64,000 nucleotides of DNA from Candidatus Nitrospira nitrificans (lineage in GTDB: Bacteria; Nitrospirota; Nitrospiria; Nitrospirales; Nitrospiraceae): NCBI RefSeq assembly GCF_001458775.1, contig NZ_CZPZ01000001.1:186001-250000 (forward strand), read 5' to 3'. The translations under genes were made by a program, and so were the position numbers. The notes under the pieces were generated by a model that made no database searches, was not told where the DNA came from, and saw nothing but the letters and a program-made list of their open reading frames with translations. Shown here in pieces: positions 1-64,000 of this stretch; the stretch's first letter is position 1; each line of letters starts with the position of its first letter.

Positions 1-489
1 GATGGTCTTGAGATCGCCCATGTCAATCAGTTCATCGGTCTTCAGAAAGCGGGTGACGACGACCGCGTCGATCATCGCCGCGATATCGGCCACAACCCGG
101 ATCGTTTTCCGAGCTTTCCCATGTGCCACTGCCTCCACATGAAACATCCGCCGTCCTAGACCTTCTTCCATGGAGTTGGGAGCGACGTGCAACTCCACCG
201 TCCCGCCGGGGATCATCACCGGCTCAGCGGGCTCCAACACTGTCACCTGCACCGTCTTCACCTTGCGACCCCACTCGTCCGTCAAGTATGTCTGAACGGC
301 CTTTCGAATCAGATCGGGAGTGACCTCGCTGACAGTCGCTCGATCCGCAACGGTGTCGGCTGCCCGATGGATTGAGCCTCGGGGCGACGACGCGATCGAC
401 CGGGACTCGCTCGACCCCGCGCTTGACGTCATGACATCGAAGCCTCCGGGTGAAAGGAGCACGATCAGCATCAGCCAGAATCTGGACAT
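1..489 (-). CDS. flgA: FlgA, flagellar P-ring assembly chaperone (partial, C-terminus beyond window)
   Basis: Reading the minus strand from the ATG at 489 gives an open frame of 163 codons that runs off the left edge. It begins with a hydrophobic signal-like stretch (FWLMLIVLL), then a region resembling the FlgA N-terminal wing, and enters the SAF/ChapFlgA part (VVTRFLKTDELIDMGDL), which is the best recognition feature. FlgA is a periplasmic chaperone that helps FlgI polymerise into the P-ring. It lies 10 nt after the flgG stop in the same direction, so it is probably the third gene of flgF-flgG-flgA. An RBS-like GGAGCG lies just upstream of the ATG. Only the missing C-terminus prevents a firmer call. 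Confidence 0.8.
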   Translation of the reverse strand, partial: MSRFWLMLIVLLSPGGFDVMTSSAGSSESRSIASSPRGSIHRAADTVADRATVSEVTPDLIRKAVQTYLTDEWGRKVKTVQVTVLEPAEPVMIPGGTVELHVAPNSMEEGLGRRMFHVEAVAHGKARKTIRVVADIAAMIDAVVVTRFLKTDELIDMGDLKTI

Positions 490-499
490 GAGACGCTCC

Positions 500-1291
500 T
501 TATCGTCTGAGATTGTTCGCAATGGCCATCATTTCGTCGGAAGCCTGAATCGTCTTGGAGTTGATCTCGTAACTCCGCTGCGCAATGATCATGTTGACCA
601 TTTCTTCAGCGAGGTTGACATTCGAACTCTCCAAGAAACCCTGCTGGATCGTTCCGAATCCGGTCGTGAAGCCGCCTGTCCCTTGCGTCGGAGGCCCGGA
701 TGCAAAACTGTCGATAAAGAGATTGCCTCCCATCGCGACCAAGCCGGAAGGATTGTCGAACCGTGTCAATTGGATTTGCCCCACTTGCGACGCCTGTGTG
801 ACGCCCGGCAGCAACACCGAGACCGTGCCGTCCTGCCCGATATCCATCTTGAGCGCGCCGGACGGGATCGTAATCACGGGATTGAGGAGATCGCCGTCGC
901 CGGTCACGAGATTACCCACATTGTCACGCTTAAACGAGCCGTTTCGGGTATACATGATCGTCCCATCGGGGCGGGACACTTGGAAAAATCCAGGCCCATC
1001 GATCGCCAGGTCTGTTTCGTTGTTCGTTTGACGCATGTTCCCTTGCAACCATTCTTTAGCGACCGTCGTCGGTCGAACCCCGGCTCCTACCTGGATGCCG
1101 ACCGGAAACACTCCCACGTTGGATGCGTTCGTGCCCGGGAGTCGTTGAATCTGATACAGCAGGTCCGCAAACTCAGCCCGGCTGCGTTTGAAGGAGTTGG
1201 TGTTGACGTTGGCAAGGTTGTGCGCGACGGTGTCGACGTTGATCTGCTGAGCCGTCATTCCGGTCGCCGCGGTCCACATGGCTCTGATCAT
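500..1291 (-). CDS. flgG: FlgG, flagellar distal rod protein
   Basis: 263 aa, the usual length for FlgG. The N-terminus (MIRAMWTAATGMTAQQ, then HNLANVNTNSFKRSRAEF) and the C-terminus (ESSNVNLAEEMVNMIIAQRSYEINSK) are the paired rod/hook signature segments that form the coiled-coil D0 domain. The specific QRLPGTNASN-like insertion after the rod motif is typical of FlgG rather than FlgF. It builds the distal rod that crosses the periplasm, outside the cell membrane, and is exported by the type III apparatus encoded further right. It follows flgF after an 82-nt gap that contains a 7-nt-period repeat island, and precedes flgA by 10 nt. Confidence 0.95.
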   Translation of the reverse strand: MIRAMWTAATGMTAQQINVDTVAHNLANVNTNSFKRSRAEFADLLYQIQRLPGTNASNVGVFPVGIQVGAGVRPTTVAKEWLQGNMRQTNNETDLAIDGPGFFQVSRPDGTIMYTRNGSFKRDNVGNLVTGDGDLLNPVITIPSGALKMDIGQDGTVSVLLPGVTQASQVGQIQLTRFDNPSGLVAMGGNLFIDSFASGPPTQGTGGFTTGFGTIQQGFLESSNVNLAEEMVNMIIAQRSYEINSKTIQASDEMMAIANNLRR

Positions 1292-1309
1292 GGAAATCCT
1301 CCTACATAT

Positions 1310-1371
1310 CTCGTCGTTCGTGAAGCGTATCTCGTCCTGACTTCGGACGCTTCACGCTAAACGCTTCACAC
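1310..1371. repeat. Heptad-period repeat island A (flgF-flgG gap)
   Basis: From 1314 to 1369 the sequence breaks into consecutive 7-nt units such as TGAAGCG, TTCGGAC, GCTTCAC, GCTAAAC, GCTTCAC, with an inverted unit on the left side (TGAAGCG versus CGCTTCA). The island opens with CTCGTCGTTCGT (1310-1321), a 12-mer also present in islands B and F. It fills the gap between flgF and flgG and overlaps no gene. Five further islands share the 7-nt period and orientation-inverting layout. Confidence 0.65.
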
Positions 1372-1373
1372 TC

Positions 1374-2144
1374 TTAGAGCACCCGCCCTACGTCTTGAAT
1401 CGCAACCTCGGCCATGCGATCAAGCGTTTGAATCAGCTTTTGCGTCGATTCATAGTTGCGCATTCCCTGAAGCATCTTCACCATCTCGCCGATCGAATTG
1501 ACGTTGGACTCTTCGATGTGTCCGACCTGAATTTGCGGGTTCTTGTCGATGGTGCCTTTTTCCGAGAAGAACAACCCTTCCGATGATTTCTGCGGCATAT
1601 TGTCATCCTGGAATTCCATGACTTTGATCGTCGCCACAGCCTTATCGTCGACTCTGATCTCGCCCTGTGCCGTAATATCGAGTTTTCCTGGAGGAATCTT
1701 GATCTCGCCCTTCGTCCCCATCAGCGGATAGCCAAGGCCTGTCACCAAGCGACGTTGATTATCCAACGACAGCATGCCGTTACGGGTATATCGAGGTCCT
1801 TGTGGCGTCTGTACCTCAAAAAACCCTCGTCCTTGAATTGCGACATCCAGCGGATTGCCGGTCAAGCGGATGCGACCCGGCTCAAAAGTGGTCTTGAGCT
1901 GATGCGGCGCGACAAAGGCGCGCTCGGATGGTCCGGATGGTCTGGCCATGATCTGTTGAGCCAATCCCCCGGTTCGGCTTCCGGTGGGAACGCCCGCTTG
2001 GTATCGGGGGAATATGGCCTTGAAGGCCTGCTCGTCCTGCTTGAACCCGGCCGTATTCACATTGGCCATATTGTTGGCGAAGACCTGCATTCGCCGTTCA
2101 TGAGCCAGCGCTCCAGACAGAACGGAATAAATACCTCGATTCAT
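1374..2144 (-). CDS. flgF: FlgF, flagellar proximal rod protein
   Basis: 256 aa from the ATG at 2144. That start is preferred over the longer reading frame (to 2177) because AAGGAG sits 7 nt upstream and a sigma-54 promoter lies at 2173-2188. The N-terminus (MNRGIYSVLSGALAHERRM, NNMANVNTAGFKQ) and C-terminus (EESNVNSIGEMVKMLQGMRNYESTQK) carry the rod/hook D0 motifs. The central FGY-type fold includes the TRNGMLSLD segment. FlgF forms the proximal rod next to FlgG. FlgF and FlgG are close homologues, and order and central sequence decide this assignment. First gene of flgF-flgG-flgA. Confidence 0.9.
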   Translation of the reverse strand: MNRGIYSVLSGALAHERRMQVFANNMANVNTAGFKQDEQAFKAIFPRYQAGVPTGSRTGGLAQQIMARPSGPSERAFVAPHQLKTTFEPGRIRLTGNPLDVAIQGRGFFEVQTPQGPRYTRNGMLSLDNQRRLVTGLGYPLMGTKGEIKIPPGKLDITAQGEIRVDDKAVATIKVMEFQDDNMPQKSSEGLFFSEKGTIDKNPQIQVGHIEESNVNSIGEMVKMLQGMRNYESTQKLIQTLDRMAEVAIQDVGRVL

Positions 2145-2172
2145 ATTGCTGACTCCTTTTGCCTTCGGAGAC

Positions 2173-2188
2173 AGCAACCCTTATGCCA
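2173..2188 (-). promoter_or_regulatory. Sigma-54 (-24/-12) promoter of flgF
   Basis: The minus strand reads TGGCATAAGGGTTGCT, matching the RpoN consensus TGGCAC-N5-TTGCW with correct GG-to-GC spacing and one change. It ends 29 nt upstream of the flgF ATG, leaving a short leader with an RBS. Confidence 0.8.
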
Positions 2189-2339
2189 GATTTGTTTCAA
2201 ACGGAGATTGCTCTATACGGAATTCAAACTCGGCCAAATGCAGGCGTGAATCGACATCCATGGTGACGTGCGAGGTTGGGAGGGACTCGCCCCGCCGTGA
2301 CGCGAGGGTGGATTCTACCCACCGAGGTGAAAATTATTC

Positions 2340-3185
2340 CTAGCAATGACTGGTGAGGGACGCCGCGTGCCGATCGGAAGCCGGGGGAAAGGAGCTCGTC
2401 TCATGTCCGGTCAACCATGGCTGGGGAGCAGCCACGATCAGTGTGCTCCCCTCTGCGTGTGATCGACCATTCTCAAAGACATCCGATCCAGCCTCAAGAA
2501 GTGACTCGGCGTCAGTCCCCTGTTGCGGCCCCACGATTCCCCCAATCCGGCAAGACATCAGCAACTCCTGGCCTTCGATCAGGAGGGGGAGTGCGATGGC
2601 GCTCTGAATTTTCTCGGCGCTCACTCGGGCGTCATCCTGTGACGCGAGATTGTCGACGATCACGGCGAAGGTATACTCATTCAGGCGCGCCACCACATCG
2701 TGAGGCTGCAGCGCACTCTTGATTCGAGCCGCTTGCACTCGCACGACCAGGGTCATATTCGGAGCGGCCGAAGCGGTGGACAACGGACGAAACTGTTCTA
2801 AGCTACATACCAAGACCGCTACGCGCCGTTTGGTCGTCTCAGCCCTGCTCAACGCCTGCTTGAGAAGGACAAGAAACAGTCGTCGAGTGGGAAGACCAGT
2901 CACACCGTCATAGGCCGACGGCACACGATCAAGCTCGCGCCGCGCAAGGTCCTGAGCATACGGCCAATACAAAAATCCCACCACGCTGAATCCAGCCGCG
3001 ACACAAAGACCCATCCATCCCACGACAAGCCGTACGGAGAGGACGTCGACCACACTTCTAGAATCGGCCGGTGTTGGCTCTATCCACGCCATGCTTAAGC
3101 CACACACCGCTGCCGAGATACACCACCATGCAAGAGCTCGCTTCCGAGAGCGGGGGAACGCATGGTGTGATACCTTCACGTGCAT
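2340..3185 (-). CDS. Membrane-anchored degenerate GGDEF-family protein
   Basis: 281 aa. Two hydrophobic segments lie near the N-terminus (about residues 17-35 and 50-73), followed by a fold that looks like a diguanylate cyclase domain: DGVTGLPTRRLFLVLL (normally D-LT-LPNR), a central LVCSLEQF strand (normally DLD-F) and an EKIQSAI helix. The active-site loop that should read GG(D/E)EF is RLNEYTF, and the metal-binding aspartates of the DLD motif are missing. It is therefore unlikely to make c-di-GMP and may bind nucleotides or act through its fold. It sits between fliA and flgF, codirectional, so a link to flagellar control is plausible but not shown. Confidence 0.7.
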   Translation of the reverse strand: MHVKVSHHAFPRSRKRALAWWCISAAVCGLSMAWIEPTPADSRSVVDVLSVRLVVGWMGLCVAAGFSVVGFLYWPYAQDLARRELDRVPSAYDGVTGLPTRRLFLVLLKQALSRAETTKRRVAVLVCSLEQFRPLSTASAAPNMTLVVRVQAARIKSALQPHDVVARLNEYTFAVIVDNLASQDDARVSAEKIQSAIALPLLIEGQELLMSCRIGGIVGPQQGTDAESLLEAGSDVFENGRSHAEGSTLIVAAPQPWLTGHETSSFPPASDRHAASLTSHC

Positions 3186-3350
3186 CGTCGTGATTGCTGA
3201 TTGAAGGCCTGTCTACGCCAAATACCGGCCGAGATCTTGCCCGGAGGGTGTCGGGTTCTTGGACTCAGGACTGAATACGGGCAATCGCGGACGATCGCGA
3301 ACAGCCTCGCAACGATTCCACACGGCAGCCCAGCCGGTCGGTCGATGCGG

Positions 3351-4100
3351 TCAGCTCGGTCTATGCAAATATGCCTTGAGCTGGATGATGGCCTTCGTAT
3401 GGATTTGGCAAACCCGTGACTCAGTGACTTTCAACAACTCTCCGATTTCCTTCATCGTGAGCTCCTCGTAGTAATACAACGTTAAAACGAGGCGCTCTTT
3501 TTCCGGCAACATGTGAATGGCTTCGGCGATCAATTCCCGTTCACGCTCGTTGACCAATGAAGAAAGAGGATCCGGGGTATGCGTATCGGCCAACATCTTG
3601 ACCACTTTGTGCCCGTCCGGTTCATGCAGGCCCAGATCGTCCACGCTGATCATCACCGCCCCTCTGGCCCTTGTAATAAACTCATCCAGCTCTTCCAGAG
3701 ACATCTTCAGCTCCGTCGCCACCTCATCGTCATGTGGCGGTCGGCCCAGCCGGCTCATGAGCATCGTGTGAGTCTTTTGGAGCAGGCCGATTCGCTCATG
3801 AACCGATCGCGGGATCCAGTCCATCGACCGAATCTCATCGAGCATGGCGCCACGGATTCTGAACTCCGCATACGTCTTGAACTTCGCTTCCCGCGTGGGA
3901 TCGTACTTGTCCATGGCGTCCATGAGTCCGATCGTGCCGACCGAAATCAGATCCTCCGCGTCGAGGTATGCCGGAAGGCGGAAGGCCAAGCGATGGGCCA
4001 TCGCCCGGATGACATGGGCAAACTCCTTGATCAGCTGTTCGCGTCCGACTCCCTGGGCCGCAAAGGATTTCCGCTCGTGTGGTAAGGCCGTCTTGCTCAT
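3351..4100 (-). CDS. fliA: FliA, flagellar sigma-28 factor
   Basis: 249 aa from the ATG at 4100; the reading frame extends upstream but only overlapping flhG. Sigma-70 family regions are visible in order: region 2 (AYLDAEDLISVGTIGLMDAMDKYDP with KFKTYAEFRIRGAM), region 3 (IPRSVHERIGLL) and region 4 (MLPEKERLVLTLYYYEELTMKEIGELL). The RGAMLDEIR and the missing region 1 are typical of FliA/WhiG. It directs RNA polymerase to late flagellar genes and is normally inhibited by FlgM, which is not in the window. It begins 25 nt after flhG, as in polar-flagellate operons ending flhF-flhG-fliA. Confidence 0.95.
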   Translation of the reverse strand: MSKTALPHERKSFAAQGVGREQLIKEFAHVIRAMAHRLAFRLPAYLDAEDLISVGTIGLMDAMDKYDPTREAKFKTYAEFRIRGAMLDEIRSMDWIPRSVHERIGLLQKTHTMLMSRLGRPPHDDEVATELKMSLEELDEFITRARGAVMISVDDLGLHEPDGHKVVKMLADTHTPDPLSSLVNERERELIAEAIHMLPEKERLVLTLYYYEELTMKEIGELLKVTESRVCQIHTKAIIQLKAYLHRPS

Positions 4101-4125
4101 GTTCTTCCCATCGTTCAATCGGTGG

Positions 4126-4995
4126 TCAGTTACTGGCGGGCGTCGCCGCTCGTTGCCAAACAAGCTGTATGGAACTTTTGGGGAGACCCGGCCTCGGCCA
4201 TTGAAGGACTTGCTGCGCCAATCGCTTGAACGCTTGGGCGGCCGGCGCATCCGGGAATATCTCAGAGAGCGCCTTCTGCTGCATGACGGCCAAATGCACA
4301 TAGTCGTCATAGGGAATGACCCCGACTAATTCGACGGCCACATGCAGAAAATGATCCACCGCCACATCCAACTTGCCGAACACTTCCGCGGCTTCACGGG
4401 GGCTCTTGGCTTGATTCACCAGCACTTTGAACCGGCGTTCCCGATACTGGCGGGCCAAGACTTTGATCAGGGCATAGGCATCCGTAAGCGATGTCGGCTC
4501 CGGCGAGACGACGATCATCGTCTCATCCGACGCCGAGGCAAAAAAGGTGACGTTCGGTGAAATTCCCGCGCCGGTATCGATCAAAAGCACATCCATCTCC
4601 GACGTGAGCTGAGCCAACTGTTCCTGGATCATGACCTGTTGGGCTTCCGTCAGCGCCGTCAGACGCGCGACACCGGAGCTGGCCGGAATGACATGAATGC
4701 CCGCCGGGCCGTCGAGGACAATCTGGTCGATCGTATGGGTGCCCACCAAAACATCTTCGATGGTATGCCGTGGAACCAGCCCCAGGAGCACATCGAGGTT
4801 GCCTAACCCGAGGTCGGCATCCAAAATCAGCACCCGCTTGCCGAGCTTCGTGAGCGCAACGGCAAGGTTCGCAACCACATTGGACTTTCCGACTCCTCCC
4901 TTGCCGCTGGAAACCGCGATGACATGGGTGGGCGCGCCGCCTCGACGACTCAGATCCTCCGACATCAGGACTGACCTTCTTGCTCCAAACGGCAT
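4126..4995 (-). CDS. flhG: FlhG (FleN/MinD-like), flagellar number regulator
   Basis: 289 aa from the ATG at 4995, chosen because GGAGGT lies 6 nt upstream; an ATG at 5022 (298 aa, overlapping flhF by 8 nt) is the alternative. It is a ParA/MinD-type ATPase with deviant Walker A SSGKGGVGKSN, switch region ILDADLGLGNLD and LLIDTGAG. The C-terminal basic/hydrophobic tail (SSIQLVWQR) could serve as a membrane-targeting helix. FlhG limits flagellar number, partly by stimulating the FlhF GTPase and, in some species, by restraining the master sigma-54 activator. It sits directly downstream of flhF and upstream of fliA. Confidence 0.93.
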   Translation of the reverse strand: MPFGARRSVLMSEDLSRRGGAPTHVIAVSSGKGGVGKSNVVANLAVALTKLGKRVLILDADLGLGNLDVLLGLVPRHTIEDVLVGTHTIDQIVLDGPAGIHVIPASSGVARLTALTEAQQVMIQEQLAQLTSEMDVLLIDTGAGISPNVTFFASASDETMIVVSPEPTSLTDAYALIKVLARQYRERRFKVLVNQAKSPREAAEVFGKLDVAVDHFLHVAVELVGVIPYDDYVHLAVMQQKALSEIFPDAPAAQAFKRLAQQVLQWPRPGLPKSSIQLVWQRAATPASN

Positions 4996-5014
4996 ATCAA
5001 GACCTCCAGCCAGA

Positions 5015-6349
5015 TTATCCATGGTGAATTGCTGCTTCCATTAACGCGGGAGTCGCGTCTGATGATCGACCTGCCCGATTGAGACGCCCCTGAGAACGAT
5101 CAGAACGTTCCGTCGTCAACAACGCCGCCAAACGTTCAGAGGAGGCAACCTCGAGATCGCCGGGAACTCGCCGTCCGGTGCTCCAATAGGACAGCGGCAC
5201 ACCGGTTTGATGCGCGACTTCAAAGATGGTGCCGAACGATTCCGTTTCGTCGAGTTTGGTGAACAGCAGACGGAGCTGCGGGAGATCACTGAGGCGTGTC
5301 GTGATCCGACAGAGCTCCTGCTCCCTGATGGAAGCCGGAAACACCAGATGAGTCGTCACGGCCTCCTGCGGGAGAAGCCGCCGGAGTTCGTCGGCCAAGA
5401 TCAAGTCGTTCGATCCAATCCCCGGCATGTCGATCAACACCAGATCGACCTGCCTATGGCGACGAAGCCCTTCATGGACCTGCCGAGCCGACACGGCACA
5501 AGCAAACGGCACCCCTACGACCCTGGCATACCGACGCAGCTGCTCCACCGCGGTTTCCCGAGAGGTATTAAAGGTAATGAGGGCGACGGATCTCCGTTGT
5601 TCGAGGCGATAATAGGACGCCAGTTTGGCCGCAGCCGCGGTCTTGCCGGCTCCGCTGGGTCCGATCAGGAGACCGATGGAGGGAAATCCCTCTCCCTGCA
5701 AGACCGGCTCGCTCGTTCGTACCCGAGTCGCGATTTCACGCCGGAGCGCATGCCGAACCGACTCATCGTCATCCGGACCGGCGCCTTGTCCGGTCTTGCA
5801 CACCTCGTTCACCAACACATCCACAGTGGAAGCACTGATCCCCTGCGCGATAAGCGAGCGGCGCAGCCAAACCAGCATCGACACCGGTTGACTTTCGATG
5901 GACCGGACGTCGTCCCGCGACAAATCCTCCAAGAGGCGGCCTAATTCATTCACCACGGCATGCAGCTGTCGCCGCCGATTCGGTTTCATCGTCATTCGAG
6001 ACGGCTTCACCGAGACGGACCGACCGACGGGCGGTGGCATCGTCTTCCCGTTGGGCTTCAACACTCCTTGCAGAGTCTGTTGAAAGTTCGGCGCAGACTT
6101 CGCCTCTGCATCGGACGGCTTCCTGGGCGCGGCACCCTGTGGAACTTGTTCAGCCGGCGGAAGGGGGCGTGAGACGTCTTGATCCGATGCGGCCATCACT
6201 TCCAAGACCGGTCGATTGAACGCTCGTAAGACTCGCCCGCCCTCACGCACTTCTTTGGCTGACAAGATAATGGCGTCCGGCCCCAGTTCTTCCTTGATGG
6301 CGCGCATGGCGTCCTGCATGGTCAGCGCGTGAAATGTCTTGACCTTCAT
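5015..6349 (-). CDS. flhF: FlhF, SRP-type GTPase for flagellar placement
   Basis: 444 aa. The N-terminal basic segment starts MKVKTFHALTMQDAMRAIKEELGPDAIIL, the FlhF signature. It is followed by a low-complexity linker (about 70-130), an N-domain and a G domain: P-loop GPSGAGKT, DMPG in place of the usual DTAG, and TKLDET for guanine recognition. FlhF is the SRP/FtsY-like GTPase that recruits early flagellar components to the pole. An AAGGTAGG stretch precedes the ATG. It is 18 nt downstream of flhA and immediately upstream of flhG. The C-terminal tail after TTERSD is longer than needed for the G domain. Confidence 0.94.
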   Translation of the reverse strand: MKVKTFHALTMQDAMRAIKEELGPDAIILSAKEVREGGRVLRAFNRPVLEVMAASDQDVSRPLPPAEQVPQGAAPRKPSDAEAKSAPNFQQTLQGVLKPNGKTMPPPVGRSVSVKPSRMTMKPNRRRQLHAVVNELGRLLEDLSRDDVRSIESQPVSMLVWLRRSLIAQGISASTVDVLVNEVCKTGQGAGPDDDESVRHALRREIATRVRTSEPVLQGEGFPSIGLLIGPSGAGKTAAAAKLASYYRLEQRRSVALITFNTSRETAVEQLRRYARVVGVPFACAVSARQVHEGLRRHRQVDLVLIDMPGIGSNDLILADELRRLLPQEAVTTHLVFPASIREQELCRITTRLSDLPQLRLLFTKLDETESFGTIFEVAHQTGVPLSYWSTGRRVPGDLEVASSERLAALLTTERSDRSQGRLNRAGRSSDATPALMEAAIHHG

Positions 6350-6367
6350 GGCCTACCTTACGATCAA

Positions 6368-8455
6368 CTATGCCAATTCGAAATCGATCCGCACCGTATC
6401 TAACGGCTGCAGGCGAACAAAGGAATCCACTTCATTGAGCCCCATGACGGGAACCGCATGTAACAAACGATCGCTGTGTCGCCGGAGGTGACGGCGAACA
6501 ACCTGCGAGCAGAGTACGATCGGCTGCTGCCCTCGAGCCGCAACCCGCTCGGCGGCCTGTTTGAGGCCGGTCAACAACTTGTGCGAGAGCGTGGGGTCAA
6601 GGTTCAACAGGGCCCCGGGCGGCAAGGCCGCCGCTTGTTCCGCCAACGAGCGATCCAGTCGAGGATCCAAGGTAATGACCTGGAGACTCCCGTCAGGCGA
6701 TTGATACTGCTTGGTGATGGTCCGAGCCAGCGCCTGCCGCGCATACTCCGTGAGCACTTCCGCGTCCTTGGTGGTGGTGGCTTGATCGGAAATCGCCTCG
6801 AGAATCGACCGGAGATCTCGAATCGGAATGCCCTCCTTGAGCAAGTTCCCAAGCACCCGGACGACCGTCCCGAGCGGCACCAGCGTGGGAATGAGCTCTT
6901 CCACCAATTTCGGATGCGCTTTCCCGACTTCATCCAACAGCGCTTGCACTTCCTGCCGTCCCAACAATTCAGAGCCGTGGCGCTTGATCAACTCGGAAAG
7001 ATGCGTGGCGATCGCCGAGCTCGCGTCCACCACGGTATACCCGGCCATTTGCGCCTGTTCTCTGGCATTGTCAGGCACCCAGAGCGCCGGCAATCCGAAT
7101 GCCGGCTCCTTGGTCGCAATGCCCTGCACCAAGCCCCGTTGGCCGGTACCTGGATCAATCGCCAACAGATGCCCAGGCAACACGTCGGCCTTGGCCACTT
7201 CCACGCCCTTCAACATGATGGCGTATTCGTTCGGACGCAGCTGGAGATTGTCACGGATATGAATGGGGGGCACGACAAAACCCATCGATTCCGCGAATTG
7301 ACGCCGGAGCGCTTTAATCCGATCGAGCAATGCGGTGCCCTGCGTCCCCTCGACAAGACCTATCAAGCCGTACCCGACCTGCACTTCCATGAGATCGAGC
7401 GGAGTCACCCGAGTCAGACCTTCCTCGGCCTTGGGCGTGCTCGGAACAGGTGTCGGGGTAGTTTGAACCTGTTCCCGCTGATGGAGGTGATAGGCGACCC
7501 ATGCGAGGGCGCTCCCTAACGCTAAGAACGCCACATGGGGCAGACCCGGCACCAATCCAAGCGCGAGGAGAATACCGGCGGCCATGCCCACCGGCTTGGG
7601 GGAGGTCAACAACTGCCGCGTCATCTCCCCGCCCAAATCCGTTTCCGACGCGGCGCGAGTCACCACGATACCCGCGGCGGTCGACACGATCAGCGCAGGG
7701 ATCTGCGCCACCAATCCCTCCCCGACCGTCAACACGGTATAGGTTTGGGCCGCGAGCGCGGGACTCATGCCCTGCTGCAGAATACCGATCGCCAATCCGC
7801 CGATGATGTTGACGAGGACGATAATGACGGCCGCAATGGCATCCCCTCGAACAAACTTGCTGGCGCCGTCCATCGAGCCGTAAAAGTCCGCCTCTTGCGC
7901 GATTTCCCGGCGGCGACGGCGCGCGTCCGCCTCATTGATCACACCGGCATTCAAATCCGCATCGATACTCATCTGCTTGCCGGGCATGGCATCCAAGGTG
8001 AAGCGAGCGGCCACCTCGGCTACACGTCCGGCGCCCTTCGTCACCACGACGAAATTGATGATGACGAGAATGGAGAAGACGACCAACCCGACCGTGTAAT
8101 TCCCCCCGACGATGAAGTTCCCGAACGCCCGAATCACCTCGCCGGCCGCCCCCGCCCCTTCGTTGCCGTGCAACAGAATAAGCCGCGTGGACGCAATGTT
8201 GAGGGAGAGCCTGAACAGCGTGATCACCAACAGGATGGATGGAAACACCGAGAACTCGATCGGACGCCGCACTTGCAGTCCGACCAGCAAGATAATCACC
8301 GACAAGGTGATATCGAAGCTCAACAACAAATCGAGCACAAATCGAGGCAACGGCAACAGCATCACCATGAGAATGGCCACCACCCCGACGGAGATGACGA
8401 TGTCCGGATGCTTGATCAACTGAGGTTGTTCTACCGGTTCTATTGCCGTTGGCAT
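6368..8455 (-). CDS. flhA: FlhA, flagellar type III export gate protein
   Basis: 695 aa, the family length. The N-terminal half has about eight membrane segments with the conserved loop RRRRREIAQEADFYGSMDGASKFVRGDAIA (the FHIPEP-type cytoplasmic loop) and VGLQVRRPIEFSVFPSILL. The C-terminal cytoplasmic domain (after about residue 350) carries the export-substrate docking ring, recognisable in GLIGLVEG and the region ending VRIDFELA. FlhA couples proton flow to export of rod, hook and filament proteins. AGGAGATT lies next to the ATG. A 205-nt gap with a repeat element separates it from flhB. Confidence 0.96.
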   Translation of the reverse strand: MPTAIEPVEQPQLIKHPDIVISVGVVAILMVMLLPLPRFVLDLLLSFDITLSVIILLVGLQVRRPIEFSVFPSILLVITLFRLSLNIASTRLILLHGNEGAGAAGEVIRAFGNFIVGGNYTVGLVVFSILVIINFVVVTKGAGRVAEVAARFTLDAMPGKQMSIDADLNAGVINEADARRRRREIAQEADFYGSMDGASKFVRGDAIAAVIIVLVNIIGGLAIGILQQGMSPALAAQTYTVLTVGEGLVAQIPALIVSTAAGIVVTRAASETDLGGEMTRQLLTSPKPVGMAAGILLALGLVPGLPHVAFLALGSALAWVAYHLHQREQVQTTPTPVPSTPKAEEGLTRVTPLDLMEVQVGYGLIGLVEGTQGTALLDRIKALRRQFAESMGFVVPPIHIRDNLQLRPNEYAIMLKGVEVAKADVLPGHLLAIDPGTGQRGLVQGIATKEPAFGLPALWVPDNAREQAQMAGYTVVDASSAIATHLSELIKRHGSELLGRQEVQALLDEVGKAHPKLVEELIPTLVPLGTVVRVLGNLLKEGIPIRDLRSILEAISDQATTTKDAEVLTEYARQALARTITKQYQSPDGSLQVITLDPRLDRSLAEQAAALPPGALLNLDPTLSHKLLTGLKQAAERVAARGQQPIVLCSQVVRRHLRRHSDRLLHAVPVMGLNEVDSFVRLQPLDTVRIDFELA

Positions 8456-8519
8456 AATCTCCTAGTCGTCCGTGAACAATTTCGGTTGATGCAAACACGA
8501 TGACGGAACGTTTCCATAC

Positions 8520-8656
8520 CTGGTGCGAGCGAAGAGGCGAGGCGTAGATAGTTTTCACCCGGCCCACCCATCGCCTGTATGAACAGGCGTTTGCCTAGGC
8601 CGTACGTTGAGCTTCTGAGCGATGCGAGAACGCCGTCGGCGAACTTTTTCAGCATC
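8520..8656 (+). repeat. TIR-type repeat element, copy 1 (flhB-flhA gap, left end unclear)
   Basis: The right part is related to the element at 32794-32974: core GCCGTACGTTGAGCTTCTGAGC (8599-8620) versus GCCGTACGTCGAGCCTCTGAGC there, followed by GAACTTTTTCAGCATCCT (8641-8658), the counterpart of the right terminal repeat. It stops within 5 nt of the flhB stop codon, just as copy 2 abuts the fliF stop. A small perfect hairpin CGCCTG...CAGGCG lies at about 8571-8588. No clear left terminus could be found, so this copy looks truncated or diverged and its left boundary is approximate. Orientation is that of copy 2. Confidence 0.55.
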
Positions 8657-8660
8657 CTGT

Positions 8661-9737
8661 TCATGGAGTGACGCCTCTGGCTCGATACACAAACGCGAGG
8701 ATCTCCGCGACCGCGCGGTACAGCTCGTTTGGAATCTCTTTGCCGATCTCGACGAGTTTGAACAGTGTTCGGGCCACGAATTTCTGTTCGACGACCGGCA
8801 CCCCGTGATGTCGAGCCAACTCGCGGATACGTTCGGCAACCAAGCCGGCTCCTTTGGCGACGACCATAGGAGCGCCCATCGTGCTCGTGTCATACTTCAA
8901 CGCCACAGCCAGGTGTGTCGGGTTGGTGATCACCACGTCCGCCGTCTTCACGGCGGCCATCATGCGTTTTTTCGTCATCTCTCGCTGAATGGTCCGCACG
9001 CGACTCTTGATGAGCGGATCGCCTTCCGCGGCCTTGTGTTCCTCCTTGATCTCTTGTATCGACATCCGGAGGTTGCGTTCCCACTCAAAACGTTGGTAGG
9101 CATAGTCAAACCCGGCCAGGACCGCGATGGCCCCGGCGACGGCCAATCCCACCTTCAACGAGAGCCGGCCGGTGACGTCCAGGACGCTGCCCATATCGAA
9201 TCCCACCAACCCCGGGATCTGAAGCACGTCGTACCGGGCAACCCACAGGCCGACACCCGTCACAATCGCAATCTTGAGCAGCCCCTTCACCAGCTCCATC
9301 ACAGACCGCAACGAGAAGAGCCGGGATAACCCCTTGATCGGACTGATGCGTTCGACATCCGGTTGAATCGCTTCGGCACGCCATAACATTCCTGTCTGCA
9401 GCAGCGCCGCGGCGCTCCCCATCACCAAAATGCCCAGCACGACCGGAAGACTCAGTGTCACCACCGTGAGGCTGGCCTGGATGACGACCTCGTACACCTG
9501 TTCGACGGACATATGTTGGTAAAACGCCAAGGGGAACGAGAGTGTGAGCCCTTGACGGGTCATCTCGGTCATCTTGAGAACGCCGACCGGCAACATGGCC
9601 GCCAGCAGCCCGATGCCGCTCAAGAGGATGACGGCCGTCGACAGATCGCGACTGATCGCGATCTGTCCCTTCTTGCGCGCCTCCTCTTTTCGTTTCGGCG
9701 TCGCTGGTTCTGTTTTATTGCTCCGATCCTCAGCCAT
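8661..9737 (-). CDS. flhB: FlhB, export apparatus substrate-specificity switch
   Basis: 358 aa. The N-terminus KTEPATPKRKEEARKKGQIAISRD is the FlhB/YscU signature, followed by four membrane segments. The cytoplasmic domain contains the autocleavage motif NPTH in VITNPTHLAVAL, so the protein should self-cleave between N and P. FlhB switches export from rod/hook to filament substrates together with FliK, encoded at 16893-18644. The start overlaps the fliR stop by 8 nt, indicating translational coupling. The 3-prime end abuts a repeat element. Confidence 0.96.
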   Translation of the reverse strand: MAEDRSNKTEPATPKRKEEARKKGQIAISRDLSTAVILLSGIGLLAAMLPVGVLKMTEMTRQGLTLSFPLAFYQHMSVEQVYEVVIQASLTVVTLSLPVVLGILVMGSAAALLQTGMLWRAEAIQPDVERISPIKGLSRLFSLRSVMELVKGLLKIAIVTGVGLWVARYDVLQIPGLVGFDMGSVLDVTGRLSLKVGLAVAGAIAVLAGFDYAYQRFEWERNLRMSIQEIKEEHKAAEGDPLIKSRVRTIQREMTKKRMMAAVKTADVVITNPTHLAVALKYDTSTMGAPMVVAKGAGLVAERIRELARHHGVPVVEQKFVARTLFKLVEIGKEIPNELYRAVAEILAFVYRARGVTP

Positions 9738-10512
9738 GTCCCAGCGCTTTCATGAACTCCTCGATCGTCAATTGCAGTCGCTCTATTTCTCGGACTAAGA
9801 GTTCGACTACAAACGGCACGGACAGCGCCAACACCGCCAACCCGCCGGCGATCGTGACAGGGAAACTCAACACGAATACGTTGATCTGACTGACCGCCCG
9901 TCCCAGCAGCGCCAGAAGAATATTGATCAAAAGAATGATGACGAGCACGGGCGCCGCCAACTTCAACCCCACGACAAACATGTTCTGAGCGAGGCGGAGA
10001 ATCGCCTCTCCCATGCCTCCGGTGAGGGACGCGCCGAATGCCGGAATGGATTCATAGCTCGAGAGAATCGTCGCCACCAGCAGGAGATGCCCGTTCAGCG
10101 AAAGGAAGATGAGGGTCGCCAGAAGGGTGAAGTATTGCCCGATGATGGGGGTATGCTCCGATGTCGTGGGATCCAACAGTTGAACGACGCCGAATCCCAT
10201 CTGCACGCCGATCACCTCTCCGGCCAATTCAAGCGCCCCGAAAAACAATCGCACAGCCAGTCCGATCGCCAAACCGATGACCATTTCACTGATGAGCCCG
10301 CCGGCCAAGACAATAGGGTCATAGGGCACGGCGGGAAGTGGGACGATGGGAGCCAACAGCACGCCCAACGCCAGGACGAGCGCCACTTTGACTTTTGTAG
10401 GAACGGCCCGCCCGCTCAATACCGGCAGCGCGGCCAACAACCCGCCGATACGGGAAATGAGGACCAAAAACCCTTGAAACTCAGGAAGCAGAATCTGGAT
10501 GGTCTGCGTCAA
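9730..10512 (-). CDS. fliR: FliR, flagellar export gate component
   Basis: 260 aa, six hydrophobic segments, FliR/SctT type: the N-terminal LVLISRIGGLLAALPVL, then FGALELAGEVIGVQMGFGVVQLLDPTTSEH and the C-terminal VEFL/IERLQ region. It forms the FliPQR export channel in the basal body membrane core. The start is a TTG at 10512 with GAGGGGG 7 nt upstream. It lies between fliQ and flhB, overlapping flhB by 8 nt. Confidence 0.94.
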   Translation of the reverse strand: MTQTIQILLPEFQGFLVLISRIGGLLAALPVLSGRAVPTKVKVALVLALGVLLAPIVPLPAVPYDPIVLAGGLISEMVIGLAIGLAVRLFFGALELAGEVIGVQMGFGVVQLLDPTTSEHTPIIGQYFTLLATLIFLSLNGHLLLVATILSSYESIPAFGASLTGGMGEAILRLAQNMFVVGLKLAAPVLVIILLINILLALLGRAVSQINVFVLSFPVTIAGGLAVLALSVPFVVELLVREIERLQLTIEEFMKALGHG

Positions 10513-10635
10513 CGCCGTACCCCCTCGTACGTCTTCGTCGCGAATTCAACGGGTGACGCGCCATGCCACAGGCGCGGCCGCAGCGAACGAAGACCTACAT
10601 GATGTGAGAACAAGCCGGCCATTGTCACGGTCGCG

Positions 10636-10905
10636 TTAATGCACATAGTTGGGAATATTCATCAAAAGATCGGCCATGTAGGTGGTCATGGTGTTCATCA
10701 TCCAGGGAAGGAAGAGCAGCAATGCCACGAACAGGACCACCACTTTCGGAACGAACGTGAGCGTGGCTTCGTTCAGTTGCGTCATGGCCTGGAACGCACT
10801 GACCGCCAGACCGATGAGCAGACTGAGCCCCAGAATCGGCGCCGACACCAACAGCGTCGTTTCTAATGCATGTCTGGCCAGCTCCGTGACCATTTCCGGC
10901 GTCAT
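10636..10905 (-). CDS. fliQ: FliQ, flagellar export gate component
   Basis: 89 aa with two membrane helices (LLVSAPILGLSLLIGLAVSAFQA and VVVLFVALLLFLPWMMNTM), the family size and layout. The MTPEMVTELARHALET start and the AMTQLNEATLTFVPK loop between the helices are characteristic. It packs around FliP and FliR in the export channel. GAGGAAC precedes the ATG. It is separated from fliP by 113 nt filled by a heptad repeat island, and from fliR by 123 nt. Confidence 0.95.
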   Translation of the reverse strand: MTPEMVTELARHALETTLLVSAPILGLSLLIGLAVSAFQAMTQLNEATLTFVPKVVVLFVALLLFLPWMMNTMTTYMADLLMNIPNYVH

Positions 10906-10916
10906 AGATTTCGTTC

Positions 10917-11022
10917 CTCGTCGTTCGTTTCTTCAATCCTAAGTTCCAGGTTTCACGTTCAAAAAACCTGAAACATGAAACTTGAAACCGTTGCCCGGTA
11001 CGTTTCACGATCCACGTTTCAC
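10917..11022. repeat. Heptad-period repeat island B (fliP-fliQ gap)
   Basis: Two tracts keep a strict 7-nt phase: CCTGAAA, CATGAAA, CTTGAAA (10967-10987) and CGTTTCA, CGATCCA, CGTTTCA (11001-11021). An inverted arm GGTTTCACGTTC lies at 10949-10960, so the left part can fold back on the GAAAC units. It begins with the shared 12-mer CTCGTCGTTCGT (10917-10928). It reaches to the fliP stop codon. Confidence 0.7.
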
Positions 11023-11786
11023 TGAAAGCTCCGCACCATCGAGCCTACGACCAGGTACCAACCATCGGCCAATACGAATAAGATCAACTTGAACGGCAGA
11101 GAGATCACGACAGGCGGAAGCAACATCATGCCCATCGACATGAGAATGCTCGCAACGACCATGTCGACGATGAGAAAGGGGATATAGATCAAGAACCCGA
11201 TTTGAAACGCGATGCGTAGTTCGCTCAGAATGAAGGCCGGAATGATGGCCTGGGTCGGCACGTCCTCCGCCCGATCCGGTTTTGGCACGTGACTCAGCTT
11301 GATGAAGAGTTCGAGGTCCTTCTCCCTCACCTGGCGCAGCATAAAGTTGCGCACCGGCTCGATACCCTTCTTCCACGCATCTTCATACGAGATCTGCTCG
11401 GCCATCAATGGTTGGAGCGCGTTGTTGTAGACGGCCTGCCCCACCGGAGCCATGATGAAGATCGTCAGAAACAGCGCCAAGGACAGCAACACTTGATTCG
11501 GAGGAACCGACTGCGTTCCCAGCGCCTGTCGGAGAAAGGCCAACACGATGACGATTCTGGTAAAGGACGTCACCATGATGAAGAGGGCCGGCGCCAAGGA
11601 GAGCACCGTGAGCAGAATTAAGATCTGGATCGTCACGGCGGTTTGTTTCGGGCCATCCGCGCCGAAGTCGATGCTCACCGACGGACCGGCCGCCGCCGCT
11701 TCGGAGAGCGACAGCCCGAGCAGCGTGATCCCTCCGGCGATGATTCCCCAGACTATGTGCGCGCGCGACTCGTGCCTATTGATCAT
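11019..11786 (-). CDS. fliP: FliP, flagellar export gate component
   Basis: 255 aa from the ATG at 11786, the start that gives a normal signal peptide ([24 protein letters not shown]). The family motifs are clear: [58 protein letters not shown] and the C-terminal [30 protein letters not shown]-like segment. FliP is the main body of the FliPQR pore. Its start lies within the fliO 3-prime end, overlapping by 11 nt. A longer in-frame extension upstream exists but lies inside fliO. Confidence 0.94.
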   Translation of the reverse strand: [255 protein letters not shown]

Positions 11787-12243
11787 GAAGTCCCTTATGG
11801 CGATGCCACGCGTCGGGCAATACCCGCCGCGCCCAGGAGCCGAACCGTTCCTGGGACACCGGCGGGGTCTCACCGGAGACTTTCTCGCTGGTGAGGGCGA
11901 GTAATTCCCGCAATTCGGCTGAATCGTTGATGCGTCCCAGGGGAACAAGATCGGTCGCCGTCGTCCCCACGATCAAATACTCGCCCGCAACCGACACCAG
12001 AGCGATGGTCTTGCGCGGAGCGATATAGCCGCTGGCCAAGAGTCGAACGAGCGGGCGCCCGCCGGCCATCCCCAGTCGTTGCCCCATCACTCGCCGAACG
12101 GTCACTGCGACAATCCCCATCAGCACCAGCACAATGGCCAGGGCCGAGACGGTGCGGAACAAGCTTTCCCACAGATCGATCACAGGCTTCCCCTTGGGCG
12201 GCTCACCGTAACTGCTGGACACGCTCCGCCGCGCTGACGACAT
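11776..12243 (-). CDS. fliO: FliO, export gate assembly factor
   Basis: 155 aa as drawn. One membrane helix near residues 27-48 (LFRTVSALAIVLVLMGIVAVTVRR), followed by the conserved cytoplasmic LASGYIAPRKTIALVSVAGEYLIVGTTATDLVPLGRI, typical of FliO, which stabilises FliP during assembly. The drawn start overlaps fliN by 41 nt; a GTG at 12183 with GGGGAAG just upstream would leave a 19-nt gap and still retain the membrane helix, and may be the true start. Position between fliN and fliP is the standard one. Confidence 0.85.
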   Translation of the reverse strand: MSSARRSVSSSYGEPPKGKPVIDLWESLFRTVSALAIVLVLMGIVAVTVRRVMGQRLGMAGGRPLVRLLASGYIAPRKTIALVSVAGEYLIVGTTATDLVPLGRINDSAELRELLALTSEKVSGETPPVSQERFGSWARRVLPDAWHRHKGLHDQ

Positions 12244-12571
12244 CCGTCAGGCGAATGCCGAATTTTTCATTGACGACCACGACTTCGCCGCGCGCGACCA
12301 GCTTGTTGTTCACCATCACTTCCATCGGTTCCCCCGCGAGTTTATCCAGCTCGATGACGGAGCCTTGCGCCAGTTGCAAGAGATCCCGGATGGCCATCTT
12401 CGTGGATCCGACGTACACCGTGATGCTCATCGGGATATCCAGGAGAAAGTCGATATTTTTCGGAGCGCCGTCCGTCACCGTGCTCTGGACCGACGGGAAT
12501 GAAGCCGTCGGCGGAGACTGGTGATCGGTCGTCTGTGAATCGGCACGGGTTGCGGAATCTGACTCAGCCAT
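12203..12571 (-). CDS. fliN: FliN, flagellar motor switch C-ring protein
   Basis: 122 aa from the ATG at 12571 (a GTG two codons earlier is possible). After a disordered N-terminal 35 residues comes the SpoA/FliN domain: NIDFLLDIPMSITVYVGSTKMAIRDLLQLAQGSVIELDKLAGEPMEVMVN with the conserved GEVVVVNEKFGIRLTDV. FliN forms the bottom of the C-ring and docks the FliH-FliI ATPase, which is notable here because FliH carries a receiver domain. It lies 19 nt after the fliM stop. Confidence 0.95.
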   Translation of the reverse strand: MAESDSATRADSQTTDHQSPPTASFPSVQSTVTDGAPKNIDFLLDIPMSITVYVGSTKMAIRDLLQLAQGSVIELDKLAGEPMEVMVNNKLVARGEVVVVNEKFGIRLTDVVSAAERVQQLR

Positions 12572-12590
12572 AGTCACTCTCTCGTTGGTG

Positions 12591-13571
12591 TCATGACGAG
12601 CTCACCACTTTGGTCACGCGGCACGCGTGATTCCCCTTGTACACTCCAGGACTCCCCTGAAATTTGTGATGGCCCTCGATATAGCAGTCAAGCGGATCTC
12701 CCGGATGCTGATCGAGCAGGATCACATCGCCCGGCGCAAAATTCATCACGTCCTTCACCGTCACCGTGGCGGTGCCCAGCCTCACCGCGATCGGAAGCGG
12801 ACAGTCGTGGAGTCGCTCTCGGAATCGCTGGATCCACTCGCCGTTTTGATCGACCTGATCGGAGACGAGACCTGAATAAAGTTTTTCTTTGATCGGCTCG
12901 AGCATGCTGTAGGGATACACGATGTACAGCTCCCTGGCCGTTTCCCCCAAGATGACCTGCAAGGTGACGACGACGACGATTTCGGATGAGGTCACCACCA
13001 TCGCGAACTGCGGGTTGCTCTCAGACCGCACATACTCCACATTGATCGGCACGACGGCATGCCACGCCTTTTCCAGATCGACAAGCGAGTGGAGCAACAG
13101 CTTCTTGATGATCCGCAGTTGGACGGGCGTGAAGTCCCGCCCCTCGGGCTTCACGTGGGTTTGCCCTTTGCCCCCGAAAAAATAGTCCACGATCAGGTAC
13201 ACCAGGAACGCGTCCATCACGAAGAGCGCGCTGCCCCGTAACGGCGCCATATGAAACACGTTCAACGATGACGGCATCGGAACCTTTTTCAAGAACTCCC
13301 CGAACTTGATTACTTGCGTCCCGACGACGGCAAAATCGACAGCCTCCCGAAACATGCTGGTCCAGACGACCGATTGGCGGCGAATGAATCGGTCGTTGAT
13401 CATTTCCATGGTCGGCATCCGCCCGCGGATGATTCGTTCCTGATTGAACAGATCGTACCCCTTGACACCCGTGGCTTCCTGGGCCGTGTCCTTCGGAGTC
13501 GTGTCCACATCACCGGAGACGACGCCCTTCAAGAGCGCATCGATCTCGTCCTGCGAGAGAATTTTTTCCAT
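12591..13571 (-). CDS. fliM: FliM, flagellar motor switch protein
   Basis: 326 aa. The N-terminal peptide MEKILSQDEIDALLKG is the CheY-P binding motif (LSQ-EIDALL) and is intact. The middle CheC-like domain (PMPSSLNVFHMAPLRGSALFVMD, GRDFTPVQLRII) and C-terminal SpoA domain follow. FliM carries the chemotaxis signal to the rotor, so a CheY-type system should exist elsewhere in this genome. Gene order fliL-fliM-fliN is standard, with an 11-nt gap from fliL. Confidence 0.96.
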   Translation of the reverse strand: MEKILSQDEIDALLKGVVSGDVDTTPKDTAQEATGVKGYDLFNQERIIRGRMPTMEMINDRFIRRQSVVWTSMFREAVDFAVVGTQVIKFGEFLKKVPMPSSLNVFHMAPLRGSALFVMDAFLVYLIVDYFFGGKGQTHVKPEGRDFTPVQLRIIKKLLLHSLVDLEKAWHAVVPINVEYVRSESNPQFAMVVTSSEIVVVVTLQVILGETARELYIVYPYSMLEPIKEKLYSGLVSDQVDQNGEWIQRFRERLHDCPLPIAVRLGTATVTVKDVMNFAPGDVILLDQHPGDPLDCYIEGHHKFQGSPGVYKGNHACRVTKVVSSS

Positions 13572-13582
13572 AGATCCCGCTG

Positions 13583-14134
13583 CTACTGAACGACGAATTC
13601 GGTGAAATACGCCGACCGGACGCCTGGTTTCTTTAAGAGGCCGTTGATGCGCTGCGTGATTTCATCACGTAACTGGAATTTCCCCTGCGTCGTCCTCACC
13701 GCATTGACGTCTTTGCTGCTGAGCAAGACCAGGACCGCATCCCGTATCTGAGGGATGTGCGCCGACAGCTCCGCGGAGACCGCTTCGCTGTCCGCCTCGA
13801 GTTTGAGGGTCAGCTTCAAATACCGAACGTCCGGCGTGTCCGCGAGATTGACGATGAAGGGATCCAAATCGAACATGGCGCCGGGCGAAGCGGCCTGACC
13901 ATGTTTGCCGCCGGTCTCGCTTTTCGATTCGGTTTTGACCTCGGCTTCGGCTTTCTGTTCCTCTGAGCTCTCAGCCCCTTTACTGGCTCCTCCCAGGAAT
14001 TTGACCGCCACAAACGCTCCGCCGACGCCGAATAGCAAGGCAACAACCGATACAATAATGAGCAGTTTAATGGGGAACGCCGGAGCGGGAGCTACGACGG
14101 GAGCTTTTTCGTCACCTGCGGCTGCATCTGCCAT
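13583..14134 (-). CDS. fliL: FliL, flagellar basal body-associated stator factor
   Basis: 183 aa. A single membrane helix (LLIIVSVVALLFGVGGAFVAVKFL, about residues 24-47) is followed by a charged linker and a periplasmic FliL domain with the signature FDLDPFIVNLADTPDVRYLKLTLKLE and the ending AYFTEFVVQ. FliL interacts with the stator around the motor. GAGGAGGAGTT lies directly upstream of the ATG. It is the first gene of the long fliL-to-fliA series and follows a strong sigma-54 site. Confidence 0.93.
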   Translation of the reverse strand: MADAAAGDEKAPVVAPAPAFPIKLLIIVSVVALLFGVGGAFVAVKFLGGASKGAESSEEQKAEAEVKTESKSETGGKHGQAASPGAMFDLDPFIVNLADTPDVRYLKLTLKLEADSEAVSAELSAHIPQIRDAVLVLLSSKDVNAVRTTQGKFQLRDEITQRINGLLKKPGVRSAYFTEFVVQ

Positions 14135-14173
14135 AACTCCTCCTCGATTGACTCGTTGGCCCGGTGCGAAGAG

Positions 14174-14189
14174 TGCAATGCATATGCCA
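14174..14189 (-). promoter_or_regulatory. Sigma-54 (-24/-12) promoter of fliL operon
   Basis: The minus strand reads TGGCATATGCATTGCA, an RpoN site with exact spacing and only C-to-T at the sixth position. It ends 39 nt upstream of the fliL ATG and would drive fliL through flhF/flhG and probably fliA. Confidence 0.85.
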
Positions 14190-14392
14190 CTACACTTTGC
14201 GGTTCACCGATCAAAAGGACCAGAAATCACCATATCTGGCGCATACTCGTATACGACCAGCGCCACACACGGGTGGGCGCAGGAGCGCCCTGTCAAGCAA
14301 CCTCTTGACACCGTCAAGAAGCTGACAGGGCGCAGGCTGATGTCCAGGGGTAGAGACCGACACCGGATGAGAAGGGGGGAGTAAGAGAGAAA

Positions 14393-14419
14393 GGCTGGGA
14401 GCGACGATCGCTCCCAGCC
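14393..14419 (-). terminator. Rho-independent terminator-like hairpin after flgE
   Basis: A perfect 12-bp inverted repeat GGCTGGGAGCGA / TCGCTCCCAGCC with a 3-nt loop, followed on the minus strand by a T/C-rich run (TTTCTCTCTTACT). It lies 20 nt past the flgE stop and before the fliL promoter, the expected place for ending the fliK-flgD-flgE transcript. Confidence 0.75.
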
Positions 14420-14438
14420 CTACCGCAAAAGAACGGAA

Positions 14439-16175
14439 CTAGCGTTTCAGATTGACCAACTCCTGTAATATTTCGTCGGACGTGGTGATCACGCGCGAGT
14501 TCGCCTGGAAACCGCGCTGCGCCGCGATCATATCGATAAAGCTTTCCCCCAGGTCGACATTCGACAATTCCAACGAATTTGACAACACCCGCCCAAGTCC
14601 GGCGCTGTCCGGAGTTCCCGTCACCGGTTGGCCGGAATTCCCAGACTGAGCAAAGGTGTTTTTACCGGTCCTCGTCAACCCGATGGGATCCGGAAAACGC
14701 GCAAGCACCACCTGCGCCAACGCGCGCAGCTGACCGTTAGAAAAACGGCCGTTGATGATGCCGTTCGCATCCACGGAAAATGCTTGGAGCGAGCCGGCGG
14801 CAAAGCCATCCTGTGTTTGCTGCACCAGCGCTGACGTCGACCCGAATTGCGTCGTCCCATCGAGCCCGCTCCCGCCGTCGGTCGTCACACTGGAACCGAA
14901 ATTCATGGCGAGCAGCTGGTCCGGCGTCGCGCCGTTGAAGTCGATCTGTAGCTCTCCCGGTGTCGTGCCGGACGTTCCGGCCGCCGTCCCTGTATCGTAC
15001 CGAATCACCGTGCTTTCTCGATCCAACGTTCCATCCGTCCCGAACGTCAAGGTGCCGGACCCTACACGAACGATGCCCAAGCTGGCGTCGATATTGCTCG
15101 AATGGTAATTCGCCGTGACGACGTCGCTCACAGGCGCCACCGTGTTGTAATTCCAGCTGTTGGCGCCGACCTTCGTGAAGTACGTCGTCAGCAAATGACT
15201 GTTCCCGAGTGAATCGAACACCGTCATCGAGGTCGAAAAATTCGAGGTGGCGGGCGGGTCGGAGAGCAGAAAGTCCGTCCCGGCGGTCGACGTCGGCGCC
15301 AGCATGTTGAGAGTGGCGCCCAGCGTATCGCCGCCGTTCGCCGTCACCACAACCGTTCCGGTCCCCGTCGTGGAATTGTTCGTCGTGCCCGTCATGCCGG
15401 ACGCAAATGTAAAGATATTTGAGGCATTGACCGAGGCGGTAAATCCCGCATAGGCAGCGGCTTTGAACGGATCGTTGGGGACCAACGCGCGCACGGCGTT
15501 TTGAACTGCCGTGGCAAGCGCCGAGCCGGTCAACCCGTTCGCCACGGTGATCGTCCGAGCCCCGTCGCCGTTCAGATTGATATTGAATGAATTGTTCCCG
15601 GCTGCGGTGGTGGTCGTCGATGCCGCGGACGCCACGATGTTGCCGCGCACGCCGCTGAGCGCCGTCGCTGAATTCAGGTTGGCGGCGACGAACGCCGTGG
15701 TCGTGGCCCGCGGCGACGCGGTGGTGGAAGGCAGCGCCACATCGCCGATCGTGCCGGTGATGGTGCCGGTGGCATCGGCGAGAAAGCCCTGCAATTTGAA
15801 TCCGGTCGGATCGACCACATTGTTGTTCCTGTCGAGCCGGAACAGACCGGCGCGAGAATAGAAGGTGGCATTCTGCGCATCTCTCACGATGAAAAAGCCG
15901 TTGCCGTCGATGGCCAAGTCCAACACATTGGACGAGGTCGCCAGCGATCCTTGAGAGAAGTTTCCCTGCACGGAGGTCAGCGCCACGCCGATGCCGGTCT
16001 GAACCGAACCTGACCCTCCTGAAATCGACGAACTGATCAAGTCCGCGAAGGTCGCCTTGCTCCCCTTGAAGCCGACGGTACTGAGGTTGGCGATGTTGTT
16101 GCCGATGACGGAGAGCGCCGTGCCATTGGCGTTGAGCCCGCTGACTCCGGCAAACAATGACGACAGAATTCCCAT
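14439..16175 (-). CDS. flgE: FlgE, flagellar hook protein
   Basis: 578 aa. N-terminal D0 motif SLFAGVSGLNANGTALSVIGNNIANLSTVGFKGSKATF and C-terminal LSNVDLGESFIDMIAAQRGFQANSRVITTSDEILQEL are diagnostic of the hook subunit. The central part is Ser/Thr/Gly/Ala-rich and longer than in the roughly 400-aa enteric FlgE, a variation common for the exposed hook domains. GAAGGAGGT precedes the ATG. It is the last gene of fliK-flgD-flgE and is followed by a strong hairpin terminator. Confidence 0.95.
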   Translation of the reverse strand: MGILSSLFAGVSGLNANGTALSVIGNNIANLSTVGFKGSKATFADLISSSISGGSGSVQTGIGVALTSVQGNFSQGSLATSSNVLDLAIDGNGFFIVRDAQNATFYSRAGLFRLDRNNNVVDPTGFKLQGFLADATGTITGTIGDVALPSTTASPRATTTAFVAANLNSATALSGVRGNIVASAASTTTTAAGNNSFNINLNGDGARTITVANGLTGSALATAVQNAVRALVPNDPFKAAAYAGFTASVNASNIFTFASGMTGTTNNSTTGTGTVVVTANGGDTLGATLNMLAPTSTAGTDFLLSDPPATSNFSTSMTVFDSLGNSHLLTTYFTKVGANSWNYNTVAPVSDVVTANYHSSNIDASLGIVRVGSGTLTFGTDGTLDRESTVIRYDTGTAAGTSGTTPGELQIDFNGATPDQLLAMNFGSSVTTDGGSGLDGTTQFGSTSALVQQTQDGFAAGSLQAFSVDANGIINGRFSNGQLRALAQVVLARFPDPIGLTRTGKNTFAQSGNSGQPVTGTPDSAGLGRVLSNSLELSNVDLGESFIDMIAAQRGFQANSRVITTSDEILQELVNLKR

Positions 16176-16217
16176 GGGTGCATACCTCCTTCTTCAACCG
16201 GTTCGGATAGGTCTTGT

Positions 16218-16871
16218 CTATTGCACTTCCACAATCTCCGACGGATCCAGACTGAGCGCTCCGACGGCCAACCGTGGTTGCCCCTCTTCCATGCGCACGC
16301 CCGTCACCATGAGTTGCGCGCGGCCTTTTGCGACAATCGCCGCGCCCTGCTGATCGACGGCGGAGATGGCATACTCATACACGCCGGGCGGCATGACGGC
16401 GCCCTTACTGTCTTTCCCGTCCCATCGGGCCTGGTTGAGGCCGGCCTGGAGATTGGTGGCATCCAACGTTCGGACGACCTGCCGCTGTTGATCAAGAATT
16501 GAGATCTGTACGCGAGCCGCGTTCTTTTCGAGCGCGTACGTCATTGAGCCTTGCCCGTTCTCAAGCTGGACCAACGGACGATCAATGCTGACGCGGCGAC
16601 CGACCATGGGCAGCAGCGTGAACTGCAACGAGGCGCTCTGCGCATCAAGACTCTTCTGAAGCAGCTGTGACTGCTTCGCGGTCTGTTCCAACTGACTGAA
16701 TTGGGCGAGTTGCGAGACGAATTCGGCGTTGTCGGTGGGTTTTAACGGGTCCTGGCTCTTTAATTGTGTAACGAGCAATTTGAGAAAATCGTCCTGCCCC
16801 AATTGTCGAGGTCCGGTTTGGCTCGTTGTCGCTGGGGGTCCCGCCGTGTTGAGTGTCGATACATCGATCAT
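16218..16871 (-). CDS. flgD: FlgD, hook assembly scaffold
   Basis: 217 aa. N-terminal LGQDDFLKLLVTQLKSQDPLKPTDNAEFVSQLAQFSQLEQ is the conserved FlgD region. The remainder contains the Ig-like/Tudor hook-capping domains (ARVQISILDQQRQVVRTLD, WDGKDSKGAVMPPGVYEYAI). It caps the growing hook, allowing FlgE polymerisation. It is 20 nt after fliK and 42 nt before flgE. A GGGAGA stretch precedes the ATG. Confidence 0.94.
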   Translation of the reverse strand: MIDVSTLNTAGPPATTSQTGPRQLGQDDFLKLLVTQLKSQDPLKPTDNAEFVSQLAQFSQLEQTAKQSQLLQKSLDAQSASLQFTLLPMVGRRVSIDRPLVQLENGQGSMTYALEKNAARVQISILDQQRQVVRTLDATNLQAGLNQARWDGKDSKGAVMPPGVYEYAISAVDQQGAAIVAKGRAQLMVTGVRMEEGQPRLAVGALSLDPSEIVEVQ

Positions 16872-16892
16872 GTCTTGTATCTCCCTTCCGAT

Positions 16893-18644
16893 CTACGCCA
16901 CGACATTCAAGAGGCCATGGCGCGATGCGCGTGGGGCATCCTGTCGGTCAGGATTCTGCCCCCACTTCGTTTCGTGCGACCGCTGATTCCCGGTGTGTCC
17001 TTGTTCCTGAGAAGAGTCCTGCTGGAAAGAGCGACCGGCGCTCTGGCGATCGATGTCCACGCGGAATTGTCCCATGTCCAATCCGTTTGCCTGAAACGCC
17101 GCTTGCAGGCGATCCTGACCGCTGATGAGGAATTGCCCCACCTCAAGCCTGTCGGCGGACAAATGGGTATGCACCACATCGTTCGCCATAGCCACGCGGA
17201 TATTCACATGGCCCAGGCCGGGCTGCGCCACATCCAACACGACCGATCGCGCCATGAACCGCGCCGACGATTCAGCCGCATCATGGCCGGGCACGGACGA
17301 CGGCGCCGAACTCACGACAGGAGGAGTGGGAGGAGACGGCGGTGGACTGGAGATGACACGCCCGTGAGCGCCGGCCACCAGCGACTCGGTCGGCGATCCT
17401 CCGGAAACTTGCCGATCAATGACCGTCGGCTGCGGGAGCTTGGTCTCGCTCTGGTCGTGTGGAGGACTGTGTTGCTCACCCCAGAGCTCGCTGAAATGTT
17501 CCGCCCCATCCGCACTCGAGTGCTGCCCCTGTTGGAACCCCCACTGCGTCCTCACTCCGCTATCCTGCGCGTCGCGAAGGGATTGCGCATGCCAATTCAT
17601 CTGAGCCGGAGCCGAGCGATCGGATGAGCCTCCATCGCGCATCATGGAATCCGACTTGGAGAGAGCTGGCTTGCCGTCCGGTAACTCCATCCCCACTGAG
17701 GCAGGAGAGACCCGACGCACCATCATTTCGGGCTGAGAAGGAGTCACGCCAGGCTGCGACTCCAGAGGCACGGGGCGAGTTTCGGCACGATTCACCGTCT
17801 CGGGACCGGCATCCTCGGCAATCATGTGGGAACCCGGCTTGATGACGTGAGCCCTATGCGAATCGCCGCTGTTGGCAATCACCCGAGCGTCTGGTTCAGA
17901 AGCGGGTCGATCGAGCGGAGCGCTCCGTTCATTCTCAGGCCGAGCCTGGTCTGCCGGCAGATCAGATACCTTCACGGCCGAATTCGTCGCCCTAGGCGAT
18001 ATCAGCGGAGACTTTGAAGCACCATCGCCAGACTTGGCTTCCCGCTCGGCATCGTGATTCTCCTCGGATATATCCCCCTCGCCTTCGGTGTGAATGTTCG
18101 CCTGGGTCGGTACCTGAGGTAGAACCAGCGAGACGCCCGGCATCGAAGTTTGCTCCTGAGAGTCGCCACCTATCTGACTCGATTGAGCCGTCGCCTCCAC
18201 AGCAGTTCTGGAATCCTCAGCGCCCCTCGTTACATCGTCACCGGATCTGCCTTCCTCTTGGACCTTGGCATCAGACGATGACGCATCCGCGCGCTCAGTC
18301 TGAGTTGAGGGAGGATTCTGCTCTCGTCTTTCCATTGAGCGGGGTGCACGATCAGACCTGTTCGTTGATCGCGCCTCAGCGCGCTCCACCTGAGATGAGG
18401 AAGGATTCTGCTCTTTCGTTTCTCTCGATCGGAACCCACGATCAGACTTGGTCGTTGATCGCACGTCGTCTGCTTCCCGAGCCTCCATTCTCCGTTCATC
18501 GGCGCGAACTCCGTGGAGAACAGCGGGAAAACTCTTCCGGCTACTACTGGAGTTATGGGAAGTCGCTGCTCGAGACATTCTGGCTCCCCTATCGCCAGAG
18601 ACTTCTGACTGCTTGGGGATGATGTCGGCCAGGCTAAAATCCAT
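16893..18644 (-). CDS. fliK: FliK, hook-length control protein
   Basis: 583 aa from the ATG at 18644 (RBS GAGGA upstream); a GTG at 18698 overlaps the promoter and is unlikely. Most of the protein is hydrophilic, Ser/Glu/Arg/Pro-rich and disordered, as expected of the ruler part. The C-terminal part (about 450-560) has the Flg_hook domain: PGLGHVNIRVAMANDVVHTHLSADRLEVGQFL, LQAAFQANGLDMGQFRVDI. It contains a duplicated 30-residue unit at residues 62-121. FliK stops hook growth by triggering the FlhB switch. It is identified by the C-terminal domain and its place before flgD-flgE. Confidence 0.85.
   Translation of the reverse strand: MDFSLADIIPKQSEVSGDRGARMSRAATSHNSSSSRKSFPAVLHGVRADERRMEAREADDVRSTTKSDRGFRSRETKEQNPSSSQVERAEARSTNRSDRAPRSMERREQNPPSTQTERADASSSDAKVQEEGRSGDDVTRGAEDSRTAVEATAQSSQIGGDSQEQTSMPGVSLVLPQVPTQANIHTEGEGDISEENHDAEREAKSGDGASKSPLISPRATNSAVKVSDLPADQARPENERSAPLDRPASEPDARVIANSGDSHRAHVIKPGSHMIAEDAGPETVNRAETRPVPLESQPGVTPSQPEMMVRRVSPASVGMELPDGKPALSKSDSMMRDGGSSDRSAPAQMNWHAQSLRDAQDSGVRTQWGFQQGQHSSADGAEHFSELWGEQHSPPHDQSETKLPQPTVIDRQVSGGSPTESLVAGAHGRVISSPPPSPPTPPVVSSAPSSVPGHDAAESSARFMARSVVLDVAQPGLGHVNIRVAMANDVVHTHLSADRLEVGQFLISGQDRLQAAFQANGLDMGQFRVDIDRQSAGRSFQQDSSQEQGHTGNQRSHETKWGQNPDRQDAPRASRHGLLNVVA
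18282..18461 (-). repeat. Two-copy 90-bp tandem repeat inside fliK
   Basis: Residues 62-91 and 92-121 of FliK are a diverged duplication (shared pattern RST-SDR--RS-E---EQNP-S-Q-ERA-A). At DNA level the unit is 90 bp and in frame. Changes in copy number would alter the length of the ruler region without breaking the frame. Confidence 0.75.
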
Positions 18645-18681
18645 GTGCGTCAGTCCTCGTGGGATTCGAGCAAAGAGGGAA

Positions 18682-18697
18682 TACAAGCCCCATGCCA
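18682..18697 (-). promoter_or_regulatory. Sigma-54 (-24/-12) promoter of fliK operon
   Basis: The minus strand reads TGGCATGGGGCTTGTA, with the GG and TTG elements at RpoN spacing; the -12 C is T here. It ends 37 nt upstream of the fliK ATG and supports the internal ATG start. Confidence 0.65.
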
Positions 18698-18837
18698 CCT
18701 GAACGACTCACTAAACTCTTACATTATTGGGCTATTGTGACGAAGGTCTCTTAGCTCGTACCGCGAGAGAGGAAAACTTTACTGGGTAGTAGGCAAAAGT
18801 AACCTGAGAAGCGCGTCAGCGATCCGGCTTTGCCTAA

Positions 18838-19230
18838 TTAGAGCGGTGCATCAGATTGCAGAGGGAGTTTTTTTACGGAATCGTGAGGTGGTTTGAATGT
18901 GAAGTGCCAATCATGCTGTCCGGCTTCCGGGGAGAAACGGAACAAACCCTCCGCGGTGAGATGTTGATCCGATTTTGACTTGCCCTCCGGATAGAACTTG
19001 AAGCGGAAAAGCCTGTCCTTGTTGTCCTTTGACGCATCAGGATTGAGATGACCGGTGATTTCCACGTGGTCTTCCAGCCTATCGAGCGCCTGATTCAGCA
19101 GCGAACGAAGCAGGCTGGTGGTGAGCGCCTGTTTGAACGGTTGATCGGGATCGAACGTGTCCGTTTCAGCAGCCCAAACCGGAACGGCCAAGCACATCAC
19201 AAAGAGCGCGGTTGCCAAGACATGTACCAT
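18838..19230 (-). CDS. Small exported protein of unknown function
   Basis: 130 aa with a signal peptide (VLATALFVMCLAVPVWAAE, likely cleaved after AxA). The mature part is polar, about 110 residues, with LLRSLLNQALDRLEDHVEITGHLNPD and a C-terminal beta-rich stretch (RFKFYPEGKS, LTAEGLFRF, WHFTFKPP). I recognise no family. It is probably periplasmic or surface-located. It lies between the restriction operon and fliK, in the same orientation, and is separated from hsdR by about 310 nt. Confidence 0.6.
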   Translation of the reverse strand: MVHVLATALFVMCLAVPVWAAETDTFDPDQPFKQALTTSLLRSLLNQALDRLEDHVEITGHLNPDASKDNKDRLFRFKFYPEGKSKSDQHLTAEGLFRFSPEAGQHDWHFTFKPPHDSVKKLPLQSDAPL

Positions 19231-19539
19231 GAGAGCACTCTAATCCCCGGACATGGCATGGTCAAGACCCAACAAGACACTGTCTTCCTGAGAATTGGTT
19301 TTGGTGCGTGCTGAACTTATTAGGCACCGAAGGCATTGGGCTTGCCCTCGCCACTATAGCGTTGGACGATACGATCGTGCCCGGCCTTTCCGTGACAAAT
19401 CCAAGGCGCGCTGCCGCGTTTCGCCCGTCGTTTTGGCACCGAGCGCTCTTGGGGCTCGGCGAAGTTGTACCGAATTTAATCTGACGGACCCTTAAAAGAG
19501 GGCCATGCAGAACCTCTTGTCCCTCCAATCCTCATAGAA
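19231..19539. other. Intergenic region between hsdR and the small exported protein gene
   Basis: 309 bases with no convincing gene, tRNA or promoter. A weak hairpin CCGAGC/GCTCGG lies at 19439-19459. This is one border of the restriction operon; no direct repeat or integrase remnant was found. Confidence 0.5.
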
Positions 19540-22500
19540 TCAAGAAAAACCTACACGAGGTTGAAACATACCAATGGCGCTCTGCTGCCAGACATGATGA
19601 TAAACCTGTTTGGCTACGTCTTGCTTCTCAGCATCGGTGAATGGCGGGCTCGGCAGCGCCGCAAAGAGGCTGTCGAGTATGAGCACTTCGATCTCGGCCT
19701 GAGTTTGCGCCCTTTCAGTCCACCGCTCCCGCTGGGCGATGAGCTTCCTCAAGGAATCCAGCAACCCCTGGCTCGCGAGCTTCACCTTCTCCCGGTCGGC
19801 CTTGCTGATATTCTCCTTCTGCAACAAACAAAACACCGCGTACTCGTCTTCGCTCAAACCTTCTTCGGCAGCGCGATGGTCTTCGGCATCAAGCCCGCTC
19901 ATAAAGTCCACCAACCTGGCGAAAGTGTCTTCTATCGTCACGCGGTCTTTGTCGCGATTGTAGTCGGCGATGATCTCGGAATACTTCTTGTAGTAATCCA
20001 TTCGCTGCGGATTGCGCGCGAGCATCTGCGCCAGCTTCTTCTCCACCAACTGACGAATATCCTCCAGCGCCGACGCCTTCCGCTTTACCTTTTTGGCAAA
20101 CTCATCCCGCAACTTCTCCAGGTCAATCGTGCTCATATCGAAGCGCTTCGAGGCCACCTGGTCATGGCCAGGTTCGACGGCGCGGATGGCTTCGTTGATA
20201 ATTCGGTGGAGCTCCTTCAGCAACTCCGTCACGTCCGCCGTGTCACGGCGCTCCTCCAACTTCTTGTAAATCGCCTCGATGTTGTCGTGCCGTACCGCAT
20301 AGGCGAATGCTGCCGGCTCCATGATAAGTGCTTTGAAACGGATGAATACCTGTCGCGCGAGAATCTCAAAACGCCAACGGCCTTCGTCGCGTGAGCCGAT
20401 GACTGCGTCTGCCCCATCGGCGATAGCCCCAATGCGCGTAAACCCTTTCGCACCATTCAACCGGTCCGGCTCAAACCCCAGCCCGCGCAAATGTTTCTCC
20501 GTTTCCTCGATTGCGGAGAGCAAGGCCTTCACTCGCTCCTCGATGGGGGCAACGATCTCATCTTGGTCCCCATCTTCATGCCCCAGCGCGTATTGCGCGA
20601 GTGCGGCGCGCAGGCTCTTGAGCATCCCGTTGTAGTCCACTATGAGGCCGAAGTCTTTGCCGGGATACACGCGGTTCGCGCGGGCGATGGCCTGCATGAG
20701 CGTGTGCGCCTTCATTGGCTTGTCCACGTAGAGCGTCGATAGACATTCCACATCAAAACCCGTCAGCCACATGGCGCAGACAATGGCCACACGGAACGGA
20801 TGCTCCGGGTTCTTGAAAGCCGACTCCACATCCACCCGCTTGCCGTCTGCCGTCTCGAAGCCCTGCTTGATCAACGCCCGGTGCGGGATGATGCTGATGC
20901 CCCACTTCTTGAAATCAGCGACCTCATTCTGGCCTTCGCTGACGATCATTTGAATAAGCGTTTGCTCCATCCACTTCACCTGGCCCTGCAACCAGGCCAA
21001 CTCTTTGGCCGCCGCCTCTCGCTGCCCCTCTCCAACCAGCACCACACGCTCCGCTTTCTTCCGCAGAATCAAAAATCGCACTCTAGCGAGCTTGAGTTTC
21101 CAAAGACGCTTGATACGCTTGAGCATTCGTCCGCAGGTAATCTTGTCGATACAGACCAGCATCGACTTCCCCGACTCCCAGCGCGTCGCGCAATGTTCTA
21201 CGAAATCAACCGCCAGCTTGTTCAAACGGTCGCCTGAGGTAATGACTTCGTAATCCTTCCCCAGCAGCTTCTCAAGCAATGCCTCTTTGTCAGGATCGAG
21301 TTCAGCCCTGGCAATAGCGTCAGCGATGCGGTCGTTGAGATCGAGCCGGGCAATTCCAAGCTTCTCGCCACGATTTTCATAGACCAGCTTGACCGTCGCC
21401 CCGTCCTCCTCGGAGCGCTTGAAATCATATTTCGATACGTAGGTGCCGAATATGCGCTTGGTGAGTTGGTCATGCTTGAATAGCGGTGTGCCAGTGAAGC
21501 CAATGAATGCCGCATTCGGCAACGCGAGACGCATGTTGCGCGCAAGCTTGCCCGCCTGCGTCCGGTGCGCCTCGTCGGAAATGACGATGATGTCGTCGCG
21601 GTCGCTGTAGGGTTCGTGCGGGTTCACATCCTGATTGAACTTGTGAATCAGGCTGAAGATGTAGCGGTGGTTCTGCTGAAGTAAATTCTTCAATTCCTCG
21701 CCCGTGGCTGCGCGAGGCGTCTTATCATCCCCCACGCCGCAGCCGACGAATGTCCGGTAAATCTGGCTATCCAGGTCATTCCGGTCCGTCATGAGCAGAA
21801 AGGTGAACTTGGCCGAAATCTTCCGCCGAACCTTTTCGGTGAAGAACGCCATAGAATACGACTTGCCCCCGCCTTGGGTGTGCCAGAACACACCCAACTT
21901 GCCGAGGTCTGGGTGCGCCGACTCGACAATATCCAGCAGCCGAACAGACCTCTCTTGCTCCACCGCCTCTACGACTTCCTGCGTATAGAGCCCCGGCCCG
22001 TCTCCTGGCGATTCAGCTGCCAGAAGCTCTGGTATCTCCACCACACGATAGGTAAGCCGACTCTCCGGTGGGAACTGCTTCCGCAATTCCTCCTGTCGCC
22101 GCACCGACGCAACCGCATTGTTCACGCCCAGCACCTGATGATTCTTGGCAATGATTTTGCGCGTTGCGCCGGCTCTACTGGAGTCGAACAGGATATAATT
22201 CTCCACGAGGTCCAACAACCGGTCGTGCGCAAGCATCCCGTTGATCAGCCGCGCGGCTTCTACACTGCCTTTCCGGTCGTCCTCATCTAATCGCTTCCAC
22301 TCGGCGAAATGCTCCCACCCAGTCGTGATTGATCCGTAACGGGCGCGATGACCATTGCTCACAACAAGAAAGGCGTTGTGATGAAAGGCGTGGGCGATGA
22401 CGTTCTCGTCCAGGTAATCCCGTAAGTTGCCATCAAACCCAGTGCGAATGTTCTTATAAACTGCCTTCAACTCGATGAACACGAGTGGTAGCCCGTTGAC

Positions 22501-22995
22501 AAAGCAGACAAGATCCGCCCGGCGATTGTAGCCCGGCGTACGCAGACCGGTCAGTTTCAACTCGCGCACTGCGACGAACCGGTTGTTTGGCTTGCCATCT
22601 GCTCCGACGCGGTTCTGGAAATCAATCACCCGCGCCCGCGTCTCGAGAAGCTGGCCTTGCGTATCTTTGTAATTTACCGGCACGCCATCGCGGATAAACT
22701 TATAGAACTCTTGATTGTGCTGAAGCAGCGAGCGCGTAAAGTCATGCCGTGTCAACTTCTGCACGGCATCAGAGATGGCCGCAGCAGGTAACTGCGGATT
22801 CAGCTGTACCAGCGCCGCTCGCAGATCGCGGACGAGCACCACCTCGCGCGTGTCCGACCGACCTAGCGTGCCATCCGGTCCGAAGCTTTCTTCGTTCCAC
22901 GCATAGACACTGTCCCAGCCGAGCCGATTCTCCAGATGATCGGCGAATGTCTTTTGGACGAGTCGGTCTTCGCTGTTAATGTCGGTGTAGGCCAT
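19540..22995 (-). CDS. hsdR: Type I restriction enzyme, R subunit
   Basis: 1151 aa. The N-terminal PD-(D/E)XK nuclease domain is visible as RADLVCFVNGLPLVFIELK (about 160-180). The SF2 translocase follows with Walker A HTQGGGKS (usually GTGSGKS or QGSGKS), DEAH box VISDEAHRTQ and FTGTP motif III, then the second RecA domain and a long helical C-terminus. HsdR uses ATP to translocate DNA and cleaves at random distant sites when bound to HsdM-HsdS. It is the last gene of the hsdM-hsdS-DUF262-hsdR operon, starting 11 nt after the DUF262 gene. No frameshift was seen. Confidence 0.95.
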   Translation of the reverse strand: MAYTDINSEDRLVQKTFADHLENRLGWDSVYAWNEESFGPDGTLGRSDTREVVLVRDLRAALVQLNPQLPAAAISDAVQKLTRHDFTRSLLQHNQEFYKFIRDGVPVNYKDTQGQLLETRARVIDFQNRVGADGKPNNRFVAVRELKLTGLRTPGYNRRADLVCFVNGLPLVFIELKAVYKNIRTGFDGNLRDYLDENVIAHAFHHNAFLVVSNGHRARYGSITTGWEHFAEWKRLDEDDRKGSVEAARLINGMLAHDRLLDLVENYILFDSSRAGATRKIIAKNHQVLGVNNAVASVRRQEELRKQFPPESRLTYRVVEIPELLAAESPGDGPGLYTQEVVEAVEQERSVRLLDIVESAHPDLGKLGVFWHTQGGGKSYSMAFFTEKVRRKISAKFTFLLMTDRNDLDSQIYRTFVGCGVGDDKTPRAATGEELKNLLQQNHRYIFSLIHKFNQDVNPHEPYSDRDDIIVISDEAHRTQAGKLARNMRLALPNAAFIGFTGTPLFKHDQLTKRIFGTYVSKYDFKRSEEDGATVKLVYENRGEKLGIARLDLNDRIADAIARAELDPDKEALLEKLLGKDYEVITSGDRLNKLAVDFVEHCATRWESGKSMLVCIDKITCGRMLKRIKRLWKLKLARVRFLILRKKAERVVLVGEGQREAAAKELAWLQGQVKWMEQTLIQMIVSEGQNEVADFKKWGISIIPHRALIKQGFETADGKRVDVESAFKNPEHPFRVAIVCAMWLTGFDVECLSTLYVDKPMKAHTLMQAIARANRVYPGKDFGLIVDYNGMLKSLRAALAQYALGHEDGDQDEIVAPIEERVKALLSAIEETEKHLRGLGFEPDRLNGAKGFTRIGAIADGADAVIGSRDEGRWRFEILARQVFIRFKALIMEPAAFAYAVRHDNIEAIYKKLEERRDTADVTELLKELHRIINEAIRAVEPGHDQVASKRFDMSTIDLEKLRDEFAKKVKRKASALEDIRQLVEKKLAQMLARNPQRMDYYKKYSEIIADYNRDKDRVTIEDTFARLVDFMSGLDAEDHRAAEEGLSEDEYAVFCLLQKENISKADREKVKLASQGLLDSLRKLIAQRERWTERAQTQAEIEVLILDSLFAALPSPPFTDAEKQDVAKQVYHHVWQQSAIGMFQPRVGFS

Positions 22996-23006
22996 TCAGA
23001 TTCGTC

Positions 23007-24632
23007 TCACTCGATTGTCCAAACCTGCTCGGCGAGCTTCAGGAGACGCTCGTGCCGTCTCTTGATTATTTCTACAGCCCATTCTGGTTGGTCACACACT
23101 TCCTTTGTGATATCGAATGATACTTTCTTGTTCCGGTCGCTATAAATCCTCTTCTTCCGCTCAAAGTCGTAATACTGGGCTTTGTAATTTTTGGGGCCAC
23201 TCAATAGCGCTAGATTTCCCAGGCGATGTAGCCATATCTTGTGCTGCTCGTCACTGAAACGGATCTTCCAATAGTCGTCCTTCAGTGCCTGAGGGAGCAC
23301 ATGCTCAATCGTTACGCTTCCACTGTACGTCTTGCTCACAGATTCATCCTGGGTCGCTTCCTCAAGTCGCAAAAGTACGGCTGCGTCAAAAGGCTTTCCA
23401 TAAAGCTCCCCGCCCAATAGCTCAAGGAATTCGGTGTTCTTGGCATTTTTCCGAAAGATCTGCCGCACGTCATCGGCACGCTTGCCGTCCTTGATAGCAC
23501 TAATCAACTGATGATAGGCAGTGATCCGAGCCGTGCGCCCGAGTCTCCTCACCCAACTCTGTATTGTGATCTTCTCCAGCAATCCAACGAATTCTTGCTC
23601 AGGCAGGCCTGGCACCGGCTGGTTTAGATACGCAAGCAAAGGTGGAATCCATTCGTCGTAAGCCACACGACGCAGCCCCCGCAGAGATCGCAGTGTGGAT
23701 GGGTCCTCAAAATCATCACCCCCGATTTGCATATAGTTCTGCGCGGAAACAATCACGTTCTCGAGGAAGGCAAACGGTCCGCCCTTTGTTTCCCGGATGA
23801 GTGGCTCGATCTCCTCATGCAGTGTTTTTTGCGCTTTGATCGCGGTCAAAGCAGTCCGATGGTGTCCAAAGAACGCGTCCAACCGTTCTATCCCGACCTC
23901 CTCCTCAAGCTCCAGCCACCGCTCTTCTAGTTCTTCACTTCTGCTAGCCTGCGGGCCAAGCTGGCTGAAAAGAATATTCTTAATGAGGTCAGCATTCGAT
24001 AGAGACATCCCGCGTGCGTTTAGCACATTGAACAGACGGTAAGCCGACTGCCATGAATAAGTGGTTACGAAGACCACATATACTTTGCTAAGGAGATAGT
24101 TCGCAAAAAGCCTGAGAACTTGTTGGCTCTTATTTTCACAAAACTTATCCACAGCCTCTAGGTTTTCAGCCAGATGCCGCTGTGGGGCTTCGAGGTCCTC
24201 ACGGTCCTTTTCTGCCAAGGCCTGCGCGTCCACCACGTACTTACGGAAGAAGGCCTGATCCTTCTTTCGCAGCAACAGGCGAGGTGTCTCAGCCTCTCCC
24301 GTCAAGACATTGCGTGGAAGAATGCGCTTCCCAAGCTCGGCCTTTGCCGCTTCATCCGCAATATGGTCTCGCAGGCGCGCGAAGATAAGATTCAGTGTGG
24401 TTAGGCGCTGCTGGCCATCAACTACCTCGTACCTACGGTCGCGCTCCTTTTCAATCGTGATGAGTGAGCCAATGAAGTATTCATTGTCGTTTGCCCCATA
24501 GGCTTCCCACACATCCTCTAATAGTTGCTGTGTGTTCTCTTGTTCCCATGAATAGGGACGCTGATAGGGTGGAATCTCGTAACAGATTTGCTCGGTGAGA
24601 ATGTTTGATATAGCGCGTTCTTCAGCTTTCAT
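23007..24632 (-). CDS. DUF262/DUF1524 GmrSD-like defence nuclease
   Basis: 541 aa. N-terminal DUF262 (ParB/Srx-like) is marked by IPPYQRPYSW (about 20-29) and VVDGQQRLTTL (about 70-80), the residues that bind and hydrolyse NTP. The C-terminal DUF1524 HNH-like nuclease is marked by TIEHVLPQAL (about 420) and HRLGNLALLSGPKNYKAQ. This is the fused GmrSD architecture known from type IV restriction and related antiphage proteins. It is embedded between hsdS and hsdR with gaps of 19 and 11 nt, so it is coexpressed with the type I system. Whether it restricts modified phage DNA or acts with the type I enzyme cannot be read from sequence. Confidence 0.88.
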   Translation of the reverse strand: MKAEERAISNILTEQICYEIPPYQRPYSWEQENTQQLLEDVWEAYGANDNEYFIGSLITIEKERDRRYEVVDGQQRLTTLNLIFARLRDHIADEAAKAELGKRILPRNVLTGEAETPRLLLRKKDQAFFRKYVVDAQALAEKDREDLEAPQRHLAENLEAVDKFCENKSQQVLRLFANYLLSKVYVVFVTTYSWQSAYRLFNVLNARGMSLSNADLIKNILFSQLGPQASRSEELEERWLELEEEVGIERLDAFFGHHRTALTAIKAQKTLHEEIEPLIRETKGGPFAFLENVIVSAQNYMQIGGDDFEDPSTLRSLRGLRRVAYDEWIPPLLAYLNQPVPGLPEQEFVGLLEKITIQSWVRRLGRTARITAYHQLISAIKDGKRADDVRQIFRKNAKNTEFLELLGGELYGKPFDAAVLLRLEEATQDESVSKTYSGSVTIEHVLPQALKDDYWKIRFSDEQHKIWLHRLGNLALLSGPKNYKAQYYDFERKKRIYSDRNKKVSFDITKEVCDQPEWAVEIIKRRHERLLKLAEQVWTIE

Positions 24633-24651
24633 TCTTGAGCCTTTCTATTCT

Positions 24652-25779
24652 TCATACGGCAATCTCTCCGCTCATGAGGCGCGGCAGCAACAGATCACGA
24701 GCGGTACGGAGCTTTTGGTTTAAAAAAGTAAGCGCCTTCAGTTGCTCAACAATGGGTTGAATCACACTTTCAAAACTGTTTCGAAGGCCGTCTGGCGGTA
24801 GCGGCACCACATATTGCTTCATTTGTTTCCAATCCGCGCGAGGCATCTTTGACCCTTCCTTCATTGTCTGTGCAGTCACGGCGACAAATGGGTCACTCGA
24901 AACAGTCATTAGCAGCAGCCCTCTAAATTTAGAGTTGCGCGGACGAATGACGATTGCGTCAGATGAGGCGACGCCGTCGACAAAAGCAACGCCTACTTTA
25001 TGAAAATAAGGACGAATCTTCCCAAACAGAATCTCACCTTCACGAAAGCGATGTTTTGTGCTCGTCACCTGGTCTGCTTGCCTCCATTCCGACAGCGAGA
25101 TAGAGCGACGGGGCATATGTTCAAGGCCGATGTAAGGGGTCTCAGGTTCTAACTGATCGGGCGATGCTGCCTCGCGCACATCGGTGCAGAGATCACCAAG
25201 AGTCATTTGTTTCCACCCATGTGGGAGGCCGTTGGTGATTCGAGCGTGCTCGTGCCCAGGGAATCGGAGGCGGACGAACCACTCCCGATAAAGCAGCCGC
25301 GCCGCCTCTTCCAACAACGCCATCCGCCGCCGGTTGTTCTCAATCAGGTCGTCGTAGGCGGAAAGAGTTTCAGCGATGCGCAGTTGAATCATTAGTGGTG
25401 GGATAGCAACTGGGACTGCGTAAAAATCCTCGCGCTTTGTTGATGGGATTGCCGAACCGCTATCCATTCGATTTATGTCCACGGTGGAAAGCTGATAGAA
25501 GGCCCATTTAAGGTCAATCTGCGGATCGCGAATATCCAGATAATACGCAGTATCGATCACGAAAAATGGCCCATCTGAATAGTGAACTCCACGATAGGCG
25601 CCTTTTCTTCCAATGACTATTCCTGGCCTATCAACAAGTGGGGTCTTATGCCAGCCGATAGGTCCATTCGTTCCAAATACACGAAAACGATTTTCTTCTG
25701 ATGATGTTTCAGGATATTCACGAAGACTCTTGCCGTATTTCAGCTCAGCAACATCGCCCCAATGAAGATTCCGTATCAT
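24652..25779 (-). CDS. hsdS: Type I restriction-modification specificity subunit
   Basis: 375 aa. Two variable target-recognition domains (about 1-130 and 185-330) are each followed by a conserved helical spacer (IPPLMIQLRIAETLSAYDDLIENNRRRMALLEEAARLLYREWF and LNQKLRTARDLLLPRLMSGEI). HsdS sets the bipartite DNA target of the complex. Its ATG overlaps the hsdM stop by 4 nt, so expression is coupled. The gene is visibly more A/T-rich than its flagellar neighbours, consistent with acquisition of recognition domains by transfer. Confidence 0.94.
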   Translation of the reverse strand: MIRNLHWGDVAELKYGKSLREYPETSSEENRFRVFGTNGPIGWHKTPLVDRPGIVIGRKGAYRGVHYSDGPFFVIDTAYYLDIRDPQIDLKWAFYQLSTVDINRMDSGSAIPSTKREDFYAVPVAIPPLMIQLRIAETLSAYDDLIENNRRRMALLEEAARLLYREWFVRLRFPGHEHARITNGLPHGWKQMTLGDLCTDVREAASPDQLEPETPYIGLEHMPRRSISLSEWRQADQVTSTKHRFREGEILFGKIRPYFHKVGVAFVDGVASSDAIVIRPRNSKFRGLLLMTVSSDPFVAVTAQTMKEGSKMPRADWKQMKQYVVPLPPDGLRNSFESVIQPIVEQLKALTFLNQKLRTARDLLLPRLMSGEIAV

Positions 25780-27872
25780 GCAAGCTCCTCAAAGTTCCTC
25801 TGAATCTTCTTTGCCAGCACGGCGGCTTCCTGGGTCAGGTCTGTTAGTTCGATGTGGATGTCGGCCAGAGCTTGCTCAAAATCGAAATTTTCGTCGACTT
25901 CCGGCGGCGCAACTCCCACGTAACGACCAGGCGTGAGGCTCCAGTCGGCGGCTTTAATGTCTTTCCGGTCCACCAGCTTCACCAGACCCGGCACCGCCAC
26001 GAGTTTTGCATCGGGAAAGCGCGAGAGGAGCCAATGCGCCTGCCGCTCGAAGTAGGCGGCGGCCTTGAGTTGCTCCACGGCTTCCTTGCGCCGAGCGTCG
26101 AGTTCTTTTTCCAGCCGCCCGATGGCGCGACCATCCCACGCCTCGTGCTCTTTGGCGTTGAAATCCTTCTCCGCCATATCCACCAACCGCGTGTCAAGTT
26201 TGAAGGCGAGATCCACATCCTTGACGAGATCACGACAGGCGGTGGCCAGATCTTCGAGTTCGCCTAGTAGCTTCTTCTGCGCGGCCAGCTTGGGCTCACC
26301 GGGTTTCTTCCAATCTTTGGCGATCCTCTTGGTCAAATATTCCAGCCCTTGGAAACAATTCTTGGCCGCATCGTCACGCTCTTTCACAAGTTCACGGATC
26401 GGCGAGTCTTTGGGCACGGTCTTGATGAACGGCGCGACGGCATTCGTCAGCGCACCGTAGGCTGTTCGATAATCGGCTGACTTCCCGACAATAGCGGCGG
26501 CTTCCGTGAGCGTGCGTTCAAGATAGTGCTGGACGAGCGCAATGAACCGGTCGGATTGCCCCCGATAGAGCCAGACGATGGCCGTAAGGTTTTGTAGTTG
26601 CTCAGGAGAGAAGTCGTAAATCTTGCGCGTGACCTTTCGGTAGATGTTCCGCGCATCAATCATGAGCACCTGGTCGCGGCGATCAACGGGCTTACCTCTG
26701 TCGAAGTGCCACAACTCACACGGGACGGTGCGTGTGTAGAAGAAATTTGATCGGATGGAGATCATCACGTCCACACCGCCGGTTTCGACGAGCTTTCGGC
26801 GCACGTCCATTTCACCATGCCCGGCGCTGGAGGCCTGTGATGACATGACGAACCCAGCGCGGCCAGTTTTGTTCAGGTAGCTCCAGAAATAGGAAATCCA
26901 AAGGTAATTCCCGTTGGAGACTTTCTTGTCCTTGTTCACACCCGGCAGACCAAACGGCAGACGGCGATCAACTTTTGCCTTTTCGGCATCCACCTTGTCC
27001 ACGTTGAACGGCGGATTGGCCATGAGGAAGTCGCAATTCCCCCATAACGGCTTTCCCTCGGGCAGTCGATGCGGGTCTTCGTAGAAGGTGTTGGCCTCAA
27101 CGATGTTCCCCTCCAGCGCGTGAACGGCAAGGTTCATTTTAGCAAGGCGCAGATTGCTGGTCTTATATTCTTGCCCGTAGAACGTCACACGATGGGCCGC
27201 GCTCTCGCCGCGCCGCTCGATGAAGTGGCTGGACTGGACGAACATGCCGCCTGAACCGCACGCAGGATCGAACACTGTGCCGTGATCCGGTTCGATAACG
27301 TTGACGATGGTCTGCACGAGTGACGGCGGGGTAAAGAATTCGCCATTGTCCTGCGCACCCTGCATGGCGAACTTCATCAGGAAGTATTCGTTGATGCGCC
27401 CGAATATGTCGCCGCTGGTGCTACGGAGCGTCTCGCTGTCGAAAACGCGGAGAAGGTCTTCAAGGAGGGTATTCTCGAACTTGGTGTAGTCCTTCGGGAG
27501 CTGGCCCTGGAGCGGCTCGAAGTCACGCTCAATGGCGTTCATGGCCTCCACGAGTGCGGTTCCGAGGTCCGATCCTTTAGGGAGCTTGAGCAATTCGTCG
27601 TAGTGGGCTTCCTTCGGCAGCAGGAGTGCGCGGCGCTTTTTGAAGTCGGCGGCGGTGAGCGGGCGCTTGGGAATCTTGCCAGTGGCCTGCTCGGCCTGAA
27701 TCTCCCGTAGGGCTTCGGCGTAGCGATTCGTGGCGTGACGCAGAAAGATGACGCCCAACACGGGCATGCAGTATTCGCCGGCCGTCAACTTTGAGTTGGC
27801 GCGGAGATTATCGGCAGCGTCCCAGAGGTTGGCTTCAAGTTGTTCGATATGAGCGAGTTGATTAATGGTCAT
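25776..27872 (-). CDS. hsdM: Type I restriction-modification DNA methyltransferase
   Basis: 698 aa. N-terminal HsdM_N region (IEQLEANLWDAADNLRANSKLTAGEYCMPVLGVIFLRH), then the adenine methyltransferase core with SAM-binding FDPACGSGGMFVQS and catalytic NPPF (ANPPFNVDK), which is the N6-adenine class motif. The C-terminal 200 residues are charged and coiled-coil-like, making it longer than the common roughly 500-aa HsdM. It methylates host sites and is needed for restriction. It is the first gene of the operon; the upstream 358 nt should hold its promoter. Confidence 0.95.
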   Translation of the reverse strand: MTINQLAHIEQLEANLWDAADNLRANSKLTAGEYCMPVLGVIFLRHATNRYAEALREIQAEQATGKIPKRPLTAADFKKRRALLLPKEAHYDELLKLPKGSDLGTALVEAMNAIERDFEPLQGQLPKDYTKFENTLLEDLLRVFDSETLRSTSGDIFGRINEYFLMKFAMQGAQDNGEFFTPPSLVQTIVNVIEPDHGTVFDPACGSGGMFVQSSHFIERRGESAAHRVTFYGQEYKTSNLRLAKMNLAVHALEGNIVEANTFYEDPHRLPEGKPLWGNCDFLMANPPFNVDKVDAEKAKVDRRLPFGLPGVNKDKKVSNGNYLWISYFWSYLNKTGRAGFVMSSQASSAGHGEMDVRRKLVETGGVDVMISIRSNFFYTRTVPCELWHFDRGKPVDRRDQVLMIDARNIYRKVTRKIYDFSPEQLQNLTAIVWLYRGQSDRFIALVQHYLERTLTEAAAIVGKSADYRTAYGALTNAVAPFIKTVPKDSPIRELVKERDDAAKNCFQGLEYLTKRIAKDWKKPGEPKLAAQKKLLGELEDLATACRDLVKDVDLAFKLDTRLVDMAEKDFNAKEHEAWDGRAIGRLEKELDARRKEAVEQLKAAAYFERQAHWLLSRFPDAKLVAVPGLVKLVDRKDIKAADWSLTPGRYVGVAPPEVDENFDFEQALADIHIELTDLTQEAAVLAKKIQRNFEELA

Positions 27873-28230
27873 CAGCAGAAGGCGAGCAAGGAGTTAGAAG
27901 TGTGTCTGGGTAAATGCCATTGCCAAGTGATCGATCTCTTCGGCCCATGTGCCTATAGAAAAATCAGAACCGCCCTGGATTATTCGAGGCAATTGCCGCC
28001 GCAGAATACATTCATTCGTAAACGAAGTCACCCCATGTTTCGCCTTCTAAGCAGAAACGCTCTTTAACCGTTTGGACACCGGGCGAGTGAGTTCACATGT
28101 GAAAGACATGTGCTCGCTCAAGAAGTTGGTTTGCACAAGAAGTGAGGTCGGAGTTTGAATCGTGCACGATGTTGGAAGTGGATTCGGTCTTGTCACTCAA
28201 TACGCTAGCAACCGCCATGTCTGCCAGCCA
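27873..28230. other. Intergenic region between motE and hsdM
   Basis: 358 bases without a convincing gene. It should contain the hsdM promoter, but no clear -35/-10 pair stands out. An imperfect hairpin lies at 28083-28120, with arms CACATGT/ACATGTG plus GCGAG/CTCGC. This is the right border of the restriction operon. Confidence 0.5.
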
Positions 28231-28980
28231 CTACGGCGTTTGGACCAGCAACTGCTCGGTGAGTTTCGCGGCCCGGTCGGCTTTGACTTGCGCGAGGATC
28301 GCCCCGGCGGTCTTGGCTTTCACCAGCTTGAGGATTTCGATCGCTTTGCGATCCGGCATATGTTCCAGACGCGAGGCGGCGTCTTCAGAGGGCATGGACT
28401 CGAAGATTTTGGCCAGCTGCGTCCGTTGCTCTTGAACCACACGATCCTTTGCTGCCAGGGCCTTGGCCTGTTGTGGCGTATCCTTGGCCTGCGCATTCTG
28501 AATCCGCTTCTCCAAGGCTTCGTTCTGGTCCAAGAGCTCCTCGATCTGCCCCCTCACGATCATGAGTCGTTCTTCGTTCTGGCGAAGCGCTTGCTCGCGC
28601 CGGTCAAGATCGCGCTTTCGCTGGGCCAGCATATCAAGCACTTCACGTGGCATATCGACCGCCGGCCCATGGGCCGCCGGCGGCGCCAACAGCTTGGCAT
28701 CGTCCTGAGACTCCGCTCCCGAGCTCTCTGCTTCCTGCGCTTGCGACGGTGTGCCCTGCGTCGGCCCACTGGTCGTCGCCGTCTGTGTTTTGTTTTTGGG
28801 TTCGGAGGAGGCTTGTCCCAGTTGCACCATGACCCAGAAGAGAATGGTTGAACCGAGGATGCCACCCACCATCGTCCACAACTGGGAATGCCGATTCATC
28901 CTTGGCATCGCTCTTTCCACCTGTCCAAGACTGCCGAGACCGCAACGATCTACCAACCCTCTGATGGATCGTGTGTTCAT
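28231..28980 (-). CDS. motE: MotE-like flagellar motility chaperone
   Basis: 249 aa. A membrane helix near residues 35-54 (WTMVGGILGSTILFWVMVQL), a Pro/Thr/Ser linker, a long coiled coil (about 115-175: LAQRKRDLDRREQALRQNEERL), then a MgtE-N-like helical domain (IFESMPSEDAASRLEHMPDRKAIEILKLVKAKTAGAIL). This is the MotE architecture; MotE proteins act in the periplasm with the stator component MotC or as a local chaperone. Its ATG overlaps the fliJ stop by 4 nt and it is the last gene of the flgB-to-motE series. The name rests on architecture and position. Confidence 0.8.
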   Translation of the reverse strand: MNTRSIRGLVDRCGLGSLGQVERAMPRMNRHSQLWTMVGGILGSTILFWVMVQLGQASSEPKNKTQTATTSGPTQGTPSQAQEAESSGAESQDDAKLLAPPAAHGPAVDMPREVLDMLAQRKRDLDRREQALRQNEERLMIVRGQIEELLDQNEALEKRIQNAQAKDTPQQAKALAAKDRVVQEQRTQLAKIFESMPSEDAASRLEHMPDRKAIEILKLVKAKTAGAILAQVKADRAAKLTEQLLVQTP

Positions 28981-29417
28981 GAGCGGCTCTCTCGCCGAGT
29001 GGAATGTCCGCGGCTGGCGGCTTCATCCATGGTCCGCCGCTCCTGGCGCGCCGCGTCGGCGCGTTCTGCGTCGCGGCGTTTGTCGGCGACGATATCAAGC
29101 AGCTTGCGCTCCAGGCTGGCTTCAACGAGAAGCGCCTTGGTACGCTGCCACGCCTCGACAGCGTGATCGATCTCTCGACGGACCCGGCGCAGCCCCGCCT
29201 GTTGCGAGTCCATACGCCCCTGCCATTCCAACCAGGCTTCTATCGTGAGCCCTTGCGCAGATTGTCGGTCGTGGGTGACGACCTCCTGTTGAATTTGGGC
29301 CTCAAGGTCCCGATACCGTTCCTCACCCTGCGCCAGCGCGCGAGTGATCTGCGCCAAATCCATCATCAGTCCCTCGACGGTCTGCGCGCGCAGTTTTCGC
29401 AATGCCTCGAGGCTCAT
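28977..29417 (-). CDS. fliJ: FliJ, flagellar export chaperone/ATPase stalk
   Basis: 146 aa, almost entirely charged alpha-helix, consistent with the antiparallel coiled coil of FliJ (RKLRAQTVEGLMMDLAQITRALAQGEERYRDLEAQI and a C-terminal helix around ERKLLDIVADKRRD). FliJ inserts in the FliI hexamer like the gamma subunit of F1. Sequence conservation is low in this family; its place between fliI (4-nt overlap) and motE supports the assignment. Confidence 0.85.
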   Translation of the reverse strand: MSLEALRKLRAQTVEGLMMDLAQITRALAQGEERYRDLEAQIQQEVVTHDRQSAQGLTIEAWLEWQGRMDSQQAGLRRVRREIDHAVEAWQRTKALLVEASLERKLLDIVADKRRDAERADAARQERRTMDEAASRGHSTRRESRS

Positions 29418-30721
29418 GCTGCCTGCTGGGCCAGCGCCTCAAGTTGCTGCACCGACACAGGCAAGCCGGCCGGCTGGTCGATGTCTTGCCGCAAGTAGGC
29501 ATTGATCCCCTCCTGCGCTTGAACGGCACGGTCGAGGGCCGCGTTCATTCCCGGCTTATAGGCTCCCAGCACGACAAGGTCCTCGGATTGGCGATAGCGC
29601 GCCACCAATTCAAGGAGCTTCCTGGCGGCATCGTAATGCGGCCGCCCGACGATATCCCGCATCACGCGGCTGGTGCTCTGGAGGAGATCGATCGCCGGAA
29701 AGTGATTGCGAGCGGCCAAGGCGCGCGACAAGACGATATGGCCGTCCAAGATCGAGCGAACCGTATCGGCAATGGGATCACTGAGATCATCGCCGTCGAC
29801 CAGCACGGTATACAATCCGGTAATGGTTCCTGGACCTGGTCCGGTCCCGACACGTTCCAGCAACTTCGGCAAGAGCGTAAACACGGAGGGCGTATAGCCT
29901 TTGGTCGTCGGAGGCTCCCCGATCGCCAATCCCACTTCCCTCTGGCTATAGGCCAGTCGCGTCAGTGAATCCATCAACAGCAACACCTGTTTTCCCGCGT
30001 CACGGAAGTATTCAGCGATGGTCGTCGCGACCAACGCCGCGCGCAACCGGATGAGCGGGGCTTGGTCGGACGTCGCCACCACCACCACCGTGCGTCCGAG
30101 CGCCTCCGCGCCAAGATCGCGTTCCAGGAATTCGTTGACCTCACGGCCTCGCTCGCCGATGAGGGCAATGACATTGACATCCGCTTTCGTGTAGCGGCTG
30201 ATCATTCCCAACAGCACGCTCTTTCCCACCCCCGAACCCGAAAAGATGCCCATCTTCTGGCCGCGCCCACAGGTCAAAAATCCATTGATGGCGCGAACGC
30301 CGAGATCAAGCGGAATGCGTAGACGGGCTCGTTGCAAGGGGTTCGGCGCGCCGGCATAGAGCGGATACCGTTTCGTGGCCGTCAGCGGCCCCTTGCCGTC
30401 CATCGGATTGCCACAGCCGTCGAGCACCCTTCCTAACAGGCCTGGCCCGACGGCAAGATCGGCCACGTGGCCGGACATGGTAATTCGACTGCCCGGCCCG
30501 ATCCCGTGCATGTCGCCCAGCGGCATCAGGAGGACACGGTCTCCCCGAAATCCCACGACCTCCGCGGCGATCGGCCCTCCGGCCACCTCTCGCGTAATTC
30601 GGCAGAGCTCTCCGACGGTCGTCATCGGCCCGTACCCTTCCACGACGATCCCGACCGCTTGCGCCACTCTTCCGGACACTTCGATGGGATCGACGCGTTC
30701 GATCAGCCGACTAAGACTCAT
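29414..30721 (-). CDS. fliI: FliI, flagellar export ATPase
   Basis: 435 aa, F1-beta/Rho type ATPase. P-loop GIFSGSGVGKSVLLG, ALIGERGREVNEFLERDLG, LLLMDSLTRLAYSQREVGLAIGEPPTTKGYTPSVF and the hexamer arginine region follow in the standard order. It energises unfolding and entry of export substrates at the cytoplasmic face. Its start overlaps the fliH-type gene by 11 nt and its end overlaps fliJ by 4 nt, so fliH-fliI-fliJ are coupled. Confidence 0.96.
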   Translation of the reverse strand: MSLSRLIERVDPIEVSGRVAQAVGIVVEGYGPMTTVGELCRITREVAGGPIAAEVVGFRGDRVLLMPLGDMHGIGPGSRITMSGHVADLAVGPGLLGRVLDGCGNPMDGKGPLTATKRYPLYAGAPNPLQRARLRIPLDLGVRAINGFLTCGRGQKMGIFSGSGVGKSVLLGMISRYTKADVNVIALIGERGREVNEFLERDLGAEALGRTVVVVATSDQAPLIRLRAALVATTIAEYFRDAGKQVLLLMDSLTRLAYSQREVGLAIGEPPTTKGYTPSVFTLLPKLLERVGTGPGPGTITGLYTVLVDGDDLSDPIADTVRSILDGHIVLSRALAARNHFPAIDLLQSTSRVMRDIVGRPHYDAARKLLELVARYRQSEDLVVLGAYKPGMNAALDRAVQAQEGINAYLRQDIDQPAGLPVSVQQLEALAQQAA

Positions 30722-31721
30722 GATGAGCCCTGTTCCTCAGGGCATCGCCCAAGCGGAGTAACTGGGTGTCGAGGGACGCATCGACTAATCGTGTTGCCGT
30801 GTGCAGCAGACAGCTTCCTCGTGGGAGAGAAGCCACCGGCTCGATGGCGAGCTTCAGCGCGACCTGCCGGCGTCCTGTCAACTCCGCCCGAACCGCTTCA
30901 AGCACGGCCGCGTCGGCCGGATGCGCCTGTATCACCACGCCGTCTGCCTCCGGAACCGCCCCAAGCGCCGCCTTGACCTGCGTCACGATCTGTTCGCGGC
31001 CGGACTCGGCTGAGTCATGCAGGATTTTAGACACGATCTGAAGCGCGAGCGCGATGACTTCGTCGTCGATCGTCTGCTGAAGCGCGGACCGAGCGGCATC
31101 AAACTTTCCCACGGCCTCGGTCAACACCGAAAAATCTTGTTGCCGCTGCGCGTCCGCATATCGCCGGCCGTCTTCCAGACCACGCTCATATTCCGTCAGC
31201 CCATCGGCTCCTTTCAGCGCGCCGTCGTCCCCGAAGGTTTGAAACGGCATGCTCTGCAGCCGCACCGCGCCGGACCGTACCGCGGCATGCTTGAGGACCG
31301 TATGGTCGGCGCGAATCCGATGAAGTTCCAGGAGCCGACGAACCGTGTCGAGGACAATGTCCGGCGGAAAGGGTTTCGTCAAAAAATCGCTGGAGCCGGC
31401 TCTCATGGCGCGGACGGCAAGTTCGACCGAGGCTGCTCCCGTCATCACGACGCCGATCATGCGACTGTCGATCCGCTGCGCCTCCTCCAAAACCGCGATG
31501 CCGTCTCGATCCGGCAGGGAGGCGTCGACGATCAACAGCGCGGGCGCCTTCTGCTTGACCATGGCAAGCGCCTCCTGTCCTGAGCCTGCGAGTCGGACAG
31601 ACACTCGCTCCGGCTGAAGGAGCTCGTGCAACAGATGTCGGACCTCTTCGTCGGCATCAACGATCAGGACCGTCCCTTGGAAGCGTGACACGCTTCGCTC
31701 GGAACCGGTCACTGCAGGCAT
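30711..31721 (-). CDS. fliH: Response-regulator receiver domain fused to FliH
   Basis: 336 aa from the ATG at 31721 (GGGTGG upstream); a GTG at 31736 adds five residues. Residues about 14-140 are a complete CheY-like receiver: acidic pair in LIVDADEE, phosphoacceptor D66 in LLIVDASLPD, T94 in VVMTGAAS and K116 in LTKPF. Residues about 175-330 are FliH: YERGLEDGRRYAD, then the VIALALQIVSKIL helix and the C-terminal domain with SLPRGSCLLHT and ASLDTQLLRL. FliH links FliI to FliN and controls the ATPase. Position between fliG and fliI is the normal place of fliH. Ordinary FliH has no receiver, so phospho-control of export is an attractive inference. Confidence 0.88.
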   Translation of the reverse strand: MPAVTGSERSVSRFQGTVLIVDADEEVRHLLHELLQPERVSVRLAGSGQEALAMVKQKAPALLIVDASLPDRDGIAVLEEAQRIDSRMIGVVMTGAASVELAVRAMRAGSSDFLTKPFPPDIVLDTVRRLLELHRIRADHTVLKHAAVRSGAVRLQSMPFQTFGDDGALKGADGLTEYERGLEDGRRYADAQRQQDFSVLTEAVGKFDAARSALQQTIDDEVIALALQIVSKILHDSAESGREQIVTQVKAALGAVPEADGVVIQAHPADAAVLEAVRAELTGRRQVALKLAIEPVASLPRGSCLLHTATRLVDASLDTQLLRLGDALRNRAHHES

Positions 31722-31735
31722 GGTTCCACCCGCCA

Positions 31736-32728
31736 CTACAGCATCTCCTCCCCCGCGCCTGCGATGACGATGCGGCCCTCTTCTTCCAGCTTGCGGCAGA
31801 CTTTCAGAATATTCTGCTGGGCTCTCTCGACATCGGACACCTTCACTGGCCCTTTCGCCTCCATATCTTCCTTCAACATTTCCGCGGCGCGACTCGACAT
31901 ATTCTTGAAGAATTTCTCCTTCACCTCCGGATTGGCGCCGCGAAGAGCCAGCGGAAGGTCGTCCTTGCTGATTTCTTTCATCAATTCCTGCACGCCGCGA
32001 TCGTCGATCTTCACCAGGTCGTCGAAGACAAACATGAGCGCCCGGATCGCGTCCGCCAACGGCTGGCTCTTCTCCGCGATCTTGACCATGATGCCCCCCT
32101 CATTGGTCTTATCCATTCGTGTCAGGATGTTGGCCATCACCTCGGGCCCGCCGAGGCTCTGCGACCCCATTCCCGTACTGGCCAATAGTGTCTCTTGTAT
32201 GCTTTGGCTGAGCTCTTCCAAAACATCGGGCTGCACCTCCTCCATGGTGGCCAGCCGGAGCGCCACGTCTCCGCGCATCGCTTCCGGAAGCCCTGCCAGC
32301 ACTTGCCCGGCTTGATCGCTCTCAAGATGCGCAAGCACGACCGCCACGGTTTGCGCATGCTCGACCTTCAACATTTGGACAAGCGTTTTCACATCGGCCC
32401 ATTTCATCGCGTCCAGCCCCGGATAGCTTTTCCTGGTCATCGATTCGATGATCCGCGCCGCCTTTTCCGGGCCCAGCGCCTTGATGAGCACGGTCCTGAT
32501 GAACTCTTTTCCCTGAAACTGCACCTCGCCGGACGCGCTGGCGGTCTGAAAATCCGAGATGACGGCATCTTCCTCATCCCGCGAAATCTGAGCCGTGCCG
32601 TTCATGAATGTTCCCAGCCGCTTGATTTCTTTGGGGTCGAGTTGTTTCATGACCTGGGCGGCTGATTCTTCTCCGATCGCACGAAGAAGAATGGCCGCCT
32701 TTTGTTCGCCCGTCAGATTTTTCGCCAT
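31736..32728 (-). CDS. fliG: FliG, flagellar motor switch and torque protein
   Basis: 330 aa with the three FliG domains. N-terminal LTGEQKAAILLRAIGEESAAQVMKQLDPKEIK; middle domain with EHAQ in VEHAQTVAVVLAHL, where most FliG have EHPQ; C-terminal torque domain with MFVFDDLVKIDDRGVQELMKEI, whose charged residues contact the stator. FliG sits on the FliF MS-ring and binds FliM. It is separated from fliF by 245 nt, most of it a repeat element. The Pro-to-Ala change in the EHPQ motif may affect FliM binding but is tolerated in fold terms. Confidence 0.95.
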   Translation of the reverse strand: MAKNLTGEQKAAILLRAIGEESAAQVMKQLDPKEIKRLGTFMNGTAQISRDEEDAVISDFQTASASGEVQFQGKEFIRTVLIKALGPEKAARIIESMTRKSYPGLDAMKWADVKTLVQMLKVEHAQTVAVVLAHLESDQAGQVLAGLPEAMRGDVALRLATMEEVQPDVLEELSQSIQETLLASTGMGSQSLGGPEVMANILTRMDKTNEGGIMVKIAEKSQPLADAIRALMFVFDDLVKIDDRGVQELMKEISKDDLPLALRGANPEVKEKFFKNMSSRAAEMLKEDMEAKGPVKVSDVERAQQNILKVCRKLEEEGRIVIAGAGEEML

Positions 32729-32793
32729 GTCTCTGCGTTATGTGAGCTGTTGTAATGCCGTTACATCTACAAGGACCACGAAATAGCCGGCAG

Positions 32794-32974
32794 AGGATGT
32801 TGAAAAAGCTTGTCCAGCAAGGCCGCAGCGAGCGAGAGACCGAGACGCACGCTTTGCCGTACGTCGAGCCTCTGAGCCCGCATCGCCGACTTTGCGAGGC
32901 GTGCGATGCGACCTGCCTCGCGAAGCCGCTTCGGCAAGGCGGGGAACGACGCTGGAGAGCTTTTGCCACATCCT
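32794..32974 (+). repeat. 181-bp element with terminal inverted repeats, copy 2 (fliF-fliG gap)
   Basis: Left end AGGATGTTGAAAAAGCTTGT (from 32794) and right end AGCTTTTGCCACATCCT (to 32974) are inverted repeats of about 24 nt with several mismatches. The core contains GCCGTACGTCGAGCCTCTGAGC (about 32858-32879), shared with copy 1 at 8599-8620. The right end touches the fliF stop codon. It encodes nothing recognisable and is compatible with a MITE-like or REP/BIME-like element. Confidence 0.65.
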
Positions 32975-34548
32975 CATGAAGGATTCTTGAGCCACTGCTT
33001 CACGACCACCGCCGTCGTGTCGGGGTTCTTTCTCGCCATATCGATGATCTGCGCCCGGTCCTGCGCGCCGGCCAATGAAGCCTCCGACGTTCCGAGGGCG
33101 CCGGGCAACGCGGACATCGACGCTTCGGCCGAGAGTCGTTCGGTCGTCGAACCCAACATGGCCAACAACGGACGAACCACGAACAGAAGAATCACCGTAA
33201 ACAGTAGAATGCCGACCCCATACCGAAGATACGGCAACCATGGCTTCGGACCCTCGGACACGGCTTCCGCCGTCGCGCTCTGGAGCTCTTCCGGTTCCGC
33301 GCCGAATTGCACGTTCACGACTTGAACCTGATCCTGCCGCTCGGGCGAAAAGCCCATTGCTTTTTTGACGATGTCCTCGATCCGCTTGAGGTCTTCTTCC
33401 GAACGGGGAATGTATTTGCGCGCGGCAACCGGCGTCTCCGTCGACTGTCCCTCTCCCGTTTTGGCCGTTTCATAGATCCCATCGACCAGCACGGCCACGG
33501 ACAACTGTTTGATGACACCGACCGGCTCGACGATTTTGGACACCGTTCGACTGATCTCGTAATTGACCGTTTCATTTTTCGTCTGGCTGTTGTTCGAACT
33601 GGTTTGCGGAAGCTCCTGGTCCGTGCCGGGCGGGACATTCGACTGGACACCCGGCACGCCGCCGCTGACGCCGTTCGTGCCGTTCGCCTTTTCCTGCCCT
33701 CGTTGTTCGCTCCTCACGACCTGGCTGTTCGGATCGTAACGCTCCTCCGTGGTCTCGACCTTGCGAAAGTCCACCACGCTGGACACACGCACGACGGCTT
33801 TGTTGGATCCGACGATCCGCTCCAGCATCGTTTGGATACGCGTTTCGACATCCTTTTCGATGCTCCGCTGATACTCGAGCTGTGTATTGGTCAAGCCGGC
33901 GGTTTCATCCGTCATGGTGGACGACAACATGCGGCCGTGCCCATCCACCACGGTCACATCGCGGGCCTGCAGGCCTTCCACGCTGCTTGACACCAAATGG
34001 ATGACCCCTTGCACCTGCGCCTGAGCCAGCTGTTGGCCGTTGCGAAGCGACACGATCACGGACGCGCGCGCTTTCTCCTGCTCGTTGGCAAAGAGTCGCC
34101 GTTCGGGAATCGCCAGATGCACCCGCGCCCGCTCGACTTCCGGCAACTGCGCGATGGTCCTCGCCAACTCGCCCTGTAAGGCGCGCCGATAGTTGAGCTT
34201 CTGCACGAATTCGGACATGCCGATCGACGTGCGATCGAAAATCTCGAAGCCGACGCCGCCTCCATGAGGGAGCCCTTGGGTCGCAAGCTGTAATCGCAGA
34301 TCGTGGACTTGGGCGCTGGGAACCAGCACCGTGGCTCCACCGCCGGTCGTTTCATACGGCACCTTCGTCTCTTTCAGCTTATCGATGATGGCGGCCGCGT
34401 CTTCGCCGCTGAGATTGGTGAACAACACCTGCATGTCGGGCTGCTGCGTCCACAGCGTGAGCGCGATGAGGCCCGCCACCGACCCGGCCAGGGCAATGAG
34501 GATGATCATCCGCTGATTGATGGAAAACTTGGAAAACATGCTACCCAC
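32974..34548 (-). CDS. fliF: FliF, flagellar MS-ring protein
   Basis: 524 aa. N-terminal membrane helix (MIILIALAGSVAGLIALTLW), ring-building motif region with VLFTNLSGEDAAAIIDKLKETKVPYE and RTSIGMSEFVQKLNYRRALQGELARTI, a Gly/Asn/Ser-rich loop (about 290-335), and a second membrane helix near 445-465 (YGVGILLFTVILLFVVRPLLAML). The C-terminal tail (RKNPDTTAVVVKQWLKNPS) is the FliG-binding segment. FliF is the inner-membrane platform of the basal body. Between fliE and fliG as usual. Confidence 0.96.
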   Translation of the reverse strand: MGSMFSKFSINQRMIILIALAGSVAGLIALTLWTQQPDMQVLFTNLSGEDAAAIIDKLKETKVPYETTGGGATVLVPSAQVHDLRLQLATQGLPHGGGVGFEIFDRTSIGMSEFVQKLNYRRALQGELARTIAQLPEVERARVHLAIPERRLFANEQEKARASVIVSLRNGQQLAQAQVQGVIHLVSSSVEGLQARDVTVVDGHGRMLSSTMTDETAGLTNTQLEYQRSIEKDVETRIQTMLERIVGSNKAVVRVSSVVDFRKVETTEERYDPNSQVVRSEQRGQEKANGTNGVSGGVPGVQSNVPPGTDQELPQTSSNNSQTKNETVNYEISRTVSKIVEPVGVIKQLSVAVLVDGIYETAKTGEGQSTETPVAARKYIPRSEEDLKRIEDIVKKAMGFSPERQDQVQVVNVQFGAEPEELQSATAEAVSEGPKPWLPYLRYGVGILLFTVILLFVVRPLLAMLGSTTERLSAEASMSALPGALGTSEASLAGAQDRAQIIDMARKNPDTTAVVVKQWLKNPS

Positions 34549-34571
34549 GCTCCTTCATCGGGCCCGACTGC

Positions 34572-34874
34572 TTACATCTGCATCCGTTGAATTTCTTCAT
34601 ACGCCGTGACCAGTTTGTTCCTGATTTGCATCATCAATTGGAACGACACGTCCGCTTGCTGCAGCGCGACCATCGTCCGGTGAAGGTCTTGCGTCTCGCC
34701 TGTCATGAGGGCACCCACCGCTCGGCCGGCTTCCATCTGCGTGTCGTTGACCTTTCCGATCGCGGTTTTGAGAGAATCCAAGAACCCAGTGGCGCCGGCT
34801 GCTCCCGCCGAAGCGCCCGGGGCCACATCGGGAATCGGAGCGATGCCTGAGGTCGGACCGTAAATTTGATTCAT
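34572..34874 (-). CDS. fliE: FliE, MS-ring/rod junction protein
   Basis: 100 aa from the ATG at 34874 with GGGAGGTGATC directly upstream; the frame opens 11 codons earlier without an RBS. The FliE domain is clear: FLDSLKTAIGKVNDTQ, GALMTGETQDLHRTMVALQQADVSFQLMMQIRNKLVTAYEEIQRMQM, the ending being near-invariant. FliE connects FliF to the proximal rod and interacts with the export gate. It follows flgC by 2 nt. Confidence 0.95.
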   Translation of the reverse strand: MNQIYGPTSGIAPIPDVAPGASAGAAGATGFLDSLKTAIGKVNDTQMEAGRAVGALMTGETQDLHRTMVALQQADVSFQLMMQIRNKLVTAYEEIQRMQM

Positions 34875-34876
34875 GA

Positions 34877-35326
34877 TCACCTCCCGATCTCCAGTGCCTT
34901 GTTCCACATGGCGCGTGTCGCGTTGATGGCTTGGACATTGGCTTCGTACGCGCGCGACGCGCCGATCATATTCACCATCTCTTCCATGACATTCACGTTC
35001 GGAAGACGCACGAACCCTTTGGGATCGGCATCCGGATGATGGGGATCATAAATGAGCTGTCCTGGTTTGGGATCTTCCACCACGCGCGCGACGGAAACCC
35101 CTTCGAGCGCATGCGCCGACGGCCCCACCGCGACCTGGCGGAAAGCCCGCTGGAACGCACTTGGAACCGCCGTTGAGCGAAAGACGACATCCCGCCGCTT
35201 GTACGGACCGCCGGTCGGTGTTTTCGTCGATTGGGCGTTCGCGAGATTGCTCGCAATGACGTTGAGCCGTCGCCGTTGGGCATCCAAGCCGGACACCGAT
35301 ACGGCCATACTGTCGGACATCTCCAT
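34877..35326 (-). CDS. flgC: FlgC, flagellar proximal rod protein
   Basis: 149 aa from the ATG at 35326 (GGAGGT upstream). D0 motif VSGLDAQRRRLNVIASNLANAQSTKTPTGGPYKRRDVVF and C-terminal DPKGFVRLPNVNVMEEMVNMIGASRAYEANVQAINATR are the FlgC pattern. It forms part of the proximal rod with FlgB and FlgF. The segment upstream of the RBS is a heptad repeat island. Confidence 0.95.
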   Translation of the reverse strand: MEMSDSMAVSVSGLDAQRRRLNVIASNLANAQSTKTPTGGPYKRRDVVFRSTAVPSAFQRAFRQVAVGPSAHALEGVSVARVVEDPKPGQLIYDPHHPDADPKGFVRLPNVNVMEEMVNMIGASRAYEANVQAINATRAMWNKALEIGR

Positions 35327-35351
35327 AGGTACCTCCGTTAGAACAGTTGCT

Positions 35352-35423
35352 GGTTTCACGTTTCACGTGATCAGACTCTATTCCGAAGACTCACAACTCG
35401 AAACGTGAAACACGTCCATGAAA
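35352..35423. repeat. Heptad-period repeat island C (flgB-flgC gap)
   Basis: Left units GGTTTCA, CGTTTCA, CGTGATC (35352-35372) face right units CTCGAAA, CGTGAAA (35397-35410) and CATGAAA (35417-35423), so the island is an imperfect inverted repeat with a 7-nt period on each arm. It lies between flgC and flgB. Confidence 0.65.
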
Positions 35424-35455
35424 CAGCCGGATGACCTCAGTCTGATTTTCTCTCG

Positions 35456-35866
35456 CTATCTCCCCTCCCGTATCACGTTCAGCAATCCGTTAAATTTCTT
35501 GGCCAGTATCGTGGCAGCTGCGTTGTAGTGCATGGCGTTCTCGGACAGTTTGGCCATCTCCAGCTCGAGATTGACGGAGTTGGCGTCGAGCGGGAGATCG
35601 CCGGCGGGAACCTCACTGAGTTTCCCCGTCACCGCTTGCACACCCTGCGGCCCATGCACGCCGAAATGTCGAGACTGAGTCGCCGCCAGGACGATCGGCA
35701 GCCGCCCCTTGTGGGCCGACTGCAATTGATCCATAAAGGTCAAGTCGGACGCGCGATACCCCGGTGTTTCTTCGTTGGCCAGGTTCGAGGCGATCACACG
35801 CTGTCGCGCGCCGCGAAGATCCAAAGTCCGCTGTAACAGTCGCATGGTTTTGTCAAAGATCGTCAT
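35456..35866 (-). CDS. flgB: FlgB, flagellar proximal rod protein
   Basis: 136 aa. N-terminal MRLLQRTLDLRGARQRVIASNLANEETPGYRASDLTF and C-terminal NSVNLELEMAKLSENAMHYNAAATILAKKFNGLLNVI are the FlgB signatures. It forms the first rod layer on FliE. First gene of flgB-flgC-fliE-fliF-fliG-fliH-fliI-fliJ-motE. GGAG lies 10 nt upstream of the ATG. Confidence 0.95.
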   Translation of the reverse strand: MTIFDKTMRLLQRTLDLRGARQRVIASNLANEETPGYRASDLTFMDQLQSAHKGRLPIVLAATQSRHFGVHGPQGVQAVTGKLSEVPAGDLPLDANSVNLELEMAKLSENAMHYNAAATILAKKFNGLLNVIREGR

Positions 35867-35903
35867 GCTCTTCGGCTCCTTTCCATCGGCTGTTCGTTAT
35901 CAT

Positions 35904-35919
35904 TGCAACCATAATGCCC
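35904..35919 (-). promoter_or_regulatory. Sigma-54 (-24/-12) promoter of flgB operon
   Basis: The minus strand reads GGGCATTATGGTTGCA, with GG-to-GC spacing of the RpoN consensus and a perfect TTGCA -12 element. It ends 37 nt upstream of the flgB ATG. Confidence 0.75.
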
Positions 35920-36052
35920 GCCTGCGGGTTGAAGTAATGGTGTGAACGCGACCTTCTACAACCTCATTGGTTTTCCCATCGCCGCCGATGACCCTCCGCG
36001 TGACTCTTGCCGCCGCCGGCGCAAACTTGCCCACCGGCAATTCTTGCCGCCC

Positions 36053-37465
36053 TTACGGCCCGCTGATCGAACAAGGTCGCTCGCCCTCCCGATACTCTCG
36101 CAGTTTATTGCGTAACGTGCGAATGCTGATCCCCAGCTCTTTCGCCGCGTGCGTGCGATTGTCTTTCACTCGCGCCAATGTTTTAAAAATCAGCTCCCGT
36201 TCCATTTCCCAGAGAGAACCGTTGGCGGGTTGTTGCGTATGGACGGCCGGAACCGGCGGCGCGCCGCTCTGTTCAGGCGGACAGTGTTCGGGAAGAATCG
36301 GGCCCGGCCCCGCCAGCAACACCGCCCGCTCCATGACATTCTCCAATTCACGGACATTTCCTTTCCAGGCCAACCGTTGCAAATGCGCATTCGCGCCATC
36401 GGACAGAGTCGGCGGCGCGAGACCATTCCTCGCGGCCGACTGGTTCACAAAATGCCGCGCGAGCAATGGAATATCGATCGTGCGTTCACGCAGCGGCGGA
36501 ACGGTGACGGGAAAGACGTTCAGACGATAGTACAGATCCTCTCGAAAGCGTCCTTGCTCGACTTCCCGATAGAGCGCTCGATTGGTGGTTGCAATCACCC
36601 GTATATTGACCGACACAGGGTCGCGCCCCCCGATCCGATCGACCTCGCGCTCCTGCAAGACGCGCAGCAACTTGGCCTGCAAGCTCAGGTTCATTTCACT
36701 GATTTCGTCCAAGAGCAACGTGCCCATATGCGCCATCTCGAACTTGCCGATTTTTTTGATCAACGCTCCGGTAAACGCGCCGCGCTCATGGCCGAAGAGC
36801 TCGCTCTCGAGCAGCCCGTCAGGCAACGCCGCGCAATTCACGGCGATGAACGGCCGATGCGCCCGCGGGCTCCGATTGTGGATGAACCTGGCCAACAACT
36901 CTTTTCCGGTGCCGCTCTCCCCTTGAATCAAGACAGTGGCCTGGCTGGACGCCACCCCTTCGATCGTGCTTAAGAGCCGGATCATTCCCGGGTCCTGGCT
37001 TAACAGAGCTCGGTTTTCCGTCGGATGGAGCGGGTGGCTCGCCGTGATCCCTTCTTCTCGTCCCGCCTTAAGATTCACGATGACCCGCTCCAGCAAGTCC
37101 ATTGAAAACGGTTTCAAGAGATACTCGCTGGCCCCCAGCTTCATGGCTTCGACGGCGGTCTCTATGGCCCCGTACGCCGTCATCAGAACGATCGTGGCGT
37201 GGGGAGCGCGCGCCTTGACCTCCTTGATCAAATCGAGACCGTTCAGACGCGGCATCCTGAGGTCGGTCAGCACCATCCAGGGACGGAAACGGGTAATCCG
37301 GTCGATGGCATCCATTCCATCGACCGCTCCTTGCACGGAATAACCGAGTCGCCTGACCGTCTCCATCAGCGCGGCGCGCATCGATGGGTCGTCATCGACG
37401 ATCAGAATGCGCTCGTTCTCGTCACCATTGTCGGACATGGGGTTATTCTTCTCGCGGTCATTCAT
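36053..37465 (-). CDS. FlrC-type sigma-54-dependent response regulator
   Basis: 470 aa. Receiver domain (phosphoacceptor D68 in VLTDLRMP, TAYG, LLKPF), AAA+ domain with Walker A GESGTGKE, the sigma-54 contact loop GAFTGA and Walker B LLLDEI, then a Fis-type HTH (NRTHAAKELGISIRTLRNKL). It should activate RpoN promoters such as those upstream of flgF, fliL, fliK and flgB. Overlaps the kinase gene by 8 nt, so the two are a cognate pair like FlrBC/FleSR. The flagellar role is inferred from position and the nearby promoters. The exact gene symbol is uncertain (flrC/fleR). Confidence 0.9.
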   Translation of the reverse strand: MNDREKNNPMSDNGDENERILIVDDDPSMRAALMETVRRLGYSVQGAVDGMDAIDRITRFRPWMVLTDLRMPRLNGLDLIKEVKARAPHATIVLMTAYGAIETAVEAMKLGASEYLLKPFSMDLLERVIVNLKAGREEGITASHPLHPTENRALLSQDPGMIRLLSTIEGVASSQATVLIQGESGTGKELLARFIHNRSPRAHRPFIAVNCAALPDGLLESELFGHERGAFTGALIKKIGKFEMAHMGTLLLDEISEMNLSLQAKLLRVLQEREVDRIGGRDPVSVNIRVIATTNRALYREVEQGRFREDLYYRLNVFPVTVPPLRERTIDIPLLARHFVNQSAARNGLAPPTLSDGANAHLQRLAWKGNVRELENVMERAVLLAGPGPILPEHCPPEQSGAPPVPAVHTQQPANGSLWEMERELIFKTLARVKDNRTHAAKELGISIRTLRNKLREYREGERPCSISGP

Positions 37466-38759
37466 GAGAGCACTCCTCCGCTAACAGCATATGATGCTCG
37501 ACAGGGCAGGATTGATTGGGTTCACACTCGTTCCGCGTCGGGACGTGCGTCGCATGGGGATCTCCACCGACCGCCGGATGAGGCAGGATGATCGAGCATG
37601 TGGTGCCCTGCCCGACCGCGCTCTCGACATCGATCCGTCCTTGGTGCGCGTCGACGATCGAGTAGACGATCGCCAGCCCAAGACCGGTGCCCTCATCCTT
37701 CGTTGAAAAGAACGGATCGAATATGCGAGACCGATGAGCCGGATCGATGCCGATGCCGGAGTCACGGACGCTCAGCCGAACAGCGGGCAGGCCAAGCGTC
37801 TCCAGCTGCTCTCGGCACAGACTGACCGCCACGACGCCTCCATTCGGCATCGCCTGAATCGCATTCAGAACCAGATTCACGAGCACTTGTTTCAACTGTC
37901 CGTCGTGACACCAGATCGAACGGATCTCGTGACCGATGTCCACTCGGATGTCCACGGGGACTTTGCTCATCGCATGGGCTGCCAACTTGATCGATTCATC
38001 GATCAACGATTCAGCCGCATGCCAGCCACAGGCCAAGCGAACAGGCCGCGTATAGAGCAAGAGATTGGACAGCAAACGATCCATCGACTGGACGGCCTGC
38101 GAGATCTGTTGGGCGTAACGTTTGGCGGATGACTGCTCGCCGAGATCGCGTTGCAGCATGGACGCGAAGAGCTCGACGCTGCCCAATGGATTTCTAATCT
38201 CGTGGGCGATCCGGCCGATCAGCTCGCCCATGGCCGCCAGTCTTTCCTTGCGCTGCAACTGTTCTTCCAGCTGATACACACGCGTGACGTCCTGGAACAG
38301 AATCAGGTGGCCGGTATGCTCTCCGGAATCGTTGTGGAGCGGAACCTGACTGATGGAGACGACCGCCTGACCGATGCGTTGTGGCCGATCACACAGGCCG
38401 AGACCGGCGCCCGCCAATATTTCCGACGCCCGACGATTCCGCAGCGCGTCATCAGTGGCGCCCAGTAACATCTCGGCGGCTCGATTGCTGCGCGTAATCG
38501 TCTCACGGTCGTCCAGCACCAACACGCCCGTCGACAAGGACTCGAGAATTCCGTCCAAATGGACGCGCATGGCCTCGTTGTCGCACAGGTGCCGGCGGAG
38601 CGCCTCATTGCTGTGCGCCAACTCCAGATCCATCTGTTCCACACGTGTCGTCAGCGCGCTGTATGATTGCTGCAACGTTTGGGCCGCCTCATCAAAACTT
38701 CTGAAGGCGGCATGCAGCAGCTCCCGTTCTTCCGGATGTCTGGTTGCGGCGCTCGTCAT
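37458..38759 (-). CDS. FlrB-type sensor histidine kinase
   Basis: 433 aa from the ATG at 38759, which overlaps the upstream TPR gene stop as ATGA. An N-terminal coiled coil, a PAS-like domain (LDGILESLSTGVLVLDDRETITRSNRAAEMLLGA), HisKA with the phosphoacceptor in IAHEIRNPLGSVEL, and HATPase with NAIQAM, DSGIGID and GTGLGLAI. No membrane segment, so it is cytoplasmic like FlrB/FleS. It would phosphorylate the regulator encoded next. The ligand for the PAS domain is unknown. Confidence 0.9.
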   Translation of the reverse strand: MTSAATRHPEERELLHAAFRSFDEAAQTLQQSYSALTTRVEQMDLELAHSNEALRRHLCDNEAMRVHLDGILESLSTGVLVLDDRETITRSNRAAEMLLGATDDALRNRRASEILAGAGLGLCDRPQRIGQAVVSISQVPLHNDSGEHTGHLILFQDVTRVYQLEEQLQRKERLAAMGELIGRIAHEIRNPLGSVELFASMLQRDLGEQSSAKRYAQQISQAVQSMDRLLSNLLLYTRPVRLACGWHAAESLIDESIKLAAHAMSKVPVDIRVDIGHEIRSIWCHDGQLKQVLVNLVLNAIQAMPNGGVVAVSLCREQLETLGLPAVRLSVRDSGIGIDPAHRSRIFDPFFSTKDEGTGLGLAIVYSIVDAHQGRIDVESAVGQGTTCSIILPHPAVGGDPHATHVPTRNECEPNQSCPVEHHMLLAEECSHE

Positions 38760-40936
38760 AGCCCCTCCGGCCTCCTTGAATGATTGGCCGCCCGCACGCT
38801 CGTTTGAAGGGATGCGGAAAGTCGATTGAGCAGCGGGTCGTCCGCGACGTCCAGCTCGGCCAGCGCCACGGTGGCACGCTCGTATTGCTTCAACGCCGTC
38901 CAATGCCTGGCCGTTTGCAGCCGCGCCCAATCAGCGTGAGCCGCGTTCGGTTTGTGGGCCAGCACTGATTGATAAGCTGCGATCGCCCGTTCGTGGCGGT
39001 TCGATCGAGAGACGGTGTCTGCATAGGAGACGAGCAGGTCGGACGATTGCGCCATGCCGGCTTTGAACGCCTCTTCATAGGCCAGCGCGGACTCATCCAG
39101 CTTTTCCAGCTCTCCCAGCGTCTTGGCCAACTGCACATACATGGCCGGCCGTTCTGGATGAACGGGGTGGCGCAACAACCACATGCGGCACAGATGGAGA
39201 AGCCCTTGCAGATCCCGCTGTTGCCTCATGGCATCGATCAGAAGATGCAGCCCCTCTCCGTCATAGCGACCGAGGGGGAACTGAAACCGGTATCGCTCCA
39301 GCACTTTTCTGGCGGCCTCGGGGTCCCGTTGATCCAGGTAGATTTTGCCAAGGCCGATCAAGGCCGCTTCGAGCAACGCCGAATCGTGGTGCGATTTAAG
39401 AATCTGTTGATACAGCCGCGCGGCTTCCGGTGAGAATCCCAGACGCCGATGGGATTCCGCGATGTTCAGCAACAGAGGGGATCGCGCATAACGCTGTTCG
39501 GCCGTCGCTCCCTGTCTATGAAAGAGGCTGACGACCGTCAAATCGTCTCGCGATGCGATCGCCGCTTCGATCCAGGGTGTCAAGATAGCGGACAGGCGCT
39601 CCGCGGATTTCATCGCCCATGGATCATTCTTATTGGTGGCTCGAAGCGTGATCTCCTTGTAAGCTCGAAGCGCTCGATGCATGTCGCCCGCGTTTTCATA
39701 TTCCTTGCCAAGGTAGTACAGGGCCTCGCTACCCATTGGACCGTTCGCCTCTCGAGTCGCAATCTGTTCCAGCAGCGCCCGGTAGGAGGCATCGGTCTGG
39801 TCCGGAATCGGCACATTGTGGATCATGGCGCTGATCGTGAGCCCGAGCGAATTGCTTCCGGCCGGCAGCATGTTCTCCGCTCGAAGCGCGGCGAGCCTGA
39901 GCTTGGCCGTCGCATCCCACGCGCTGTCCGGATAGAGCGAAGGGATCAGCGCATAGACGAACTCGGCAAGCGGCTGTCGAGCCCCAGCTCGTAAACTCTC
40001 GGCCACGTGCAGCAGAGCCGTGGCCGCATACTCATGGCGAGGATAGAGATTGTAAAAGAGCAACATGAGTTCTCGAGCGGAAGCCTCATGACGCAGTTTC
40101 ACCTGGGTCACGGCGTACCGCTGAAGCGCCAACGGATCTTCCCTCAAGAGATGCGGCCACCGTCGATAGCCGACATCGTAGATCGGCTCCGCCTCGGAAA
40201 ATCGTTGCGCTCTGAACAGCGTATGGGCCAACCCCAACGTCGCTCCTTGGAGCAACTGGTCGTCCTCGCTTCGCTTTCGCACGTCGGCAAACGCATGCTC
40301 GGCATCGCTCCATTTCCCCATGGCCATGAATGTATAGCCTAACCCCAGCAAAGCCCGATGGCGGTCGAAGGGAAGATTGGCCGAATGGGCCATGGCGTTC
40401 TCGTAAAACGCCTGTGCTTCTTGAAACGCGCCCTGTTCGAAATATAGATCCGCTACCCGCCACTCCGCCCTCCGAGCGTTTGACGATTGTGGATGGTCTC
40501 GAAGGAGTTTCTTGTACTCCTGAATCGCCTCGGATCGGATTTCTCCCGTGACATCATCCCGCAACAAGAGCTCGACCAAGAAGGCTTTCGCCGATGGGAC
40601 GAGTGGACTTTCAGGATGTTCCTTTATGACCTTCCCAAAGAAGCGTTGCGCCTCCGGCCATGCATTCTTCCTGTACGCAGACCGGCCTTCTTGCCAAGCG
40701 AGTCCGTCGATCCCCGAGGATTGGCCTTCCTGGCGAGGCCCGTCATCCGGCAACCGTCGTACGAATCCCTCAATCGGTACCGGGTTCCGTATCGAGGTCG
40801 CTTGTTCGGTGGCCGTCGCGATCGAGAGAGTCGGCGTAGGTTGCGAAGGAACCGCCCCGATTGCCGGCGAAGAGAACGCGATCCAAGCGGAGATCGAGAA
40901 GAATAGTCGACGATATCGTAAATGGTATCGATACAC
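38756..40936 (-). CDS. Exported tetratricopeptide-repeat protein
   Basis: 726 aa from a GTG at 40936. N-terminal signal-like segment (LFFSISAWIAFSSPAIGA), a disordered stretch, then repeated TPR/Sel1-like helical pairs through most of the chain (for example AYRKNAWPEAQRFFGKVIKEHPESP, FYENAMAHSANLPFDRHRALLGLGYTFMAMGKWSDAEHAF, AARKVLERYRFQFPLGRYDG). It is presumably a periplasmic scaffold. It is transcribed with the FlrB-like kinase and FlrC-like regulator, which suggests a role in flagellar assembly sensing, but no known FlrBC operon carries such a gene in my memory. Function is unproven. Confidence 0.75.
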   Translation of the reverse strand: MYRYHLRYRRLFFSISAWIAFSSPAIGAVPSQPTPTLSIATATEQATSIRNPVPIEGFVRRLPDDGPRQEGQSSGIDGLAWQEGRSAYRKNAWPEAQRFFGKVIKEHPESPLVPSAKAFLVELLLRDDVTGEIRSEAIQEYKKLLRDHPQSSNARRAEWRVADLYFEQGAFQEAQAFYENAMAHSANLPFDRHRALLGLGYTFMAMGKWSDAEHAFADVRKRSEDDQLLQGATLGLAHTLFRAQRFSEAEPIYDVGYRRWPHLLREDPLALQRYAVTQVKLRHEASARELMLLFYNLYPRHEYAATALLHVAESLRAGARQPLAEFVYALIPSLYPDSAWDATAKLRLAALRAENMLPAGSNSLGLTISAMIHNVPIPDQTDASYRALLEQIATREANGPMGSEALYYLGKEYENAGDMHRALRAYKEITLRATNKNDPWAMKSAERLSAILTPWIEAAIASRDDLTVVSLFHRQGATAEQRYARSPLLLNIAESHRRLGFSPEAARLYQQILKSHHDSALLEAALIGLGKIYLDQRDPEAARKVLERYRFQFPLGRYDGEGLHLLIDAMRQQRDLQGLLHLCRMWLLRHPVHPERPAMYVQLAKTLGELEKLDESALAYEEAFKAGMAQSSDLLVSYADTVSRSNRHERAIAAYQSVLAHKPNAAHADWARLQTARHWTALKQYERATVALAELDVADDPLLNRLSASLQTSVRAANHSRRPEGL

Positions 40937-40950
40937 GGCGATAGGGCATC

Positions 40951-40966
40951 AGCAAAGCTCATGCCC
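40951..40966 (-). promoter_or_regulatory. Possible sigma-54 promoter upstream of the TPR gene
   Basis: The minus strand reads GGGCATGAGCTTTGCT, with RpoN spacing and a good TTGCT. It lies only about 15 nt upstream of the GTG, so the leader would be near-absent; either the true start is downstream or the site is coincidental. Confidence 0.4.
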
Positions 40967-41054
40967 TGGAGACAGGTAGAAAACTCTCAGGAAATCAGAT
41001 GAGTTATCGAGACCAATCGGGAATCCGGATAGATCGTGTCAGGATTGGCATCGG

Positions 41055-42506
41055 CTAGATCGATAGGTCGTCAATCTTTTGACTGGAGGGGCGCGGCCAT
41101 AGCGGAAGGGTTTCCAGATGGGATCGCGGATCCACCCCTTTACGCTTAAGTTTTTCAACCAACGTGGTCCGGTTCAAGTGGAGCAACTGCGCCGCCCGCG
41201 AGGTGACGCCGTTGGCTTTGCGCAAGGCTTCCATGATGAGATGCTTTTCGTACTGCTCAACCTCTCTGGAAAGATTGATGCCATCCTCATTGAACCGAAT
41301 GAACTGCTCCTTGAGTTCAGGAGCCGGCGATCTCCGACAAATTTTCTCGGGTAAATCTTCGACGGATAGGACACCCTGCTTCTTCAGCACAACCAACCGC
41401 TCGATCATGTTCTCTAACTCCCGAATGTTGCCGGGCCAGTCATACTCGGTCAACATTTGAAGCGCATCGGGGGCAAGGCCGGACACCGTCGTGTGCTTGC
41501 TGTGATTGAAGCGAGCCAGAAAATGATCGATGAGGAGCGGAATGTCGCTCCGGCGCTCTCGCAGCGGAGGGATGACGATGGGAATCACATTGAGCCGATA
41601 AAACAGATCCTTACGAAATCGCCGTTCCTCGACCAACGTGTCCAAATCCTGATTGGTCGCGGCAATGATACGCACATCCACGTGAATCGTCCGATTTCCG
41701 CCGACGCGTTCGAATTCCCGCTCTTGTAATACCCGCAGAAGTTTCACTTGCAACGGCAAGCTCATTTCGCCGATTTCATCGAGAAAGATGGTTCCTCCGT
41801 TTGCCAGTTCAAAACGCCCCATCCTCGAGTGCGTGGCTCCCGTGAACGCGCCCTTTTCGTGCCCGAAGAGCTCCGACTCCAGTAGATTCTCCGGGATCGC
41901 GCCACAATTCACCGGGACCAACGGACGATCCTTTCGAAAACTATTGAAGTGAAGCATCCGCGCCACCAACTCCTTGCCGGTGCCGCTTTCGCCTTGGATC
42001 ATGACCGTGCTGTCGCTGTCGGCGACTTTCAGAACGAACTCCATGACTTGTTGGATCGGCTCGCTGGCTCCCACCAGGTGTTCGAGTCGATATTGATCGC
42101 GTACGGCCTTCCGCAAGAGATGGTTTTCTTGACGAAGCCGAAGGAGCTCCGCCGCTTTTCGAACCACCACGGCCACGGTGTCAAGATCAAACGGCTTGGT
42201 AATGAAGTCGAACGCGCCGGACTTCATGGCCCGGACCGCGGTTTCGATCGTGCCGAATCCGGTCATCATAATGGGAATGATCTTCGCGTCGAGCTTCGCC
42301 AGGCGCTCGATGATCTCAAGTCCATCGATATCCGGCAGCTGAAAGTCGGTGATCACGATGTGGATCACCGAGTCCTTCACCGCCTGAATTGCCGCCGCGC
42401 CGTCCTCGGCAGTGGAGACACTGTACTCCTCCTGCATCAGGGCTTCCTGCAGCACATCCCGGACGGCAGGATCGTCATCGACAACAAGCACGTGGGCTTG
42501 ACTCAT
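41055..42506 (-). CDS. NtrC-family sigma-54-dependent response regulator
   Basis: 483 aa from the ATG at 42506; weaker starts lie upstream at 42518 and 42566. Receiver (D54 in VITDFQLPD, MTGFG, ITKPF), AAA+ domain with GESGTGKE, GAFTGA, FLDEI, and a Fis-type HTH near 430-460 (NGVTSRAAQLLHLNRTTLVEKLKRKG). It is a second sigma-54 activator beside the FlrBC operon and transcribed in the same direction after a 118-nt gap. A FleQ/FlrA-like flagellar master role is possible, but AtoC/HydG-type regulation of other genes cannot be excluded. No cognate kinase lies adjacent. Confidence 0.88.
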   Translation of the reverse strand: MSQAHVLVVDDDPAVRDVLQEALMQEEYSVSTAEDGAAAIQAVKDSVIHIVITDFQLPDIDGLEIIERLAKLDAKIIPIMMTGFGTIETAVRAMKSGAFDFITKPFDLDTVAVVVRKAAELLRLRQENHLLRKAVRDQYRLEHLVGASEPIQQVMEFVLKVADSDSTVMIQGESGTGKELVARMLHFNSFRKDRPLVPVNCGAIPENLLESELFGHEKGAFTGATHSRMGRFELANGGTIFLDEIGEMSLPLQVKLLRVLQEREFERVGGNRTIHVDVRIIAATNQDLDTLVEERRFRKDLFYRLNVIPIVIPPLRERRSDIPLLIDHFLARFNHSKHTTVSGLAPDALQMLTEYDWPGNIRELENMIERLVVLKKQGVLSVEDLPEKICRRSPAPELKEQFIRFNEDGINLSREVEQYEKHLIMEALRKANGVTSRAAQLLHLNRTTLVEKLKRKGVDPRSHLETLPLWPRPSSQKIDDLSI

Positions 42507-42684
42507 ACGCGATACCATTTGGAATACTAAACAGAGAAATGTAGGATAATGGCCTACCGTCACCAATGCAAGGAATATCCGTTACCTGCGAAAGGACACG
42601 CAGCGAGACAACCGTTCTTGTGTCTCCTTCGCTTGGGAACAGCTCCAACTTTATGCATGCCCCAAAGACAGAGGTCGGTTCAGA

Positions 42685-43416
42685 TCATGACTGCGGGCCA
42701 AGGACGTCCCGCCATACAGCGGCGAGGTCATGGAGCGCTTGGCTCCCGTCGCCGACGTAGACCGATCCGTGCATGGGCGCCAGCCGCCTCGGCTGTAGCG
42801 ACGCCAGCCGGCGCAGCGTCGCATCCGTCAACGAACAATAGGGCACGTAATTCGCCAACGGACCTTGCTGATAGTCCACCAGCGTTTTCCGACAACGGTC
42901 GATGACGTCCGATTCCGTTATCGCCTCGACATTCCCGTCTTGATGAAAGAGATCCGAGCATAGGAGCGTCCGTCCTGTCTCCTCGAACAGCAGTCCCGCT
43001 TCCCAGCAATGGGGTACATGCGGCGTCGCCAGAAAGCGGAAACGGTATCGTCCGGTCTCGAGCACCTCGCCGTCGACCATCCCCCTGGCGGGACGAAGCG
43101 CCAGACAATCATCGACGCTCACCAGCTTGCCCACCATGCTGCACACCACTTCCGACTCCGGAGCCAGTTGCTGCCACTCCGGCACCGTTGCGCATTCGTC
43201 GGACTCAAAATGGCTGAACCCGATCCAACGCAAGGTCTGCGGCTCGATGAGCGACGCCACAGCGGCTTTGACTTCTGGAAACAGGGCGCGCGGACCGGTA
43301 TGAAACAGCAGCGGCTCCTCGTCGCGCATCAAGAACTGACTGAACTGCATATTGAACGGTTCAACGAACGTCGTAATTTGAAATAAGTCCGGAGCGATCT
43401 CGGTAATCTTCGCCAT
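42685..43416 (-). CDS. Metallo-beta-lactamase-fold diiron protein (ODP-like)
   Basis: 243 aa. The fold and ligand pattern match the flavodiiron beta-lactamase-like domain without its flavodoxin part: SHFESDE (H-x-E-x-D), [10 protein letters not shown] (HxxHC), [11 protein letters not shown] and [15 protein letters not shown]-type domains bind two irons and oxygen or act as oxidoreductases. It begins 178 nt downstream of the sigma-54 regulator gene on the same strand side and is followed by unrelated genes, so a sensor role for flagellar control or aerotaxis is speculative. A GGAGG precedes the ATG. Confidence 0.8.
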
Positions 43417-43671
43417 AGAGCCTCCTCAAGCGCGTAGCCGTGCAATCTTACGCACCGCCGGATTGAGGTGCAATACGGATAAATCAGATCAGGATGGTGA
43501 AAGAATGGCGGTAGGCTACTGGCTTATACAGGTTCAGCTAAGGAGCGGTCCCTAAACGTCATATAAACTGACCGAGCAGCAGGGAATGCATTCATATGCG
43601 GCGAAGAAACATGCAACAAGGATTCTCGAACCTTTTCATTCTCCGGTCTGGCCCTTTCGTTTCCTTCAAAG

Positions 43672-44286
43672 TTAGACGTCCTTTTTGAGATGGCCCCAAT
43701 GCATACGATCTCTCCAAGCGTCCAGCCTGCGGTGTTGCCGCTCGCGTATGTAGTAACGATAGTCTTCGATGCACTCTCCTAAACTAGAATTCCAGTACCC
43801 GGTTTTGCGGAAGAAACAGTCGAGCTCGTCTGGCGACGGAAACTTAACGAATCCACCATCACGCATACTTTTCCATTCGGTCATTTGCTCGGCCGACGCG
43901 TTGTCAGGAATTCGGTTTCCTCCGAGTATGTGATGGACGTAGTCGAACTCAACGATGCGGTGCCAGTCGCGAAAAACAAGGGCACGTTGTTCGCTCGGAA
44001 TGCCAAGACGCTCCAGATTCTCCATCACTGAGGACTTCAGCCGATCGAGATCTTCGTCAGAGAATCCACCCCATCGACCTTGCCTCATTGCCAGGGAAAG
44101 AGAAACTTCTGCAGCATGAAGAGCCAAGATTCTGAGTTCAGCAATCGCTCCTTCTGCCCGGTTGACTACCTCGCGGGTGCGTGCTTCGATGCCACCGGTT
44201 GATGCCTTGAATTCTGCGACAGCATCGAGGTTAGCCGTTACCAGAAGGGCCAGCGAAGCAAAGAGCCCAGCGATCAGAAGATCCAT
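43672..44286 (-). CDS. Hypothetical protein with N-terminal membrane segment
   Basis: 204 aa from the ATG at 44286; the frame extends to 44421 with a less plausible start. The N-terminus DLLIAGLFASLALLVTANLDAVAEF looks like one membrane helix. The rest is charged, with a helical part (TREVVNRAEGAIAELRILALHAAEVS) and a C-terminal part rich in Tyr, Trp and Arg (CIEDYRYYIRERQHRRLDAWRD). I recognise no family. The coding sequence looks more A/T-rich than surrounding genes. Expression and true start are uncertain. Confidence 0.45.
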   Translation of the reverse strand: MDLLIAGLFASLALLVTANLDAVAEFKASTGGIEARTREVVNRAEGAIAELRILALHAAEVSLSLAMRQGRWGGFSDEDLDRLKSSVMENLERLGIPSEQRALVFRDWHRIVEFDYVHHILGGNRIPDNASAEQMTEWKSMRDGGFVKFPSPDELDCFFRKTGYWNSSLGECIEDYRYYIRERQHRRLDAWRDRMHWGHLKKDV

Positions 44287-44490
44287 AGCCCAAGGTAACC
44301 AAATGTCATCGCTGCGATTAAGGCAGCAACCGAAGCGAGTGTGAGAAACCATTTCATAGTGTGCAGAATAGAGACGGATACTAACGCAGATACCTGACAT
44401 TGAGTAAACGGTCCTGCTCAAGCGGATGATCTTTGAGTTTCACATATTTTCAGCAAGTTCGAAAGCTCCGTCAAGTACCACTGAAACTCA

Positions 44491-45255
44491 TCATTTCCCA
44501 TGCCCCGCTCGCGCTATTAACTCCTTGAGCCCCTTCAAATCCAACCACCCAGGCACCAGTTCATTGCCCACGATGAAGCCGGGTGTTCCCGAGATGCCGA
44601 GGTCGCGGGCGAGGGCTCGATTCTTGTCGATGGCGGTCTGCCACATCGGATTGGCCATATCGGCTTCCAAGCGCTTCGTGTCGAGACCCACTTTCACGGC
44701 GATCTTCATGATTGATTCTTTGGTCATCTCGGCATGGGACGCGAGAAGCGCCTCATGGAAGACCTGATGCTTGCCTTGCGCCTGAGACGCGAGCGCCGCC
44801 TTGGCCGCCAGTTCAGAGGGTTCGCCCAGAATAGGCAAGTCCTTGTAGACCACCCGCACTCGCCGATCTTCTTTCTGGAGTTCCGTGACGGCCGAAGCTG
44901 CTTTTTTGCAGAAGCCGCAGCGGTAGTCATAGAACTCCACCAGGGTGATGTCACCTTTCAAATTTCCGCTGATCGGTGACGCCGGATCGTGCAGCAGTTC
45001 CTGCTGCTTCGTCGCAAGGGCAGCTTTATGATGGTCCCGCAATTCTGCTTCGCGCTTGGCGAGCAATCCCTGCAACGATTGTTCGATCACTTCCGGATGG
45101 GCACGGATATAGCGCTCGATGGCGGCATCAGCGGGCTCTTGAGAATGGGCCGGTCCACTCTTGGCCGTGGTTGAACAGCCAGAGAGGAACATGGTGAGGA
45201 TGGCAAGGGCAGGCAGGGACAATGGAACACGACTCGAGACAAAGGTGCTGTTCAT
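44491..45255 (-). CDS. DsbA-family thiol oxidoreductase lipoprotein
   Basis: 254 aa. N-terminal lipobox LSGC (residues 24-27) predicts lipid attachment to Cys27. The thioredoxin fold starts after a helical segment (HPEVIEQSLQGLLAKREAELRDHHKAAL) with active-site CGFC in DYRCGFCKKA and cis-Pro motif TPGF. The N-terminal PEVIE-SL helix is shared with DsbA/DsbG-like and ScsC-type proteins. It should act in the periplasm on disulfides. No Dsb partner lies adjacent. Confidence 0.85.
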   Translation of the reverse strand: MNSTFVSSRVPLSLPALAILTMFLSGCSTTAKSGPAHSQEPADAAIERYIRAHPEVIEQSLQGLLAKREAELRDHHKAALATKQQELLHDPASPISGNLKGDITLVEFYDYRCGFCKKAASAVTELQKEDRRVRVVYKDLPILGEPSELAAKAALASQAQGKHQVFHEALLASHAEMTKESIMKIAVKVGLDTKRLEADMANPMWQTAIDKNRALARDLGISGTPGFIVGNELVPGWLDLKGLKELIARAGHGK

Positions 45256-45322
45256 GGATGGTCTCCTGTACAGGGGCGTTCGTCAAGGAGGCTGTGGATA
45301 GGATAGATGGTAAGCGAGTTCC

Positions 45323-45556
45323 CTACAGCATCCTGGCGCAGAGCACTTCATCCTGCCGAAGCGCTTCGAGTGCATTCGCGGGAACGGTCGTCACGGTAAG
45401 TGTACTTCCGAGAGCCGTGAAAACTTCAATGGAGTAGCCTTCGGTCCCATCAGGTGCCACATGGTGCTCGACGAGCTTGACAATATCTCCTCGACGGAGC
45501 CGATGCTCCGGTAGATCACAAGCCAATGTCACATCGGTATAGAGCTCAAATCTCAC
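45323..45556 (-). CDS. DUF4926-family small protein
   Basis: 77 aa from a GTG at 45556, chosen because GGGAGGTAAA lies directly before it and because it begins 1 nt after the upstream stop. The DUF4926 pattern is visible: DVTLACDLPEHRLRRGDIVKLVEH, IEVF, TVPANALEAL. Members are small, occur next to toxin-like or DUF6883 genes and are of unknown biochemical function. Strong coupling to the upstream DUF6883 gene suggests a two-gene module. Confidence 0.75.
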   Translation of the reverse strand: MRFELYTDVTLACDLPEHRLRRGDIVKLVEHHVAPDGTEGYSIEVFTALGSTLTVTTVPANALEALRQDEVLCARML

Positions 45557-45557
45557 T

Positions 45558-45887
45558 TTACCTCCCATTATCTGGAATCAGTGTAATAAACTTCGTCGTT
45601 CCCGACAAGTGTTCTGTCATCCAGATCGTTCGAACCGACAGGATTGTCCCGTTGGGCCCTTTCAATGCGCCCCTGATTTCGTAGTACTGCCCGAACTGGT
45701 TTCTCTCAAGCGGTATCGCGTCTAACGGTAGAATCTGATCGCGCATGTCACGTAAGAGATGCGCGGCGTTACTCAACTCATAGCCGGATCTTCGGAGAAA
45801 CGATGACTTATCTCCACGAAGCTGTGGCACGAGAAGATAGCGCACCAGCTTGTCCTCGGAAATGACGGTCTCAGCCGATAATTTCAT
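45558..45887 (-). CDS. DUF6883-family protein
   Basis: 109 aa. Pattern of DUF6883: KLVRYLLVPQLRGDKSSFLRRSGYELSNAAHLLRDM, FGQYYEIRGALKGPNGTILSVRTIWMTE, KFITLIPDNG. The family is often found C-terminal to toxin-like proteins or beside DUF4926. Activity is unknown; the conserved FLGDKSxF-like and VRTIW segments may form an active site. Upstream of the DUF4926 gene, 22 nt from the TPM gene. Confidence 0.75.
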   Translation of the reverse strand: MKLSAETVISEDKLVRYLLVPQLRGDKSSFLRRSGYELSNAAHLLRDMRDQILPLDAIPLERNQFGQYYEIRGALKGPNGTILSVRTIWMTEHLSGTTKFITLIPDNGR

Positions 45888-45909
45888 AGGATTAAGAGGA
45901 ACAGAGCCC

Positions 45910-46665
45910 TCAGCGCCACCCCTCCCCGCTTGTCCCTCCGCCGAAGCCGCCCCAGTTGCCGCCGAATCCGCCTTGGCCGGTGCCCCAATATTCCCTTTTT
46001 TGGATGCGCCGATAGGGGTGCCGCAGATCCGGACGGCTCAGCCACCAGAAAAACGAGACGATCGCCGCGGTGGTGCCGAGCGTAATCCAGACTCCGAGCC
46101 CCTTAATCCGAGGCCTGGAGGGAGGCGTGAACCTCACCTCTTGCGCCGGAGTCGCCAGCGCAACCGCGGTGCGGTACAGCCCTTCCCCGAAATGTCCTCG
46201 TTCGATCGCAGGTTGCAGATACAGACGACTGACTTCGTTCCTCACCGCCGGGGTGATGACCGGAAACATTTGGCGCCCCAACGCCATCGCCGCCTGCCTT
46301 TCTTGTACGGCCACCAACACCATCAGTCCATGTTCCTGCTGCGTCGAGCCGATTTGCCATTTTTCATACAGCGCGTCCGCATAGTGCTTGGCCGACGGAT
46401 AGGGCTTGATACTGGGCACCGTCACAATCACCATTTCCACGCTGCTTTTCTTCTCAAGGTCGATGCAGACGGACCTGATCCGGTCCTTCCACTCGGGCTC
46501 CACCACTTGTGCATGATCGCTGACATACCCGATGGGGCTGGGAAGAGGCACGCGTTCTTTGGGCCGGTCATACAGCGAGGCCTGGGCATCAACCGCCGAC
46601 AACATGAGCAGCAGGCTTGCCCAGCCGATCCCGATCCCGCGCCCGTTCGGTCGATGTACGATCAC
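45910..46665 (-). CDS. TPM-domain membrane protein
   Basis: 251 aa from a GTG at 46665, overlapping the upstream gene stop. N-terminal signal-like helix (IGWASLLLMLSAVDAQA), the TPM domain (about 40-165: YVSDHAQVVEPEWKDRIRSVCIDLEKKSSVEMVIVTVPSI ... HGLMVLVAVQERQAAM), a membrane helix near 185-205 (LGVWITLGTTAAIVSFFWWL) and a Gly/Trp-rich tail (GGFGGNWGGFGGG). YgcG-like proteins have been linked to membrane protein quality control; the Gly-rich tail is common to them. Confidence 0.85.
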   Translation of the reverse strand: MIVHRPNGRGIGIGWASLLLMLSAVDAQASLYDRPKERVPLPSPIGYVSDHAQVVEPEWKDRIRSVCIDLEKKSSVEMVIVTVPSIKPYPSAKHYADALYEKWQIGSTQQEHGLMVLVAVQERQAAMALGRQMFPVITPAVRNEVSRLYLQPAIERGHFGEGLYRTAVALATPAQEVRFTPPSRPRIKGLGVWITLGTTAAIVSFFWWLSRPDLRHPYRRIQKREYWGTGQGGFGGNWGGFGGGTSGEGWR

Positions 46666-47414
46666 GTGATCCGTGATTCTGCGGTGGTGACGAGCCGAGT
46701 CAGGCTCTCGAGATATCGATCCATGAGCCGCGGAATCTCTTTCTGCCCGGGAGAAATCTGCCCTCGCTTGAGCAAGAGCGCATCGCGAAGGCCGGTGAGA
46801 TCAATCTGAAGATGAGATTCGAGGTCTTGCAGCAGCGGCTCCCCATGCGTCGGCACAGGGCGCTCCAGCAAGCGCTGGAGCCCTCGCAGCACCGGCAGGA
46901 GCGCGGTCAGAGAGAGCGACAAGAGGATGGTCATCGCTTCTTCGGTGCTTCGTCCTTCCACCAGGCGCTGGCGGAGACGGAGAAGATTTCCGCGTAAGCC
47001 CTGCAACACTTCAGCGGCCAAGTGCCGGGAATCGATTTTCAGGCCGACGAAGGGATCTTGCCCCCACAGCAGTCGATGGCATTCATGGATGTCTTGGTAT
47101 TCGAGAGGGAAGACGAATGAGGCGGATTGCAGATCAGCGGCCGTGAGAAAGAGCGGGACGACGACATGCTCCTTGCTCCAGCGCTTGTGAATGCCGTCAT
47201 ATTGTTTCAGTACCGAGAGGTCATAGGACGACATCACCAACAACAGATTAAGATTGGAACTGCCCGGCAAAAATTCTCCTCGCACCGCGCTGCCATATAA
47301 CAACACCCCTTCCAACTCGCTTCCATAGACTTTTGTCACGTCCTTCACATAGGACTGTAAAAGTTTGTGCGTCTCCTCCGACAAGCCGTTGATCGTCCAG
47401 TCCATCGGAGACAT
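46662..47414 (-). CDS. Nucleotidyltransferase-fold protein, degenerate active site
   Basis: 250 aa from the ATG at 47414 (AGGAG upstream); a start at 47447 would overlap the FAD gene. The nucleotidyltransferase motif is GSAVRGEFLPGSSNLNLLLV: GS is kept but the S(D/N)xD catalytic aspartates are replaced by NLN. C-terminal helices (ALLLKRGQISPGQKEIPRL) resemble the KNTase_C-like region. It is probably an inactive member that binds a partner or nucleotide. It is coupled to the downstream TPM gene. Confidence 0.7.
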   Translation of the reverse strand: MSPMDWTINGLSEETHKLLQSYVKDVTKVYGSELEGVLLYGSAVRGEFLPGSSNLNLLLVMSSYDLSVLKQYDGIHKRWSKEHVVVPLFLTAADLQSASFVFPLEYQDIHECHRLLWGQDPFVGLKIDSRHLAAEVLQGLRGNLLRLRQRLVEGRSTEEAMTILLSLSLTALLPVLRGLQRLLERPVPTHGEPLLQDLESHLQIDLTGLRDALLLKRGQISPGQKEIPRLMDRYLESLTRLVTTAESRIT

Positions 47415-47418
47415 GCCG

Positions 47419-48690
47419 TTACTGAACTCCTCCCGCTGCCATGTCACGAGCCGAGGGATCTGGTAGAAATCCGGCCGCCATCAGGCGATCCATCATGCCG
47501 AATGGAGGCTCGTTGCGAAGTCCGGCTGTCGTCGACAAGACGCGATACCGAAGTCGCGCGTTGCGATCCAACGTACTGAAGACGCGGTCTCGGAGAAAGG
47601 CGATGATCGGATTCGCCGTGTTCCAAAAGATGACCTGTTCATCCGCGAGCTTCTGCAACATGGTGACCTGAGGCCGACGCGCGGTTTCATAGGCCCTCAG
47701 TTTTTCAGCGGAGTAATCATTCGTGGCGAGACATCGAGGTAACAGATCGGCCAGCGTCGCCGCATCCACCATGGCCTGCATGCGGCCCTGCGACGCGTGA
47801 GGATTCATGGCATGCGCCGCGTCCCCAAGCAACACCGCTCCGTCCGCCACCCACGTCGGGGTGCGGACACGGCCGGTCGGCATGAAGGCGGTTTGCTTCC
47901 AGTCGGTGAGCGTGCGGAAGATGGCCTCACTGAACGGGTCGATCGAGATCCAGGCCTCTTGCAGCGCCGCGATGCCTCGTGCCTTGACAGTCTCATATGA
48001 ACCGGCCTTGATCATGTAGAACGCATACACCTTGTCCCCGGCGGCGGGAAACATGCCAAGGATCGTTCGCTTGCCGACAAAATACTTCGCCTCTCCCATA
48101 GGAATCGCCGCATCCAACAGGGCGATCAAATATCCTTGCGGATAGAGATGAAGATCGGCCGGAATCCGCAAGGCCTCTCGAACTTTTGAGAATGCTCCGT
48201 CGGCGCCGACGACCACCTTAGCTTTCACGGTCACAGGGTCTTCCCCTTGCTTTGCCGTCAACCCAACGACCCGCCCATTCTCTCGAAGCAGGCCCGTGAA
48301 CGCCGATCGATACCGCAATGAGACGGATGGTTCGCGCTCGATCGCGTCCAGAATGGCATGGTGCGCCACATTCGGCAGTGTGACCACGGCTTGATTGTAC
48401 GGTGGGGGCAGTTCGCTGTAGTCGACCGTGCACAGCCGCTCGCCGCCGACACGGCAAAAGTGAAACTTATGCACCGTCCGGGTTGACTCGACCGGCAACC
48501 GGCTCAAAAGCCCCAACCGATCAAGTATTTGTTGTCCGTTCGGCTGCAGGATCTCTCCGCGTAAACCCTGGGGTGGTCCCGGCGCCTGTTCGAACACGAT
48601 CGTGTTGATCCCCTTTTGAGCCAATGCGAGGGCCAGCACGGCTCCGCCTCCGCCGGCTCCCACTACGGCAATGTCGGTTTCTTCGACCAT
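47419..48690 (-). CDS. FAD-dependent monooxygenase (UbiH/PHBH class)
   Basis: 423 aa. FAD-binding GAGGGG at residues 11-16 (DIAVVGAGGGG), DG motif VVGADGAFSKVR and GD motif AVLLGDAAHAMNPHASQG are in the correct order. This class A flavoprotein hydroxylates aromatic or polyprenyl substrates. No ubiquinone or menaquinone genes neighbour it, so the substrate is unknown. The nucleotidyltransferase gene follows closely (the ORFs nearly abut) and a PLD-like nuclease gene is upstream. Confidence 0.9.
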   Translation of the reverse strand: MVEETDIAVVGAGGGGAVLALALAQKGINTIVFEQAPGPPQGLRGEILQPNGQQILDRLGLLSRLPVESTRTVHKFHFCRVGGERLCTVDYSELPPPYNQAVVTLPNVAHHAILDAIEREPSVSLRYRSAFTGLLRENGRVVGLTAKQGEDPVTVKAKVVVGADGAFSKVREALRIPADLHLYPQGYLIALLDAAIPMGEAKYFVGKRTILGMFPAAGDKVYAFYMIKAGSYETVKARGIAALQEAWISIDPFSEAIFRTLTDWKQTAFMPTGRVRTPTWVADGAVLLGDAAHAMNPHASQGRMQAMVDAATLADLLPRCLATNDYSAEKLRAYETARRPQVTMLQKLADEQVIFWNTANPIIAFLRDRVFSTLDRNARLRYRVLSTTAGLRNEPPFGMMDRLMAAGFLPDPSARDMAAGGVQ

Positions 48691-48749
48691 TGTTCCTCAG
48701 CCTTCCCCGGCCATGGAGATGCGTTTGCACCTTACCCCCAACATTCCTC

Positions 48750-49313
48750 CTATTTCCACTCCTGGAATCGCTCGCGATCTTTCCAGAGCGAAAGAAACTT
48801 TTCACGCGCCTTGACCGTCATGGCATGGTCTCTCATGATATCCAACCGTTCATCATTGTAGCGGTTTCCACTGGTCGTCTGATTCATGGACCCGTTGGTA
48901 TTGATCTCGTCATCGATCACCGCCTGTTTCAAATGCATCAGCCCGTCGTGCCGATTGATCTTGATCGGAATCCCGGCTTCGCGCAACGTTGAAAGGGCAG
49001 TTTGCTGCTTCATATCCACCAGTCGCTCGCGATCCGTCAGGACACGAACATCCACGCCACGTCGTTTCGCCTCGACCAGCGCCTTCACCGTAAGCGGCGA
49101 CGTTAAGCCATATACGGCCACAAAAATATAGCGTGTGGCACGATCATACATCCGTACGAGGTGTTCGAGCGGCCTATCCTCCGGGCCATACCAGACTTCG
49201 ACCGATGTCGCCGAGATCTCCGCGCTGGGCCCAAGCAGAACCGCTGCAAGCAGCCAGGCGAGACACACTCGGCGGCACTGCACGGATAAATGGAGCGGTG
49301 ACGGCCGGATCAT
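48750..49313 (-). CDS. Secreted phospholipase D-like nuclease
   Basis: 187 aa. Signal-like N-terminus (CLAWLLAAVLLGPSAEISA) and a single PLD/Nuc-type domain: WYGPEDRPLEHLVRMYDRATRYIFVAVYGLT and the HKD motif in MHLKQAVIDDEINTNGSMNQT. One HKD copy means it must dimerise, as Nuc does. Likely a periplasmic endonuclease. Starts with ATGA overlap after the hypothetical gene. Confidence 0.88.
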   Translation of the reverse strand: MIRPSPLHLSVQCRRVCLAWLLAAVLLGPSAEISATSVEVWYGPEDRPLEHLVRMYDRATRYIFVAVYGLTSPLTVKALVEAKRRGVDVRVLTDRERLVDMKQQTALSTLREAGIPIKINRHDGLMHLKQAVIDDEINTNGSMNQTTSGNRYNDERLDIMRDHAMTVKAREKFLSLWKDRERFQEWK

Positions 49314-49807
49314 TCAAGTTCGAAGAGGTCGCGGAATTGATCTTCTGAGGACTCCCAGGCCTGAGGAGCATGTACCTGAAGCCATTGCCGGAGAAACTGC
49401 TTTTGCTCCCGTGTGAGCAGTTGCTTGATCTGATGAGTGCGCCCTTGAAGGGGCTGAAGGAGACTGACGTGCTTTTTCACATCCAGCATCGCGGTTCGAA
49501 CATACAGATTCGTAAAGCTCGACGGCTTCTCTTCCGTCCCTTCGCCCTGCACCCACACCGAAAGAAACTTGTCCAGAACGAGGCCTGCGCTGTCCAGCGC
49601 CGGTTCCGTATCGTGGAACAGCTCGTTCTCGGACTCGGTCAACGGCGCCGATTCAGCGGCGCGAAAGAGGAAGTTCTTTTTCCACATCTTGCAGGCGGCA
49701 TAGTGGCGGCGAGCCGGATCAAAGTCAAGCAACCCCTTCAGATATTCTCTCCCCTTCTCAGCGGATACCGACGAGTATGAATCCAATCGAGCCTTCGTGT
49801 CTCTCAC
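49310..49807 (-). CDS. Hypothetical helical protein
   Basis: 165 aa, mostly hydrophilic and helical (REYLKGLLDFDPARRHYAACKMWKKNFLF, DVKKHVSLLQPLQGRTHQIKQLLTREQKQFLRQWLQ). I recognise no family. It is the first gene of the minus-strand series leading to the PLD nuclease and reads with an overlapping stop. Divergent from the sulfur-carrier cluster that begins at 49892. Confidence 0.55.
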   Translation of the reverse strand: MRDTKARLDSYSSVSAEKGREYLKGLLDFDPARRHYAACKMWKKNFLFRAAESAPLTESENELFHDTEPALDSAGLVLDKFLSVWVQGEGTEEKPSSFTNLYVRTAMLDVKKHVSLLQPLQGRTHQIKQLLTREQKQFLRQWLQVHAPQAWESSEDQFRDLFELE

Positions 49808-49821
49808 TGTGGATGACGTAG

Positions 49822-49851
49822 CCTTGACAAGCAGCGCATGCCTTTGCTAGT
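49822..49851 (+). promoter_or_regulatory. Sigma-70-type promoter of the sulfur-carrier/cysteine synthase cluster
   Basis: TTGACA (49822-49827), an 18-nt spacer and TAGTTT (49846-49851). The -35 is perfect and the -10 is partial. It lies about 40 nt before the GTG of the first carrier gene. Confidence 0.5.
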
Positions 49852-49891
49852 TTCAAAATTCTTTAATCTCTAAGCCAACTTGGGAGAATCC

Positions 49892-50092
49892 GTGCAGGTC
49901 AAGATCAATGGAAAGCCCGAAGAGGTCCGGAACGGGACCATCCTCGATTTGCTGAAAACCAAGAACATCGAACCACAGATGGTCGCCGTCGAGGTCAACG
50001 ATAAGGTGCTGGACCGTGACCATTTGGCCACGACCCACCTCAACGAAGGAGATCATGTGGAGTTCCTCTTTTACATGGGAGGGGGTCGTTGA
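49892..50092 (+). CDS. ThiS-like ubiquitin-fold sulfur carrier ending GGGR
   Basis: 66 aa from the GTG at 49892 (GGGAG upstream; a TTG at 49880 is less likely). Beta-grasp pattern: VKINGKPEEVRNGTILDLLKTKNIEPQMVAVEVNDKVLDRDHLATTHLNEGDHVEFLFYMGGGR. ThiS/MoaD-type carriers need a C-terminal Gly-Gly for adenylation; here one residue, Arg, follows the GGG. The JAMM protease at 54618 could remove it, as described for CysO/Mec+ and HcyS/HcyD. The start of cysteine synthase overlaps the stop, so this is a probable carrier for cysteine synthesis. Confidence 0.9.
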   Translation: MQVKINGKPEEVRNGTILDLLKTKNIEPQMVAVEVNDKVLDRDHLATTHLNEGDHVEFLFYMGGGR

Positions 50093-51018
50093 GCACCACG
50101 TTGCATCAAGACATTACCGAGCTGATCGGCAAGACCCCGCTTGTCCGGTTAAACCGTCTTTCAAAGTCCGGTTCTGCGACGATTTACGGAAAGGTCGAGT
50201 TTTTCAACCCGGGCGGCAGTGTCAAGGATCGGATCTGCCTCAACATGATCAATGAGGCGGAACGCCGAGGAACGCTTAAGCCCGGCGGAACCATCGTTGA
50301 GCCGACCAGCGGAAACACGGGTATCGGACTGGCCTTGGTCGCAGCCGTGCGCGGGTACAAGCTGATCCTCGTGATGCCGGAAAGCATGAGCATGGAACGG
50401 GCCAGCTTGCTATCGTCGTATGGCGCCCAGCTCGTGCTCACCCCGGCTTGGGAAGGCATGAAAGGGTCCATTAAGGAGGCGGAAAGTATCTTGGCGCAAA
50501 ATCCGTCGTACTTTATGCCTGATCAATTCTCGAACCCGGCCAACCCCGCGATGCATAAAATGACGACGGCTCCGGAACTCTGGGACGCGCTCGAAGGAAA
50601 GATCGATGCCTTTGTCGCCGCCGTCGGAACCGGTGGGACCATCACAGGCTGCGGTGAAGTCTTCAAGGAACGGAATCCGCAGGTACAAATCATCGCCGTC
50701 GAACCGGCAGGCTCGCCCGTGCTGTCCGGAGGAGACCCCGGCCCCCATAAGATTCAAGGGATCGGAGCCGGCTTCATTCCTAAGGTGCTCAACCGAAAGA
50801 TCCTCGACCGCGTGATCACGGTGACGGATGACGAGGCCTATCAGACTGCGAAACAACTCTCGAAGAAAGAGGGCCTGTTGGTGGGCATTTCAGCCGGCGC
50901 CAATGTGTTCGCCGCTCAAAAGATCGCCGATGAACTGGGCCCCGGTAAGAATGTCGTGACCATACTCTGCGACACCGGCGAGCGCTATATCAGCATTGAG
51001 AAATACTTTAATATCTGA
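50089..51018 (+). CDS. Cysteine synthase (OASS-like, PLP-dependent)
   Basis: 309 aa from a TTG at 50089 that overlaps the carrier stop by 4 nt. Fold-type II PLP enzyme: K46 in PGGSVKDR, EPTSGNTGIGLALVAAVRGY, VGTGGTITG and GISAGANVFAA. It matches CysK/CysM. In the protein-bound pathway CysM-type enzymes use a thiocarboxylated carrier as sulfur donor; the preceding carrier gene and the two E1-like genes favour that pathway, though free sulfide use cannot be excluded from sequence. Followed by a heptad repeat island. Confidence 0.93.
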   Translation: MSTTLHQDITELIGKTPLVRLNRLSKSGSATIYGKVEFFNPGGSVKDRICLNMINEAERRGTLKPGGTIVEPTSGNTGIGLALVAAVRGYKLILVMPESMSMERASLLSSYGAQLVLTPAWEGMKGSIKEAESILAQNPSYFMPDQFSNPANPAMHKMTTAPELWDALEGKIDAFVAAVGTGGTITGCGEVFKERNPQVQIIAVEPAGSPVLSGGDPGPHKIQGIGAGFIPKVLNRKILDRVITVTDDEAYQTAKQLSKKEGLLVGISAGANVFAAQKIADELGPGKNVVTILCDTGERYISIEKYFNI

Positions 51019-51023
51019 AAGGC

Positions 51024-51093
51024 CGTTAATCGTTAACCGTGAACCGTTAAAGGCAGGAACGATCGATTAACGAATAACGATTAACGTTTCACG
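51024..51093. repeat. Heptad-period repeat island D (cysteine synthase - moeB gap)
   Basis: Tandem 7-nt units without break: CGTTAAT, CGTTAAC, CGTGAAC, CGTTAAA (51024-51051) and CGATTAA, CGAATAA, CGATTAA, CGTTTCA (51064-51091). The two arms point in opposite senses (TTAAC and GTTAA). The last unit, CGTTTCA, equals the unit of islands B and C, tying the TTAA-rich version to the TTTCA version. Confidence 0.75.
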
Positions 51094-51102
51094 TCTCGAT
51101 CC

Positions 51103-51921
51103 ATGGATTTTACTGAAGAACAAATCAACCGCTACAGCCGGCATATCCTATTGCCGGAGGTCGGCGGCAAGGGACAAAAGAAGATCGCCAAGTCCCGGAT
51201 TCTGCTCGTCGGCGCCGGTGGCCTCGGCTCACCAGCCGCGTTGTATTTGGCCGCGGCGGGAGTCGGCACCATCGGGTTGATCGACAGCGATGTGGTGGAC
51301 CTGACCAATCTGCAGCGCCAAGTTCTTCACCATACTTCCGACGTGGGTCGTCCCAAGGTCCTCTCCGGCAAGGAAAAGATCCAGGCATTGAACCCCGATG
51401 TCTCAGTCTCTCTGTATGAGGAACGGCTCACGGCCGGCAATGCGCTCAAGATTTTCGGCGATTATGATGTCGTGATCGACGGAGTCGATAATTTCCCAGC
51501 CAAGTTTCTGATCAACGACGCCTGTTTTTTCACCGACAAGCCGCTGGTCCATGGCGGCATTCTGCGATTCGACGGCCGTGTCACGACCATCATCCCGAAG
51601 AAATCGGCGTGCTATCGTTGCGTGTTCAAGGCGCCGCCTCCTCCTGGCCTGGTTGCCTCCTGCCAGGAAGCCGGAGTGATCGGCGTCTTGGCAGGGATTA
51701 TCGGGACGATTCAGGCGACGGAAGCATTGAAGCTTGTCCTCGGTATCGGACGGCCGCTGACAGACCGCCTGCTCGACTTCGATGCGCGCAAAACCCAATT
51801 TCGAGAAATCAAAGTCCGCCGCAACCCGAATTGCGCGCTCTGCGGAGAACATCCGACGATTACCGAACTGTTCGACGATGGGGACCCCTATGCCGGATGC
51901 GCCATGCGTCCATCTGCATAG
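51103..51921 (+). CDS. MoeB/ThiF-family E1-like adenylyltransferase 1
   Basis: 272 aa. N-terminal YSRHILLPEVGGKGQ, nucleotide-binding VGAGGLGSPAALYLAAAG, DSDVVDLTNLQRQ, zinc ligands C170/C173 and C244/C247, and the active-site Cys187 in SCQEAGVIGVLAG. It adenylates the C-terminal glycine of a sulfur carrier, and may form an acyl-disulfide with it. About 60 percent similar by eye to the second copy at 53805. It lies 85 nt after cysteine synthase. Confidence 0.92.
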   Translation: MDFTEEQINRYSRHILLPEVGGKGQKKIAKSRILLVGAGGLGSPAALYLAAAGVGTIGLIDSDVVDLTNLQRQVLHHTSDVGRPKVLSGKEKIQALNPDVSVSLYEERLTAGNALKIFGDYDVVIDGVDNFPAKFLINDACFFTDKPLVHGGILRFDGRVTTIIPKKSACYRCVFKAPPPPGLVASCQEAGVIGVLAGIIGTIQATEALKLVLGIGRPLTDRLLDFDARKTQFREIKVRRNPNCALCGEHPTITELFDDGDPYAGCAMRPSA

Positions 51922-51943
51922 AGTTTGAGAAGGTGATGTGACC

Positions 51944-53191
51944 ATGAACAAAATGAAAGCGCTGGTATGCCGCGAGTGCGGCAAGGAATATCCGACGAAG
52001 GCGATCCACGTCTGCGAAATGTGCTTCGGTCCCCTTGAGGTGAAGTACAACTACGACGAGATCAAGAAGACTATTTCTCGTAAGAAAATCGAGGATGGAC
52101 CGCACAGCATGTGGCGCTATCTTGACCTGCTGCCGGTCGAAGGCACGAACTTCGTGGGGCCGCATGCCGGGTTCACCCCGCTCGTACGGGCGAAGAACCT
52201 TGGCGCCTATCTTGGCCTCGACGAGCTCTACATCAAGAACGACACGGTGAATCACCCCACCCTCTCCTTCAAAGATCGCGTCGTCGCCGTGGCGCTCACG
52301 CGCGCGCGCGAGCTCGGCTTCGAAACGGTGGCCTGCGCGTCGACCGGCAACCTGGCGAATTCCGTCGCCGCGCACGCGGCATCCGCCAATCTCCACTGCT
52401 ACGTCTTCATCCCCGGCGACCTTGAGGCCGCAAAGGTGCTCGGCAATCTGATCTATAAACCGCACGTGGTCGAGATTGAAGGTAATTACGACGACGTCAA
52501 CCGTCTCTGCAGCGAGATTGCCGGTGAACATGGCTGGGCGTTCGTGAACATCAACATCCGTCCCTACTATGCGGAAGGCTCCAAGACCCTTGCCTTCGAG
52601 ACCGTGGAGCAACTGGGATGGAAAACTCCGGATCAAGTCGTCATTCCCATGGCGTCGGGCTCGCTCTTGACGAAGATTTGGAAGGGCCTGCATGAGATGA
52701 AGGCCTTGGGCCTGATCGACCACGTTCGTACGAAGATCAACGGCGCCCAAGCGGAAGGCTGCTCACCGATTTCGACCGCATTCAAGGCGGGACGCGACTT
52801 CTTCAAGCCGGTGAAACCACAGACGATTGCCAAGTCGCTGGCCATCGGCAACCCTGCCGATGGGTACTATGCGCTCAAGGCGACCGCCGAGAGTCATGGC
52901 GCCATGGATATGGTGACGGATGAAGAAGTGGTGGAAGGCATCCAGCTGCTGGCCCAAACCGAGGGCATCTTCGCGGAAACAGCCGGCGGCGTCACGATCG
53001 GCGTGCTCAAGAAACTCGTCAAGCAAGGGGTGATTAAACAAGATGAGGTTACAGTGGCCTATGTGACCGGCAACGGCCTAAAGACCCAGGAAGCGGTGAT
53101 CGATTCCGTCGGTCGCCCAGTCCGCATTCAGCCCAGCCTGGTGGACTTCGAAAAGACGTTTAAGATGGGAAAGAACGGTGGTGGCGCATGA
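51944..53191 (+). CDS. thrC: Threonine synthase
   Basis: 415 aa from the ATG at 51944; a GTG at 51938 is an alternative, and GAAGGTGA precedes both. N-terminal zinc ribbon CRECGKEYP...CEMCFGPLEV, PLP-Lys in HPTLSFKDRV, and the fold-type II glycine-loop ASTGNLANSVAAHAASA. It converts O-phosphohomoserine to threonine. The zinc ribbon type is found in long threonine synthases. Embedded between the E1-like gene and a second sulfur carrier, so it may have an alternative sulfur-linked role; that is speculation. Overlaps the next gene by 4 nt. Confidence 0.9.
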   Translation: MNKMKALVCRECGKEYPTKAIHVCEMCFGPLEVKYNYDEIKKTISRKKIEDGPHSMWRYLDLLPVEGTNFVGPHAGFTPLVRAKNLGAYLGLDELYIKNDTVNHPTLSFKDRVVAVALTRARELGFETVACASTGNLANSVAAHAASANLHCYVFIPGDLEAAKVLGNLIYKPHVVEIEGNYDDVNRLCSEIAGEHGWAFVNINIRPYYAEGSKTLAFETVEQLGWKTPDQVVIPMASGSLLTKIWKGLHEMKALGLIDHVRTKINGAQAEGCSPISTAFKAGRDFFKPVKPQTIAKSLAIGNPADGYYALKATAESHGAMDMVTDEEVVEGIQLLAQTEGIFAETAGGVTIGVLKKLVKQGVIKQDEVTVAYVTGNGLKTQEAVIDSVGRPVRIQPSLVDFEKTFKMGKNGGGA

Positions 53192-53460
53192 TTACAGTTC
53201 GCATTCCGACTCCACTTCGCCCCCTGACCAAAGGTCAGGGCGAGGTCGAGACCAAAGCCGACAGCGTGGTGGCGATGATCGACGCGTTGAACAGCGCCTA
53301 TCCCGGCATCAAAGACCGCCTGTGCGATGAAACGGGAGAGCTCCGTCGCTTCGTGAACATGTATGTCAACGAAGAAGACATTCGCTTTCTGAAAGGGAAG
53401 GAGACCTCCCTCAAGGATGGCGATGAAGTCTCCATCGTCCCGGCGATCGCGGGAGGGTAG
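53188..53460 (+). CDS. MoaD/ThiS-like ubiquitin-fold sulfur carrier ending GG
   Basis: 90 aa. Starts ITVRIPTPLRPLTKGQGEVETKADSVVAMIDALN, MoaD/ThiS2 pattern, and ends DGDEVSIVPAIAGG, with the C-terminal Gly-Gly free and ready for adenylation. Its ATG overlaps the threonine synthase stop (ATGA). It is the second carrier in the cluster, distinct in sequence from the first, so the two E1-like proteins may be dedicated to one carrier each. Confidence 0.9.
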   Translation: MITVRIPTPLRPLTKGQGEVETKADSVVAMIDALNSAYPGIKDRLCDETGELRRFVNMYVNEEDIRFLKGKETSLKDGDEVSIVPAIAGG

Positions 53461-53462
53461 CC

Positions 53463-53702
53463 ATGGCACACTTGCGATTCCATATTCGCTTTCCCGAAGA
53501 CAAAATCCGAGAGCCGATCATCTATCAGATCGGGCGCGAGTATAACGTCGTGACCGATGTCAGACGAGCCGATGTCCGCGAGACGACCGGATGGGCCGAT
53601 GTGGAACTCTCCGGCGACACTGCCGAGATCGAGCGGGCCGTCGCCGGACTGCGAGCCAAAGGCTGCGTCGTCGATCCGATTGAATTGAATGTGGTGGAAT
53701 GA
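53463..53702 (+). CDS. NIL-domain protein
   Basis: 79 aa, the NIL domain alone (LRFHIRFPEDKIREPIIYQIGREYNVVTDVRRADVRETTGWADVELSGDTAEIERAVAGLRAKGCVVDPIEL). NIL domains are best known at the C-terminus of MetN/NatA methionine importers and in sulfur-related proteins. It starts 2 nt after the carrier and so is coexpressed. Its presence fits a sulfur amino-acid theme. Confidence 0.85.
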   Translation: MAHLRFHIRFPEDKIREPIIYQIGREYNVVTDVRRADVRETTGWADVELSGDTAEIERAVAGLRAKGCVVDPIELNVVE

Positions 53703-53725
53703 CAGAACGTGAAGCGCACCTAGGC

Positions 53726-53795
53726 AGTTTCGGGTTCAAGGTTTCTTGTTTCATGTTCGAACTTGAAACCTGAAACTTGTCACTAGAAACTCGCA
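53726..53795. repeat. Heptad-period repeat island E (NIL - moeB2 gap)
   Basis: Ten consecutive 7-nt units in one phase: AGTTTCG, GGTTCAA, GGTTTCT, TGTTTCA, TGTTCGA, ACTTGAA, ACCTGAA, ACTTGTC, ACTAGAA, ACTCGCA. The left five read GTTTC, the right five read GAA, so the whole folds into an imperfect hairpin. It occupies almost the entire gap. Confidence 0.8.
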
Positions 53796-53804
53796 AGCGA
53801 CACA

Positions 53805-54608
53805 ATGGAACTCACCGAACAAGAAATCGAACGGTACAGTCGGCACATTATCCTCCAGGACGTGGGAGGCAAGGGGCAACTCAAGCTCAAGCGGGCCAAG
53901 GTCCTCCTCATCGGCGCGGGGGGTCTCGGCTCTCCTGCCGGGCTCTATCTTGCCGCCGCCGGCATCGGAACAATCGGGCTTGTCGACGGCGATGTCGTAG
54001 ACCTCTCAAATTTGCAACGACAGATCATGCACTCGACCGCCACGCTCGGGCAGCCCAAGGTCGAGTCCGGACGGAAAACCTTGTCGGCCATTAACCCTGA
54101 AATTACGATCAACGCGTACCATCAGCTCGTCGATGCCGAGAACATTCTCCCGCTCGTCTCCCAGTATGACATCGTGCTGGACGGATCGGACAATTTCACG
54201 ACGCGGTTTCTGGTGAACGACGCCTGTTTCTTTGCCAAGAAAACATTGATCTCCGCCAGCATGTTTCGATTCGAGGGGCAGCTGACGTCGATCAAGCCGC
54301 ACCAAGGCTATCCCTGCTATCGATGCCTCTATCCCGAACCTCCGCCGGCCGGGCTGGTCCCCAATTGCCAAGAAGCCGGCGTGCTTGGCGTTTTGGCCGG
54401 CACGATGGGGGTTCTCCAGGCCTCGGAAGCGATCAAGGAAATCCTGGGCATCGGCGAAACGATCGCCGATAAATTGTTGATCTACGATGCGCTCGAGATG
54501 AAGTTCCGAAAGGTCGGCCGGCCCAAAGATCCTGCCTGCCCGCTCTGCGGGCCACATCCCAAGATCAAGGATTTGAGCCTGGATTATGCCGTCAGCTGCA
54601 CCATCTAG
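53805..54608 (+). CDS. moeB: MoeB/ThiF-family E1-like adenylyltransferase 2
   Basis: 267 aa. IGAGGLGSPAGLYLAAAG nucleotide-binding motif, VDGDVVDLSNLQRQ, zinc ligands C171/C174 and C245/C248, active-site Cys188 in NCQEAGVLGVLAG. A paralogue of the protein at 51103. It sits between the NIL gene and the JAMM protease gene, 9 nt upstream of the latter. Molybdopterin synthesis (MoeB) is a possible alternative to a dedicated cysteine pathway role. Confidence 0.92.
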   Translation: MELTEQEIERYSRHIILQDVGGKGQLKLKRAKVLLIGAGGLGSPAGLYLAAAGIGTIGLVDGDVVDLSNLQRQIMHSTATLGQPKVESGRKTLSAINPEITINAYHQLVDAENILPLVSQYDIVLDGSDNFTTRFLVNDACFFAKKTLISASMFRFEGQLTSIKPHQGYPCYRCLYPEPPPAGLVPNCQEAGVLGVLAGTMGVLQASEAIKEILGIGETIADKLLIYDALEMKFRKVGRPKDPACPLCGPHPKIKDLSLDYAVSCTI

Positions 54609-54617
54609 TGGACCATC

Positions 54618-55127
54618 GTGGCTGACTTAGTCATTCCACAACCCATCCTCGACGACATTATCGCCCATGCGAAGGAGCTCGCGCCATACGAGTGTTGCGG
54701 GCTTCTAGCGGGAACCGATGGTGTGGTCAGCCGCATCTATCGTATCAAGAACATCGTCGCGATGGAGGGGGCGCACAACCTGTCGTCCTTCGACTCGGCA
54801 AAAGCCGCGCATCTCGAGCGGCTCTCGCCCGCGGAACGGGCTGAAATCGCCTTCGTGATGGACATGCAGGACTTCTCCACCGCCAAGAAAGACATGCGCA
54901 ACAATGGACTCGATCTTCAAGTCGTCTACCACTCGCATCCACACGACCCGGCCCGTCCCTCCGTCACCGACATCAAAATCGCCACCGACTACGAAGAGAT
55001 CTGGCCCAAGATCAACCTGCCCCTTCCCGCCTATCTCCTGGTCTCGCTCATGCATTCGGAACCGGACGTGAAGACCTATTGGATCAAATCCGGCCGGGTC
55101 ACGCCCGCAGACGTTCTCATTCGCTAA
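54618..55127 (+). CDS. JAMM/MPN+ metalloprotease (M67, Mec-like)
   Basis: 169 aa from a GTG at 54618. JAMM zinc motif is complete: E25 in PYECCGLL, H105-S-H107-P, S115 and D118 (HSHPHDPARPSVTD). Mec+/HcyD-type JAMM proteases remove residues after the Gly-Gly of a sulfur carrier or release cysteine from it. In this cluster the obvious substrate is the GGGR-ending carrier at 49892. It is 9 nt after the E1-like gene. Confidence 0.92.
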   Translation: MADLVIPQPILDDIIAHAKELAPYECCGLLAGTDGVVSRIYRIKNIVAMEGAHNLSSFDSAKAAHLERLSPAERAEIAFVMDMQDFSTAKKDMRNNGLDLQVVYHSHPHDPARPSVTDIKIATDYEEIWPKINLPLPAYLLVSLMHSEPDVKTYWIKSGRVTPADVLIR

Positions 55128-55207
55128 ACTGATTTTTGCAGTTCACATCATCGCCGAAATATACTAATGTTCCCTTGCGACCCCTACGAGGAGCGTTGCG
55201 TCCGAAC

Positions 55208-55549
55208 ATGCGACGACGACTATTCCCATATGGTCTTCCCCTTCTTCTTCTCCTTCTATTGCGTACGGTCATTCCGATTTCAGCGTGTGCCGAAGACCGC
55301 AGCTTTTACAGCCCGGTGATTTACATCGATAAGGAACAAAATCAGATCCTCATCTCGACGAGTGCCAGCGTGTTCTATATTGAAGTGCCGGAGGCTGCCA
55401 AGCCCCATATCGAGAAACTTCCCCTTTCCGGCCTTGTGGATTTCGTCGTCGAGATGCGTGGCGAGGACAAACGTCCGTTGATCAAAACCTGGAAAGTGAA
55501 ATCAGGAGAATCAGCCTGTATGTACTTCAACGGGAAGGAGTGCAAATAA
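55208..55549 (+). CDS. Small exported protein of unknown function
   Basis: 113 aa from the ATG at 55208; the frame is open from 55136 but without a good start. A very hydrophobic N-terminus (LPLLLLLLLRTVIPISACAE) predicts a cleaved signal peptide. The mature part is beta-rich (YSPVIYIDKEQNQILISTSASVFYIEVPEAAKPHIEKL). I recognise no family. It lies 80 nt after the JAMM gene. Confidence 0.6.
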   Translation: MRRRLFPYGLPLLLLLLLRTVIPISACAEDRSFYSPVIYIDKEQNQILISTSASVFYIEVPEAAKPHIEKLPLSGLVDFVVEMRGEDKRPLIKTWKVKSGESACMYFNGKECK

Positions 55550-55753
55550 CGACCGGACAAACCGCGACTACGCCGCGCTGCAGCTACTCAGTAATTCGAC
55601 ATAGAGCCTGTCAGCATCTTTGAAATAGCCAAATTTCAGGACAATACCCGATCACAACATGCGCTGAGCGCCCGCTCGCTATTTTATCGCTTCACGCTCG
55701 CCTCGCACGATGCGGGCTGAGTCGAAGCGGGCTTCACAAACGGCGCTTCACCA

Positions 55754-55963
55754 CTATTCCCCGCTCCCCGCCATGTCGTCGATGAGGGGACGATTGATGT
55801 CGGTGCAACCGCAACAGATGGTATCGAAGAGCGTCTCCGAGTCTGCCACAAAATTCTTCTCGTCGGTTAGCTTGTCGGCAATGACCTGGGCATAGCAGAC
55901 TTCGCAGAGCATCATCAGGCCGCGCGACACCCCTACAGTTTTTCGTCCTGCACTCGTAGCCAT
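55754..55963 (-). CDS. Small CxxC-containing protein 1
   Basis: 69 aa, Cys pairs in LCEVCYAQ and TICCGCTDINRP. No family recognised; the Cys pattern suggests metal binding. It starts 5 nt after the stop of the second CxxC gene and in the same direction, so they form a pair. The RBS is weak; expression is uncertain. Confidence 0.45.
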   Translation of the reverse strand: MATSAGRKTVGVSRGLMMLCEVCYAQVIADKLTDEKNFVADSETLFDTICCGCTDINRPLIDDMAGSGE

Positions 55964-55968
55964 GTGGC

Positions 55969-56163
55969 CTATACCGATCCTTTCTGAAGGGCAACGAAAA
56001 AGTCTTCGGCTTCAAGATCGATTCCGCATTGCTGGCACTCATACGGACGATCAGGTTCCGGAAGGTTCAACGGTGTGCGGTCGATGCGCCCCCTGCAGAC
56101 ATGGTAAAAGCTGCCCCTTGAATTTTCATCGTCCATGGGGTCACTCTCGTAGATCAGCACCAC
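55969..56163 (-). CDS. Small CxxC-containing protein 2
   Basis: 64 aa from a GTG at 56163 (an ATG at 56136 is possible). One CxxC pair in YECQQCGIDLEAEDFF plus a further Cys at VCRG. Resembles small zinc-ribbon-like proteins but cannot be assigned. Upstream of small CxxC protein 1. GAGAGG lies about 12 nt before the start. Confidence 0.45.
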   Translation of the reverse strand: MVLIYESDPMDDENSRGSFYHVCRGRIDRTPLNLPEPDRPYECQQCGIDLEAEDFFVALQKGSV

Positions 56164-56281
56164 CGATACATTACCTCTCTAATATTTGATCGTGGGGAAG
56201 TATACCGGCCTCAACTCTGTAGCCGCAACCCAAAGCGATGACGAATGCGACAGCCTTGTCTCGCAATAGGCCCTCATCCTA

Positions 56282-58006
56282 CTACACCTGAAATTGAGCT
56301 TCATAGAGACCTGCGTACACTCCCCCTCGGCTCAGCAGCTCATCATGCCGGCCGTCCTCCACGAGTCGACCGTCATCGAGCACGACGATCCGGTCCACAT
56401 CGTGAAGCGTGGATAATCGGTGGGCAATGATGAACGTGGTTCGCCCTGTCGTCAGTTCGTTCAAGGCCTCCCGGATTTTGACCTCGGTTTCCGTATCAAT
56501 ATTCGACGTGGCCTCGTCGAAAATGACGATGGGGGGATCTTTCAACAACACCCGCGCAATCGAAACCCGCTGTTTTTGACCGACCGACAGTTTGACGCCC
56601 CGTTCGCCGATCCAGGTGTCATACCCTTCGGGTAACGCCGCGATAAACTCATGGGCGCGCGCGGCGCGGGCCGCGGCTTCCAACCGAGCCTGGTCCGCAT
56701 GCAAATCGCCGTAGAGAAGGTTGTCTCGAACCGTCCCGTTGAACAAGAACGGCTCCTGTTGCACGAACCCGATCTGCTGCCGTAAGTAGGCAATCGGCAG
56801 ATCACGGATATCCTTCCCATCGATCACGATCGCTCCGTCGGTGACGTCGTAAAACCGCATCAACAGCTTGAGGAGGGTGCTCTTCCCTGCCCCGCTCATC
56901 CCGACCAGCGCCACGCGCTCTCCTGGCGGCACGGCCGCTGAAACCCCTCTCAGGACGGGCACGTCAGATCGATAGTGGAACCGGACCTGGTCGAATCGAA
57001 CGGCTCCGTGGGCACGATGGGCAGGAGCAACCACTCCGGGACGATCGGCGACGTCTGGAATCGTATCCAGCACCTCAAAGACCCGCTCGCTCGCCGCCAA
57101 CGCATGCTGCAACATATGATTGACCGAATGAATCTGATTGATGGGCACGTAAAACATCGCCAGGTAGGAAAGGAACAAGACCAACTCGCCCAGGGTGAGA
57201 CGCCCCTCCATGACCTCCCCCGCCCCGTGCCAGAGGACTAAGACGGTCCCGAAGGCGGCAACCAAAATCATTCCCGGCGAATAGACCGACCACAAGACCA
57301 TCGCCTTGAGGTTCTTCTCACTATAGGTCTGGCTCAGCCGATCGAAGCGGGCTTGTTCATGCCCCTGGCGGCTGAACCCCATAGTCTCCCTGATACCGGA
57401 CAAGGCATCTTGCAGATAGCCGTTCAGTTCGGCGGCGCTCTGACGGGTCTCCCGATAATACCCGTGGACCTTCGACGTAAACCAACTCGCGGACAAGGCC
57501 AGCAATGGAATCGGCAAAAGCGAGAGCGCCGCCAGCTTCCAATTGAGCATGAACAAGAGTCCCGTGATCCCGATGAGCGTCAGCGACGCCGTGAGCATCC
57601 CTTCAAGCCCGTCAATGAAGATCCGCTCGACGTGCTCCGTGTCGTTGGTCACCCGGGACATGATCTCTCCTGTCGAACGATTCTCAAAATAGGTGATGGA
57701 TAGACGTTGGAGGGCGGAGAAGATATGCCGGCGAAGATCGTGGACTACCGTCTGCTCCAGCTGATTATTCAGCCGGATCCTGAGCGAGGCAAACACATTC
57801 TTGAGCACATGGGCGCCCACCAGCAGACCGATGACCCATGGCAGCAATGAGGCCTGCTTCGCCTGGATCACGTCGTCGATGATGATTTTGATGACCCAGG
57901 GAGGCACCAACTCCATCGCCGTCGCGCACGCGGCGCAGAGGAGTGTGGCGATCGCGAGAGCGCGGTGAGGCCGAAGGTACAGGAGGACGCGAAGAAGGGA
58001 CTTCAC
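56282..58006 (-). CDS. MsbA-like ABC exporter (fused membrane-ATPase)
   Basis: 574 aa. Six membrane segments in residues about 15-300, then the nucleotide-binding domain with Walker A GMSGAGKST, signature LSVGQKQR (C-loop degenerate at G) and Walker B IVIFDEA followed by HRLSTLHD. A homodimeric half-transporter for lipid or drug export; MsbA function cannot be distinguished. Stands alone between the small CxxC genes and peptide deformylase. Confidence 0.92.
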   Translation of the reverse strand: MKSLLRVLLYLRPHRALAIATLLCAACATAMELVPPWVIKIIIDDVIQAKQASLLPWVIGLLVGAHVLKNVFASLRIRLNNQLEQTVVHDLRRHIFSALQRLSITYFENRSTGEIMSRVTNDTEHVERIFIDGLEGMLTASLTLIGITGLLFMLNWKLAALSLLPIPLLALSASWFTSKVHGYYRETRQSAAELNGYLQDALSGIRETMGFSRQGHEQARFDRLSQTYSEKNLKAMVLWSVYSPGMILVAAFGTVLVLWHGAGEVMEGRLTLGELVLFLSYLAMFYVPINQIHSVNHMLQHALAASERVFEVLDTIPDVADRPGVVAPAHRAHGAVRFDQVRFHYRSDVPVLRGVSAAVPPGERVALVGMSGAGKSTLLKLLMRFYDVTDGAIVIDGKDIRDLPIAYLRQQIGFVQQEPFLFNGTVRDNLLYGDLHADQARLEAAARAARAHEFIAALPEGYDTWIGERGVKLSVGQKQRVSIARVLLKDPPIVIFDEATSNIDTETEVKIREALNELTTGRTTFIIAHRLSTLHDVDRIVVLDDGRLVEDGRHDELLSRGGVYAGLYEAQFQV

Positions 58007-58028
58007 GAGCGGCTCAACAAGGCAGGCA

Positions 58029-58553
58029 TCAAATTACGTTCGTGGGCTCTTTCTGCCAATACTGCGAAAATTCGTCCAGTTGCGTGAGGGTGGACATATC
58101 GGTCATGCGATCCAGAAAAACTTTGCCGATCAAGTGATCGAGTTCGTGCTGAATACAGACCGCATAGAGGTCCGTCGCCTCGAAATCCAGAGCTTTCCCT
58201 TTCCGGTCCAGTCCCTTAACCCGCACTAATGAGGGTCGGGTCACTTTGCCCCGTAGTCCATCAACACTCAGACAGCCTTCCCAGTTGTCCACTTGTTCAG
58301 GCCCGTAATACACGATCGAAGGGTTGATGAGGACCGTTTCCGGGAACCCACCCTCACCTTTGCAGCCCATCACCACCAGTTGAATCGAGCGTGAGACTTG
58401 AGGGGCAGCCAACCCGATGCCCGGTTCGTCGTACATCGTTTCAAACATATCGTCGATCAACCGCTGCATCTCGGACGATTTAATCTCGCGCGGATCGATT
58501 GGCGCAGCAACTTTGCGAAGAATAGGATTGCCTAGCTTGGCGATCTTGAGCAT
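58029..58553 (-). CDS. def: Peptide deformylase
   Basis: 174 aa from the ATG at 58553, the normal PDF N-terminus (MLKIAKLGNPILRK); longer starts lie at 58574 and 58613. Motifs GIGLAAPQV (Gln), EGCLSV (Cys) and QHELDHL (His, Glu, His) are intact. Removes the formyl group from nascent proteins, iron- or zinc-dependent. It begins 22 nt upstream of the ABC exporter gene. One conserved residue is normal throughout. Confidence 0.95.
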   Translation of the reverse strand: MLKIAKLGNPILRKVAAPIDPREIKSSEMQRLIDDMFETMYDEPGIGLAAPQVSRSIQLVVMGCKGEGGFPETVLINPSIVYYGPEQVDNWEGCLSVDGLRGKVTRPSLVRVKGLDRKGKALDFEATDLYAVCIQHELDHLIGKVFLDRMTDMSTLTQLDEFSQYWQKEPTNVI

Positions 58554-58647
58554 CGTTCCGCTCTTGAGCTTCATATCGCTATATTCGTAGCATAGGAATC
58601 TCTCGGCTCGCAACCTCCTCGGCGGAAGTGTTCATGAATCGTGCGGG

Positions 58648-59466
58648 TTAAGAGCTCCGCTTCGGCCGCCGCGGTTCGGGAATCTCAAAGGTCTCCTTGT
58701 TGGCGTCCCACCACTCGGTCCATTCACTCGACCATGCGGCACGATCCTGCTTGGTCGAGGTGTCCCAATCATGAAACTCGGTCTCATGACGAGTCAGAAT
58801 CCACAGTGATTGCAATGCCGACAGCGCTACAAAACGCTCGTCGTCGCTCACCATCGGGATCAAGGCGGAGATCACGGCCTTCTGCCGGACATACCGCGCT
58901 TCGAACGCCGCCGCTTTTCTGACGGATGGATTGGAGTCCTTTGCCATGACATCGATCGCCTCGGGCGCTTTCGTCGAATCCAGGCGAACGGCAACGCGCA
59001 GGGCATGTTCCCGCACCCGAGGGATTTCGCCGGACTCCTTTGCGGTGGAGAGCAGGGCGGGCACGCCGGCGACTCCCTTCATCATCAACAAGGTTTCGAT
59101 CGCGTTGTACCGAATCCGCGGGCTCGGCATGGTCAAGGCCTGAACAAGGGCGGGAACGGCCGGCTCTCCCAAATGCACGAATTCTCCCATCGCCCAGAAT
59201 TCCTGCTTGCCTTCCAGCAACGGCAACAAGGCTTCCGCGCGCTTGACCTCTTCAGGGGTGAGCGGGTCCTTATTGGGGGGAACCGAGACGTCCGGCACAT
59301 CTTGATTCTTCGGTGGCGCTTCATAGGGAATTTGGACCGACCATGCCCGCGCGGGCTGATCGGACACCGCATACAGCGTCTGTACTTGCGCGAGGCCGGC
59401 AAAAATACCCGCGGCAATGCCTAGAGAGGTGATCACGGCGCGTATGCTCCTGTTCTTCCGGTTCAT
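58648..59466 (-). CDS. HEAT-repeat exported protein
   Basis: 272 aa from the ATG at 59466. Signal peptide (AVITSLGIAAGIFAGLAQVQTLYAVS), then HEAT repeats (PALVQALTMPSPRIRYNAIETLLMMKGVAGVPALLSTAKE, APEAIDVMAKDSNPSVRKAAAFEARYVRQKAVISALIPMV). A Trp-rich end (WDTSTKQDRAAWSSEWTEWWDANKE) is notable. A periplasmic scaffold by fold. Position between deformylase and a coiled-coil protein does not reveal its role. Confidence 0.8.
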   Translation of the reverse strand: MNRKNRSIRAVITSLGIAAGIFAGLAQVQTLYAVSDQPARAWSVQIPYEAPPKNQDVPDVSVPPNKDPLTPEEVKRAEALLPLLEGKQEFWAMGEFVHLGEPAVPALVQALTMPSPRIRYNAIETLLMMKGVAGVPALLSTAKESGEIPRVREHALRVAVRLDSTKAPEAIDVMAKDSNPSVRKAAAFEARYVRQKAVISALIPMVSDDERFVALSALQSLWILTRHETEFHDWDTSTKQDRAAWSSEWTEWWDANKETFEIPEPRRPKRSS

Positions 59467-59563
59467 GATCGATGACACGTTCGGGAGGTTATATATTGAC
59501 ACGAGTGCGCATCCGGCACATCGACTGTGGCGATGGGCGCACACGACCCACCGGTCGTCGGCC

Positions 59564-59857
59564 TTAGTCCAACCCTGAATTGGCTTCCCGGAGGTGCTTT
59601 CTTACCCGAACCTTCTCATGGTGCTTCCGAAGCAACTGTCGGCGGACGACATCCTGGTTCTCTGCGACAATCCGAACCAACCGATCCATATCCTCGGCAT
59701 GATCCCGAACGAGTTCGGACAGCTTCTGGATCTGCTCCTCCAGCTTTTCCAGACGCCAGGCCATATTGCGTGCCGGATCCGCGGGTCTCTCCGTCAGCTT
59801 CGTCACACGCCTGGAATCGACTCGTGGGAGAGCCGCGACAACGACATCTCGCTTCAT
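59564..59857 (-). CDS. Small coiled-coil protein
   Basis: 97 aa from the ATG at 59857, with AAAGGAG directly upstream; a start 24 nt earlier lacks one. After a short N-terminal part (VVVAALPRVDSRRVTK) comes a charged helix (MAWRLEKLEEQIQKLSELVRDHAEDMDRLVRIVAENQDVVRRQL). No family recognised. Divergent from glgC. Confidence 0.6.
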   Translation of the reverse strand: MKRDVVVAALPRVDSRRVTKLTERPADPARNMAWRLEKLEEQIQKLSELVRDHAEDMDRLVRIVAENQDVVRRQLLRKHHEKVRVRKHLREANSGLD

Positions 59858-59996
59858 GCTCACTCCTTTGTTCATCATCAACCGATCCCGAGCTGCTCAC
59901 TTCGGTGTTCCGATCGCTAGTATTATCCGCATGGAACGGGAAGTCAACGATTCCACTTCCTTTCTATTTCATGGTGGTCCTGGTAGAATTCAGCCG

Positions 59997-61235
59997 ATGA
60001 AGAACATTTTCACGATGATCTTGGCCGGCGGCAAAGGGGAGCGACTCTTTCCGTTGACGGACCAACGCGCGAAGCCGGCGGTTCCTTTCGGCGGCAAGTA
60101 TCGCATCATCGATTTCACGTTGAGCAATTGCCTGAATTCCGGGCTCCGCAAGATCGCGGTTCTCATTCAATACAAATCACACTCGCTCGATCGCCATATC
60201 AGGACCGGCTGGAATATTCTCAACGCGGAACTTGGCGAATATATCGCCTCGATCCCTCCTCAACAGCGTATCAGCGAAGATTGGTACCGTGGCACCGCCG
60301 ATGCCGTGTACCAGAATATGTTCTTGATCGACGGGGAACACCCGGAGTTCCTGCTGATCCTCGCCGGCGATCACGTCTACAAAATGAACTATGCGGAGAT
60401 GTACCACTGGCTCATCGCCAAGAGCGCGGATGCGGTCGTCGGGGCCATCGACATTCCCGTCCAGGAGGCGACTCGCTTCGGCGTCATCGCCGTCGACAAG
60501 GACTACCGGATTACGCGCTTCGATGAAAAACCGGCGCATCCCATTCCGCTCCCCAACGATCCCGCCCATGCCTTCGCGTCGATGGGCATCTATCTGTTCC
60601 GCACCAAGGCCATCCGCGAACACCTGATTGCGGACGCTCGAGAGGGCAGCGCGCACGACTTCGGGAAAAACATCATTCCCAGAATGATCGAACAAGGACG
60701 TGTGTATGCCTTCAAATTTCAAGATGCCAACAACAAAGCCGTCAAGTACTGGCGCGACATCGGAACGCTCGACGCATACTGGGAAGCGAACATGGATTTG
60801 GTCGCCGTCGATCCTCAATTCAATCTGTACGACTCAGGCTGGCCGATCCGAACCTATCAGGGGCAGTTTCCACCGGCCAAGTTCGTCTTCGCGCAGGATT
60901 TCCAGGGAGGCCGGATGGGGGTCGCGCTTGACTCGATCGTCTGCGGCGGCTGCATCGTGTCGGGTGGACGGGTCCAAAATTCGATCGTGTCCCCGAATGT
61001 CCGCGTACAAGATCACGCGGATGTCCGTGAATCCATTCTCATGGAGAACGTGACGATCGGCGCGCAGAGCCGCATCAGACGCGCCATCATCGACAAGGAC
61101 GTGACGATCCCGCCGCACACGGAAATCGGGTACGATCGAGAGGCCGATGCGCAACGATTTACCGTCACTGAATCAGGCCTCGTGGTCATCTCAAAAGGAA
61201 TGAAGCTGCATGCCGCCGTCGATCCATCCGGTTGA
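59997..61235 (+). CDS. glgC: Glucose-1-phosphate adenylyltransferase
   Basis: 412 aa from the ATG at 59997 (the frame opens earlier, upstream of a plausible start). N-terminal nucleotidyltransferase signature LAGGKGERLFPLTDQRAKPAVPFGGKYRIIDFTLSN, central motifs RGTADAVYQN, GDHVYKMNY, FDEKP, HDFGKNIIP and a C-terminal left-handed beta-helix (hexapeptide) region GVALDSIVCGGCIVSGGRVQNSIVSPNVRV. It makes ADP-glucose for glycogen. The next gene starts 26 nt before its end, suggesting coupling. No other glycogen genes follow. Confidence 0.95.
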   Translation: MKNIFTMILAGGKGERLFPLTDQRAKPAVPFGGKYRIIDFTLSNCLNSGLRKIAVLIQYKSHSLDRHIRTGWNILNAELGEYIASIPPQQRISEDWYRGTADAVYQNMFLIDGEHPEFLLILAGDHVYKMNYAEMYHWLIAKSADAVVGAIDIPVQEATRFGVIAVDKDYRITRFDEKPAHPIPLPNDPAHAFASMGIYLFRTKAIREHLIADAREGSAHDFGKNIIPRMIEQGRVYAFKFQDANNKAVKYWRDIGTLDAYWEANMDLVAVDPQFNLYDSGWPIRTYQGQFPPAKFVFAQDFQGGRMGVALDSIVCGGCIVSGGRVQNSIVSPNVRVQDHADVRESILMENVTIGAQSRIRRAIIDKDVTIPPHTEIGYDREADAQRFTVTESGLVVISKGMKLHAAVDPSG

Positions 61236-63069
61236 TCTCATCGCGGCGCTCCGCCAACGACATCTCACGCCAGCCATCGTATTTCTCACCTCACGCCGAG
61301 CCTGTGACGAGGCGATGGAGGCGTTCAATCACGCCGATCTCGTGCTGCCTCCGGCGCGGCAAGACGCGATCGGTGCGGCTCTCGAGCAGGTCATCGCGCA
61401 GTATCCGAGCATTACCGAGCATCCCCTCATTCCCATCGTGCAGCGGATCGGCGTCGCCGCCCATCATGCCGGACATCTGCCTTCTTGGAAAATAGCGATC
61501 GAGGAGCTGATGCGACAGGGCCATCTCGATGCGGTCTTCGCCACGACGACCCTGGCGGCAGGTGTCGATTTTCCGGCCCGCACGGTCGTGATCACTCAAT
61601 CCAGCATCCGCAAATCCCGCGACTTCACCGACCTGACCATCGGCGAAGTCCAGCAGGTCGCCGGACGAGCTGGCCGCCGAGGGAAAGATCACGTCGGGTT
61701 TGCGGTCGTGACCCCGTCTCCGTATATCGATCTGACGGTCCTGACCAAAGGGTTGACCGGACAGCCGGAAGCCATCGACAGCCAATTTACCATCAGCTAT
61801 CCGATGGTCTTGAACCTCTTGAAAGCCCATCCTCACGAACAGATTCAAGGCATCCTCGCCAAGAGTTTCGCTCAGTTCCAACTCAACCAGCGCGCTGAGC
61901 TGCTCGAACACAAACTGGACGCACTCCATTCACAAATGGAACCGTTCGGCCCTCGCGTCTGTACGGACTGGATCACCCAATGGCAAACCTTCGACCATGC
62001 GCGGAGACACCGCCACACGCGACATCAGACGCATCGATCGGAATCGCCGGAGATTTCTGCTCGGTTGCCGTTCCTGAGCCCTGGGCGCGTCGTCGGGCTC
62101 AGCAGAGGCCGTGGGATTGTGCTGCGGCAATACCGGAGTAAAGGCCAAAAGACTTCCATGCTCACCATCTTACGACCGGACGGGGCCGTCACCGAATGCC
62201 CGGTCACCAGCGTGAAAGAGATCTACGACCGCACGTACGACTTCGCGGAGACGCCGACCTATCCTTGGTGTTCCACCGACACGTTCGATCGACTCAGTCA
62301 TCAGTTGGAAGAACTTCCGCAACGCTTGCCCGTGCTTCCGATACTGATCTCCACCAGTCGCGAGCCGCTGCCCGACGCCATCGTCCAATCGTTGGGAGAT
62401 TTCCCTTGCCCAACATGCCCTTCGCGGCCGGCCTGCCAGAAAGACTTCGTGACCGCGTCGCGACTACGCCAGGAACAACAGCGCCACACGAAATCCATAC
62501 AAGCGCTGCGGGCCAGTTTGTGGCATCGCTTCCAAGAGCGTGTGGACGTCTTGCAAAAGTTCGGGTATCTCACGCTGACGACCCAATTGACGAGCGAAGG
62601 AGAATGGGCACGGCTGATCCGGATCGACCATTCGTTGCTGATTACCGAGCTGATCCGCGCGGAAGCTTTTACGGGGGCAGACCCGTCTCTCCTCGCCGGC
62701 ATCTTGGCCAGTCTGGCCCACGACGACGATCGTCCCGGCGCATTTCCGCGCATCAGTGCCGGGCTGAGTTCCCTGCTCGGGCAGGTTCGCAAGTTGGCGG
62801 AGAGTTTATCTCCCTATGAAGATCCTCCCCTCCTACGCGCCGATGTGGCCGCCTTGGTTGAGCGCTGGGTCGCCGACCCCACCCTCACATGGATTGGGCT
62901 CTGTCGACTGACCACGATGGCGGAAGGCGACATCTATCGACTGCTGGCCAGGACCTTGGAGTTTCTGTCACAAGTGCAGGCCTTAAAATCGACTCATCCC
63001 GGCCTCGCCGGATCCGCTTCGCAGGCGATCACCTTGATCCGCCGGGGAGTATTGGAGGAACTGCCATGA
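61210..63069 (+). CDS. Ski2-like helicase, C-terminal half (RecA2 and DSHCT-like part)
   Basis: 619 aa. It begins at the second RecA domain: PAIVFLTSRRACDE (motif IV), HHAGHLPSWK, FATTTLAAGVDFPARTVVI (motif V) and QVAGRAGRRG (motif VI). Then follow a beta-rich segment (PGRVVGLSRGRGIVL), a Cys cluster (CPTCPSRPAC) and a Ski2/HelY-type helical C-terminus (DVLQKFGYLT, LLITELIRAEAFTG). Walker A and DEAD-type boxes are absent, so it cannot act alone; the N-terminal part follows at 63217. The start overlaps glgC by 26 nt, and AAAGGA precedes it. Confidence 0.88.
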   Translation: MPPSIHPVDLIAALRQRHLTPAIVFLTSRRACDEAMEAFNHADLVLPPARQDAIGAALEQVIAQYPSITEHPLIPIVQRIGVAAHHAGHLPSWKIAIEELMRQGHLDAVFATTTLAAGVDFPARTVVITQSSIRKSRDFTDLTIGEVQQVAGRAGRRGKDHVGFAVVTPSPYIDLTVLTKGLTGQPEAIDSQFTISYPMVLNLLKAHPHEQIQGILAKSFAQFQLNQRAELLEHKLDALHSQMEPFGPRVCTDWITQWQTFDHARRHRHTRHQTHRSESPEISARLPFLSPGRVVGLSRGRGIVLRQYRSKGQKTSMLTILRPDGAVTECPVTSVKEIYDRTYDFAETPTYPWCSTDTFDRLSHQLEELPQRLPVLPILISTSREPLPDAIVQSLGDFPCPTCPSRPACQKDFVTASRLRQEQQRHTKSIQALRASLWHRFQERVDVLQKFGYLTLTTQLTSEGEWARLIRIDHSLLITELIRAEAFTGADPSLLAGILASLAHDDDRPGAFPRISAGLSSLLGQVRKLAESLSPYEDPPLLRADVAALVERWVADPTLTWIGLCRLTTMAEGDIYRLLARTLEFLSQVQALKSTHPGLAGSASQAITLIRRGVLEELP

Positions 63070-63077
63070 ATGCGTCG

Positions 63078-63212
63078 CTCGTCGTTCGTATCTCGGGATC
63101 CGGAGTTTCAGGTGGCTAATTTCATGTTTCACGTTGCATAAGAGGATCATTCCCAACCTGAAACGAGAAACCTGGAACTCGAAACCTAGCAGCAAAATAC
63201 GTTTCACAGAAA
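63078..63212. repeat. Heptad-period repeat island F (between helicase halves)
   Basis: From 63104 the sequence reads in 7-nt units: AGTTTCA, GGTGGCT, AATTTCA, TGTTTCA, CGTTGCA ... GAAACGA, GAAACCT, GGAACTC, GAAACCT ... TTTCACA. The left arm contains TTTCA, the right arm GAAAC, so it can fold. It opens with the shared 12-mer CTCGTCGTTCGT (63078-63089). Confidence 0.7.
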
Positions 63213-63216
63213 CAAG

Positions 63217-64000
63217 ATGACCACCGACGAACTGGAACAATTACTGGCCCAACAACCGGTCGCGTTGTTGCATCGCCTGGCGCGGGGACGCGTCCATCGG
63301 CAGTTTCGCGCCGGCAAGCGGCGACTGATCGAGCTGTTGCTTCAGCATTCAAGTCAAAATCTTGCCGGCCTCGAATCCGACCTGCAGACGTTGATCGAAG
63401 AACGGCAATCTCGATCAGAACCAAGACCGTCACAGACTCCTCGCCCTTCCCTCCCCCCTCCCAAGAAAGCCTCGCTGCGGGGAACGGACTCGGAGCCGTT
63501 GGAATCCGCCGTCTCTCTCTCAGCTTGGCTGGAAGGAATCGGCGTCCCTTCTCCCCAGCCGTTTGTACCGGACCCTTGGCAAACCGAGGCCTTATCCGCC
63601 GTGAGTGAGACCGATGTCGTGATCAGTGTCCCAACTGGAAGCGGCAAAACGTATGTGGCCGTTGAGGCAGCCCGTCGGGCCATGGAGGACAATCGCACCG
63701 TTATCTACACGTCACCGCTCAAGGCCTTGTCCAACACCAAGTACACTGAGTTTTCGAAAATCTTCGGATCGGACACAGTGGGTATTCTGACCGGCGATCG
63801 TCAGGAAAACGGGCAAGCCCCATTGCTCATCATGACCACGGAAATTTTGCGCAATCTGCTCTATGATGCCGCCAGCGGCGAAATCGATATCAGGCTGGAT
63901 ACGCTGGGGCTGGTGATTCTGGACGAATCGCAATACCTCGCCGACCCCGAGCGAGGGGTGGTGTGGGAAGAAACCATCATCTTTTGTCCCGCACAGGCCC
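63217..64000 (+). CDS. Ski2-like helicase, N-terminal half (partial, right edge)
   Basis: Open from the ATG at 63217 to the window end (261 codons). N-terminal extension with MTTDELEQLLAQQPVALL and basic residues, then RecA1: Q-motif-like PDPWQTEALSAV, Walker A PTGSGKT, YTSPLKALSNTKY, GDRQEN and motif II DESQ in VILDESQYLADPERGVVWEETI. RGVVWEETI is typical of Ski2/Mtr4/HelY. Motif II in this family is usually DEVH; here it is DESQ. What follows motif II is outside the window, so whether it ends near RecA1 is not known. Confidence 0.85.
   Translation, partial: MTTDELEQLLAQQPVALLHRLARGRVHRQFRAGKRRLIELLLQHSSQNLAGLESDLQTLIEERQSRSEPRPSQTPRPSLPPPKKASLRGTDSEPLESAVSLSAWLEGIGVPSPQPFVPDPWQTEALSAVSETDVVISVPTGSGKTYVAVEAARRAMEDNRTVIYTSPLKALSNTKYTEFSKIFGSDTVGILTGDRQENGQAPLLIMTTEILRNLLYDAASGEIDIRLDTLGLVILDESQYLADPERGVVWEETIIFCPAQA

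Follow-up and report, generated by a model that had tools for sequence, protein, structure and literature searches.

Heptamer repeats have been noted in bacteria for years and, to our knowledge, their cause has not been agreed upon. Among the described systems, heptameric intergenic repeats with the words GGGNATC and GGGGA(T/C)T exist in Xanthomonas and Nostoc, respectively; 186 heptameric repeats were counted in all in Xcc, with inverted pairs in 70 cases and a bias to sites just behind stop codons (PMC4692102). Heptanucleotides of Calothrix are mentioned in the same source (PMC4692102). Repeats of TAACTGA are distributed in Beggiatoaceae, Cyanobacteria, and some Bacteroidetes (PMC4679880). 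For Geobacter metallireducens, a further source presents heptanucleotide elements consisting of four tandem GGGACCG or five MTYCTGA (PMC2700814). The islands analyzed in this paper are dispersed elements of 60-150 nt that belong to several families. Both of their arms are made of 7-nt words, in which some positions are fixed and others free.

The window, which is the whole 64,000-nt stretch of DNA under analysis, had been described in a first-pass annotation as containing six such islands between codirectional genes. All 6 were confirmed by gene calls from a hexamer model, for which long ORFs of the source genome served as the training set, and the gaps holding them are 1292-1373, 10906-11018, 35327-35455, 51019-51102, 53703-53804, and 63070-63216. 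The lag-7 autocorrelation check suggested by the annotation was run on 464 kb of the source genome (the 64-kb window plus 400 kb; 550 kb were used for parts of the statistics). Intergenic self-match at lag 7 was 0.283, compared to 0.2545±0.0017 in dinucleotide shuffles (z 16.9; 207 gaps, 32.8 kb). Lags 14 and 21 were also raised in intergenic DNA of this sample (z 9.5 and 7.4), all remaining lags showed |z|<4, and the lag-7 self-match of coding DNA, 0.2475, was not raised. A maximal-segment score of at least 8 at lag 7 was reached in 44 gaps against 1.6 expected, with most other lags giving 2-10. It can be seen that, as in heptameric intergenic repeats, the period lies above chance outside coding DNA only. 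Since a lack of excess over shuffled intergenic DNA was the result held to speak against the period, the claim stands. The strongest islands in the window have lag-7 scores of 24.3 (at 51024), 20.7 (53727), and 20.3 (10911), and the weaker ones 9.8 (at 35346), 9.3 (1347), and 9.1 (63073). The 7-nt period had been called strict; this is accurate within one arm and fails across a whole island, because the loop breaks the phase. Figures for the whole genome are pattern counts with the same pattern read backwards as control: TTTCANGTTTCANGTTT with at most 2 mismatches gave 222 matches, compared to 3 for the backwards pattern. Elsewhere in the window, Tandem Repeats Finder reported a 90-nt unit at 18282-18462 in two tandem copies with 78% match.

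The dominant word of the source genome is GTTTCAN (T1), in which N is essentially free. Among 167 T1 units, 165 have the G and 166 the second T, and N was distributed as A61, G48, C30, and T28. The words of other families are GTGAAGC/GTATCTC (T3), GTNAGGN (T4), GTNAANC (T5), GTGATNA (T7), and CAGCNNT (T8). The earlier statement that left-arm units are the reverse complement of right-arm units is true word by word, and does not extend base for base to the free N. Period 7 is not strict in the T2 (GCTGACA) hairpins. In G034, G066, G079, and G063, hairpins of the type GCTGACA ... TGTCAGC with 8- or 9-nt spacing occupy the same gaps; therefore, not every swapped hairpin follows period 7. Hairpins with a 6-nt period (GTTGAG/GTTAAG ... 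CCTTAACCTCAA) were also observed in G010, G024, and G059, in the gap orthologous to window positions 48691-48749, an otherwise similar operon gap.

Different families and combinations are represented by the six islands. The island at 1310..1371 on the minus strand is of T3 type by lag 7 and 12-mer count, with the words GTGAAGC, GTATCTC, and GCTTCAC and the outer 12-mer CTCGTCGTTCGT. This 12-mer, noted earlier as common to three islands, occurs exactly three times (1310, 10917, and 63078) against 0.01 expected. A near full-length composite element, with T3-type outer ends around a T1 hairpin, is located at 10911..11018 on the minus strand (nhmmer E 3.7e-34; one of the 8 seeds of the profile below). 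Lag 7 also marks the T1 hairpin at 35346..35423 on the minus strand, which has a long loop (GTTTCACGTTTCACGT ... ACTCGAAACGTGAAAC). On the plus strand, the gap 51019..51102 between PALP and ThiF genes holds a T5 island with the words GTTAATC, GTTAACC, and GTGAACC, identified by lag 7 and by a near-identical T5 island in G001. Another composite island at 63078..63212 on the plus strand, consisting of the T3 end CTCGTCGTTCGT, a T1 hairpin, and the end ACGTTTCAC (nhmmer E 5.9e-10), precedes a DEAD-box helicase gene (Pfam).

The island at 53703..53804 on the plus strand fills the whole gap from the stop of a NIL-domain gene to the start of a ThiF/MoeB-like gene. Comparison with relatives indicates that a T1 core is nested in the remnants of a T3 island. 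The left T1 arm with GTTTCAN-type units (53727..53756; lag-7 score as above) forms a stem in the RNA fold, the hairpin tip TTCGAA lies at 53756..53761 by sequence and fold, and the right arm with TGAAACN-type units follows at 53762..53789, as indicated by lag 7, the fold, and a copy of about 91% identity in a different gap of G081. The left T3 remnant ACGTGAAGCGCACC (53707..53720) is identical in the T3 island of G015 at the same gap, so that the outer ends here still match that island, and the right T3 remnant CTCGCAAGCGACACA (53790..53804) resembles the T3 ends GAGCGACACA of G010; all these parts are on the plus strand. The surrounding operon at window positions 50089-55127 encodes PALP (cysteine synthase-like), ThiF, PALP (threonine synthase-like), ThiS, a NIL domain, ThiF, and a JAB protease. 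From the matched Pfam families, with function names assigned by inference, it resembles a sulfur-carrier cysteine/threonine pathway of the CysO/Mec+ type.

The comparison with relatives for presence and absence, also proposed earlier, gave an unexpected outcome, as unrelated heptad words were found in the same gap across species. In 30 species of the genus, the gap 53703-53804 is 2 nt long in 5, about 35-41 nt in 4, and non-heptad in 1, and the hairpin of one of eight word families is present in 20 (T1 2, T2 5, T3 3, T4 4, T5 2, T6 1, T7 1, and T8 2; family names in the gap surveys were assigned by eye from the words). Similarly, in 19 genomes the gap 51019-51102 holds T5 in 2, T3 in 4, T4, T8, and T7 in 2 each, and T1 and T2 in 1 each; the remaining genomes have a palindromic non-heptad element (3), other sequence (1), or 14 nt (1). 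Even very near relatives differ. G063 and G066, with flanks 97.8/95.3% identical, hold T3 versus a palindromic (MITE) element in the same gap, and G019 and G063, with flanks 97.3/94.5% identical, hold T1 versus T2, compared to ordinary non-island gaps that are 86-94% identical between such near pairs. Family sharing in a gap did not track flank similarity, so the swap is not simply an exchange of large alleles, and exchange of flanking gene alleles was rejected on this ground. Islands of the same family can also be more alike than their coding flanks, as in T5 between G000, the source genome, and G001 (91% versus 85-88%) and T3 between G010 and G082 (92% versus 83-84%). Several changes in island length are exactly 7 or 14 nt. 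Of the suggestion that the islands are integration sites, what remains is that whole elements come and go in these gaps.

The palindromic non-heptad element, 138-151 nt long with the core CAACGTACC..GGGTACG, fills the gap orthologous to 51019-51102 in G019, G066, and G011. G061 reads GAACGCTGATTAAG where G066 reads GAACGCTGA, an insert, and CGCTGATTAAG, and this difference looks like an insertion with duplication of CGCTGA. Related copies were observed in the gap after window position 54608 in G012, G034, G061, and G059.

The islands also exist as dispersed copies within and between genomes. A profile built from 8 composite elements found 63 matches at E<1e-3 in 550 kb of the source genome, a number that includes the seeds and counts matches to the two strands of one hairpin separately. 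The consensus order is CGTCGTTCGT ... GATCCTGAGTT, a T1 arm, the loop GTGCAGAAACCAAAACC, a T1 arm, and CCGTTGGCCGATACGCTTCACGA, and many T1 islands have this loop (GTGCAGAAACCAAAACC) and these outer ends (CGTCGTTCGT; CCGTTGGCCGATACGCTTCACGA) in common. In the window, the profile matched 10911-11018, 63078-63212, and 53703-53804. The 12-mer CTCGTCGTTCGT is the outer end of the composite and is itself T3-type sequence; T1 hairpins thus sit inside T3 islands. Alignments of copies from different species extend over about 110 nt and reach 83-88%, with loops and flanks included, and most pairwise identities of T1 copies are only 75-85%, partly because the words are common to copies. Among 48 homologous copy pairs, mismatch was 8.5% in words (lowered by the definition of a unit, for which each of the two copies had to show 4 or more of the 6 letters), 18% in loop and flank, and 48% at N. 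Turnover of units or alignments out of register may have raised the value at N. The 53703 island of the source genome is 91% identical over 69 nt, and 89% over 80 nt, to sequence in the 51019 gap of G081, a value above the 79-86% of the coding flanks of these two genomes. Read from the alignments, the closest relative of this island of the source genome is thus located in the other gap of G081, which is a move between loci. Short intergenic hairpins in many dispersed homologous copies, as in REP/BIME, were therefore found, together with presence/absence and non-orthologous copies between near relatives, as in the mobility of the MITE type.

The distribution of families was surveyed in 59 genomes of the genus, where backwards controls were near zero in nearly all, with the exception of G080 for T4. 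Each family is plentiful in some lineages and almost absent in others: T1 matches number 158 in G081, about 108-115 in G000, G006, and G011, and 0-2 in many species, and peak counts for other families are 112 for T3 (G021), 102 for T4 (G017), and 41 for T8 (G005). T1 is essentially absent in other families of the order. Beyond it, public genomes contain at least 120 stretches with the exact four-unit T1 pattern, some of them from Flavobacterium, Bacteroidales, Acidobacteria, Desulfobacterales, Verrucomicrobia, Anaerolineae, and Planctomycetes. The loci with this pattern also carry other heptad arrays (433 at lag 7 versus 98 at lag 8). Long homogeneous arrays of GTTTCAG or GTTTCAA were observed in Flavobacterium, Kiritimatiellae, and Rhodopirellula, and arrays of further heptads, such as CACGCAT, AATTAAC, and GTGATAA, at other loci of the same public set.

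The explanation that we favor, at slightly better than even odds (about 0.55), is that the islands are non-autonomous hairpin elements of a REP/MITE-like kind, which insert copies of themselves in operon gaps and displace each other. According to this explanation, codirectional gene pairs would tolerate such copies in the gaps between them, and the elements would grow or shrink by whole words, about 7 or 14 nt at a time. Elements of other families would then replace the residents, sometimes nesting inside an island that was there before. Cells would contain them as hairpins in intercistronic mRNA, and their effect on the stability of operon mRNA or on translational coupling is probably mild or interchangeable. 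The periodicity, the dispersed homologous copies, the fast wholesale replacement, the conservation of words above loops, and the free N are direct observations. Gap contents thus seem to arrive and to be exchanged as whole units instead of changing by slow mutation, and transposition or ectopic conversion is the probable route of copying. That words are conserved above loops points to their being recognized, probably by the copying machinery or else by a cellular binding protein. No target-site duplication or mobilizing enzyme was found for the heptad families; islands usually span the gap from stop to start with no flanking non-coding DNA, and for this reason the ends of an insertion cannot be defined. 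The occurrence of GTTTCAN in many phyla would require independent births or very wide transfer, which counts against this explanation, as does the low identity of most T1 copy pairs.

An unlikely explanation, and the one that survives best among the others, is that the arrays are born in place by 7-nt polymerase slippage, folded into inverted arms by quasi-palindrome template switching, and otherwise neutral. Bacteria have an excess of heptameric SSRs, for which a proposed cause is slippage over a polymerase contact of 7 nt (PMC4692102). The indels of 7 and 14 nt also agree with it, and at loci of other phyla with GTTTCAN, adjacent N are homogenized (z 20) and N-N' across the arms are complementary in 32 versus 20, as slippage and copying predict. 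The source genome gives the opposite picture, in which adjacent units have the same N in 12 cases versus 16.5 expected, with no excess, and neighboring units are not alike at every position as in a slippage-grown tandem array. Pairing of N with N' across the arms is at chance as well (17 versus 17.6 expected). Since N neither pairs across arms nor matches its neighbors beyond chance, neither recent slippage nor selection for base-perfect hairpins has left a sign here, and the latter was rejected on the chance-level pairing. Further points against slippage are that homologous copies found in many gaps and species have one loop in common, and that whole gap contents are swapped between near relatives.

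Alternatively, the words could be sites for a DNA- or RNA-binding protein in 7-nt steps, with an array of any word kept by selection in certain operon gaps. The fixed and free positions of the unit, the conservation of words above loops, and the refilling of the same gaps with similar hairpins would fit such arrays, and CspB can bind heptamer direct repeats (discussed in PMC4679880). Nevertheless, the words of different families in one gap are wholly different, several species have no island there, and the abundance of a family ranges from about 0 to more than 100. This is unlike an essential site for one protein, and the explanation is regarded as quite improbable.

Selection of intercistronic RNA hairpins for mRNA stability or translation decoupling, with the sequence irrelevant, is more doubtful again. 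Island gaps fold strongly compared to shuffles (mean z -2.35, versus -0.28 for non-island gaps, p=1e-14), and also more stably than shuffles of 7-nt blocks (mean z -1.28). The position of islands is in agreement with this role: in the wider sample an island was present in 64 of 386 gaps between codirectional genes, compared to 3 of 31 convergent gaps and 1 of 44 divergent gaps, the last being gaps that should hold promoters. The median distance in codirectional gaps is 8.5 nt from the stop to the island and 19.5 nt from the island to the next start. Against it, the free N is uncompensated across arms, orthologous gaps are only 2 nt long in several species, and the 7-nt period is left unexplained. 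The attenuation role proposed in the first-pass annotation, like a role in termination, received no support, as no terminator-like site (GC stem then T-run) was present in the islands 51019-51102 and 53703-53804 and no Rfam match at gathering score in the 64-kb window. A stop-codon barrier, in which each word would supply TAA, TGA, or TAG and the 7-nt step would close all frames, was also rejected: 385 stops were counted versus 362±20 with unit positions permuted, so stop triplets do not exceed word composition and the role is not supported.

Mobilization by a Y1 transposase, as in a RAYT/REP system, has very little chance of being correct and was rejected, since its support from short dispersed intergenic hairpins and Y1 proteins in the genus is outweighed by the lack of adjacency, as none of 30 Y1 loci examined had a heptad island close by and no cognate Y1 transposase was flanked by copies there, and by the lack of correlation with T1 abundance (108 T1 matches and one Y1 gene in G000; 6 T1 matches and 11 Y1 matches in G012).

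A further and rather improbable possibility would be a bacterial machinery, so far undescribed, that recognizes or writes 7-nt words (six fixed and one free nucleotide in GTTTCAN) and spreads hairpins through operon gaps. The families would be modules that can stand in for each other functionally, and many phyla would have this machinery or a relative of it. In the extreme form, by analogy with telomere-type repeats, the machinery might synthesize word after word from a template and leave one nucleotide loose every time. Such a machinery would explain the recurrence of GTTTCAN hairpins in Flavobacterium, Acidobacteria, Desulfobacterales, and others.

These findings suggest that the heptamer repeats of one genus are swappable hairpin elements, not slowly decaying microsatellites. 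Two operon gaps hold at least 6 unrelated heptad families across species with neighboring genes barely changed, and the swaps give natural before/after pairs for mobility, the copying enzyme, and the effect on operon expression. They are also a warning that intergenic hairpins, even when they change fast, can look like a conserved regulatory structure.

Compared to known systems, the islands are similar to REP/BIME and MITE in being short non-coding intergenic hairpins with many dispersed copies and lineage bursts of families, and differ in having arms of 7-nt words, no link to a Y1 transposase, and no target duplication found. Several heptad words per genome are likewise reported for Geobacter metallireducens, with 49 copies of one element; in the excerpt of that source, the elements are putative regulatory sites and no replacement between species at fixed gaps is described (PMC2700814). 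TAACTGA repeats are also intergenic heptamers across distant phyla and are mixed with other heptamers in Microcystis, but they are direct, lie upstream of start codons with one inverted case only, and the related heptamers are rarely repeated (PMC4679880). The STRR of cyanobacteria are tandem heptanucleotides between genes as well. The islands had been set apart from them earlier, and correctly, since they consist of two inverted arms of words with fixed and free positions, with a loop and outer ends, dispersed as copies; they had also been called degenerate, a description to be replaced by membership in families of dispersed elements. A further likeness is to the repeats of Xanthomonas and Nostoc, which also have a 7-nt unit with fixed and free positions, many intergenic copies, inverted pairs, and a post-stop bias, but which use one G-rich word at genomic locations conserved between two species (PMC4692102). 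The islands, in contrast, have many word families per genome, hairpins with defined loops, and gaps refilled by other families. In the literature searched, which covered few subscription journals, no description was found of GTTTCAN hairpins, of interchangeable heptad families in one genome, or of replacement at fixed gaps. Heptameric intergenic repeats are already known, and hairpins built of words and swapped at fixed gaps are what appears to be new.
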